From positions 1-41,225 of the forward strand of contig DYZU01000172.1 of assembly GCA_022735835.1 (NCBI GenBank): DNA of 41,225 bases, in the 5' to 3' direction. Made by a program: the position numbers and the translations under genes. Numbering within the stretch: the stretch's first letter is position 1; each line of letters opens with the position of its first letter. Below are positions 1 to 41,225 of the stretch, in pieces. Origin of the DNA: Thermincola sp. (GTDB taxonomy: Bacteria > Bacillota > Thermincolia > Thermincolales > UBA2595). Under the pieces are notes generated by a model that was given only the letters and a program-made list of their open reading frames with translations, was not told the DNA's origin and did not search any database.

Positions 1-1994
1 TACAGACATGCAGCATCCACCTCCGCAAGCATTTGTAAGTTGGTGAATCCTTTAAGATTGATGGAACCTGAACGGCATTCGGCGGTACATGCGCCGCAAC
101 CCTGGCAGAGACCGGAGTTTACGCTGGCAACCGTACGGGTAATGGTTTCACCGTGAACTCTTTCCGAGATTTCTTTGGCCTCGATAGCCTTATACGGGCA
201 AATAGGCTTGCACAGCAGGCAGCCGACACAGGTCTCTTCGTTGACCGATGCAATCTGCGGGTTGGTAGCCATCTGATCCTTGGAGAACATGGCGACAACC
301 TTAACTGCCGCGGCGCTGGCCTGGGAAACCGTATCCGGCACGTCTTTCGGTCCCTGGCAGCAGCCGGCCAGGAAAACGCCGCCTGTGTTGGTTTCCACCG
401 GACGAAGTTTCGGGTGAGCCTCGGTATACCAGCCGTCCTTGTCATATGAGAAACCAACGGTTTGAGCCAGCTGGGTGGCGTCAGCCCTGGGCACCATGGC
501 AGTTTCCACAACTACCAGGTCGGCGGCCACTTCCACACTCTTGCCGATCAGGGTGTCTTCTCCCCGGACGATTACCTTCTTACCGTCCTGGTAAATCTTG
601 GACACCTGGCCGCGGATATACTTGGCTCCGTCTTCCTCTCTGGTCCGCATGTAGAATTCGTCATACATTTTACCCGGGGTTCGAACATCCATATAGAAGA
701 TGTAGACATCGGAACCCTTGATTTTCTCCCTTACCTGGTGGGCATGTTTGGCAGTATACATGCAGCAGGCTCTGGAGCAGTAAGATTTGGCCTTCAGCAC
801 ATCCCTGGACCCGACACACTTGATAAATACAACAGTTTGGGGGGTCTCATGGTCCGACGGACGTTTAATCTTTCCGCCGGTAGGGCCGCTGGCATTGACC
901 AGACGCTCAAACTGGAGACCGTCAATCACATCGGGAATAGCGCCTCCGCCGTATTCCGGATAATATTTGCCCCATTCAATGAGGTCAAAACCGGTTGCCA
1001 CGACAATGGCCCCAAACTTTTCTGTCACCAGCTCGTCCTGGTCTTCGTAATTGATGGCCCCGGTGGGGCAAACCTTCGCACATACCCCGCATTTACCGTC
1101 AATGAGCTTTTTGCAGGATTTATTGTCAATGACCGGCTTGTTGGGAACAGCCTGGGCAAACGGCTTGTAGATGGCAGTCCTTTCACCCATGCCGCAGTCA
1201 AATTCGCTGACAATTTTCTTGGTCGGGCATTTGGATTCGCAAATTCCACATCCGGTACATTTGCTGTAGTCAACGTACTTTGCTCTCTTCCTGATGGTAA
1301 CTTCAAAGTTACCGATATATCCACCCACTGACTCGACCTGAGAGTAGGTGTATAATGTAATATTGGGATGCTGCGCCGCAGCAACCATTTTGGGCGTAAG
1401 AATTCAGGCGCCGCAGTCGAGGGTGGGGAAGGTTTTATCCAGTTGGGCCATTCTGCCCCCGATGGTAGCTTCTTTTTCCACAATTACTACCTGGTGCCCG
1501 GCATCTGCAATATCCAGGGCAGCCTGGATTCCCGCAATCCCTCCGCCGATTATCAGGGCGCGTTTGGTTATGGGAATGTAGCTTTCGAATAACGGTTCCA
1601 GTTTGGCCACCTTGGCCACAGCCTTGCGTACCAGTTCAATGGCTTTCTGGGTGGCATTTTCGGGTTCAGCGGCGTGGACCCAGGAGCAGTGCTCCCGCAG
1701 GTTGGCCATTTCAACCATATACGGGTTCAGGCCCGCATTCTCGGCCGCCTTCTGGAAGGTCGGCAGGTGCATCCGCGGTGAGCAGGAAGCAACTACCACT
1801 GCGTCAAGCTTGTGTTCTTTGATAGCTTCGATCATGGCTTTTTGTCCGGGTTCGGAACAGGTATACTTGTTCTCCTGGACTAAGGCAACTCCGGGGAAGG
1901 TTTCAACCGCTTCATGTACTTTTGGTACATCGACAACCCCCCCGATGTTGGAGCCACACCAGCAAAGAAAGACCCCAATTCTTTTCATGTGCAT
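1..1994 (-). CDS. hdrA: Heterodisulfide reductase subunit A (HdrA), putative selenoprotein; 3' end cut at the window edge, in-frame TGA (Sec) at 1406..1404
   Basis: ORF 1404..1994 (MKRIGVFLCWCGSNIGG...GGRMAQLDKTFPTLDCGA) continues in the same frame after TGA as ILTPKMVAAAQHPNITLYTYSQVESVGGYIGNFEVTIRKRAKYVDYSKCTGCGICESKCP...CVGCLLCKPICP...CQGCGACTAEC to position 2 with no further stop; HdrA flavin and 4Fe-4S motifs. Confidence 0.93.
1366..1386 (-). promoter_or_regulatory. Candidate bacterial SECIS hairpin downstream of the hdrA UGA
   Basis: mRNA GGUUGCUGCGGCGCAGCAUCC: 6-bp stem UGCUGC/GCAGCA, GGC apical loop, two outer G-C pairs flanking a U.U mismatch; apical loop begins 26 nt after the UGA, with G in the first loop positions. 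Confidence 0.6.
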
Positions 1995-2029
1995 CGCTCC
2001 TCATAATGTAAGTTTATAAGGGTTAGAAA

Positions 2030-2893
2030 CTAACTGATTTTAGACAATAATGACTGGGTCCCGCTACAGTGCCCACTGTCGAGACCGATTTCCCTGGGAG
2101 TTGATCCCATGGCAAAAGCCATCAGTTCTGTAAAATAAACCACCGGAATGTGGAAGTTTGTTTTAAACCTTTTGTTAATCTGAGTCATCCGCATATCCAG
2201 GTTCATCTCACAGACCGGACAGGCGGTGACAATTACATCGGCGCCGGCTTTAACAGCCATTTCAATTATTTTTTTGCTCATAGCCACAGTAGTATCCACA
2301 TCTTGAAATATCAGGGAAGTGCCGCAGCATTCGGTTTTAAACGGCCAGTCCACGGCTTCCGCTCCTATAGCCTTCATCATGTTATCCATTAACTGCGGGT
2401 TTTCAGGGTCATCTACATGGGCAACCTTTGGAGGTTTGACATAGTAACAACCGTAATATGAAGCTACTTTCAGTCCTGTCAGCGGTTTTTTAACCGCCTG
2501 AGCGATTTTTTCCATACCAATGGCTGCGAGACCGTCAATTATTGAGTATATTTTGCTGGTGCCCTTTATCTCTTCCTCGATAGCCTTGCTGATTTTTTCT
2601 TTCATTTCCGGATTGTGGCTCACTTCATGATTGACCCAAACCATCCTCTGCCAGCAGGCGGCACAAGGCGCTAAAACATCCAGACCCTCTTTTTCCGCTT
2701 TGACCAAGGATTTGGCAGGTATAGCCAAACCGACAAGATGGCCCATACTGTGGCCGGAACTGGCGCCGCAGCAAACCCAGTCGGGAATCTCCCATAATTC
2801 GACTCCGAGATGTTTGCAGACCGCTTTTACCGAACGGTCATATGCCTTTTCCATTGAATGGAGTGAACAACCGGGATAATAAGCAAATCGCAT
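2030..2893 (-). CDS. hdrB: Heterodisulfide reductase subunit B (two CCG domains)
   Basis: YYPGCS...WVCCGASSGHS...APCAAC and TECCGTS...TACPVC motifs; adjacent to hdrC and hdrA. Confidence 0.93.
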   Translation of the reverse strand: MRFAYYPGCSLHSMEKAYDRSVKAVCKHLGVELWEIPDWVCCGASSGHSMGHLVGLAIPAKSLVKAEKEGLDVLAPCAACWQRMVWVNHEVSHNPEMKEKISKAIEEEIKGTSKIYSIIDGLAAIGMEKIAQAVKKPLTGLKVASYYGCYYVKPPKVAHVDDPENPQLMDNMMKAIGAEAVDWPFKTECCGTSLIFQDVDTTVAMSKKIIEMAVKAGADVIVTACPVCEMNLDMRMTQINKRFKTNFHIPVVYFTELMAFAMGSTPREIGLDSGHCSGTQSLLSKIS

Positions 2894-3483
2894 TAGTTTT
2901 CACCTTCTATTCTCATGCAATTTTCAACAACTTTCCGTATTTGATCCTGGTTTTTCATCTTTGGCGGGAGTTTGGGCAGTCTGAAAGCAACGTTTATAAT
3001 TGCCGGGATACCTATTGGCAGGTCAGCAAACATAGTTCCTGACTGCTTTAATTTTAAGGAAACCAATAAACCCGCTTCATATACACGGCCGTGCCTGATA
3101 ATTGAATTCATAAAGATATCATGGAATACACTGGCATTATAAAAGCCTTTAGTAATTCCGCGCTTCTTGGCCATGATCCGCAGGGCATCCATGACGCGGG
3201 GCACATCGATATCCCTGGGACAGCGGGCCGTACATGTCGAACACAGTACACAAGCCCAGATGGATTTGGTATTAAGCACCTCTTCTTCCATACCAAGTTG
3301 AATCATCCGCATAACCCGGTTCGGTGAAACATCCATCCCGTTACAAATGTGAACCGAACAACCGGCAGAGCACTTGCCGCACTGGTAACACCTGCGGACA
3401 TCGACGCCGCATTCTGCAAATACCCGGTCAATGAGGTCTCCATGTTCTCTCTGTTGTACGGATAAATTAACTATAGAACTCAT
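2893..3483 (-). CDS. hdrC: Heterodisulfide reductase subunit C (2x 4Fe-4S)
   Basis: CYQCGKCSAGC and CVLCSTCTARCP motifs; overlaps the hdrB start. Confidence 0.93.
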   Translation of the reverse strand: MSSIVNLSVQQREHGDLIDRVFAECGVDVRRCYQCGKCSAGCSVHICNGMDVSPNRVMRMIQLGMEEEVLNTKSIWACVLCSTCTARCPRDIDVPRVMDALRIMAKKRGITKGFYNASVFHDIFMNSIIRHGRVYEAGLLVSLKLKQSGTMFADLPIGIPAIINVAFRLPKLPPKMKNQDQIRKVVENCMRIEGEN

Positions 3484-3770
3484 TACTCAACCCCTCTTTG
3501 TCTAAAATGAGAACAATTGCATGATAGACGTTATCCAGGACACCTCCTTACAAATACTTATTTATCTATTGCCCAATGTGAAATGCTGAACAAAAAAATA
3601 CAACTGAAAAAACGCACAGTATGTCCCGTATAATTTTATTCTATATTGACCTGCTAATTCCTTTTTCTTAAGCAAAAATTTTTCGAATATTAAATAAAAT
3701 TGTAATCCCGCGTAAATTGAAGCGCGCAAGTGATTATGAGAGCATTCGGGAGTTACTGGTGTATGTCGAA

Positions 3771-3798
3771 AAATAAAAAGAGGAGCCAAACTCCCCTT
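3771..3798 (-). terminator. Rho-independent terminator (or attenuator) between pssA and hdrC
   Basis: Minus-strand AAGGGGAG-TTTGG-CTCCTCTTTTTATTT. Confidence 0.65.
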
Positions 3799-3972
3799 CG
3801 GATGCGGTCAATAACCCGCGATATTTGGTTATTTAATTGAACATTTTTTTCAATACTTTTCTTAAAAACTGAGGAAGCTTGATGAAATAGACGCGCAAAA
3901 CCTCTCACCCCTTTAATTTATTAACTCTGCATTTATATTATTACAAAAAACTTTAGCTGGTGACTGTCCGGC

Positions 3973-4482
3973 TTAGTACTTGGGTATTTTTATATTACTG
4001 ACCATTAAAATTGCCAGCAGGACCATAATTACAGGGTAGACTATAACGGGAACCGGCATCCTGTTGCCCACCAGGACCAGCAGGGCTATCAGGCTGCCTG
4101 CCGCTGTAATAGGAACGCCGACAAAATAAGTGGAAATATTTAATATATTGAACCTGGCCAGCCTCACGGCTCCGCATAAGGCAAAAGAAATGGAAATAAC
4201 GAGCCCGATAGCTTCGAGGGATTTCATTTTGGAGGCATAAGCCAGAATCGCCGGCGCCACTCCGAAAGAAACCAGGTCTGCCAGAGAATCCAGTTCCTTG
4301 CCAAAGGGGGAGGCAGCGTCAAGTCTTCTGGCCAGGCGGCCGTCCATGCCGTCAAGAATCATGGCCAGGAGTATCATCGAAGCGGCGATTACAAATTCGT
4401 CATCCATGGTAAATACCAGGGAAACAACTCCTAACAAAAGGTTAGCCAGAGTAAAGATGCTGGGTATCAACTTTGTGTTCAT
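3973..4482 (-). CDS. pssA: CDP-diacylglycerol--serine O-phosphatidyltransferase
   Basis: DGMDGRLARRLDAASPFGKELDSLADLVSFGVAPA CDP-alcohol phosphatidyltransferase motif. Confidence 0.93.
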   Translation of the reverse strand: MNTKLIPSIFTLANLLLGVVSLVFTMDDEFVIAASMILLAMILDGMDGRLARRLDAASPFGKELDSLADLVSFGVAPAILAYASKMKSLEAIGLVISISFALCGAVRLARFNILNISTYFVGVPITAAGSLIALLVLVGNRMPVPVIVYPVIMVLLAILMVSNIKIPKY

Positions 4483-5116
4483 TTTTCAGCCTCCCAATGA
4501 TTGTTTCTCCTCCAACGACTTTTTCCCCTTTTTGTACCAGGACCTCGACTTCCGGCGGAACAATAATTTCAGTACAGGATCCGAATTTTATCAACCCAAA
4601 AATCTGGCCGCGGGACACCTGGTCCCCGACATTTACCCAGCAAACTATGCGGCGGGCAATAAAGCCGGTGATTTGGGTGACCAGGACGCGCAGCCCGTTA
4701 CTCTCAAGGCCAACATAGTTTTTTTCGTTAATATCCGAAGCATGGCTTTTAAACGCCGGAATCATCTTGCCCGGGCGGTAGCTGCGGTATTTTATTATTC
4801 CTGCCATCGGGCACCTGTTCAGGTGGACATTAAATATCGACAGAAATATGCTGACCTTGACAGCCTTGCTTTTCAGAAACCTATCTTCGTAAATTTCAAT
4901 CAGGTCCATTACGGTACCGTCGGCAGGTGAGACCAAAATTCCCGCCTCGGTCGGAATTTTCCTTTTGGGATTGCGGAAGAAAAAGGCCACGAAGAAAAAC
5001 ATGATTCCCGGAATCGGCGCTAACGGGGGATAAAAATATAAGACAACAACTGTGATTACTGCCAGTGCGACCAGGTAAATTGCCGCGTCACGTACAATAA
5101 TGAAATTATGTTTCAT
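4442..5116 (-). CDS. psd: Phosphatidylserine decarboxylase (short type)
   Basis: SPADGTV, NVHLNRCP and FGSCTE (pyruvoyl cleavage region); next to pssA. Confidence 0.92.
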   Translation of the reverse strand: MKHNFIIVRDAAIYLVALAVITVVVLYFYPPLAPIPGIMFFFVAFFFRNPKRKIPTEAGILVSPADGTVMDLIEIYEDRFLKSKAVKVSIFLSIFNVHLNRCPMAGIIKYRSYRPGKMIPAFKSHASDINEKNYVGLESNGLRVLVTQITGFIARRIVCWVNVGDQVSRGQIFGLIKFGSCTEIIVPPEVEVLVQKGEKVVGGETIIGRLKNEHKVDTQHLYSG

Positions 5117-5202
5117 AAAGTCTGTATACCTCCAAAAGACTGCTTATTTCATTTTACCACTTTTTTCTCATCAATAAAAGGAGCCGGTCGTTGCTTCCCC
5201 AA

Positions 5203-8148
5203 TTATCTTGTTTTTTTTCTTTTAATGTTCTCTAAGTATTTTTCCAAATCCTTCACATCCTCCAGAATGTTCGGGGCCGGAAACAACGGCCTTTCCCCGT
5301 TTACCCAATCAGAGATTTTCTGTAATACAGTGGGCGTATCCCCTTTAAAATGAATCCTGACCGGCAGGGAGTTCAAAAATTTTCGTCCGTATCTGCGATC
5401 GGTTATCCTGCGGTCAAGCACAATGACAACCCCGTCATCATCTTCGGTCCTGATTAGCCGGCCAAAACCCTGTTTCAGTTTTATTACCGCCTCAGGGACG
5501 GTGTAACTGCCGAACGCATCCTTTTTCTGCTTAGTCAGCGCTTCAACCCTGGCTTCAACTACAGGGGTGTGTGGAGGAGAAAAGGGCAGCCTGGCAATAA
5601 TGACACACCTTAATATATCGCGCGGCAGGTCTATTCCTTCCCAGAAACTGCTGGTCCCCAGGAGGACGGTCCTGTCGCTTTGCCTAAATTCTTCAACCAG
5701 CCTGGTTCTGCCCCCATCTATTCTGTGGCCCAGGAGAATAATACCGTCCGGCTCCAAAAGCGGCTGCAATTTAAAATATGCTTTTCTCAGCATCTTGTGT
5801 GAAGTGAAGAGCACCAGGGTCCTGCCCTGAAACAGCCTGGCCACATTAGCAATGACCGGGGTGACAGCTTCTATATACTCTTCATCCTCAACATTTGCCG
5901 GGTCAGGCAAATCCCGGACTATACACAGTAGCGACTGCCTTTCGTAATCAAACGGAGAGGCCACCTGCTTTGTAATCAACCTGTCCTCCGAAAATGAGGA
6001 CAGTCCTACTCTTTCAATAAAAAAGTCAAAGTTCCCGTCCACACATAAAGTAGCCGAAGTTAAAAGAACACTTTTCTTGGTTTGAAAGAGGTATTCTTTC
6101 AAAAGCTCGCTGACCGATACAGGGGCGCTCCTTATCTTTGCATCGCCTCTGGTCCCTTTTTCAATTTCAATCCACCAGACATGGTCATCGCCGCCTTCAC
6201 AGAACAGGTGAAGGTTTGCGTTCACTTCCTCGAAGTAATTTATGTAAAATTCAAGGTCCTTTAGATAGGCCTGGACATCCTTCTGGCGCTCAGGGTTTGT
6301 GGATTCCAGCACTCCCGAAATCTTCTTGAGGGCCCGGACCAGAGCGCATGCCCTGCTAATATAATTATCCTTTATCGACACAAAGTACTCCCACCGTTCA
6401 CCTTCCCGCATGGAGTTCCTGATCCGGATCGCCAGGCGCTTTTCGTCATCACTTTCCGTGTTTTGGCTGGCAGCCCAGGTTTTCAGAAAGACCTCCATTT
6501 CGGCTGTTGACTCATAAACCTTGCCCGCAGTATCGACGGCTTCTTTTATAATTGTCTCCAGCCCCTCAATCTCTTCCGGACTGAAGCGGTGGGGATTGTT
6601 TTTCATATACTGTTTCAGCTGGTTAAACAGACCGGGACTCTGACCTGACCCAAATCCCCTGCTTAATAAAGAAAGCTGCATTCTGATGAGGTTTGTTCCA
6701 ATGGTCCGTCCCAGTTGCTCGGTGGCGGTGTTTTCAAGATGGTGGGCCTCATCGATTAATAAAAAATCATGAGCGGGCAGCACTCTGTTTTGCAGTTTCA
6801 GGTCAGCCAGCAAAAGTGAATGATTAACAATCAGCAGGTCTGCCAAATCGGCCTTCCTTCTGGCTTTGGTAACAAAGCAGTGTTTATGGTACCAGCCACA
6901 GGCCGCCCCGATACAGGAATCCTGGTCAGAACTGACCTCGTGCCAGTACTGCTTTTGCAGGGGAGGAATGTTAAGCTCATGCCTGTCACCTGTCGTTGTC
7001 CGGGTAAGCCAGACCAGCACCTTGAGAGAAAATACGAGGCCGTCTTTTTCCGTGAATTCATTTTCTTTCAGTTTGGCTTCCCACCGCCGCAAACAAAGAT
7101 AATTGTTCCTCCCTTTTACAATCGCGGCCTTGAAATCCAATCCCATTATATCCCTGATGTCGGGCAAATCTTTATTCCACAGCTGTTCCTGCAGGTTTAT
7201 GGTATGTGTTGCCACCACCACTTTGCTCGGGCCGGATAGGGCCCAAGCTACGGCAGGAATCAGGTAAGCCAGGGTTTTTCCGGTTCCCGTCCCTGCTTCA
7301 ATAACCAAGTGTTTTCCTTTCTGAAAACCATCGGCCACCGCCTGCAGCATTTCCACCTGCCCGGGCCTGAATTTATACTGCCGGTTCTTTCGGGCGAAGG
7401 GTCCCGAAGGTTCCAAAAAGGCAGCAAGGTTGCGATTGTCAAGCAGTTTTGATTTTTTTGGGGCATCGTTACCGGTAAATAATGACGGTTCACCGTTTTG
7501 GCCGGGGCGCAAAAAAGCATAGGCCGGTTCTGACAAGCCGGCGGAAAACCTTGCAATGTATTGAGCTGTATGCCCGGACAAAATCCGAGCCAGGGTCCAC
7601 TCCCGGCCCCTGGTCATTTCATATATTTTAATAAGAACCTCCCTGTTTAGCTCCTGTAAAAATCCAAGACATTTAAAAAACAGGGCGCAGGTTGTTTCCG
7701 CGTCTTCTAAGGCCCTGTGGGATGTGCGATTACCAATGCCCAGCAGGCCCTTTACCACTTCCAGACGGTAGCTGGCAGCCTGGGGCAGCAAAAACTGGAC
7801 CAGGTCCACCGTATCCAGCAAGGGATTGGCAATTTGCCTCTCAAAATTTTGGTTCAGAAAAGATATGTCAAACGCAATATTATGGCCTACCACGGGAAGG
7901 TCCCCCAAAAACCGGGACAGCGACAGTTCCACGTCACTTAAACAGGGAGCGTCTTTTAACATGTCTTCACTAATACCGGTGAGTTTTTTAATTTTAACAG
8001 GCAGCTTCCCATTAAAATTAACCAGTGTGCTATACCGGTCGATGATTTTCCCGTCCCTGGCTATTACTGCTCCTACCTCAATAATCCTGTCCGTTTCCGG
8101 GTTGATTCCGGTGGTTTCCAGGTCAAGAAAGGCATAAGTGTTATTCAT
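5203..8148 (-). CDS. dinG: DnaQ-like exonuclease fused to DinG-family DEAH helicase
   Basis: N-terminal FLDLETTGINP exonuclease motif; EAGTGTGKT Walker A; DEAH box LLIDEAHHLE; C-terminal GFGRLIRTEDDDGVVIVLDRR. Confidence 0.92.
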   Translation of the reverse strand: MNNTYAFLDLETTGINPETDRIIEVGAVIARDGKIIDRYSTLVNFNGKLPVKIKKLTGISEDMLKDAPCLSDVELSLSRFLGDLPVVGHNIAFDISFLNQNFERQIANPLLDTVDLVQFLLPQAASYRLEVVKGLLGIGNRTSHRALEDAETTCALFFKCLGFLQELNREVLIKIYEMTRGREWTLARILSGHTAQYIARFSAGLSEPAYAFLRPGQNGEPSLFTGNDAPKKSKLLDNRNLAAFLEPSGPFARKNRQYKFRPGQVEMLQAVADGFQKGKHLVIEAGTGTGKTLAYLIPAVAWALSGPSKVVVATHTINLQEQLWNKDLPDIRDIMGLDFKAAIVKGRNNYLCLRRWEAKLKENEFTEKDGLVFSLKVLVWLTRTTTGDRHELNIPPLQKQYWHEVSSDQDSCIGAACGWYHKHCFVTKARRKADLADLLIVNHSLLLADLKLQNRVLPAHDFLLIDEAHHLENTATEQLGRTIGTNLIRMQLSLLSRGFGSGQSPGLFNQLKQYMKNNPHRFSPEEIEGLETIIKEAVDTAGKVYESTAEMEVFLKTWAASQNTESDDEKRLAIRIRNSMREGERWEYFVSIKDNYISRACALVRALKKISGVLESTNPERQKDVQAYLKDLEFYINYFEEVNANLHLFCEGGDDHVWWIEIEKGTRGDAKIRSAPVSVSELLKEYLFQTKKSVLLTSATLCVDGNFDFFIERVGLSSFSEDRLITKQVASPFDYERQSLLCIVRDLPDPANVEDEEYIEAVTPVIANVARLFQGRTLVLFTSHKMLRKAYFKLQPLLEPDGIILLGHRIDGGRTRLVEEFRQSDRTVLLGTSSFWEGIDLPRDILRCVIIARLPFSPPHTPVVEARVEALTKQKKDAFGSYTVPEAVIKLKQGFGRLIRTEDDDGVVIVLDRRITDRRYGRKFLNSLPVRIHFKGDTPTVLQKISDWVNGERPLFPAPNILEDVKDLEKYLENIKRKKTR

Positions 8149-8224
8149 GTGGCGGCTAATTCTCCTTTAAAGTCTCTATCTAATTTTAAACCAATGGCCT
8201 TGATATGACAACCTTGTCGGGGAA

Positions 8225-8251
8225 TTAAAAAAACCTCTGCTGAGAGAGGTT
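8225..8251 (-). terminator. Terminator downstream of the usp gene
   Basis: Minus-strand AACCTCT-CTCAGC-AGAGGTTTTTTTA. Confidence 0.75.
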
Positions 8252-8279
8252 AAAGAACCACCGTTTTATAATATTTGTC

Positions 8280-8795
8280 TCATCTCCCCCGGACTATTAA
8301 AACCGGGCATGATGCCAACCTCATAACAGACTCGGCAACTGTCCCCAGCGATATCCGGGACAGTCCGGACCGGCCTGATTCACCCAGTATTATCAGGTCT
8401 ACATTATCGGCTTCCGCCGCCTTAACTATATTGCGGGCAATACTACCGCGGAGAATTGTTGTACTCACCTTAACCCCGTTTTTCTCACCAAATGCTTTAG
8501 CCACTGCCAGCCCGGCTTCACTGGGATGAACTCCGCCAAAAAACTTCCGGCCCTTCAGTTCGTCCGGAATCTCCATGGTATCTTCCTGCCCTGCCACATA
8601 GACCGCCAGGACTTCGGCATTGATTTTTTTGGCCATCCCTATACAAAACTTGGTGGCCTTTATAGAAGAAACCGAGCCGTCGGTAGCCAGCAGTATTTTT
8701 TTCACGGGTAAGGACACGGAAGTGATCTCTTCCGTTGTCATCCATTCAGCGCTCTTTTCCGCAAATTCTGCCATAAATACCACCTTTGCATACAA
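8280..8795 (-). CDS. Universal stress protein (UspA family)
   Basis: ILLATDGS...; GSIARNIVKAAEADNVDLIILGESGRSGLSRISLGTVAESVMRLASCPVLIVR. Confidence 0.93.
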   Translation of the reverse strand: MYAKVVFMAEFAEKSAEWMTTEEITSVSLPVKKILLATDGSVSSIKATKFCIGMAKKINAEVLAVYVAGQEDTMEIPDELKGRKFFGGVHPSEAGLAVAKAFGEKNGVKVSTTILRGSIARNIVKAAEADNVDLIILGESGRSGLSRISLGTVAESVMRLASCPVLIVRGR

Positions 8796-9203
8796 TGTTC
8801 AAGAAATCGCATTCTATCAACATTGTAATGGCAGTTCCGGAGACTGAAAAGCGTTTTCCGGTAAACCTGCAAAATTGACCCGCGAATAGTCATTATTGTC
8901 GATTTTAACTCAACATAATGACCAGCCGGAACCGGCTGACTGGACGGTAATTTTAGCTAAAAGGTCAAATATCCCGTTAAACGGGTAACATGTTGATCTA
9001 AATGTCACCTACAATTCTAGTTGGTTGGCCGGGTGAGGACTAACCCTCAAACGTTCTTCCGCACTTACCCCGATTAAAACCGTTAACCCCTGAGATTTTA
9101 CTGTTTGGAGAGTAACTGTAGATAAAACATTTTGTATGAAGGTAAAATTAGAACATAATTAACTGTTGAAACTCATGCCAAAACTCCTCTCCCTATTCTC
9201 TGC

Positions 9204-9235
9204 GGCTGTATCCTAGGGATACGGTCATCTTTTTG
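9204..9235 (+). terminator. Orphan plus-strand Rho-independent terminator in an intergenic region
   Basis: GGCTGTATCC-TAG-GGATACGGTC hairpin followed by ATCTTTTT; no plus-strand gene upstream. Confidence 0.6.
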
Positions 9236-9258
9236 CCCAGATACCGCCGGGTGTTTTT

Positions 9259-9660
9259 TTATTTTTCTGCCAGAACCTTGACCAGCACTTTTCTTGTTCG
9301 CGGTCCGTCAAATTCACAAAGATATATGCCCTGCCAGGTCCCGAGGACAAGCCTTCCGTTCTCCACAAACACCGTTTGTGAAAAACCCATCATACTGGCT
9401 TTGATATGGGCCGCCGAGTTCCCCTCTATGTGTTTGTAACCGTCCTCCCAGGGCACGATTTTATCCGTTTCATGCAAAATGTCAGCCACTACGCTGGGGT
9501 CAGCATTTTCGTTGATCGTAATTCCTGCTGTGGTATGTGGTACAAAAATATAGCAGACCCCATTCTTCACCTCTGATTCGGTGACAATTTCCTGTACATT
9601 TCTGGTAATGTCCACCATTTGGGAACGACTCCTGGATGAAACCTTTATTTCCTTAAGCAA
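9259..9660 (-). CDS. YjbQ family protein (UPF0047; secondary thiamine-phosphate synthase-like)
   Basis: VSSRSRSQMVDIT...VPHTTAGITINENADPSV...GNSAAHIKASMMG...LGTWQGIYLCEFDGPR. Confidence 0.93.
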   Translation of the reverse strand: MLKEIKVSSRSRSQMVDITRNVQEIVTESEVKNGVCYIFVPHTTAGITINENADPSVVADILHETDKIVPWEDGYKHIEGNSAAHIKASMMGFSQTVFVENGRLVLGTWQGIYLCEFDGPRTRKVLVKVLAEK

Positions 9661-9733
9661 AAATACCGCCTCCCCAATTTTTTGGGTTTATTATTTCATT
9701 TTTTGGATATCCGATAATTTTACATATTTTACC

Positions 9734-9761
9734 TTGACATCGACAATCTTATTAATAAAAT
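9734..9761 (+). promoter_or_regulatory. Sigma-A-type promoter upstream of the 44-aa Cys-rich ORF
   Basis: TTGACA (9734-9739) - 16 nt - TAAAAT (9756-9761). Confidence 0.55.
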
Positions 9762-9767
9762 AATATT

Positions 9768-9782
9768 TGAAAGAATCTTTCA
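9768..9782. promoter_or_regulatory. Operator-like palindrome at the predicted transcription start
   Basis: TGAAAGA-A-TCTTTCA perfect inverted repeat immediately downstream of the -10. Confidence 0.4.
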
Positions 9783-9827
9783 GAAAATTTTTAACATCAT
9801 GTTTTCAGCAGCAAGGAGAGGATGTAA

Positions 9828-9962
9828 GTGTCCCAGGAAATCTGCAGCCAGTGCGCGAAATGCAGCAATAAAGGCAGCATATGCGGAGGACAGGCCGGGT
9901 TCTTTTTCTCGGAAGCATGTCCGGCCAGCGAGCAATATATCGGAAACGGCCGCTGGGACTAA
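9828..9962 (+). CDS. Small Cys-rich protein, 44 aa (GTG start; not in the ORF track)
   Basis: AAGGAGAGG ribosome-binding site, 6-nt spacer, then (M)SQEICSQCAKCSNKGSICGGQAGFFFSEACPASEQYIGNGRWD*; terminator follows. Confidence 0.65.
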   Translation: MSQEICSQCAKCSNKGSICGGQAGFFFSEACPASEQYIGNGRWD

Positions 9963-9981
9963 ATTGAATAGTAATTTATGA

Positions 9982-10020
9982 AAGCCTGAGGCCCTATTGA
10001 AGGGCTTCTTTCACTTTTTT
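9982..10020 (+). terminator. Terminator downstream of the 44-aa Cys-rich ORF
   Basis: AGGCCCT-ATTGA-AGGGCTT followed by a T-rich tract. Confidence 0.6.
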
Positions 10021-10031
10021 TAACTATCTTT

Positions 10032-11801
10032 TTACTCTTTTTCCTGCTCATAAAGCGGGATGTGGAAAGAGAACTTCGTTCCTTTCCCCGGCTCACTGGT
10101 TGCGTTTACTTCTCCCCCGTGAGCCTGGACAATATTTTTGACTATGGCCAGTCCCAAACCGGTTCCGCCTTCGGTTTCCCTGGTGCGGGCCTTGTCAACT
10201 TTGTAAAAACGTTCCCAGACATGTTCCAGTTCTTCCTTGGGAATTCCGGGCCCGGAATCCTGCACATACACTTCCACACTCTTTTCATGCGGGACAGCCC
10301 CTATTTCAACCGTTCCATTAACAGGCGTGTATTTGAGGGCATTGTCCAGAAGGTTGACCAGCACCTGCTGTAGCCTGTCTTCATCACCCCTGATAAAAGG
10401 TAATCCTCCGGGCAGTGAAACAACGATGTTTTTGTTTTGCTCGCCAAAAAGCGGGTTGAACCTGTTGGCAACCCGGTAAACCAACTCTTCAACCGGTATC
10501 TTTTCAAATTTCATACTAATGTTGCCGGTTTCCAGCTGTGTAAGGTCCAGTAAATCGTTAACCAGCCTTCTCAATCTCAGGGTCTCGTCAAGCAATATAT
10601 TGAGGTATTTCTGCCGTTCTTCTTCATTTTCCGCCAGCCCGTCCGCCAGGGCTTCAACATAACCCTGCAACAGGCTCAGCGGGCTTCTCAGTTCATGCGA
10701 AACGTTGGCCACAAATTCCCGCCGGAGCGATTCCAGTTGCCTTTCCTTGGTCACATCATGGAGCACGGCCACAACGCCGCGAATATCCCCTGCTTCATGG
10801 CGCAGAGGGGTTAGCCCTATCTTAAATGTCCGGTCGTTAAGCTCGATTTCCGTTTTAATTTGGGTCTTATCCATCAACACGGCCTGAAAATACTCTTTTA
10901 GCTCGGAAAATAAATTAAGGTCATGAATGTTTCGCAAACCCGCCTCTTTTGACAGGTTGAGCAATTCTGAGGCCGGCGGGTTTATCAGCAAAATATTCCC
11001 GCTGGTGTCAATTGTGATAACCGCATCAGTCATGCTGGTCAGAATGTTTTCCAGCTGTTCCTTGCCTGTGGAAAGGGCGTCTATGTTTTTCTGCAGTTCC
11101 GCTGAAAGGTGATTCAGGGTGCTTCCCAGCAGGCCTATTTCGTCCTCTGATTCTATGGTAACCTTGCTGTTAAAATTACCCTTAGCCATCTCCAGGGCCA
11201 CCCTGTTCATATCCAGGATAGGTTTGGTAATCCGTTTGGACAGAATAAAGCCCAGAATCGTAGCCAGGAATATAGTGCCGACTGTTCCGTAGAGGATAAA
11301 TTTCTGGACCGTCCGGACTGTCTGAGTCACCGGCTCGACAGGCGAGTGCAGGAAAACGGCCCCTATAACCTCACGCTGAAATTTAATGGGAACGCCTACG
11401 GAAAGAACCGTCATATCAAGGGCGGGGTAAACCCCGCGCTGGACCACAATCTCGCCCTGTAAAATTTTTTCCACATCAGGGAATTCTATTTTAGCCCCCC
11501 GGTGCATTCCCCTGCCCTGAATCGTACAGGACCGGATCAATCCCCTCCGGTCAGTTATGACAATTTTAGCATCAATGTACTTGCTGATGATAAACAGTTC
11601 TTCCTCCCATTCCTGCCTGTCAGGCGCGGAAGCGATCATTTCGGCAATCTTGCCTCCGTTGGCAGCCAGTTCCTGGGACTTAAGAGAAAAGTAGAAATCC
11701 TCAAAAAACTGGGAGAGAAAAAGGCCGAGAAGAAACATGACCAGGATCACCAGAATTACTATGGCCAGCCAGAGCTTACCGACAAGGCTGCGGTTTATCA
11801 T
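10032..11801 (-). CDS. Sensor histidine kinase (TM, HAMP, PAS, HisKA, HATPase; PhoR/ResE-like)
   Basis: FVANVSHELRSPLSLLQGYVEAL H-box; DNALKYTP; GTGLGLAIVKNIVQAHGG. Confidence 0.92.
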   Translation of the reverse strand: MINRSLVGKLWLAIVILVILVMFLLGLFLSQFFEDFYFSLKSQELAANGGKIAEMIASAPDRQEWEEELFIISKYIDAKIVITDRRGLIRSCTIQGRGMHRGAKIEFPDVEKILQGEIVVQRGVYPALDMTVLSVGVPIKFQREVIGAVFLHSPVEPVTQTVRTVQKFILYGTVGTIFLATILGFILSKRITKPILDMNRVALEMAKGNFNSKVTIESEDEIGLLGSTLNHLSAELQKNIDALSTGKEQLENILTSMTDAVITIDTSGNILLINPPASELLNLSKEAGLRNIHDLNLFSELKEYFQAVLMDKTQIKTEIELNDRTFKIGLTPLRHEAGDIRGVVAVLHDVTKERQLESLRREFVANVSHELRSPLSLLQGYVEALADGLAENEEERQKYLNILLDETLRLRRLVNDLLDLTQLETGNISMKFEKIPVEELVYRVANRFNPLFGEQNKNIVVSLPGGLPFIRGDEDRLQQVLVNLLDNALKYTPVNGTVEIGAVPHEKSVEVYVQDSGPGIPKEELEHVWERFYKVDKARTRETEGGTGLGLAIVKNIVQAHGGEVNATSEPGKGTKFSFHIPLYEQEKE

Positions 11802-12496
11802 TTCGTCACCTCAAACTTATAACCGATTCCCCAGACCGTGACAATATATGACGCAAATTCACCATACCGTGAGATTTTTTCTCTAAGTTTTTTGATATGG
11901 GTGTCCACTGTTCTCAGGTCGCCGTAAAAATCGTACCCCCATACGTGCTCCAGCAACTGTTCCCTGGTAAAAACACGTCCCTGGTTTTTGGCCAGAAACG
12001 TTAGCAGCTCAAATTCTTTAGGGGTAAAGTTTACTTTGTGGCCGCCGACCTCAATCTCGCGGGCTTCCTGGTTGATAACCAGCCCCGGAAAACGCAGCAC
12101 GGCCACCTGAGACGGTGCGGTTTTGGAGCCAATCCGCCGTAGCATGGCTTTAACCCGGGCCACCAGCTCCCGCGGGCTGAACGGTTTTACCACATAATCG
12201 TCCGCGCCCAACTCAAAACCGAGCACCCGGTCTATTTCTTCCCCTTTGGCAGTAAGCATAATTACCGGAATGTCCAGGTCATTCCGGATTTTTTTACACA
12301 CTGTCAGTCCATCCACTTTGGGCATCATTATATCCAGTATCACCAGGTCAAAGCTCGTTTGCTGCAGTAAATTTAAGGCCTGTTCCCCATCACCGGCCTC
12401 CGCCACCTTAAACCCTTCTCTTTCCAAATAAAGCCTTACCAGTTCCCGCATTTTGGGTTCATCATCCACGATTAGAATGTTTCCTGTCTGGTTCAT
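11798..12496 (-). CDS. OmpR/PhoB-family response regulator (ResD-like)
   Basis: ILIVDDEPKMRELV...DLVILDIMMPKVDGL...GADDYVVKPFSPRELVARVKA; winged-helix C-terminus; overlaps the histidine kinase gene. Confidence 0.93.
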   Translation of the reverse strand: MNQTGNILIVDDEPKMRELVRLYLEREGFKVAEAGDGEQALNLLQQTSFDLVILDIMMPKVDGLTVCKKIRNDLDIPVIMLTAKGEEIDRVLGFELGADDYVVKPFSPRELVARVKAMLRRIGSKTAPSQVAVLRFPGLVINQEAREIEVGGHKVNFTPKEFELLTFLAKNQGRVFTREQLLEHVWGYDFYGDLRTVDTHIKKLREKISRYGEFASYIVTVWGIGYKFEVTK

Positions 12497-12527
12497 ATCA
12501 AACTCCTTTTGAGTTTACTATCTAAAA

Positions 12528-12557
12528 AAATCTTCCTAAAACAAGTTAGGAAGATTT
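12528..12557 (-). terminator. Terminator downstream of the FmdB-like gene
   Basis: AAATCTTCCTAA...TTAGGAAGATTTTTTT on the minus strand. Confidence 0.75.
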
Positions 12558-12591
12558 GGTTAAAAGGGCCACCTGCCCATATTTTTTAACC

Positions 12592-12795
12592 TCAGCCGAA
12601 CCTGGTGGTAGCCCCGCAGCTTAAGTCACAGGAGCTTGCCGTTGTGGATTTCACTGCCACCGAAAACGGCGCAAAAACCTGTTTTACACTGGAACTGTTG
12701 CATTTCGGGCATTTTACCTGATCACGCTCGCTGATGGAAGTCCTTACGGTAAATTTGTGGTCACATGATTTGCATTTGAAATCGTATGCCGGCAT
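12592..12795 (-). CDS. FmdB-family zinc ribbon protein
   Basis: MPAYDFKCKSCDHKFTVRTSISERDQVKCPKCNSSSVKQVF; GGAGGT ribosome-binding site just upstream favours this internal start over the longer ORF. Confidence 0.85.
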   Translation of the reverse strand: MPAYDFKCKSCDHKFTVRTSISERDQVKCPKCNSSSVKQVFAPFSVAVKSTTASSCDLSCGATTRFG

Positions 12796-12856
12796 AATAT
12801 CACCTCCATAATAACTTCTCCGGTTGTGCAAATTATATAAAACTATTGGCCACAAG

Positions 12857-12966
12857 TCAACTTGCAAACGATGAGTTTTTCAGCCGGTCTATCTCATCTT
12901 CAATCCGTTCCATCTCGTCAATCATCTCGGGTTTTACGGAATGGGCAGGCCACCTTTTCCATACAT
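12857..12966 (-). pseudogene. Frameshifted small ORF (MYGKGGLPIP / VKPEMIDEMERIEDEIDRLKNSSFAS)
   Basis: Strong ribosome-binding site (AAAGGGGTGG) before ATG at 12966; stop after 10 codons; coherent charged-helix coding in an adjacent frame to the TGA at 12859..12857. Confidence 0.35.
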
Positions 12967-12983
12967 TTCCACCCCTTTAGGTT

Positions 12984-13175
12984 TTATACCATCTTAATGG
13001 CCTGATTGGGACAATAGTTAAGGCATTGGCCGCAACCCTGGCAATACGAGTTGACAAAATACGGTTCATTATTGTCTTCACGTTCTATAGCGTTGGCCGG
13101 GCACACCCTTTTGGCCGGGCAAAATGGTGATTTGTCACACCTTGCAGGGTCAATGACAGCTCTTTGATCCATCAT
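12984..13175 (-). CDS. 4Fe-4S ferredoxin-like protein
   Basis: CDKSPFCPAKRVCPANAI and CQGCGQCLNYCPNQAIKMV. Confidence 0.88.
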   Translation of the reverse strand: MMDQRAVIDPARCDKSPFCPAKRVCPANAIEREDNNEPYFVNSYCQGCGQCLNYCPNQAIKMV

Positions 13176-13204
13176 TTTTCTCCCCCCATTCTATATACAA
13201 CAAT

Positions 13205-13221
13205 ATACCCCTATGGGGTAT
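13205..13221. promoter_or_regulatory. CsoR/CstR-type operator palindrome
   Basis: ATACCCC-TAT-GGGGTAT, overlapping or just downstream of the predicted +1. Confidence 0.65.
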
Positions 13222-13229
13222 CTATCTCT

Positions 13230-13258
13230 ATTCTAATATTCTATTTTACGATTGTCAA
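13230..13258 (-). promoter_or_regulatory. Sigma-A promoter of the ferredoxin operon
   Basis: Minus-strand TTGACA (13258-13253) - 17 nt - TAGAAT (13235-13230). Confidence 0.7.
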
Positions 13259-13271
13259 CATTAATTTAGCG

Positions 13272-13296
13272 GGGCTGTCCCTAAATGGGACAGCCC
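13272..13296. repeat. Perfect 10-bp inverted repeat after the trxB stop
   Basis: GGGCTGTCCC-TAAAT-GGGACAGCCC; no U-tract on either strand. Confidence 0.7.
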
Positions 13297-13298
13297 TG

Positions 13299-14228
13299 TC
13301 ACTCACTGCTTTCATGCTCAATATACTGCTCTGCCGAGACTGCGGCCACCGCTCCGTCGGCAACCGCCGTTACCACCTGGCGCAGCGGGGTCTGTCTGAC
13401 ATCTCCCGCCGCAAAAACACCGCGGCGTGATGTCTGCATTTTTTCATCGGTGATAATATAACCTCTTTCATCTATTTCCACAAACCCCCGGAACAGTTCG
13501 GTGCTCGGTTCCTTACCGATGTAGACAAACACGCCGTCCACAGCTACAGCCTTTTCCTCGTTTGTCCGGAGGTTCCTGATCTTAACCGCCTCCACATGGT
13601 CTTTTCCCAAAACACCGGTTACAACGGAATCCAGGATGAATTCTATCCTGGGGTGAGCCATGGCCTTTTCCTGCAGTACCTTGGTAGCCCTCAGTTCATT
13701 TCTGCGGTGTATTACGTACACCTTTTCAGCGAACTTGGTAAGAAATATACCTTCCTGGATCGCTGAGTCCCCTCCCCCGACCACAGCTACGGTTTTCCCC
13801 TGGAAGAAGGCCCCGTCACAGGTAGCGCAGTAAGATACCCCGCGCCCCATGAACTCATTTTCTCCCGGTACTTCCAGAGGTTTCGACCGGGCGCCGGTAG
13901 CAATAATTACTGACCTGGCGGTGAAGTCCCCGTCATATGTCTTGATTTCAAAATTCCCGTCAGGTTTTTGGTTTACTGAGAGCACTTCGGTAAATTTTAT
14001 CTCGGTCCCGAATCTTCTGGACTGTTCGTCCATTTTCATCATTAAATCAGGTCCCGGTATGCCTTCCGGGAACCCGGGGTAGTTATCTATCCTGTCGGTA
14101 GTTGCTGCCTGGCCTCCCGGCATACCCCTTTCCAGTATTACTGTTTTGAGGGCAGCCCTGGAGGCATACAACCCGGCCGATAACCCCGCCGGTCCGCCGC
14201 CGATTATGATTACGTCATACATTTCCAT
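13299..14228 (-). CDS. trxB: Thioredoxin-disulfide reductase
   Basis: IIIGGGPAGLSAGLYASRA; SYCATCDGAFF; VVGGGDSAIQEG; GVFAAGDVR. Confidence 0.95.
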   Translation of the reverse strand: MEMYDVIIIGGGPAGLSAGLYASRAALKTVILERGMPGGQAATTDRIDNYPGFPEGIPGPDLMMKMDEQSRRFGTEIKFTEVLSVNQKPDGNFEIKTYDGDFTARSVIIATGARSKPLEVPGENEFMGRGVSYCATCDGAFFQGKTVAVVGGGDSAIQEGIFLTKFAEKVYVIHRRNELRATKVLQEKAMAHPRIEFILDSVVTGVLGKDHVEAVKIRNLRTNEEKAVAVDGVFVYIGKEPSTELFRGFVEIDERGYIITDEKMQTSRRGVFAAGDVRQTPLRQVVTAVADGAVAAVSAEQYIEHESSE

Positions 14229-14253
14229 TCAAATTCACCCCTAATGCTTTATG

Positions 14254-15282
14254 TCATATATCATTTCCCTTTTCCGGGCAATTTTGCAAGTTAATTTCAT
14301 AACAGTGTTTTTCGGTCCGCTTGTAAAATCTTACAGCAGACTCTTTTCTGACGTTGCTGAAAACCTTGCCTTTCATGTTCAGAATTTCATGAGCTGTATT
14401 TATATCCGTTTCCTCAAAAACTATTTTGTTTCCCGGCACCGCCTGGCCTATTTTCCAAACTTCACCGGAGATGACACAAGCTATTTGGGGATACCCCCCG
14501 GTGGACTGCGAGTCGTTTAACAGTACTATCAGATTGCCTGACGGCAGTACCTGGATGCTGCCCGGCACCACCGGGTATGATTCCATTGTTGCCGCCGAGT
14601 TGGAAATAATAGTGTTTTGCCCTTCCAAGCAGCACCCCATCCGGTCAAAACGCCCGGTGACTTCAAACGGGGACTCAAACAGTTTAGCGTATTCCCGCTT
14701 AGAGAATCTGTCCGAATTTATCCCCCTGATTACCTTCACCGAAATTTTCGACGGGTAGACCGGGCGCTGGTCTCCGGGAAGTTTATTGCCCACTTGCGTA
14801 ATCTCCAGGCTACGCCGCACAGTTTTGATCAGGTCTCCTTTTTTCAACCGGCGTCCGGCAAGCCCGCCGAACCCAGCGGTCAGTAAAGTGGACCGGCTGC
14901 CAAGCACAACAGGGACGTCTATGCCCCCGGAGATAGCCAGGTAACTTCTGCACCCCTCCCTCCTGTACCCAAAACTGAGGATGTCTCCGGCAGAACAAAA
15001 AAAACTTTCCCACATCGGGACTTTATGTCCTGAGAGGTGAAGTTCCATGTCAGCCCCGGTCACGGCCACTATACAGTCGCGCAAAAAAAGCAGCGCAGGC
15101 CCCTGCAGGGTGATTTCCAGAGCAGCATCGCCGGGGCTGTTGCCTACCAGCATATTGGCTGTCCGCAAGGCCCACGGGTCAACTCCCCCGGAAACCGGAA
15201 CACCCTGGTGCCGGTATCCGTACCTGCCCAAATCCTGCACAGTTGTGAGGAAACCGGGTTCTAAAACTTTGGCCACAGGCAT
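14254..15282 (-). CDS. pxpC: 5-oxoprolinase subunit PxpC / biotin-dependent carboxyltransferase family
   Basis: VLEPGFLTTVQDLGRYGYRHQGVPVSGGVDPWALRTANMLVGN; SQSTGGYP. Confidence 0.92.
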   Translation of the reverse strand: MPVAKVLEPGFLTTVQDLGRYGYRHQGVPVSGGVDPWALRTANMLVGNSPGDAALEITLQGPALLFLRDCIVAVTGADMELHLSGHKVPMWESFFCSAGDILSFGYRREGCRSYLAISGGIDVPVVLGSRSTLLTAGFGGLAGRRLKKGDLIKTVRRSLEITQVGNKLPGDQRPVYPSKISVKVIRGINSDRFSKREYAKLFESPFEVTGRFDRMGCCLEGQNTIISNSAATMESYPVVPGSIQVLPSGNLIVLLNDSQSTGGYPQIACVISGEVWKIGQAVPGNKIVFEETDINTAHEILNMKGKVFSNVRKESAVRFYKRTEKHCYEINLQNCPEKGNDI

Positions 15283-15292
15283 TTTTTCTCAC

Positions 15293-16069
15293 CTAAAGCT
15301 CCTCAAACGGGTTTTTTATGAGCACATTGTCTTTCAAAAACGCGGCTCTGATTTCCTGCAGAATTGCCACGGCGTTGGCATTGTCCCCGTGAACGCATAT
15401 GGTATCAACATAGACTTTGATTTCTTTACCGTCGCAACAAACAACCCTGTTTTCCTTTACCATTTTGACGGCTTTTCCCGCGGCTTCAACCGGGTCGGTA
15501 ACTACCGCCCCGCCGGATTTTCGGCCCAGCAAGGTTCCGTCGGCCTTATAATTACGGTCTGCATAACCTTCCTGGAGTACCTTTAAACCTTTCTCCCGCG
15601 CCAGTTCAACAATTGGTGATCCCGCCAGGGTCACCAGGGCCGGTCCCTCCAGGGATGCCACGGCGTCAATTACGGCAGAGGCTGTTTCAATATGGGAAAC
15701 CGCCGAATTGTATAATTCACCGTGTGGTTTGACATATTTGACCTCTCCTCCCAGCGACCTGGCAACAGCCATAAGGGCTCCTACCTGGTAAACAATCATG
15801 TGCCGGACATCATTATATGAAAGGCACATAGGCCTCCTTCCGAAACCGATTAAGTCGGGATAACCGGGATGAGCTCCAATTGCCACCCCGTTTTTTAAAC
15901 ACTCATTTACTGTTTTAAACATCTGATTTGGGTCACCGGCATGAAATCCACACGCTATATTGGCCGAAGTAATTAATTTTATTATTTCTTCATCATGACC
16001 AAAGCTGTAAATTCCAAAACCTTCACCAACATCACAGTTTAAATCGATCCTGTACATGGCAACCTCCAA
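15293..16069 (-). CDS. pxpA: 5-oxoprolinase subunit PxpA (LamB/YcsF family)
   Basis: DLNCDVGEGFGIY...SANIACGFHAGDP...GAHPGYPDL...VKPHGELYN. Confidence 0.95.
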   Translation of the reverse strand: MEVAMYRIDLNCDVGEGFGIYSFGHDEEIIKLITSANIACGFHAGDPNQMFKTVNECLKNGVAIGAHPGYPDLIGFGRRPMCLSYNDVRHMIVYQVGALMAVARSLGGEVKYVKPHGELYNSAVSHIETASAVIDAVASLEGPALVTLAGSPIVELAREKGLKVLQEGYADRNYKADGTLLGRKSGGAVVTDPVEAAGKAVKMVKENRVVCCDGKEIKVYVDTICVHGDNANAVAILQEIRAAFLKDNVLIKNPFEEL

Positions 16070-16075
16070 GGGTTT

Positions 16076-16729
16076 TTATATGGTGTGCCGCTCCGCCACG
16101 GTAAAATTAACTTTGTCCCCCGGTTTTAACAAGCAGAGTTCGGGACGTTCCAGGTCAAACATCTTAAAAGGTGTCCAGCCTATAACATGCCAGCCGCCCG
16201 GAGAATCAAAAGGGTAAATTCCGGTCTGGAACCCGGCAACAGCAACAGACCCGGCTGCTACTTTTGGGGCCGGTGTTGTCTTCCGGGGAACAACAAGTTC
16301 CGGCGGAAGTTTACCCATATAGGGGAAGCCCGGCAGGAAGCCGATGCCCCAAACTGTATATGTCTTTTGGGAGTGATAACGGATTATTTCTTCTTCCGTC
16401 ATATTTAAATACTCCGCCAGCTTGCTCAAATCCGGGCCATATCTGCCGCCGTAATACACGGGTATAGATATTATGTTTGGCTTTCCGGTTTTTTTGGTAC
16501 CGCCGGCAAGCCTTGCCCTGATATACTGTACCACATTGTCTGGCGTGATCATTTGAGGATTGTAGTATACACCGATACTGTTATAGCAAAGGACAATATC
16601 ACTTATTCCATCCGGCGCCTGTTCGCGCAGGCTGTAATAGTCTCTCTGCAGTTGCCTGATATCTCTCTCCGATTCTGCACCCTCATAAAAAAGTACCAGG
16701 GCGCTGTCGCCCAAATACCGGATTTTCAT
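16076..16729 (-). CDS. pxpB: 5-oxoprolinase subunit PxpB (KipI-like)
   Basis: IRYLGDSALVLFYE...IPVYYGG...GFLPGFPYMGKLP...SVAVAGFQTGIYPFDSPGGWHVIGWTP. Confidence 0.93.
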   Translation of the reverse strand: MKIRYLGDSALVLFYEGAESERDIRQLQRDYYSLREQAPDGISDIVLCYNSIGVYYNPQMITPDNVVQYIRARLAGGTKKTGKPNIISIPVYYGGRYGPDLSKLAEYLNMTEEEIIRYHSQKTYTVWGIGFLPGFPYMGKLPPELVVPRKTTPAPKVAAGSVAVAGFQTGIYPFDSPGGWHVIGWTPFKMFDLERPELCLLKPGDKVNFTVAERHTI

Positions 16730-16762
16730 TAATCCATCCTCTTTTAACCATAGAATTTTAAG

Positions 16763-16802
16763 AAAAAAGGCCCCCGCCGAAGCCTAGCTCGCCTGAAGGG
16801 CC
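16763..16802 (-). terminator. Terminator/attenuator-like hairpin between the small zinc ribbon gene and pxpB
   Basis: Minus-strand GGCCC...GGGCC stem followed by TTTTTTC. Confidence 0.55.
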
Positions 16803-16832
16803 TGGTGAATTTATCCTGATGGATTCCGCTAA

Positions 16833-16973
16833 TCACTGTTTCTGCGAATGATTTTCAGCCGGAACAAATCCAACTTCAGTAATGTCTTTGCCGCATTGGG
16901 GACATATCCATTGAACTCCGATGTATGCCGAATATGAGAATTCATTACAATAAGGACAGAGTTTGGCATTCAC
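16833..16973 (-). CDS. Small zinc-ribbon protein, 46 aa (GTG start; not in the ORF track)
   Basis: (M)NAKLCPYCNEFSYSAYIGVQWICPQCGKDITEVGFVPAENHSQKQ*; two CxxC knuckles. Confidence 0.55.
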   Translation of the reverse strand: MNAKLCPYCNEFSYSAYIGVQWICPQCGKDITEVGFVPAENHSQKQ

Positions 16974-17221
16974 TACAGGTCACCGCTTTCAAGATTTTTG
17001 TGCTGTCGCAGGTATATTAATTCTTCCCTTAAACCAGATTATATGTTTGAACCGAGGTGCTTGTCAATGCCTGAAGGAAATTTTGTAAAATTCGGAAATC
17101 AGCAGGTTTTCTCGTTATTATTGTGGAACACACTACTTTCAGTTAAAATTATATTAAATAACGATGCGTCTAAAGTAATTCGGCTGTTTTGGGAGAATTC
17201 GAAGGGTTGGATATTGTTGTG

Positions 17222-17737
17222 TTGAACTTGCCAAACTTGATAACAATAGTCAGAATATTGCTTATACCGGTTTTTTTATTGCTTTTTTGGTCCGGTATCC
17301 CGAACGGCGTTATAATTGCGATGATAGTGGTGGGAATATCGGGAATCACGGACATGGTTGACGGTTATCTGGCCAGAAAATATAATATGATCACATCACT
17401 GGGAAAAATTCTCGATCCTCTGGCCGATAAGCTGATGATTATAACAGTCATGACCTCTCTGTTTTTGATAGGGAAATTACCGTCCTGGCTGGTGATACTG
17501 GTGCTGGTCAAGGAAATGGTTTTAGTCTTGGGGGGCGTTTTTCTGATATTTAGGAAGAGAATTGTGGTCAGCGCCAATTTTTATGGCAAAGCTGCAACGG
17601 TTCTGATCTATTTGGCTCTTTTTTTCGGAGCCTTTGAGCTGAACGGCAGGACAGCGATGGCCCTGATTGCCGGGGCTGCCTCGGTTATTGCCTTAATCAA
17701 TTACATGTACAGTTTTAATCGGCGGCAGGAATGTTAG
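17222..17737 (+). CDS. pgsA: CDP-diacylglycerol--glycerol-3-phosphate 3-phosphatidyltransferase
   Basis: NLPNLITIVRILLIPVF...DMVDGYLARKYNMITSLGKILDPLADKLM; probable TTG start inside ORF 17189..17737. Confidence 0.88.
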   Translation: MNLPNLITIVRILLIPVFLLLFWSGIPNGVIIAMIVVGISGITDMVDGYLARKYNMITSLGKILDPLADKLMIITVMTSLFLIGKLPSWLVILVLVKEMVLVLGGVFLIFRKRIVVSANFYGKAATVLIYLALFFGAFELNGRTAMALIAGAASVIALINYMYSFNRRQEC

Positions 17738-17809
17738 CGGGTGCCAGTACCCTTCCGCAAATTGGCTAATCCAGTTGTCCACTTCTTTTTGCATATCTTT
17801 TATTTCCAT
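17693..17809 (-). pseudogene. 5' remnant of a MazG-type nucleotide pyrophosphohydrolase gene
   Basis: MEIKDMQKEVDNWISQFAEGYWHPLT resembles the N-terminus of MazG-like (YpjD-type) proteins; stops after 38 aa with no EExxE core, running into the 3' end of pgsA. Confidence 0.5.
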
Positions 17810-17877
17810 GTTTTTGGCCCCCTGTCGGAAAAATCTACATTTTATATTAAAACACCCGCCATGATTTGTAAATACTC

Positions 17878-18333
17878 TCAAAGGGACTGGTACAAGGCTA
17901 TATGCGTATATCTGCCGGCTTGTCTGTCTATTCTCATAAACCCTCGCGGTATGGTCATCATATCAAGTTCAAACTGTGACAGTCCTTTGGTTTCGATAAG
18001 AAAATATCCTCCCGGCATTATTTTTTCGGCAATTACTTCCATGACTTCGCAACGTTCGTAATCGGTGATCAGGTTCAGAACAAAAGTGCAAAGCACAATA
18101 GCGGTTTTCAGTTTCAATTTTTTTAACTCTTCAGGCCATAAACAGATCAACCCCGGAACCGAATTAAGCTTGATCCTGTTCGGCAGGTCCACTGCATAAA
18201 CTTTGTATCCCCTGTTATTAAGATACAGTGAATTGCGAAGGTTGCCCGACCCATAATCAAGGACTGTCTTTTTTTCCTGCCTATCAAATAGAGGCATGTA
18301 TTTTTCCAGGCTACGCGCGGGCCTTGCAGGCAT
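17878..18333 (-). CDS. Class I SAM-dependent methyltransferase-like protein
   Basis: KKTVLDYGSGNLRNSLYLNNRGYKVYAVDLP; MPGGYFLIETKG. Confidence 0.75.
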   Translation of the reverse strand: MPARPARSLEKYMPLFDRQEKKTVLDYGSGNLRNSLYLNNRGYKVYAVDLPNRIKLNSVPGLICLWPEELKKLKLKTAIVLCTFVLNLITDYERCEVMEVIAEKIMPGGYFLIETKGLSQFELDMMTIPRGFMRIDRQAGRYTHIALYQSL

Positions 18334-18407
18334 ATGACCACCTGATTTAAAGTATTTGTTCTATTTTGAGACATAATGCGCCGCGGTATGCATATAGATA
18401 GCCTGTC

Positions 18408-20765
18408 TTACCATTTAACCTCAAACACATATGGCTCCTGACCCATTAAAATATCATTGGAAGAGCCCAGGATAAAAACTGCCGAATTTTTTCTTCTGTC
18501 CATGGGTTCAAGAAAGAATACCCCTCTGGACTCCTGATTCGGTTGCAGCAGAATAGCGGAAGGAAAATCCCATCCGTAGTTATTTTTCAACTCCGCGTAT
18601 TCCCGGCTGCCCTGCCTCCCGACCGGGTTGGCCAGCACCACCAGATCATCGGTTTTACCGGTGTTTTTGGAGCGGACATACAAACGGGTCTCCTGTTCGG
18701 CAAATTCCACCTTTTCCAGTTGCACGACTCTGTCGTCCTGGTATACTGTTTTGTTCGGATATATTGTGTACTGGGCAGGGGCCAGTATTGACCAGGGATC
18801 TTCGATTGGTTCAACCTTGTCGGCAATAACAACCGGTGTTTGTTCATTTTCCGGAGTCTTCATCACATTCTGGACGCTGCCGGTTATTTTGATATATGAA
18901 GTAAACTGAAGGGCAAAATGCGGTTGGTTGTAACTGATTATTAAGTTTCTGGTCAGGGACTGCCTGTTGGAACGTACAATCACGCTAAACCGGGTATTGT
19001 TCTCATTTATTTGGACTATTTTGTCCACCCTGGCCACCAGGTTAACCGGCAGCCCCATATATAACCTGGGATCACTGTATAACAGATGAATATTTTCGTT
19101 GGTAAACCCGTATTGTTTGGTCAAGATTGTTTCATTAGACAGTTGCCTAGAATCGCGGTAAGCCTGAAAACCGAGTATTCCCACAAAGATCAGTAAACTC
19201 GTGACCGTAATAGCCGTAAACATTTTACGTTCTGACTTAAAGAAGGGTCTGAGCATGGTCGGAACATAGCGAAGCCATTTTTTGCGCCCCGTTTTCTTGG
19301 ACAAATGACCTGAACTTGACAGCTCCTCGACGGCCCGGAGAAATTCCGCGGCATCCGCAAACCGGTCCCCTGGGTTTTTCTCCAGGGCCTTCAAAATGAC
19401 ATATTCAAGGTCAGGTGATATCTCATTGTTAAGCTGGCCCGGCGGTACCGGGTCTTTATGGGTAATCTGATGAATAATTTCTCCGATATGCTCTCCGTGG
19501 AAAGGCATCTGGCCCGTAACCAGATAGTAGAGCACTATTCCCATGGCAAATATATCTGATTTCTCTGATACGTGGCCGCCTGTGATTTGTTCGGGAGACA
19601 TGGTAGCCGGCGTGCCGGCGCTTGTCCCGTCCAGAGTCAAATCAGTTGAATGGATAAGCTTGGCAATTCCGAAATCGGAAACTTTTACGTCACCGTCACA
19701 GGTCAGAAGAATATTGGATGGTTTAATATCCCGGTGGATCACCTGTTTGCTATGGGCATAAACCAGCGCGGAGCACACATCCCTGATAATTCTAAGGGAA
19801 TCCTTGACCGGTACTCTGCCGCATTCACGCACATACTCTTCCAGGGTCTGTCCTTCCACCAACTCCATAACCAGGTAATATTCGCCTGCTTTCTCATAAT
19901 AATCATACACACCGACAATATTCTCATGCTCCAGGGCTGAAGCAATCTGGGCTTCACGGTAAAAACGGTTCACCGCATTGGGGGAACCCTGGTATTGTAA
20001 AGGAAGTTTCTTGACTGCAACTTCCTGGTCCAACTTGTAGTCAAAACCGCGGTATACTATTCCGAAACTGCCCCGTCCCAGTTCGTCGAAAATCTCGTAG
20101 CGGCTTTCCCCGCCTTCAGTATAGTCCCGCAGCTGTTCCAGTGAAAAATAGGCAGTCTGATCCCTTTGTTCAGCGGGGACAATAATCCCGGCAAACTGCT
20201 CGATTTCCTCCGGGCTGTATGACGCCCCTTCCCTTTTTTCTATAAACTCCACCAGTTCGTCAAATTTTAACACTCTTACCCGGCCGATGAATCCCGGCCT
20301 GGTATAGTCCATCCTGGACAAATCGGCGTCATCGTGGACGAAAACGACGATGGGGTACACTTTCAAATTCACCTTTTTCCCTGTCTCATAGGCCAAACGG
20401 GAACCCAGGTAGGACTTAACTACCTTTCCATACTGATTGACCTGATTCGCCGGGTTTCCTATCTTGACCTTTCGGTTCCTGCCCGAACGCTTTCTTTCCT
20501 GGACCCAGTTTCCCATCATCCCGCCGGTAATCAGCCCTTGCATATTTTTCGTCTCAATTACAAAAATCCCGTTAGGCCCGATAACTATATGGTCAATGTC
20601 AAAAGTACCCCCATGATAGTAAAGGCGCGGTGAGTTCAGAATGACATACTGCTCCGGAAGCTGCCCAGCAAGAAGCTGAGACACCCTTTCCTCGCCAGGC
20701 TGCCCGTATACCCCGGATAATTTTGAGACCTGTTTCAAAAGTTGACCCATCTGCTGACCCACCAA
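18408..20765 (-). CDS. NERD domain - Ser/Thr protein kinase - TM - extracytoplasmic domain fusion
   Basis: NERD: GQPGEERVSQLL...GTFDIDHIVIGPNGIFVIETKN; kinase: GRGSFGIVYRG, VAVKKL, VIHRDIKPSNILL, DFGIAK, MSPEQ; TM MFTAITVTSLLIFVGILGF. Confidence 0.92.
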   Translation of the reverse strand: MVGQQMGQLLKQVSKLSGVYGQPGEERVSQLLAGQLPEQYVILNSPRLYYHGGTFDIDHIVIGPNGIFVIETKNMQGLITGGMMGNWVQERKRSGRNRKVKIGNPANQVNQYGKVVKSYLGSRLAYETGKKVNLKVYPIVVFVHDDADLSRMDYTRPGFIGRVRVLKFDELVEFIEKREGASYSPEEIEQFAGIIVPAEQRDQTAYFSLEQLRDYTEGGESRYEIFDELGRGSFGIVYRGFDYKLDQEVAVKKLPLQYQGSPNAVNRFYREAQIASALEHENIVGVYDYYEKAGEYYLVMELVEGQTLEEYVRECGRVPVKDSLRIIRDVCSALVYAHSKQVIHRDIKPSNILLTCDGDVKVSDFGIAKLIHSTDLTLDGTSAGTPATMSPEQITGGHVSEKSDIFAMGIVLYYLVTGQMPFHGEHIGEIIHQITHKDPVPPGQLNNEISPDLEYVILKALEKNPGDRFADAAEFLRAVEELSSSGHLSKKTGRKKWLRYVPTMLRPFFKSERKMFTAITVTSLLIFVGILGFQAYRDSRQLSNETILTKQYGFTNENIHLLYSDPRLYMGLPVNLVARVDKIVQINENNTRFSVIVRSNRQSLTRNLIISYNQPHFALQFTSYIKITGSVQNVMKTPENEQTPVVIADKVEPIEDPWSILAPAQYTIYPNKTVYQDDRVVQLEKVEFAEQETRLYVRSKNTGKTDDLVVLANPVGRQGSREYAELKNNYGWDFPSAILLQPNQESRGVFFLEPMDRRKNSAVFILGSSNDILMGQEPYVFEVKW

Positions 20766-20861
20766 TACTCAGTATAATTAACCAGGTACAATTATCACGC
20801 CTTAAACTTTTTATTTTTTCTACATTCTCGTATATAAATCCTTCTTGATATTATTTCCATA

Positions 20862-20890
20862 TTGACATTACGGCCATTTTCAGGTATATT
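20862..20890 (+). promoter_or_regulatory. tRNA-Arg promoter
   Basis: TTGACA (20862-20867) - 17 nt - TATATT (20885-20890), 26 nt before the tRNA. Confidence 0.75.
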
Positions 20891-20915
20891 AATTATTGTT
20901 CATTTACAAGAATAA

Positions 20916-20990
20916 GCGCCCGTAGCTCAGTGGATAGAGCACAGGTCTCCGGAACCTGGAGCGTAGGTTCGATTCCTACCGGGCGCACCA
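20916..20990 (+). tRNA. tRNA-Arg, anticodon CCG, CCA encoded
   Basis: GCGCCCG...CGGGCGC acceptor stem; CAGGT-CTCCGGA-ACCTG anticodon arm; GTAGG-TTCGATT-CCTAC T-arm; 3' ACCA. Confidence 0.95.
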
Positions 20991-21020
20991 TTGTTAAAAA
21001 TTGAATTATTAAAAATTTAA

Positions 21021-21040
21021 GCACCAGGCGGTGCTTTTTG
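21021..21040 (+). terminator. Terminator of tRNA-Arg
   Basis: GCACC-AGGC-GGTGC-TTTTTG. Confidence 0.75.
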
Positions 21041-21054
21041 TTTTTACTGCCGAT

Positions 21055-21195
21055 TTACTGTTCACTTTCCCATTGCTCTCCGACGGGCAGGGTTTCCGTG
21101 TAACATCCTTGGTTCTCAATGTTATCCGGATCACCACTGTTAATTGATTCCAGACCAATTTCCTCAAGAATTTTATTGATAAGGTCCTTGGACAA
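21055..21195 (-). CDS. Small acidic protein, 46 aa (TTG start; not in the ORF track)
   Basis: GGGAGGAGGT ribosome-binding site then (M)SKDLINKILEEIGLESINSGDPDNIENQGCYTETLPVGEQWESEQ*. Confidence 0.5.
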   Translation of the reverse strand: MSKDLINKILEEIGLESINSGDPDNIENQGCYTETLPVGEQWESEQ

Positions 21196-21361
21196 ATAAA
21201 ATACCTCCTCCCGTTTATCGAATCAATACAAAATATAATATGACAAACGGGAGAAAAAAATGAGTTGTCCGGTGTACTTTTTTTCCCAACATTATAAACA
21301 CCTGCTCTTGATTTGAATAGAATATAACATCATCTTCATCTGCATCGAAGGAGGTTCCAAA

Positions 21362-21667
21362 ATGCTGATAGCAATAAGCAAAATCAAGGTCCGCAGCGGG
21401 CATTTAGGAAAAGTGATGCCCCTGCTCAGGGATAATGCCCATCTGGGTACGAGCCAAAAAGGGTGCCTGGAAAGCTACCTGGCCCGTAATGTCGATAACA
21501 ACGACGAAATTTTAATATATACACTGTGGCAGTCCCAGCAAGACTACGAAGAAGCGCTGGAAAAAGTAAAAAAAGACCCCCGGTTTACGAAAGCGGCGCT
21601 GCAGCTGCTTCCTCATCTGGCCCATGAACCGCAAATACATTCCTATACGGTTGTACCTATGAATTGA
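21362..21667 (+). CDS. Antibiotic biosynthesis monooxygenase (ABM/YgiN) domain protein
   Basis: MLIAISKIKVRSGH...GCLESYLARNVDNNDEILIYTLWQSQQDYEEAL; GGAGG ribosome-binding site. Confidence 0.8.
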   Translation: MLIAISKIKVRSGHLGKVMPLLRDNAHLGTSQKGCLESYLARNVDNNDEILIYTLWQSQQDYEEALEKVKKDPRFTKAALQLLPHLAHEPQIHSYTVVPMN

Positions 21668-22361
21668 TATTCTCTGTCTTCTGAGCCGCGTCATGCTTAC
21701 AAAACTCGCGGACCGGGCATTCTCCGCACCTGGTCTTCCTGTTGCCGCAATACTTGTTGCCAACCCCCACTATCAAAGCATGGAATTCGTTGTACAACCG
21801 GGTATCTGGCGGCAAGTTATCCATAAAATATCTCTGCATTTGGTCATAAGTGGCTTCTTCGGCAAAACACCCCAGCCTGGAAAAAATTCTTCTGGTGTAT
21901 GCATCTACCACAAATATTGGTTTTTCTGCCGCATATAATATGATGCTGTCAGCGGTTTCGGGGCCGATTCCATAGATGGCCAGCAGCTCTTTCCTGAGCT
22001 CCGGCAGGTCTTTGGCCAACATTTCCTGCAGATTACCGCGATACTTTTCGGTGACATGAGTTACAAAAGACTTGAGTTTTTTGGCCTTCATCCTGTAATA
22101 CATGGTCGGCACAATACATTTTTCGATTTCTTCCCGGGGACAGTTATACATACTGGGCAGATCACATAACCCTTTATCTTTCAGGTTGTCAATGGCCTTT
22201 ACAACGTTCTTCCAGGCAACGCTCTGGGTCAGAATCGCCCCCACACAAATTTCGAAGACAGTTTCACCGGGCCACCAACCCCTGGAACCAAAATGTTCAT
22301 ACATTTTGTTGTAAATATTCATTAATTTATCCCTGGTTTTTCTTCTGGATCCCCTATCCAT
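21657..22361 (-). CDS. Endonuclease III-like HhH-GPD DNA repair protein
   Basis: LLAIYGIGPETADSIILYAAEKPIFVVDAYTRRIFSRLG; C-terminal CGNRKTRCGECPVREFC iron-sulfur motif. Confidence 0.9.
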   Translation of the reverse strand: MDRGSRRKTRDKLMNIYNKMYEHFGSRGWWPGETVFEICVGAILTQSVAWKNVVKAIDNLKDKGLCDLPSMYNCPREEIEKCIVPTMYYRMKAKKLKSFVTHVTEKYRGNLQEMLAKDLPELRKELLAIYGIGPETADSIILYAAEKPIFVVDAYTRRIFSRLGCFAEEATYDQMQRYFMDNLPPDTRLYNEFHALIVGVGNKYCGNRKTRCGECPVREFCKHDAAQKTENINS

Positions 22362-22394
22362 ATAAGCTTCTCCTCTCTGCTCTTATAACTGAAG

Positions 22395-22425
22395 AACACA
22401 GGACTGACTAAGTCAGTCCTGTGTT
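22395..22425. repeat. Perfect 14-bp inverted repeat overlapping the 3' end of ORF 22413..22709
   Basis: AACACAGGACTGAC-TAA-GTCAGTCCTGTGTT. Confidence 0.7.
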
Positions 22426-22709
22426 ATTTCAAATTTTGCCCATCTCCTTTTATCATGTTCCGTATTCCGGCCTTCCCAATCACTGCAGGCCGTGATCTTT
22501 TGACGTTGATAACCGGTAAAACGGCACCGGCCGTTTCTCCTTTTTTTGCACTTCTCGCATATCTTGCCGCCCTGCTCATTTTTTCCTTTTAAAATATATT
22601 CATCAAACCGTTTTTCACATGCCGGACAAAGCCATTTTTTGGCCCTGGGGCTAACTGCGGCGGTAGTATGGGTCGGCCTTTTGCATACGGCACATCTTTT
22701 AACAGGCAT
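22413..22709 (-). CDS. Hypothetical Cys-rich (zinc-binding) protein
   Basis: CAVCKRP...CPACEKRFDEY...CEKCKKRRNGRCRFTGYQ. Confidence 0.65.
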   Translation of the reverse strand: MPVKRCAVCKRPTHTTAAVSPRAKKWLCPACEKRFDEYILKGKNEQGGKICEKCKKRRNGRCRFTGYQRQKITACSDWEGRNTEHDKRRWAKFEITQD

Positions 22710-22769
22710 GGCACTCTCCCGTGTTTTTAATATATGTTTATCTTCGCTATTGATTTGTCTTTTTCCTTC

Positions 22770-23444
22770 TTAATGCTGTTTTCCCTGGAACGATACCCTT
22801 CCCCTGGTTTTTTTCACAATCAGGTACGGCCCAATAACCAGCAAAGTCACCACAACCAGTCCCAGCATGTAGTTTTTACTGTGGACTAAACTGTATCCCA
22901 ATATTGTATACCCGATAATGAACGGCAGTTTCCCCAAAGCCGATGCCAGTAAAAACCAGAGGTAATTTATCCTGCTTGCTCCCGCTGCAATGTTGACCAG
23001 GGGCGCCGGGAAATAGGGCAACAGCCTCAGAGCCAAAATGACCCAGAAACCACGGGTTCCTTTCATTTTTTCAATGTAACGCAGGATATTTCCTTTATTT
23101 TTATACCTTACTCCCTCGTAACCCAACCTCCTGGAGGCAAGGAAGGTCAGTGACGCTCCGGCGAGGGTTCCGACCCATGTAATGATTACCCCTTTGAAAA
23201 AACCGAAAAGAACTCCGTTGGCGCTGGAGATGATTAGAAAAGGAACGGCAGGAACCACCGCCTGAATGACAGTTATGAGAAAGGCCGATACCGGCATAAC
23301 TGCGCCAAAGGATTCGGCGTACCGGACAAACCCTGCTACCGTAGAAATTTCCTCAAGTTTAAAAGGTCTGTACAAATAAAAACCGGCCAGGGTGAGGATT
23401 AAAAGCAGCAGGATTATTAACAACTCTTTATTGTTCCGCTTCAC
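22770..23444 (-). CDS. TVP38/TMEM64 family membrane protein
   Basis: ANGVLFGFFKGVIITWVGTLAGASLTFLASRRLG...LRLLPYFPAPLVNIAAGASRINYLWF. Confidence 0.88.
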   Translation of the reverse strand: MKRNNKELLIILLLLILTLAGFYLYRPFKLEEISTVAGFVRYAESFGAVMPVSAFLITVIQAVVPAVPFLIISSANGVLFGFFKGVIITWVGTLAGASLTFLASRRLGYEGVRYKNKGNILRYIEKMKGTRGFWVILALRLLPYFPAPLVNIAAGASRINYLWFLLASALGKLPFIIGYTILGYSLVHSKNYMLGLVVVTLLVIGPYLIVKKTRGRVSFQGKQH

Positions 23445-23587
23445 TGGGTATCCACCTTTTTCTTTTTAGGTTTATAGAATTCGCAGGCACATTCTATCTC
23501 GCCAAGTCTGTCGCTTCCGATCACGTTTAGCGTGCATTCCCCGTCAGCGGCATGAACACAATTGGCAAAACACGGCAAACTGGTCAT
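23441..23587 (-). CDS. Small Cys-rich protein (DUF1540-like)
   Basis: MTSLPCFANCVHAADGECTLNVIGSDRLGEIECACEFYKPKKKKVDTQ; GAGGAGGTGG ribosome-binding site favours start 23587. Confidence 0.65.
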   Translation of the reverse strand: MTSLPCFANCVHAADGECTLNVIGSDRLGEIECACEFYKPKKKKVDTQ

Positions 23588-23639
23588 CCTTCCCACCTCC
23601 TCAAGGTTAATCTCCCCCAAAGAGGTGGAAAATATTAGT

Positions 23640-24158
23640 CTATTCTTTTTCAGCCTTAATGTTATCTTCCGCAGGTTCCGGCAGGGGAAGGAATTCCTCC
23701 TCATTGTACGGAGGTTCATAGATGTATGACAGTAAACCGGTTAATAAAACGAGAATGATGAAAACAAGCCATACTTTTTTGTCTACAACGCCGAGGATGA
23801 TATTTTCCTTCAATAACTGTAAAGGCACGGCTGCCCATGTACGGAGATCCAAACCGAAGCTGTACAGAAAAACTGTTAAAAAAACGACAGCCCACAGAAT
23901 GAGCATTTTGAATTTGGGGTAATCAAACCGGTAACCCTTACTGGGCAGGGCGCTGGACATGTTCAAGAAAATAAACTTGGCCACCCCTTTGACGATTCCG
24001 GCAACAACCCCGACAGGTATTAAGAGAGCCACGACCCGGTGAGTGGTTGGGTTCAGTTTTGCCATGAGTACAGCGCCGCTCATCCCTACAATAAATCCTA
24101 TAAACATGTCTCTGGTTGCAACAACCAAGGCCCAAACCGTCAGGTCAAGTTTTTTCAT
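23640..24158 (-). CDS. Hypothetical multi-pass membrane protein
   Basis: Hydrophobic segments; start overlaps the end of the upstream LysR gene. Confidence 0.65.
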   Translation of the reverse strand: MKKLDLTVWALVVATRDMFIGFIVGMSGAVLMAKLNPTTHRVVALLIPVGVVAGIVKGVAKFIFLNMSSALPSKGYRFDYPKFKMLILWAVVFLTVFLYSFGLDLRTWAAVPLQLLKENIILGVVDKKVWLVFIILVLLTGLLSYIYEPPYNEEEFLPLPEPAEDNIKAEKE

Positions 24159-25077
24159 TAATCATTCTCCGTTTCATTTCAGCCGCGTAAGTTTTTTTCT
24201 GAATTTCCAGGTGTTTCAAGAAAGCCTTGCAGGCATAACTCTGATATTTGTTCTTGTTATAGGCCAAATAAAGCGGACGCTCAAAGGCGGCCTGTCTAAT
24301 CTTAACTTCACGGATTTTCCCAAGTTTTAAGGCGTCCTGGGCAGCCAGCCTGGACACCACGCTCAGGCCCAGCCCGCTTTCCACAGCAGTAATGATGGCC
24401 CTGGTGCTCCCCAGTTCCATGACCACCCGCATTTTTTTGGTGTCAATATTGTGTTTTTTCAGCTTTTGCAAAAAAACCATGCGCGTACCTGAATCCGGTT
24501 CTCTTAGAATTAAATCCGTTTCAACCAGCTCGTCAAGAGACATTTCATTCTTTTGGGATCCGGGGCCGCCGATTACAATCAATTCGTCATTGAAGAATTC
24601 CTCCAGGTGCAGGGCCTCGTTTTTAACAGGAGCTCCCATAATCCCGATATCCGCGGTCCTCATCAAAAGCTGTTCGGCCACCATCCCGGTATCGGAAATC
24701 TTGAGGCTGAGTTCTATTCCCGGGAACGCGGTTTTAAAGTCTCCGATAATTTTCGGCAGTATGTATTCACCGGGAATGGTGCTGGCCGCAAGGCACAACC
24801 TGCCCCTGCGGACTCCTTTCAACTCGTCTATGGCTTCCGTGAATCCTTCAAACAGAGACAGTATTTTGCGGGCTTCCTCCAAAAACATGTCACCCGCTTC
24901 GGTCAGGACAATTGATTTGTCAGTTCTTTCCATGAGCCGGATGTCAAGCCGTTCTTCCAGCGCCTTGATCTGAGCGCTTACAGCCGGTTGAGTCATATAA
25001 AGGATTTTGGCCGCTCTGGTAAAGCTCCTGTTCTCAGCAACTGCAACAAAGGCTTTCAGTTGACGTAAATTAATCAT
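24145..25077 (-). CDS. LysR-family transcriptional regulator (possibly the selenium-metabolism-associated LysR subgroup)
   Basis: INLRQLKAFVAVAENRSFTRAAKILYMTQPAVSAQIKALEERLDIRLMER wHTH; substrate-binding domain LCLAASTIPGEYILPKIIGDF. Confidence 0.9.
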   Translation of the reverse strand: MINLRQLKAFVAVAENRSFTRAAKILYMTQPAVSAQIKALEERLDIRLMERTDKSIVLTEAGDMFLEEARKILSLFEGFTEAIDELKGVRRGRLCLAASTIPGEYILPKIIGDFKTAFPGIELSLKISDTGMVAEQLLMRTADIGIMGAPVKNEALHLEEFFNDELIVIGGPGSQKNEMSLDELVETDLILREPDSGTRMVFLQKLKKHNIDTKKMRVVMELGSTRAIITAVESGLGLSVVSRLAAQDALKLGKIREVKIRQAAFERPLYLAYNKNKYQSYACKAFLKHLEIQKKTYAAEMKRRMINEKT

Positions 25078-25118
25078 ATGTGGCGCCCCGCTTCAGTCCA
25101 TAATGTTTGTTTATTTCT

Positions 25119-25640
25119 TTAATAAAGATTTTTTTCCTGCCTCCTGATAAAAAGTTTCTTCCTGGCGAGAATTTTTCTCTGCATATAAACTTTTTTGATC
25201 TTTAAATACTGGTCATATTCTTTTATTATATCGATTCCTTCCCTGGTGGTCGGCATTTGAAAGGAATTATAGAGCGCCCTGATAATCTTTACCGGTACCC
25301 GGCGTTCTCTCCGGGCATTTCTTTGCTCTGCCGTCTCGAGGGGGCAATTAATCCAGTGCAGGACCACCCTGGCTTTGTATTTGCCGGCCAGCGCCGTAAA
25401 CCTGCTGCGTTTGGCGACAGTGAGGTTGGTTGCGTCAAAAACCACGTTTTCTCCCAAATTCAGCAGGTAGCCGGCAATTTGTTCAGCCAATTGAAATACC
25501 AGTCGGTCATGGACCACCACGGACTCATCATGCCATAAAAACTTGCGAATCCTGTCAGTGGATATGTAATAACCGGGTAAACGTCCTGCCAGGGTAGATT
25601 TGCCGCTTCCGGGGATTCCGCACATTATATGCAGAAACAT
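25119..25640 (-). CDS. AAA/polynucleotide-kinase-like P-loop kinase
   Basis: MCGIPGSGKSTLAGRLPGYYISTDRIRKFL...NVVFDATNLTVAKRSRF. Confidence 0.75.
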   Translation of the reverse strand: MFLHIMCGIPGSGKSTLAGRLPGYYISTDRIRKFLWHDESVVVHDRLVFQLAEQIAGYLLNLGENVVFDATNLTVAKRSRFTALAGKYKARVVLHWINCPLETAEQRNARRERRVPVKIIRALYNSFQMPTTREGIDIIKEYDQYLKIKKVYMQRKILARKKLFIRRQEKNLY

Positions 25641-25737
25641 TTAGAAAAACACCGTCCTGGAGGGTAATTTTTAAACCTACAGGATAGAATATGCAATTCT
25701 TGGGCAAATTAATAATAGTTAAAAAGGAGGGCAATTA

Positions 25738-26202
25738 ATGAAAGACACTCTCGCAGCCGGTACCCTTGCCGGAATTGTCGGCGCCATTGTTCTGGATGTT
25801 GTGACTTATCTGGCCCTGCTGCTTGGTATTAAGACAAGCACCCCCTGGGATGTGGCGGCCCTGGTTTTTCTTAGGCCCCAGTACCTGGGAACAATCTCCG
25901 GTTACATTATCGGGATTGTCGGTAGCCTGGCCCTGGGAATAGCTGCGGGGATTATGACTTCCGTGGTGATAAAAATTACCGGAAGCGATTATGCGTGGTT
26001 AAAAGGAGTAATTGTGGCAGAAGCGGTTGGCTTTGCCACTCTCGGGTTTTTTGCTCCCCTGGTCAAAATTGCCGGTTTTCTGAAAAACCAGCCTGTCACC
26101 AATATCTTTGCCATGGTGAACCTTTTTATATTTGGCCTGGTAACCGGATATTTTATTAAAAGATACGGAAAATTTGCCGGTATAAACACTCAGCGGGGAT
26201 AA
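25738..26202 (+). CDS. Hypothetical membrane protein
   Basis: AAAGGAGG ribosome-binding site, four or so hydrophobic segments. Confidence 0.7.
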   Translation: MKDTLAAGTLAGIVGAIVLDVVTYLALLLGIKTSTPWDVAALVFLRPQYLGTISGYIIGIVGSLALGIAAGIMTSVVIKITGSDYAWLKGVIVAEAVGFATLGFFAPLVKIAGFLKNQPVTNIFAMVNLFIFGLVTGYFIKRYGKFAGINTQRG

Positions 26203-26226
26203 AATGTTGAAACATTTAACCCCGCT
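26192..26226. terminator. Long hairpin between convergent genes (likely bidirectional terminator)
   Basis: AGCGGGG-ATA-AAATGTT-GA-AACATTT-A-CCCCGCT, two nested stems. Confidence 0.55.
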
Positions 26227-27032
26227 TACATTTGCCTATTTACTGCCAAAGCCTTTTTCAGGAAGCGCCGGCAAACCTGAATTACTTCATTCCGGTTACC
26301 GGTGGTGATGAACTTAACTTCAGGGGGTTTTGGCTCTTTGCTTCCCGGTGCTAAAAGACCGTATGATTCCAAAGTATTTATGAGATGCCTGGCAGTCCCC
26401 GCGTTACCGTCGACTATCTTTACATGGGGACCCGCAGTATCGGAGATCTCTTTTCTAATAAAGCTGTAATGGGTACACCCGAGCACTACCGCGGATATCT
26501 TCGATTTCTCCAGATTGCCAAATGCCTGTTTGAGATACTCACTTATCCGGCCGGTCCCGGCTTCGGATTCGATCAGTTCCACAAGACCCGGGCAGGGCAG
26601 GGGAATTATTGACGCCTCGTGATTGTATCTGCTGTAAAGGGCATTGAATTTCTCTTCCTGCAGGGTCAAAGGAGTTGCCATTACAACGATTATCCCGCTT
26701 TTCCCTATTTCCACGGCGGGTTTTAAAGCCGGTTCCATGCCAATTACCGGAAAAGCATATTGTTTCCTGAGATCGTTGACGGCGGCACTGGTAGCGGTAT
26801 TACAGGCCACCACCAAAGCCTTAATGCCCTCAGAAAAAAGGATTTTAGCTGCGTTTAACGACAACTCCCTTACATGTTGGCAACTTTTGGTGCCGTAAGG
26901 GGCATTAGCCGAATCAGCCAAATAGATATATTTTTCTCCCGGCAGATACTTGATTATTTCTGTCAAAACACTGATGCCGCCGATTCCCGAATCAAATACC
27001 CCGATGGGCAAGATATTATGATTATTAACCAT
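26226..27032 (-). CDS. murI: Glutamate racemase
   Basis: IGVFDSGIGGISVLTEI; LVVACNTATSAA; VLGCTHYSFI. Confidence 0.95.
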   Translation of the reverse strand: MVNNHNILPIGVFDSGIGGISVLTEIIKYLPGEKYIYLADSANAPYGTKSCQHVRELSLNAAKILFSEGIKALVVACNTATSAAVNDLRKQYAFPVIGMEPALKPAVEIGKSGIIVVMATPLTLQEEKFNALYSRYNHEASIIPLPCPGLVELIESEAGTGRISEYLKQAFGNLEKSKISAVVLGCTHYSFIRKEISDTAGPHVKIVDGNAGTARHLINTLESYGLLAPGSKEPKPPEVKFITTGNRNEVIQVCRRFLKKALAVNRQM

Positions 27033-27110
27033 TTCTTTTCTCCCGGCTGTTTTCTTTAACCTCCCTAAGATCCAAAGTATATATTTTCTACCGTGGGCTT
27101 TTAATTCCTC

Positions 27111-27521
27111 TTAACTATTATTTCCTTTTTCCTCATCTTTTCCGCAAATCTCTTTGACCCTGGGCAGATGATTATCAATGATATGGACAAATGAATTAAG
27201 GGTAGTCATGATTTCGGAAAACTCCAGGTCAACAGTGGGGATCTGGTCTATATAGATAATGGAATCACTGTCCGGATGGATGGCAAACGAGCCACAGAAG
27301 ACGCCTGTACAATTCAATTCCAGTAGGTAACGGTATACCTCTTCTGTGTTCTGCTGCGGGACCGGCAACAAAGGCATGACAAACCGCAGAAACTCCGATT
27401 CCTCGTTATGAAACATCAGAATAACATATTCCCCGCAGGTTAGCCTCCAGTACCCGTCTTCCATAAACGTATAAGGGATCCTGTTTTCTCTGAGCAGACT
27501 CTCTACTTCCAAGTTTGTCAC
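27111..27521 (-). CDS. Small protein, YbjN / type III secretion chaperone-like fold (uncertain), translationally coupled to the Clp gene
   Basis: GTG start at 27521 overlaps the clp stop (GTGA); (M)TNLEVESLLRENRIPYTFMEDGYWRLTCGEYVILMFHNEESEFLRF. Confidence 0.6.
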   Translation of the reverse strand: MTNLEVESLLRENRIPYTFMEDGYWRLTCGEYVILMFHNEESEFLRFVMPLLPVPQQNTEEVYRYLLELNCTGVFCGSFAIHPDSDSIIYIDQIPTVDLEFSEIMTTLNSFVHIIDNHLPRVKEICGKDEEKGNNS

Positions 27522-29809
27522 TGCACTACTTCTCCCCTCACAGATATTTGGATTTCCCCGGCCGGGTCCACCCATACCGCAAAGCTTTTTTCTTCACGTC
27601 TTGATAATACCGTTTTGGAAAGCGGTTTTAAGACCATGGCTTCAATTGTCCTGTTGAGGAACCTGGCGCCGTATTCCGGGTTGTACCCCTTCTCACTGAT
27701 TAGATTAAGAACCTTATCATCTATGACTATTTCTTTCTGCTCATCCTTGAACCTCCGCTTGATCTCGTCAAGTTTCATGGCGGCAATCTTTTTGATAGCG
27801 CTTCTGTCCAGAGGCTTAAAGTAAATGACCTCGTCGATCCTGTTAATAAACTCCGGAGTAAAATGTTTTTTCACAGCTTCCCTGAGAATTTTTTCAGTTT
27901 TCCTGAAATCAATTTCCCCGGGGCTTTCGCTGAATCCAATCTCCCTGCTCCTGGTAAAAGCGGCAGAAGCTCCGATATTGCTGGTCATGATAATAGTACA
28001 GTTACTGAAGTAGACCGTTCTGCCCTGGGAATCGGTCAGCATCCCGTCCTCGAACACCTGCAGAAAAATGTTTAACACATCGGGGTGGGCCTTTTCGACT
28101 TCATCCAGCAGGATGATGGAATAGGGCTCTGTCCTGACTTTCCCGGTAAGGCCGCCTTCCTGGTCCGAACCAATATAGCCCGGCGGCGACCCAATTATTT
28201 TGGAAACACTGTGCGGCTCCATGTATTCAGACATATCAAGCCTGATCATCTTGGTCTCGTCATCAAAAAGTATTTCAGCCAAAACCCTGGCCAGTTCAGT
28301 CTTGCCAACTCCCGTAGGACCTATGAACAAGAACACTCCGTCCGGTCTGACCGGCTTTAAGTCCAGGGAGCTCTTGGTCAGCCTGATAATGTCGCTGACC
28401 TTGGCAATCGCCTCATCCTGCCCTATAATCTTCAGTTTTAAAAGGTCTTCCAGGTGAAGAAGCTTCTCAAATTTATCTGAACTAAGTTTCTCCAGGGGAA
28501 TCTTGGTTTTGTGAGAAAGAACCACGGCTATATCTTGCAACGATACAGTCCTTTTTGTCTCCTGTTCTGCCGAAAGGCTTATGTGGGCACAGGCCTGGTC
28601 AATCAGGTCAATGGCTTTGTCAGGCAAAAACTGGTCCTTTATATGCATTACGGCCAGTTCAACCGATTTCTGAATAACATCATCAGGAACAACCACATCA
28701 TGAAAATCTTCATAAAGGTGTTTGACACTCTTAATAATCTCAACGGTCTCTTCGATTGACGGCTCCTCAATTACAACGGTTTGAAAACGTCTGGCCAGGG
28801 CGGGGTCTTTTTCAATGTATTTTCTGTACTCCTTCATCGTGGTAGCGCCGATGCATTTGATGTCCCCGTTGATCAGCGGAGTTTTTAAAATATTGGCTGC
28901 ATCCCCCAGGCCGCTAATCCCACCTGTACCGACAATATTATGAATCTCATCAATAAATAGGATTATGTTTTTTTCCTCTTTCACGCAATTTATAATGTGG
29001 GACATTCTCTTTTCAAATTCACCCTGCAGGGAGGCTCCGGCAATTATGGAAGTGAGGTTTAATTCAAAGATTCTGGTATCCTTTAATTTTTCTGGGACTT
29101 TTCCGTTGATGATTCTTTGAGCCAGGCCTACCATGAGGGCTGACTTGCCGACACCAGGTTCGCCTACCAGCAGGGGGTTGCTCTTGACCCGGCGGCACAG
29201 GATTTCAATGATATCGTCAATTTCTTTTTCCCTCAGCGCGACAGGGTCCAGCCTGTGGCTCCGGGCCAGGCCGGTCAAATCCCGCCCGTATTTTTCCAGG
29301 GCCGACGGCATGGTCTGGTTACCGGCGCCCCTCATCCGGGCCGTAAAGGCCGAGCCTGTAACGGCAGTCCTTTGGGAGATGTCCTTCTTTAAACTACTTG
29401 GATATTTGATAAGCCGTACAAACCAGTCAACGTTTATTCCGAAACTTTCCAAAATCCTGGCCGGAACGTTCTTTTCCTTACGGTATTCATCAAAAACAGC
29501 GATCATCAGGTGTGATACATCAATATAAGAAGAAAAGAACAGGTTAGCTTCTTTCTGGGCCCTTCTCACCAACCGGTCAGTGGTTGACCGGTCAATGTCT
29601 TCGCTCTTGATCATTTCCGCAACCCTGGATTTCAAGTTTGCCGGAGTGCCGATATATTCATCCATGACAAGATTGGCCAGGTTATTGTTGGATTCGAAAA
29701 AGGCTAACAAGACATGTTCAGGAGAGACAAAACTGTGCCCCATACCTGCTGCTATTTTTTCTGACACAGCCCAGAGCTCTTGGGCCTCTTTTGTGAAATG
29801 CTCCTTCAA
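27518..29809 (-). CDS. ClpA-like AAA+ unfoldase (two AAA domains, Clp_N, no evident M-domain)
   Basis: Clp_N repeats; GEPGVGKS and GPTGVGKT Walker A; IGF tripeptide (REIGFSES) in D2; short D1-D2 linker. Confidence 0.92.
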   Translation of the reverse strand: MKEHFTKEAQELWAVSEKIAAGMGHSFVSPEHVLLAFFESNNNLANLVMDEYIGTPANLKSRVAEMIKSEDIDRSTTDRLVRRAQKEANLFFSSYIDVSHLMIAVFDEYRKEKNVPARILESFGINVDWFVRLIKYPSSLKKDISQRTAVTGSAFTARMRGAGNQTMPSALEKYGRDLTGLARSHRLDPVALREKEIDDIIEILCRRVKSNPLLVGEPGVGKSALMVGLAQRIINGKVPEKLKDTRIFELNLTSIIAGASLQGEFEKRMSHIINCVKEEKNIILFIDEIHNIVGTGGISGLGDAANILKTPLINGDIKCIGATTMKEYRKYIEKDPALARRFQTVVIEEPSIEETVEIIKSVKHLYEDFHDVVVPDDVIQKSVELAVMHIKDQFLPDKAIDLIDQACAHISLSAEQETKRTVSLQDIAVVLSHKTKIPLEKLSSDKFEKLLHLEDLLKLKIIGQDEAIAKVSDIIRLTKSSLDLKPVRPDGVFLFIGPTGVGKTELARVLAEILFDDETKMIRLDMSEYMEPHSVSKIIGSPPGYIGSDQEGGLTGKVRTEPYSIILLDEVEKAHPDVLNIFLQVFEDGMLTDSQGRTVYFSNCTIIMTSNIGASAAFTRSREIGFSESPGEIDFRKTEKILREAVKKHFTPEFINRIDEVIYFKPLDRSAIKKIAAMKLDEIKRRFKDEQKEIVIDDKVLNLISEKGYNPEYGARFLNRTIEAMVLKPLSKTVLSRREEKSFAVWVDPAGEIQISVRGEVVQ

Positions 29810-29896
29810 CAGCTCACCTCCTGCGGCAAAAGTCGTCCTCTCGTTACATTCATAGACCTTTTTCGACAGTTTGGTTAATTATTCCTGCTTCAAATT

Positions 29897-29926
29897 AAAA
29901 AACAGCCTGTCGTGAGGCTGTTTTTT
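29897..29926. terminator. Terminator (bidirectional) downstream of adk
   Basis: AAAAAACAGCCT-GTCGTG-AGGCTGTTTTTT. Confidence 0.85.
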
Positions 29927-29947
29927 AATATCTCCGGTTAGCTTCAA

Positions 29948-30616
<669 letters not shown>

Positions 30617-30717
30617 TTAAAATTAGATGCCAATTATTCCCTCGTATCCTACATAAATGAATTATACCATATTTGTCCCGAGAAAAAAACATACAACTAA
30701 GAAAATTCTTAATATAT

Positions 30718-32112
30718 TTACAGATTGACTTTTTGAATTTTTTCACCGTTAAAAGAGTATAATACCTTTTTGTTTTCCACCATTGTCTCAAAATGAACAG
30801 TCTTTCCCCATAATTTATAGACATAGGGCAGGGTCTTTTCCAAATAGTAAAGGTCCAGGTCTCTCCCGTCATGCCAGTGTTTGATGTATAGTTCACCGTT
30901 CCTCTTGTAATCCCCATCTTCAACGGTAATATATGGAAAGCCCCCGTTAGTCAACAGAGTTGCCAACCCATCTCTTACTTTTTCCCATTCGGTATCCACA
31001 ACCTGCCATTTGGTATACACCTTTTGGAACAGGTACAGGTCCAGGTCTTCCACCAGTTCCCTGGTCAGGTAGTTTCTGATGAAAGAAATGTCATTCTCGG
31101 TAGCCCTTACTTCGAAAATCTTCTCTCTTCCCTGGCCCCCGGGCCGCCCGTATTTTTCTTTTTCTTCTGCCGAGGGATTTTCCCAGCGTTTCTCAATATC
31201 CTCCCATATTTTCAGACCAATATGGTACGGGTTGATTCCCATCTTGGAGGTTTGCAGGATACTGGCATGCATTTTGGCAAATTCAATGGTTTCTTCTTCA
31301 TTCAGCTGGATTTCCCGCATTATCCTGGCATGCCACAGGGTCGCCCATCCTTCGTTCATTATTTTCGTTTCAATTTGAGGCCAAAAATACAGCATTTCAT
31401 CCCTGACAATAAATATGATGTCGCGTTCCCAGTCTTCCAGTTCCTTGGCGTTATCCGCAATAAATTTCAATAAATCTTTCTCCGGTTTTTCGGGAAACTT
31501 CCTGACCTTTTTGCTTGGTTCCTCTTCTTTTCTGTGGCCGATATCCCACAAGTCGTCATACGGGGTGGTTACTTTTTGTGGTTTTACAGATTTCTTACCC
31601 TGTTTTCCGATATGAGGTCTGGGGTCAATATGTTCCTGTAAAGCCATGGCCGCATCCAGGCATTCTTCCACCTTGTCGCGGCCGTACTTTAATTCATATT
31701 CCCTTATTCTCTCGGCATTTCTGGCCATGGTTTCCACCATGTTCCTGTTGGTGTTGCCAAACCACTGGTTATTCTTAAAAAAGTCGCAATGAGCATAGAC
31801 ATGGGCCGCCACCAGTTTGTTCTGGATCAGTGAATTCCCGTCCAGGATAAAGGCGTAGCAGGGATCTGAGTTTATAACCAGCTCATATATTCGGCTCAAA
31901 TTGTAATCATACTGTGTTTTCATGCGGTGAAAAGCCTTGCCGAATGACCAGTGGGAATACCTTGTCGGCATCCCGTATGCCCCGAAAGTATATATAATGT
32001 CCGCAGGACATATCTCAAATCTCATATCATAAAAATCCAACCCAAAGTCTCTTGCTTTTTCCGAGATTTTCCGGAGTGATTCTTGGAATTGCTCTATTTC
32101 TTCTGAGGTCAT
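30718..32112 (-). CDS. spoVR: SpoVR family protein
   Basis: MRFEICPADIIYTFGAYGMPTRYSHWSFGKAFHRMKTQYDYNLSRIYELVINSDPCYAFI; NEGWATLWHARIM. Confidence 0.95.
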   Translation of the reverse strand: MTSEEIEQFQESLRKISEKARDFGLDFYDMRFEICPADIIYTFGAYGMPTRYSHWSFGKAFHRMKTQYDYNLSRIYELVINSDPCYAFILDGNSLIQNKLVAAHVYAHCDFFKNNQWFGNTNRNMVETMARNAERIREYELKYGRDKVEECLDAAMALQEHIDPRPHIGKQGKKSVKPQKVTTPYDDLWDIGHRKEEEPSKKVRKFPEKPEKDLLKFIADNAKELEDWERDIIFIVRDEMLYFWPQIETKIMNEGWATLWHARIMREIQLNEEETIEFAKMHASILQTSKMGINPYHIGLKIWEDIEKRWENPSAEEKEKYGRPGGQGREKIFEVRATENDISFIRNYLTRELVEDLDLYLFQKVYTKWQVVDTEWEKVRDGLATLLTNGGFPYITVEDGDYKRNGELYIKHWHDGRDLDLYYLEKTLPYVYKLWGKTVHFETMVENKKVLYSFNGEKIQKVNL

Positions 32113-32129
32113 ATGATCACAACCCGATA

Positions 32130-33278
32130 TTATATTTTAAAAACATCTGTCTTTGGCTTAAAGAATGCCTTCAGCGCCGGATATACCCCTGTTTTATCTT
32201 TTATCAGAACGCTGGTGAATTTGGGGTTTGTAATTTTTTTGTATACAGACATGAGTGAACTGGAATTGTAGTATAGGCCCTCAATTTCACCGTACCCGAA
32301 AATATTGCAGACATTTAGCAACTTTTCCACTAATTCCACGCACTTTTCATTATCGGAGGGGAGATTATCTCCATCCGAAAAATGAAACGGATAAATATTA
32401 TAATCCTCGGGATTATACCGCTTCTCAATTATTTCCAGAGCCAGCTGGTAGACGGACGAACACCTGGTCCCGCCGCTTTCGCCCTTGGTAAAAAACTCTT
32501 TTTCAGTTACCTCCCTGGCTTCTGTGTGGTGGGATAAAAAAACTATATTGACATGCTGGTATTTGGTCCGCAAGAACCTTACCATCCAAAAAAAGAAGCT
32601 CCGGGCAATATACTTTTCAAAAGGACCCATTGACCCGGAAGTATCCATCATGGCAATAACCACCGCATTTGATTGGTACTTTATGTCTTCATCCCAGGTT
32701 TTAAACCGGAGGTCTTCCGGGGTGATGTGTTTATCTTCTTTTCCATGCATCGCCCTTCTTTTAATACTTTCCAGGATGGTTCTGCGCTTGTCAATATTGC
32801 TCATGATTCCCTTTTTTCTGATATCGCGGAATCGCACCGATTCGGTGACCAGTTCCTTTTGCCGTTTCTCCTTTAAATTGGGGAGCCCCAGGTCCTCAAA
32901 AATCAACTCGGCCAATTCATCTATGGTTATTTCCGCTTCATAGTAGTCAACACCCGGTTCGCTACCGGCGCCGGGACCTTTGCCCGGACCCTTTGACCCG
33001 TCTGCCCCCAGAACATCACCGGGTTTGGTGTTGCCGCTACCCTGCCCGGCATGTTTAACCTTGTTCTGGTTGAATCGAAAATGATATTCTTCCAGTGACT
33101 TTATGGGTACTTTAATTACCTTTTTGCCGTCTGACATGATAATACTCTCCTCGGCCACAATGTCAGCCAGGTTTTTCTTAATTGCTTCTTTAACTTTCTG
33201 CATGTGGCGTTGCTGGTCAATGTATCCTTTGCGGTGCAGAGACCAGTCATCTTTAGAAACAATAAAGCTTTTTTCCAC
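32130..33278 (-). CDS. yhbH: YhbH/YeaH family protein (DUF444, VWA-like)
   Basis: IIMSDGKKVIKVPIKSLEEYHFRF; VVIAMMDTSGSMGPFEKYIARSFFFWMVRFLR; GGTRCSSVYQLA. Confidence 0.93.
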   Translation of the reverse strand: MEKSFIVSKDDWSLHRKGYIDQQRHMQKVKEAIKKNLADIVAEESIIMSDGKKVIKVPIKSLEEYHFRFNQNKVKHAGQGSGNTKPGDVLGADGSKGPGKGPGAGSEPGVDYYEAEITIDELAELIFEDLGLPNLKEKRQKELVTESVRFRDIRKKGIMSNIDKRRTILESIKRRAMHGKEDKHITPEDLRFKTWDEDIKYQSNAVVIAMMDTSGSMGPFEKYIARSFFFWMVRFLRTKYQHVNIVFLSHHTEAREVTEKEFFTKGESGGTRCSSVYQLALEIIEKRYNPEDYNIYPFHFSDGDNLPSDNEKCVELVEKLLNVCNIFGYGEIEGLYYNSSSLMSVYKKITNPKFTSVLIKDKTGVYPALKAFFKPKTDVFKI

Positions 33279-33299
33279 AACGCCATCACCTCCCGAACT

Positions 33300-35201
33300 C
33301 TACCTGTTTAACAAGCTTCCCACATATTTTAACAGTTCATTTGCACAGACCGGGCAGTAACCGTGGTCTTCAACCAGCTTTGCCGTCACTTCATTTACTC
33401 TCTTAAGCTGTTCGGCGTCCGGGGTCTTGGTCGAAGTAGTTATCTTTACAACATCCTTCAAGTCGGCAAAAAGCTTCTTTTCAATAGCTTCCCTCAACCG
33501 CTCGTGAGAATTGTAATCAAATTTCTTGCCCTGCCGGGCGTAAGAAGACAGCCTGATCAGAATTTCCTCCCGAAAACTCTTTTTTGAGCTTTCGGAGACC
33601 CCAATCTGTTCTTCTATAGATCTCATCAATTTTTCATCCGGTTCCATTTCCTCTTCCGTAATCGGGTCCTTGACCTTGAAACCGTTGCAGTATGCCTCCA
33701 CATTGTCCAGGTAATTATTAAACAGGGTCTTGGCAGACTCCTCGAAGGAATACACAAAAGCCTTCTGGACTTCCTTTTTGGAGATTTCGTCATACTGTTT
33801 CCTGGCTTCGGAAATGAAGTTTAGCAGCCTGTCGCGCTCTTCCCTGGTGATGGAAGGATGTTGGTCCAGTCTGTCCTTTAAAGCTCTTAAGATATCCAGG
33901 GCATTTATGCAAACAGTTCCGCTGCGAATCAGGGCCGTTGAAATACGGTTGATAACATACCTGGGGTCAACCCCGCTCATGCCTTCATCAGGTGCTTCCG
34001 CATGCAGTTCGTCAACATCCTTTTGTTTAAATCCTTCCACATCTTCTCCGTCGTAAAGCTTCATCTTTTTAATTAAGTCCATGCCCTGTTTTTTCGATTC
34101 CTTCAACCTGGACAATACCGAGAATATGGCGGCAGTACGCAAGGCATGCGGCGCAATGTGAATGTCTTTCATGTCACTTTGGGCGATAAGTTTCTCGTAG
34201 ATCTTTACTTCTTCCGTGACCCGGAGATTATATGGAACCGGCATGACAATTATTCTTGACTGCAGGGCTTCATTTTTTTTGTTGGCAATAAAACTCCTGT
34301 ATTCGGCTTCATTGGTATGGGCAATGATAACCTCGTCCGCTGAGATCAGGGCAAACCTGCCGGCTTTGAAATTTCCTTCCTGGGACAGGCTCAGCAGATT
34401 GTACAGAAATTTTTCGTCACACTTCAGCATCTCCTGAAATTCCATAATACCCCTGTTGGAAATATTCAGTTCCCCGTCAAACCTGTAAGCCCGCGGGTCA
34501 GACTCTGACCCGTATTCAGTTATAGTGGAAAAATCTATACTGCCCGTCAGTTCGGCTATGTCCTGGGATTTGGGGTCCGAGGGGGAAAAAGTGCCAATCC
34601 CGATCCGTTTTTCCTCCGATAAAATGATCCGTTCAACCCTTACCTGAGATACGTCATTGTTATATTTCTCTTCCAAAAGAACCCGGCATGCAGGACAGAG
34701 GTCGCCTTCAATGTAAATTCCGTATTCTTTTTCAAAGTCTTTTCTCATTTCTTTGGGGATTAGGTGCAGCGGCTCCTCGTGCATGGGGCACTCTTTAATC
34801 CCGTATAAAGCTCCTTCCTCCGTTTTGGAAAACTGCTCCAATCCTCTCTTTAACATTGTCACAATTGTTGATTTGCCGCCGCTGACAGGACCCATTAAAA
34901 GCAGGATCCTTTTTCTGACATCGAGTCTTCTGGCGGCAGGATGAAAATATTCCTCAACCAACTGTTCAATGGTCTTTTCCAGGCCGAATATTTCCTTGTT
35001 GAAAAAATGGTACCTTTTTTTACCGTTTATTTCTGTAATGCCATGGCTCTTAATCATTTGATAAATCCTGGCATGAGACAATTGGGCTATTTGGGGTTTT
35101 TGGGTGACTATCTCAAGGTAATCTGAAAATGAGCCTTCCCACTTCAGCTGCGTTTCTTTCTGGTGATATTCTTTCAGTTCTTTTAATATCTCCACGCGCA
35201 T
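33300..35201 (-). CDS. prkA: PrkA family serine protein kinase
   Basis: LLMGPVSGGKSTIVTMLKRGLE; CPMHEEPLHLIP; VSQVRVERIILSEEKRIGIGTFSPSDPKSQDIAELTGSIDFSTI. Confidence 0.95.
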   Translation of the reverse strand: MRVEILKELKEYHQKETQLKWEGSFSDYLEIVTQKPQIAQLSHARIYQMIKSHGITEINGKKRYHFFNKEIFGLEKTIEQLVEEYFHPAARRLDVRKRILLLMGPVSGGKSTIVTMLKRGLEQFSKTEEGALYGIKECPMHEEPLHLIPKEMRKDFEKEYGIYIEGDLCPACRVLLEEKYNNDVSQVRVERIILSEEKRIGIGTFSPSDPKSQDIAELTGSIDFSTITEYGSESDPRAYRFDGELNISNRGIMEFQEMLKCDEKFLYNLLSLSQEGNFKAGRFALISADEVIIAHTNEAEYRSFIANKKNEALQSRIIVMPVPYNLRVTEEVKIYEKLIAQSDMKDIHIAPHALRTAAIFSVLSRLKESKKQGMDLIKKMKLYDGEDVEGFKQKDVDELHAEAPDEGMSGVDPRYVINRISTALIRSGTVCINALDILRALKDRLDQHPSITREERDRLLNFISEARKQYDEISKKEVQKAFVYSFEESAKTLFNNYLDNVEAYCNGFKVKDPITEEEMEPDEKLMRSIEEQIGVSESSKKSFREEILIRLSSYARQGKKFDYNSHERLREAIEKKLFADLKDVVKITTSTKTPDAEQLKRVNEVTAKLVEDHGYCPVCANELLKYVGSLLNR

Positions 35202-35447
35202 TCCCCCCCAACGACTCTATACTTAATGGTGTTTATTTCCTCTTAATCATTATATGCTTGAGTCAGTAGGATGAAAACCCAATCATCAATTTTTGCATTT
35301 TTTGTCGATAAAGAAGGTTTTGTAGATAAATCGCGCCGTAAATTCAACCATTTAACAGCCAAAAACTTCATTTGAAGGAAATAATGTAGCAATTGTATGA
35401 ATTTTGGGATAATATCAAAAACAAAAACATTATTTGGAGGTGGGAAA

Positions 35448-35597
35448 ATGCAAGTGTGCAAAATTTGCGGCGAGAAACTTTCTTCTGAAGAGAAACGCAG
35501 AGGCACATGCAAAGACTGCGAAACCGCAATTTCCAATCTTATAATTCACAAAGCAGGAAAGGGATTTTATCCGAGAAAGGTACGCCTTAAGTATTAA
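35448..35597 (+). CDS. Small zinc-ribbon protein, 49 aa
   Basis: GGAGGTGGG ribosome-binding site then MQVCKICGEKLSSEEKRRGTCKDCETAISNLIIHKAGKGFYPRKVRLKY. Confidence 0.7.
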   Translation: MQVCKICGEKLSSEEKRRGTCKDCETAISNLIIHKAGKGFYPRKVRLKY

Positions 35598-35695
35598 TTC
35601 TCCGTGAAAACTTCCCGGGTTTTTACCTTTTGTTTATTAATTACTCAGGTCATACCTGGGTAATTTTATTGGCCTTAAACCAAAAACAAAGTCAG

Positions 35696-35728
35696 AAAAC
35701 CCCGCTGGCATTCCGCCAACGGGGTTTA
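35696..35728. terminator. Bidirectional terminator between the small zinc ribbon gene and speE
   Basis: AAACCCCGCTGGC-ATTCC-GCCAACGGGGTTT (one mismatch). Confidence 0.65.
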
Positions 35729-35784
35729 AACAACGTTTTAACCGTTAGTTATTCCTCATTTGCATTGTTAAACGGTTGATTTTT

Positions 35785-36618
35785 TTATTTAAACAGATCT
35801 TTAATATAGTTCGGCAGGGCAAAACATGCCTTATGGATATCATTATTGTAATATTTCAGATTCATACCGTTGATTTTTGCTATATCCAGCTCTGCTAAAA
35901 GAGGGTCGTATTTTTTGCTGGCCAGGGTAAAGGACCAAAAGCCCCCAATATATGTAGCTATAGATGTCAAATAGGTTCTGGTAACCGGGAAAATTCCTGA
36001 CAAAATTTTGTTTACCGATCTTAATAGCTCTTTGTTAAATAGAGGCGATTCGGTCTGGGCCACTAAGATGCCGTCTTCCTTCAAAGCCTTGCAGACATCT
36101 CGATAAAACTCTTCCCCGAACAGTCCCGCTGCCGGTCCGATGGGGTCGGAAGAATCAATGATGATTACATCGTAATCATTCTCTTTTTTCTTTAAAAACT
36201 TTATCCCGTCTTCCACCAAAATTCTGACCTTGGGGTCACTGAGAGCGCAGCTTATTCCGGGCAGGTATTTCCGGCAGGCCCAAATTACCTTTTCATCTAT
36301 TTCTACCAGGTCAGCCTGCTGTACAGTCTGATACTTTATCACTTCCCTGACGGTTCCCCCGTCCCCGCCGCCGACCACCAGAACTCTTTGGGGATTGGGG
36401 TGGGTCATCAGGGCCGGATGAACTATCATTTCATGATAGATGAATTCGTCTCTTTCTGTAGTTTGGATAATACCGTCAAGAACCAGGGCCCTGCCAAACT
36501 CAAGGGTGTCAATAATCGCCAGGTGCTGGTATTCCGTCTGCCCGGTATAAAGCGTTTCGGTAAATTTCCAGTTTACACTGTACCCGTCAGTATGCTTTTC
36601 ATTTAACCAGAATTCCAT
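35785..36618 (-). CDS. speE: Polyamine aminopropyltransferase (spermidine synthase)
   Basis: LVLDGIIQTTERDEFIYHEMIVHPAL; VLVVGGGDGGTVREVIKY; DVIIIDSSDPIGPA. Confidence 0.94.
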   Translation of the reverse strand: MEFWLNEKHTDGYSVNWKFTETLYTGQTEYQHLAIIDTLEFGRALVLDGIIQTTERDEFIYHEMIVHPALMTHPNPQRVLVVGGGDGGTVREVIKYQTVQQADLVEIDEKVIWACRKYLPGISCALSDPKVRILVEDGIKFLKKKENDYDVIIIDSSDPIGPAAGLFGEEFYRDVCKALKEDGILVAQTESPLFNKELLRSVNKILSGIFPVTRTYLTSIATYIGGFWSFTLASKKYDPLLAELDIAKINGMNLKYYNNDIHKACFALPNYIKDLFK

Positions 36619-36700
36619 AAGCCTAAACCGTTCCCTCCTCTAATTTGGTGCAGTAAGTACTTCTATGATTGGTTTATGGATTCCTGCCGGAAGGCCCATT

Positions 36701-38452
36701 TTATTCATCAAGCAGGCTGTATTTTTCGAGTTTCTGATACAGGCCTGCCCGGGAAATGCCAAGCAACCTGGCGGCTCTCACCTTGTTTCCCCCGGTTCTT
36801 TGGAGCGCCTGGGCCAGGACATTTCGCTCAGTGTCTTCCAGGATGGTCTTCAAGGAAATCCTGTCATTTACCTTTGTCTTTCCCTGAGACATTTTTTTCA
36901 GGTACATGGGAAGGTGATGCGGTTGGATAATTTGGTCTTCAATGATGTTGAAAGCCCTTTCCATTACGTTTTCCATTTCCCTGACATTACCGGGCCACGT
37001 GTGTCTGATAAATATATTATAGACTTCAGAGGAGATTCCGATAATATTTTTGCCAAATTCGTGATTGTATTTTTCAATCATAAAATTAATCAGAGCTTCA
37101 ATGTCCTCTTTACGGTCACGCAGGGGAGGTATGTATAAACTGATTACGTTAAGCCGGTAGTAAAGGTCCTCCCGGAACTGGTTCTGCCGGATCAAGTCTT
37201 CCAGATTTCGCTTGGTGGAAGCAATTACCCTGAAATCCACCGGTATTTTTTTGTCATCCCCTATCCGTTGAATCTCTTTGTCCTGCAGGACTTTTAACAA
37301 CTTGGCCTGTAAAGCCAGGGACATATCACTGATCTCATCAAAAAAAACGGTTCCCTGGTTGGCCAGTTCGTATTTTCCGATTTGGCCGCCTTTCCTGGCT
37401 CCGGGGAAAGCGCCTTCTACGTAGCCAAACAGTTCCGCCTCCAGGATGTTTTCCGGTACGGCAGAACAGTTTACCTTAACGAAAGGTTTATGTTTCCGCG
37501 GGCTTTCCAGGTGCAGGGCATGAGCGAACAGCTCTTTTCCGGTGCCCGTTTCCCCCCTTAGCAATACCGTTGAATTGCCGGGGGCCACTTTTTTAATGGC
37601 TTCTTTAAGCTGGGAGATAACCTGACTATTACCGACAATGTTATTAATCTTATACTTGGCGCCTGAAGCCTTTTCCAGTTGACTCTTGTAAAACTCCAGC
37701 TTGCTCCTGAGCATATTTACTTTGTTAACCAGGGGATCCATTTCATGAACGTTCTTATAGATTATCTTCCCTATAGCTCCGTCAATTCTTTTCCCATTAT
37801 AAACAGGAAACCTGGCCACAATCACGTCACTGCCCCTGATTTGTCTTATCTCTGCCGGTTCAGCTTCTCCGGTATTTAGCACATCCGACATAGATAATTC
37901 AGGCAGGATATCATTTATATCTCTGCCGATGAGTCTTTCTCGTTCAGTATTCAGATAATCACACATAGGGCCGTTACACAGCACAATACTGCCTGAGTGA
38001 TTAACCACCACAATGCCCTCATGTGTGTTTTCCGTTAAAGCGTAAAGAATGGCCTGGGCTTCCCGGGAAGAAGAGATGTCTTCAGCAATCCGTTGGAGAA
38101 GGGTGACATCCTCAAAAACAGCAACTGCACCCACCACCTCTTCATTTTTAATAATGGGAGTCAGGTTGGCCAGACACACCCTGTCGTTCAGGACAATTTT
38201 TTGGCCCAGTTCCGCTATCCCGGTGCGAAGTATAACTGGCAGGCGGGATTCGGGCATGACTTCCTGAATATGTCGTCCCACCACATCCTCCCTCAGGTGC
38301 AGCATGCTCCTGGCCGGTTCGTTAAGGACTACAATATAGCCGTTTTTGTCAACGGCTGCTATTCCGTTATAGGTAGAATCCAAAATAAAACTGAGACTGT
38401 ATTCCCAATTACTCAGCACCTTCCTGGACAATGTCATAAATAATACCTCCAA
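36701..38452 (-). CDS. PAS-containing sigma-54-dependent transcriptional activator (non-canonical GAFPGA loop)
   Basis: RGETGTGKELFAHALH; ELFGYVEGAFPGARKGG; FFDEISDMSLALQAKLLKVLQ; C-terminal Fis HTH NKVRAARLLGISRAGLYQKL. Confidence 0.93.
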   Translation of the reverse strand: MEVLFMTLSRKVLSNWEYSLSFILDSTYNGIAAVDKNGYIVVLNEPARSMLHLREDVVGRHIQEVMPESRLPVILRTGIAELGQKIVLNDRVCLANLTPIIKNEEVVGAVAVFEDVTLLQRIAEDISSSREAQAILYALTENTHEGIVVVNHSGSIVLCNGPMCDYLNTERERLIGRDINDILPELSMSDVLNTGEAEPAEIRQIRGSDVIVARFPVYNGKRIDGAIGKIIYKNVHEMDPLVNKVNMLRSKLEFYKSQLEKASGAKYKINNIVGNSQVISQLKEAIKKVAPGNSTVLLRGETGTGKELFAHALHLESPRKHKPFVKVNCSAVPENILEAELFGYVEGAFPGARKGGQIGKYELANQGTVFFDEISDMSLALQAKLLKVLQDKEIQRIGDDKKIPVDFRVIASTKRNLEDLIRQNQFREDLYYRLNVISLYIPPLRDRKEDIEALINFMIEKYNHEFGKNIIGISSEVYNIFIRHTWPGNVREMENVMERAFNIIEDQIIQPHHLPMYLKKMSQGKTKVNDRISLKTILEDTERNVLAQALQRTGGNKVRAARLLGISRAGLYQKLEKYSLLDE

Positions 38453-38598
38453 GCCTCCACCGCAGTCTGTGTCTATTTAATTTTATCTTATTTTGCAGTT
38501 ACCTGACTTTAGTTTTTCCCGTAACGGTCGGTTTTGGGATGTTAATGGCATCATTTGAAAATAAACAGTTCTTTTTTCCAGGCGAATGGTTCTGGCGC

Positions 38599-38650
38599 AA
38601 AACAGGAAGTATCCCGATCGGCAGCTCGCCTGCGATACTTCCTGTTTTTT
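38599..38650 (+). terminator. Long 15-bp stem-loop with plus-strand T-tract (orphan terminator/attenuator)
   Basis: AAAACAGGAAGTATC - 20-nt loop - GATACTTCCTGTTTTTT. Confidence 0.6.
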
Positions 38651-38745
38651 AAATCTGACCTGCTTGAATTGTGGGTAAAACGTATAACACTAAGGAAAAA
38701 ATGAAATAATTATATCCGGATATTTTTTTGAAGGGATGGATAAAA

Positions 38746-38970
38746 ATGCTTGAAAAGATCCTTGCTGCCGTATTATTAATCTTTGGCGGCGGTATCACCT
38801 TATATATAATTTATAAGGCGGCTCTGGCTGTATTGCAGCCTGTTGTCCAGAAAAAGCTGGAACAACAAATGCAAAAAGAGAAGTTGACTCAACTGGAGAA
38901 TAATCTGCAAATACACCAACAGGTAGACCAAAATCAAGTAAAAAACACCCGGAAAAACATGAAAAAATAA
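38746..38970 (+). CDS. Small single-TM protein, 74 aa
   Basis: MLEKILAAVLLIFGGGITLYIIYKAALAVLQPVVQKKLEQQMQKEKLTQLENN...; GAAGGGA ribosome-binding site; start chosen at the internal ATG of ORF 38728..38970. Confidence 0.6.
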   Translation: MLEKILAAVLLIFGGGITLYIIYKAALAVLQPVVQKKLEQQMQKEKLTQLENNLQIHQQVDQNQVKNTRKNMKK

Positions 38971-38980
38971 TGCTCCTACT

Positions 38981-40588
38981 TCATCTGTAACCGCGGTCAA
39001 TACACCTGTATTGAATCGCCTCGGCTATATGATTTTCGTTGATGTTCTCAACGCCTTCCAGATCTGCGATTGTCCTGGCCACTTTCAAAACCCTGCTGTA
39101 TCCCCTGGCGCTGAGATGAAGTTTTTCAAAGGCTGTCTGTATTAAGGACGCGGCTTTTCCGTTTATTTTACAGTAGCGACGGACTTCCTTGCTGCCCATT
39201 TCAGAGTTGGTCTTCATACCGGTCCCTAAAAATCTTTGCTGCTGGAGTAAACGTGCCTTTTTAACCCTTTTTCTGATTTTATCGGAACTGTCGCCGCTCA
39301 GGTTTCCCTGCAGGTCCTGATATTTAATCCTGGGCACTTCCACATGAATGTCGATCCTGTCCAGGAGCGGTCCCGAGATCCTGTTTCTGTATTTCATGAT
39401 TTGGGCAGGTGTACATGTACATTCTTTGGACTCATCACCCAGAAAACCGCACGGACATGGATTCATGGCCGCCACCAGTATTATCTTGGCAGGATATTCA
39501 ACACTGTAGTTAACCCTTGAGATGCATACCCTTCCCTCTTCTATCGGCTGCCGCAGTGATTCAAGGGTGTCTTTGTTAAATTCGGGGAATTCGTCCATAA
39601 ACAGGATGCCATAATGGGCCAGGCTTAACTCCCCCGGTTTGGCCAAAGCTCCTCCCCCGATGATTCCTGATTTTGAAACACTGTGGTGAGGGGAACGAAA
39701 CGGCCTGTTTATGATTAAAGGGAGATTGTTTTTCAACAAGCCGGCAACACTGTATATTTTTGTTATTTCCAGGGACTCCTCGAAAGTCAGTTCAGGGATT
39801 ATATGGGCCAGCCGCCTGGCCATCATGGTTTTGCCTGATCCCGGAGGGCCGATCATGATGAGGTTGTGGCCGCCGGCAGCCGCCACCTCCAGAGCTCTTT
39901 TAACTTTAAACTGGCCGTAGACATCAGCCATATCCTCCCGGGTTACGCGGCTTCCGGCGCCGATTAGATTTTTCAAATCAACCGTATGCCTCTTTATGCC
40001 GTCCCGTCCATTGATAAAATTAATCACCTGCTGAAGATTATCCACCGGGTATACATCCATTTTTTCAACCAGAGCGGCCTCATCAGCATTCTGGGCAGGT
40101 ACTATTACCCCTTTTACCGTGGTTTTATCCCTCACTGTCATTACACCGGGCAGGATACCGGTAACCCCCCTGACCGAACCATCCAGGGACAACTCTCCAA
40201 AAAAGGCGTATTCCTTATATCTGTCATTTTCCAACTGTCCGGAAGCAGCCAGCAACCCTACCGCAATCGGCAAATCAAATACCGGGCCCTCCTTTTTTTG
40301 ATCTGCGGGAGCAAGGTTTACTGTAATCCGCCCCAGCGGAAATTCCAAGCCGCTGTTTTTTACGGCGGCTCTCACTCTTTCCTTGGATTCCTTAACTGCA
40401 GTACCGGCCAACCCTACTATATCAAGTCCCGGCAATCCGTTCGAGATGTCCACTTCAACATCCACAATGTACCCTTCCAACCCGATCATTCCCACGCTTT
40501 TGACTACCGCCAGCAAAGCAATCCCTCCTAATTGCAGCCCTGATTCCATATCATTAAAAAGCTCTAACATAATTCTACTGACTGCCAT
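38981..40588 (-). CDS. YifB/ComM family Mg-chelatase-like AAA ATPase
   Basis: VDVEVDISNGLPGLDIVGLAGTAVKESKERVRAAVKNSG; MIGPPGSGKTMMARRL; NPCPCGF. Confidence 0.95.
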   Translation of the reverse strand: MAVSRIMLELFNDMESGLQLGGIALLAVVKSVGMIGLEGYIVDVEVDISNGLPGLDIVGLAGTAVKESKERVRAAVKNSGLEFPLGRITVNLAPADQKKEGPVFDLPIAVGLLAASGQLENDRYKEYAFFGELSLDGSVRGVTGILPGVMTVRDKTTVKGVIVPAQNADEAALVEKMDVYPVDNLQQVINFINGRDGIKRHTVDLKNLIGAGSRVTREDMADVYGQFKVKRALEVAAAGGHNLIMIGPPGSGKTMMARRLAHIIPELTFEESLEITKIYSVAGLLKNNLPLIINRPFRSPHHSVSKSGIIGGGALAKPGELSLAHYGILFMDEFPEFNKDTLESLRQPIEEGRVCISRVNYSVEYPAKIILVAAMNPCPCGFLGDESKECTCTPAQIMKYRNRISGPLLDRIDIHVEVPRIKYQDLQGNLSGDSSDKIRKRVKKARLLQQQRFLGTGMKTNSEMGSKEVRRYCKINGKAASLIQTAFEKLHLSARGYSRVLKVARTIADLEGVENINENHIAEAIQYRCIDRGYR

Positions 40589-40634
40589 TAAATTCCTTCA
40601 TATAAGACAAAATAACCCACCTTATGGTGGCTTT

Positions 40635-41003
40635 TTAAAAACAGTTTTCCAATACCCTGACAGATTCTAAAGTGTCGTCTTTGTTGAGACAGACGGAATA
40701 TACGTCAAACCTGCAGCCGGAAGCCCGGACCGCATGTTTTGCCAGGTAATATGCCGCCAGGCTCCTTAATTTCCTTTGTTTCCTGTAATCGACAGCTTCC
40801 TCGGGAACGCCGTATTTTCTGCTTTTCCGGGTCTTAACCTCTATGAATACAAGCTTGTCGCCATCCCTGGCAATAACATCTATTTCTCCAAACCTGCAGC
40901 GGAAATTCCGTTCCAGTACCGTAACGCCTTTTTCCTCAAGCAGGCTGACAACTATTTCCTCACCAATAGCGCCTATTTCTTTTTTATTTTTCAAGAATTG
41001 CAC
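40635..41003 (-). CDS. YraN family protein (UPF0102, predicted endonuclease-like)
   Basis: GEEIVVSLLEEKGVTVLERNFRCRFGEIDVIARDGDKLVFIEVKTRKS. Confidence 0.95.
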   Translation of the reverse strand: MQFLKNKKEIGAIGEEIVVSLLEEKGVTVLERNFRCRFGEIDVIARDGDKLVFIEVKTRKSRKYGVPEEAVDYRKQRKLRSLAAYYLAKHAVRASGCRFDVYSVCLNKDDTLESVRVLENCF

Positions 41004-41150
41004 CCCGTGGTTAATTATACCATACCGGTAATTCTCCGGTAAAACAAAAGTTGTCGACAGATGCTGTCAAGATTATTTGGGCAGACGGTCAAAATATCGG
41101 ACGGGCAGGTATATTCCTGCGAGCGGCCACAATCTACACCGGCTAAATTG

Positions 41151-41180
41151 GAGGTTGGAGGTTAGAGGTCAGAAGTTGGA
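41151..41180 (+). repeat. Degenerate tandem heptamer
   Basis: GAGGTTG GAGGTTA GAGGTCA GAAGTTG GA. Confidence 0.65.
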
Positions 41181-41225
41181 TTTAAAAGGAAGCTATCCCA
41201 AAAGTCAATTTTATGCTTTAGATAA

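Follow-up and report, generated by a model that had tools for sequence, protein, structure and literature searches.

A probable CsoR-family operator on a Thermincola ferredoxin promoter and a candidate dispersed Fe-S regulon under a trxA-linked repressor

A perfect palindrome on a ferredoxin promoter of Thermincola sp. is very probably the operator recognised by a CsoR-family repressor whose gene lies next to trxA in another part of the genome. The repressor is probably a CstR-like thiol (sulfane-sulfur) regulator that acts in trans on an unusual regulon, dispersed and centred on Fe-S proteins; that it senses sulfane sulfur or a closely related thiol signal is, with slightly more reserve, the reading we favour. 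The operator, its position on promoters, its recurrence as a regulon in several genomes, autoregulation, the sensor residues and the distinction from copper operators can be read from the sequences themselves. These were the window (the whole stretch of 41,225 nt analysed, contig C152), its source genome (G000; 1.96 Mb, 218 contigs, 75% complete) and relatives, whose genes were called from open reading frames and Shine-Dalgarno sequences with a family search of selected proteins (labels in G, C and L denote genomes, contigs and loci). The whole-genome work consisted of pattern and family searches, with the reversed operator pattern as control.

On the minus strand of the window, a TTGACA-N17-TAGAAT promoter (11/12 in a promoter scan of the window) is followed by the palindrome ATACCCCATAGGGGTAT (Table 1). 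This geometry, described in an earlier sequence-only reading of the same DNA, was confirmed, with a gene for a 63-aa ferredoxin downstream. The window has a single exact match. At up to three mismatches there are six matches against 1.94 expected, which is near chance, so that the exact operator alone stands out; in 60 window-lengths of Markov-1 sequence simulated from the window, nothing matched at up to one mismatch. CsoR-RcnR sites contain stretches of at least four G or C (PMC10318464), and the window site fits the CsoR-family type (a pseudo-palindrome with G/C runs and A/T flanks, placed on a promoter). The operator class proposed earlier is also borne out by the matching site on the promoter of the genome's own CsoR-family gene.

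The surroundings of this promoter are conserved in part. In six of the seven genomes with the window-type ferredoxin, trxB lies directly upstream of the ferredoxin promoter, and the trxB-ferredoxin order of the window recurs in G002, G004, G005, G007 and G008. The earlier proposal of a three-gene operon (ferredoxin, small ORF and FmdB-like zinc ribbon) is doubtful: the ferredoxin and FmdB frames are real, but no usable in-frame start codon was found for the small ORF in the window, a promoter-like site precedes FmdB, and FmdB adjoins the ferredoxin in its own genome and, among the relatives examined, only in G002. Co-transcription of ferredoxin and FmdB is possible. The small-ORF frame is homologous to a protein with a PAHS motif and carries RWPAHSVKPEMIDEMERIEDEIDRL; homologues stand directly after the ferredoxin in G005, G007 and G008 and under the operator in G009 and G011. 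This RWPAHSVKP-like protein (window 12857-12975; L202, L203, L204, L111, L251) is conserved, recurs beside operator-controlled ferredoxins and has no Pfam match.

Table 1. Features around the window operator and operator sites in the source genome
Feature	Location	Strand	Remarks
-35 element TTGACA	window 13253..13258	-	pattern scan
-10 element TAGAAT, spacer 17	window 13230..13235	-	pattern scan
Operator ATACCCC-N3-GGGGTAT, perfect palindrome	window 13205..13221	.	8 nt past the -10, about at the transcription start
Ferredoxin, 63 aa, Fer4 / LdpA Fe-S domain, C-x5-C-x5-C-P first cluster motif	window 12984..13175	-	first gene past the operator
Small 'RWPAHSVKP' protein frame, remnant or frameshifted	window 12857..12975 (about)	-	homology; without in-frame start codon
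Promoter-like site TTGACT-N17-TATAAT	window 12832..12860	-	11/12; directly upstream of FmdB
FmdB-family zinc-ribbon protein, 67 aa	window 12592..12795	-	TIGR02605 59.3 bits, cut-off 31.3; PF09723
Thioredoxin reductase-like gene (trxB)	window 13299..14228	-	directly upstream of the ferredoxin promoter; assigned by sequence reading
Site 1: window ferredoxin	C152
Site: second ferredoxin, 67 aa	C126
Two sites: module of Tat-signal HmcB/HybA-like Fe-S protein, cytochrome b, MobA, FdhD	C15
Site: FmdE	C76
Site: HesB-like protein with in-frame TGA	C76
Site: Lon	C29		weaker promoter

A scan of the whole genome for the operator, which the earlier reading had suggested as a check, found seven sites at up to one mismatch, whereas the reversed control pattern had no match; a chance palindrome was rejected on these counts. 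Each of the seven stands a short way before a correctly oriented gene, and the first of the two on C15 (C15:286) fills the -35/-10 spacer. The pattern ATACCC-N5-GGGTAW, with stricter half-sites and a free centre, also picks up the promoter of the single CsoR-family gene in the genome and brings the operator copies to about eight. The ferredoxin promoter, once described as that of an orphan operon, is therefore better seen as one of a conserved regulon, with the operator before every ferredoxin homologue examined. Among the targets, the HesB/IscA-like gene on C76 (L019:4972-5262) has an in-frame TGA (GFG-U-GG). HesB-like selenoproteins are a known family (PMC1794560), a tRNA-Sec is present in the source genome, and the C76 gene is likely a selenoprotein in which the TGA is read as selenocysteine; HesB-like genes stand under the operator in most relatives of the order. 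In G000 and G005 the operator separates the 67-aa ferredoxin from a DUF6951 gene that points the other way (L020:6639-6995 on C126; L120, L228), and the operator also lies beside DUF6951 in G002. An operator-like site occurs upstream of lon in three genomes (G000, L018:5446 on C29; G001 and G003; L117, L159), at a greater distance from the start codon (about 140 nt).

The same arrangement extends to relatives. Each of the 11 ferredoxin homologues retrieved from them, which fall into two paralogous types, is directly preceded by the operator at 0-1 mismatch; a contig search with the ferredoxin alignment found only three loci (relatives Thermincola ferriacetica BM5_bin.18 and HGW-Firmicutes-14). 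Promoters were scored for five orthologues; these and the window ferredoxin share TTGACA-N17-TANAAT and a gap of 7-10 nt to the operator, and in nearly all of 39 promoters, a set chosen by hand from among the sites, the operator lies 4-12 nt past the -10. Repeated targets in the order are a third ferredoxin type, the Fe-S/cytochrome b module (often with double sites), HesB-like genes, FmdE, an SBF-family permease, a GlcD/CCG-type FAD/Fe-S oxidase, HD-GYP proteins, YeeE/YedE pairs (YeeE pairs in G002, G005 and G008), a YgaP-TM protein, DUF1638 and MFS. In other orders or families of the phylum the operator stands before trxB or trxB-trxA (G011, G012, G018, G025). Further targets in G025 are trxB-FmdB, FmdE, the Fe-S module and GlcD, and in G012 an FmdB-ferredoxin, a rhodanese and a CoADR-like (CoA-disulfide-reductase-like)/rhodanese/TusA/DsrE fusion; a search for rhodanese, TusA or SQR genes under the operator in the source genome found none. 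In G018 the only CsoR found is of the C-Y-C kind, in the order tcdA-csoR-...-rarA; the operator matches exactly before trxB-trxA and with one mismatch before a CcdA/TlpA-like pair. The G012 fusion (L254:2128-4575) is an 816-aa pyridine nucleotide-disulfide reductase/rhodanese/TusA/DsrE protein behind an operator and TTGACA. G003 has 21 near-perfect sites (L152-L169), many of them off promoters and in repeated contexts, which look like a repeat family containing the motif; G003 was left out of the count support for this reason.

A family search found no CsoR-family gene in the window, as had been stated before, and a single one in the source genome (DUF156, PF02583; C80:2727-2963, E 3.6e-25, above cut-off), although at the completeness given above a second may be missing. 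The repressor postulated in trans, a postulate tied to the presence of the family in the genome, is thus borne out as a gene, with an operator-matching site on its own promoter. The gene encodes 93 aa and lies between tcdA and trxA, and the order tcdA-csoR-trxA-rarA is found on C80 and in relatives. Its promoter carries ATACCC-N5-GGGTAA; all ten trxA-linked csoR promoters have TTGACA/TATAAT followed by this site or a close variant. When aligned to solved structures, ten of ten orthologues have the sensor residues C, H(+24), Y(+25) and C(+29), that is, where C-H-C, C-H-H and C-H-E sensors have His they have Tyr, with a His one residue earlier. In the C80 repressor (numbered from GTG, L001:1480) the sensing cysteines are Cys35 and Cys64, and Tyr60 occupies the place where Cu, Ni and formaldehyde sensors have His. 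It therefore has neither the C-H-C ligand set of Cu(I)-CsoR nor that of RcnR (C-H-H) or FrmR (C-H-E), showing Tyr and Cys where these have His at +25 and His or Glu at +29; NCBIfam RcnR/FrmR matches fall far under cut-off. The neighbours of the C80 gene are tcdA, trxA and rarA, not copA/copZ. In the tree, the trxA-linked clade (support 99/99) is separate from Cu-type paralogues; CstR (7MQ1) falls elsewhere, on a very long branch in a short alignment that makes its placement impossible. Against the thiol-sensing reading, more distant trxA-linked CsoRs (G011, G012, G046) keep the His, and some of the sulfur targets, among them the rhodanese and the CoADR-like/TusA/DsrE fusion of G012, belong to such genomes.

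Binding, repression and inducer are what we infer from these features. The C80 repressor would sit over the transcription start and block initiation, and would shut down its own gene through the degenerate copy ATACCC-N5-GGGTAA. As a CstR-type thiol sensor (Cys35 and Cys64, with Tyr60 replacing the ligand His), it would be released when persulfide, polysulfide or disulfide stress modifies or cross-links its cysteines, and release would turn on the ferredoxins, the HesB-like selenoprotein, FmdE, the HmcB/HybA-like module with MobA/FdhD, and thioredoxin. The signal is read as thiol or sulfane-sulfur stress because of the sulfur and thiol targets, both within the order (YeeE/YedE pairs, YgaP-TM) and in other orders (trxB, trxB-trxA, rhodanese, the CoADR-like/TusA/DsrE fusion and the CcdA/TlpA-like pair). 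A possible but rather doubtful alternative retains the same two cysteines in a thiol/disulfide-redox, selenium or arsenic sensor, whose signal would be something other than sulfane sulfur (selenite-derived species, As(III) or disulfide stress). In its favour are the linkage to trxA and trxB, the tRNA-Sec of the source genome and the HesB-like selenoprotein, which most genomes of the order have under the operator. The YeeE/YedE proteins score with selenium-YedE models below cut-off, and the SBF permeases score with ACR3 but far below its cut-off (65 vs 283 bits). Seven of the ten orthologues have a third Cys at +31, which also speaks for such sensors, but it is not conserved in G003, G004 and G009, and sulfane sulfur is indicated by the G012 fusion of rhodanese, TusA and DsrE.

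The thiol-sensing reading can be set beside two known regulators. CstR (Staphylococcus, PDB 7MQ1/7MQ2; YrkD of Bacillus licheniformis; CsoR-like sulfurtransferase repressor) senses sulfane sulfur with two cysteines through di- and trisulfide bridges (PMC9918477, PMC9774590). By sequence, the C80 repressor shares with it the CsoR family, two conserved sensing cysteines with no ligand His (N in 7MQ1, Y in the C80 repressor), a palindromic operator with C/G runs and, in some genomes, links to rhodanese/TusA/DsrE/YeeE genes (PMC9774590, PMC9918477). It differs from CstR in that its targets are scattered and centred on ferredoxins, HesB-Sec, FmdE and the Fe-S/cytochrome b module, its gene lies beside trxA rather than cst/sqr genes, it has a Tyr and an adjacent His at the ligand position, and the tree, in which CstR sits on a very long branch, does not group its clade with CstR. 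The second comparison is with a CsoR-like repressor of Thermus thermophilus HB8, TTHA1953, which relies on cysteines, governs a dispersed sulfur regulon and uses a motif unlike that of the CsoR in its genome (PMC10318464). Likenesses are cysteine/redox-controlled binding (predicted here), a regulon remote from the regulator gene, sulfur and electron-transfer targets and coexistence with a Cu-CsoR on a different operator, whereas the TTHA1953 motif differs (probe TACTATACCTTGGTATGGTA), its targets are sox genes and it belongs to another phylum (PMC10318464). A literature search on CsoR with Thermincola, or on FmdB with CsoR or persulfide, found nothing pertinent.

Copper control requires separate consideration, and Fe-S proteins are a known target of copper. 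The Cu(I)-CsoRs (PDB 4M1P, 4ADZ, 2HH7) belong to the same family, 4M1P being the best PDB match of the C80 repressor (2.8e-16), and use a similar operator class in many Bacillota. Under control by copper (or another metal), the operator would serve a CsoR that responds to Cu(I), and Fe-S and ferredoxin genes would be induced because copper destroys Fe-S clusters. In support of this account, ATACCC...GGGTAT flanks csoR-copA outside the order but in the same phylum (G030, G017, G022 and others), so the operator class alone cannot name the ligand. Within the order, however, most complete relatives have a second, Cu-type CsoR (C-H-C), mostly beside copA/copZ, with CCACCCCC-N-GGGGGTGG or a variant of it as operator; these paralogues form a separate clade (support 100/100). 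In the source genome CCACCCCC-N-GGGGGTGG is absent at up to one mismatch, and no copA was found under its ATACCC sites. With two regulators on different sites in the order, the window site is assigned to the trxA-linked kind, and Cu-CsoR control of it was rejected on the different operator and ligand set. Since the ligand His is Tyr in all ten orthologues and Cu-type paralogues use another operator, Cu, Ni/Co and formaldehyde, all listed as candidate ligands in the earlier reading, are disfavoured, and the copper regulon as a whole is quite unlikely.

The known CsoR-family repressors respond to metals, formaldehyde or persulfide and have mostly local targets. If a CstR-like thiol sensor governs a dispersed regulon of Fe-S electron carriers and a selenoprotein, it would illustrate the response of strict anaerobes to sulfur or thiol stress, here in an anaerobic group that has been little studied and with conserved iron-sulfur, selenium and sulfur-handling genes; testable roles would then follow for the uncharacterised FmdB, FmdE, HesB-Sec, DUF6951, DUF1638 and 'PAHS' proteins. 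More tentatively, in Thermincola-type anaerobes and related orders the trxA-linked C-(H)Y-C CsoRs might constitute a distinct, undescribed class of thiol sensors that ties the sulfane-sulfur/thioredoxin-redox state to small ferredoxins, HesB-like selenoprotein, FmdB/FmdE and Fe-S/cytochrome b modules. If so, the orphan families FmdB, FmdE, the 'PAHS' small protein and the odd-spaced ferredoxins would share a physiological role. One bacterial order with two CsoR-family operators kept apart by sequence is also a useful case of specificity.

It is scarcely credible that the palindrome acts as a 5' UTR RNA hairpin instead of a protein site: a simple scan flags it as terminator-like, with a weak T tail, but in orthologues it starts 7-10 nt past the -10, about at the transcription start, its outer ATACCC/GGGTAT letters are fixed while inner changes break pairing (e.g. 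ATACCCA...GGGGTAT) with no compensatory change, and one copy lies within a -35/-10 spacer, and an RNA terminator or attenuator was rejected on the fixed outer letters and the position at the start site. A different inverted repeat, GGGCTGTCCC-TAAA-TGGGACAGCCC, strong and located between trxB and the ferredoxin promoter (window 13268-13300), is probably the end of the trxB transcript.
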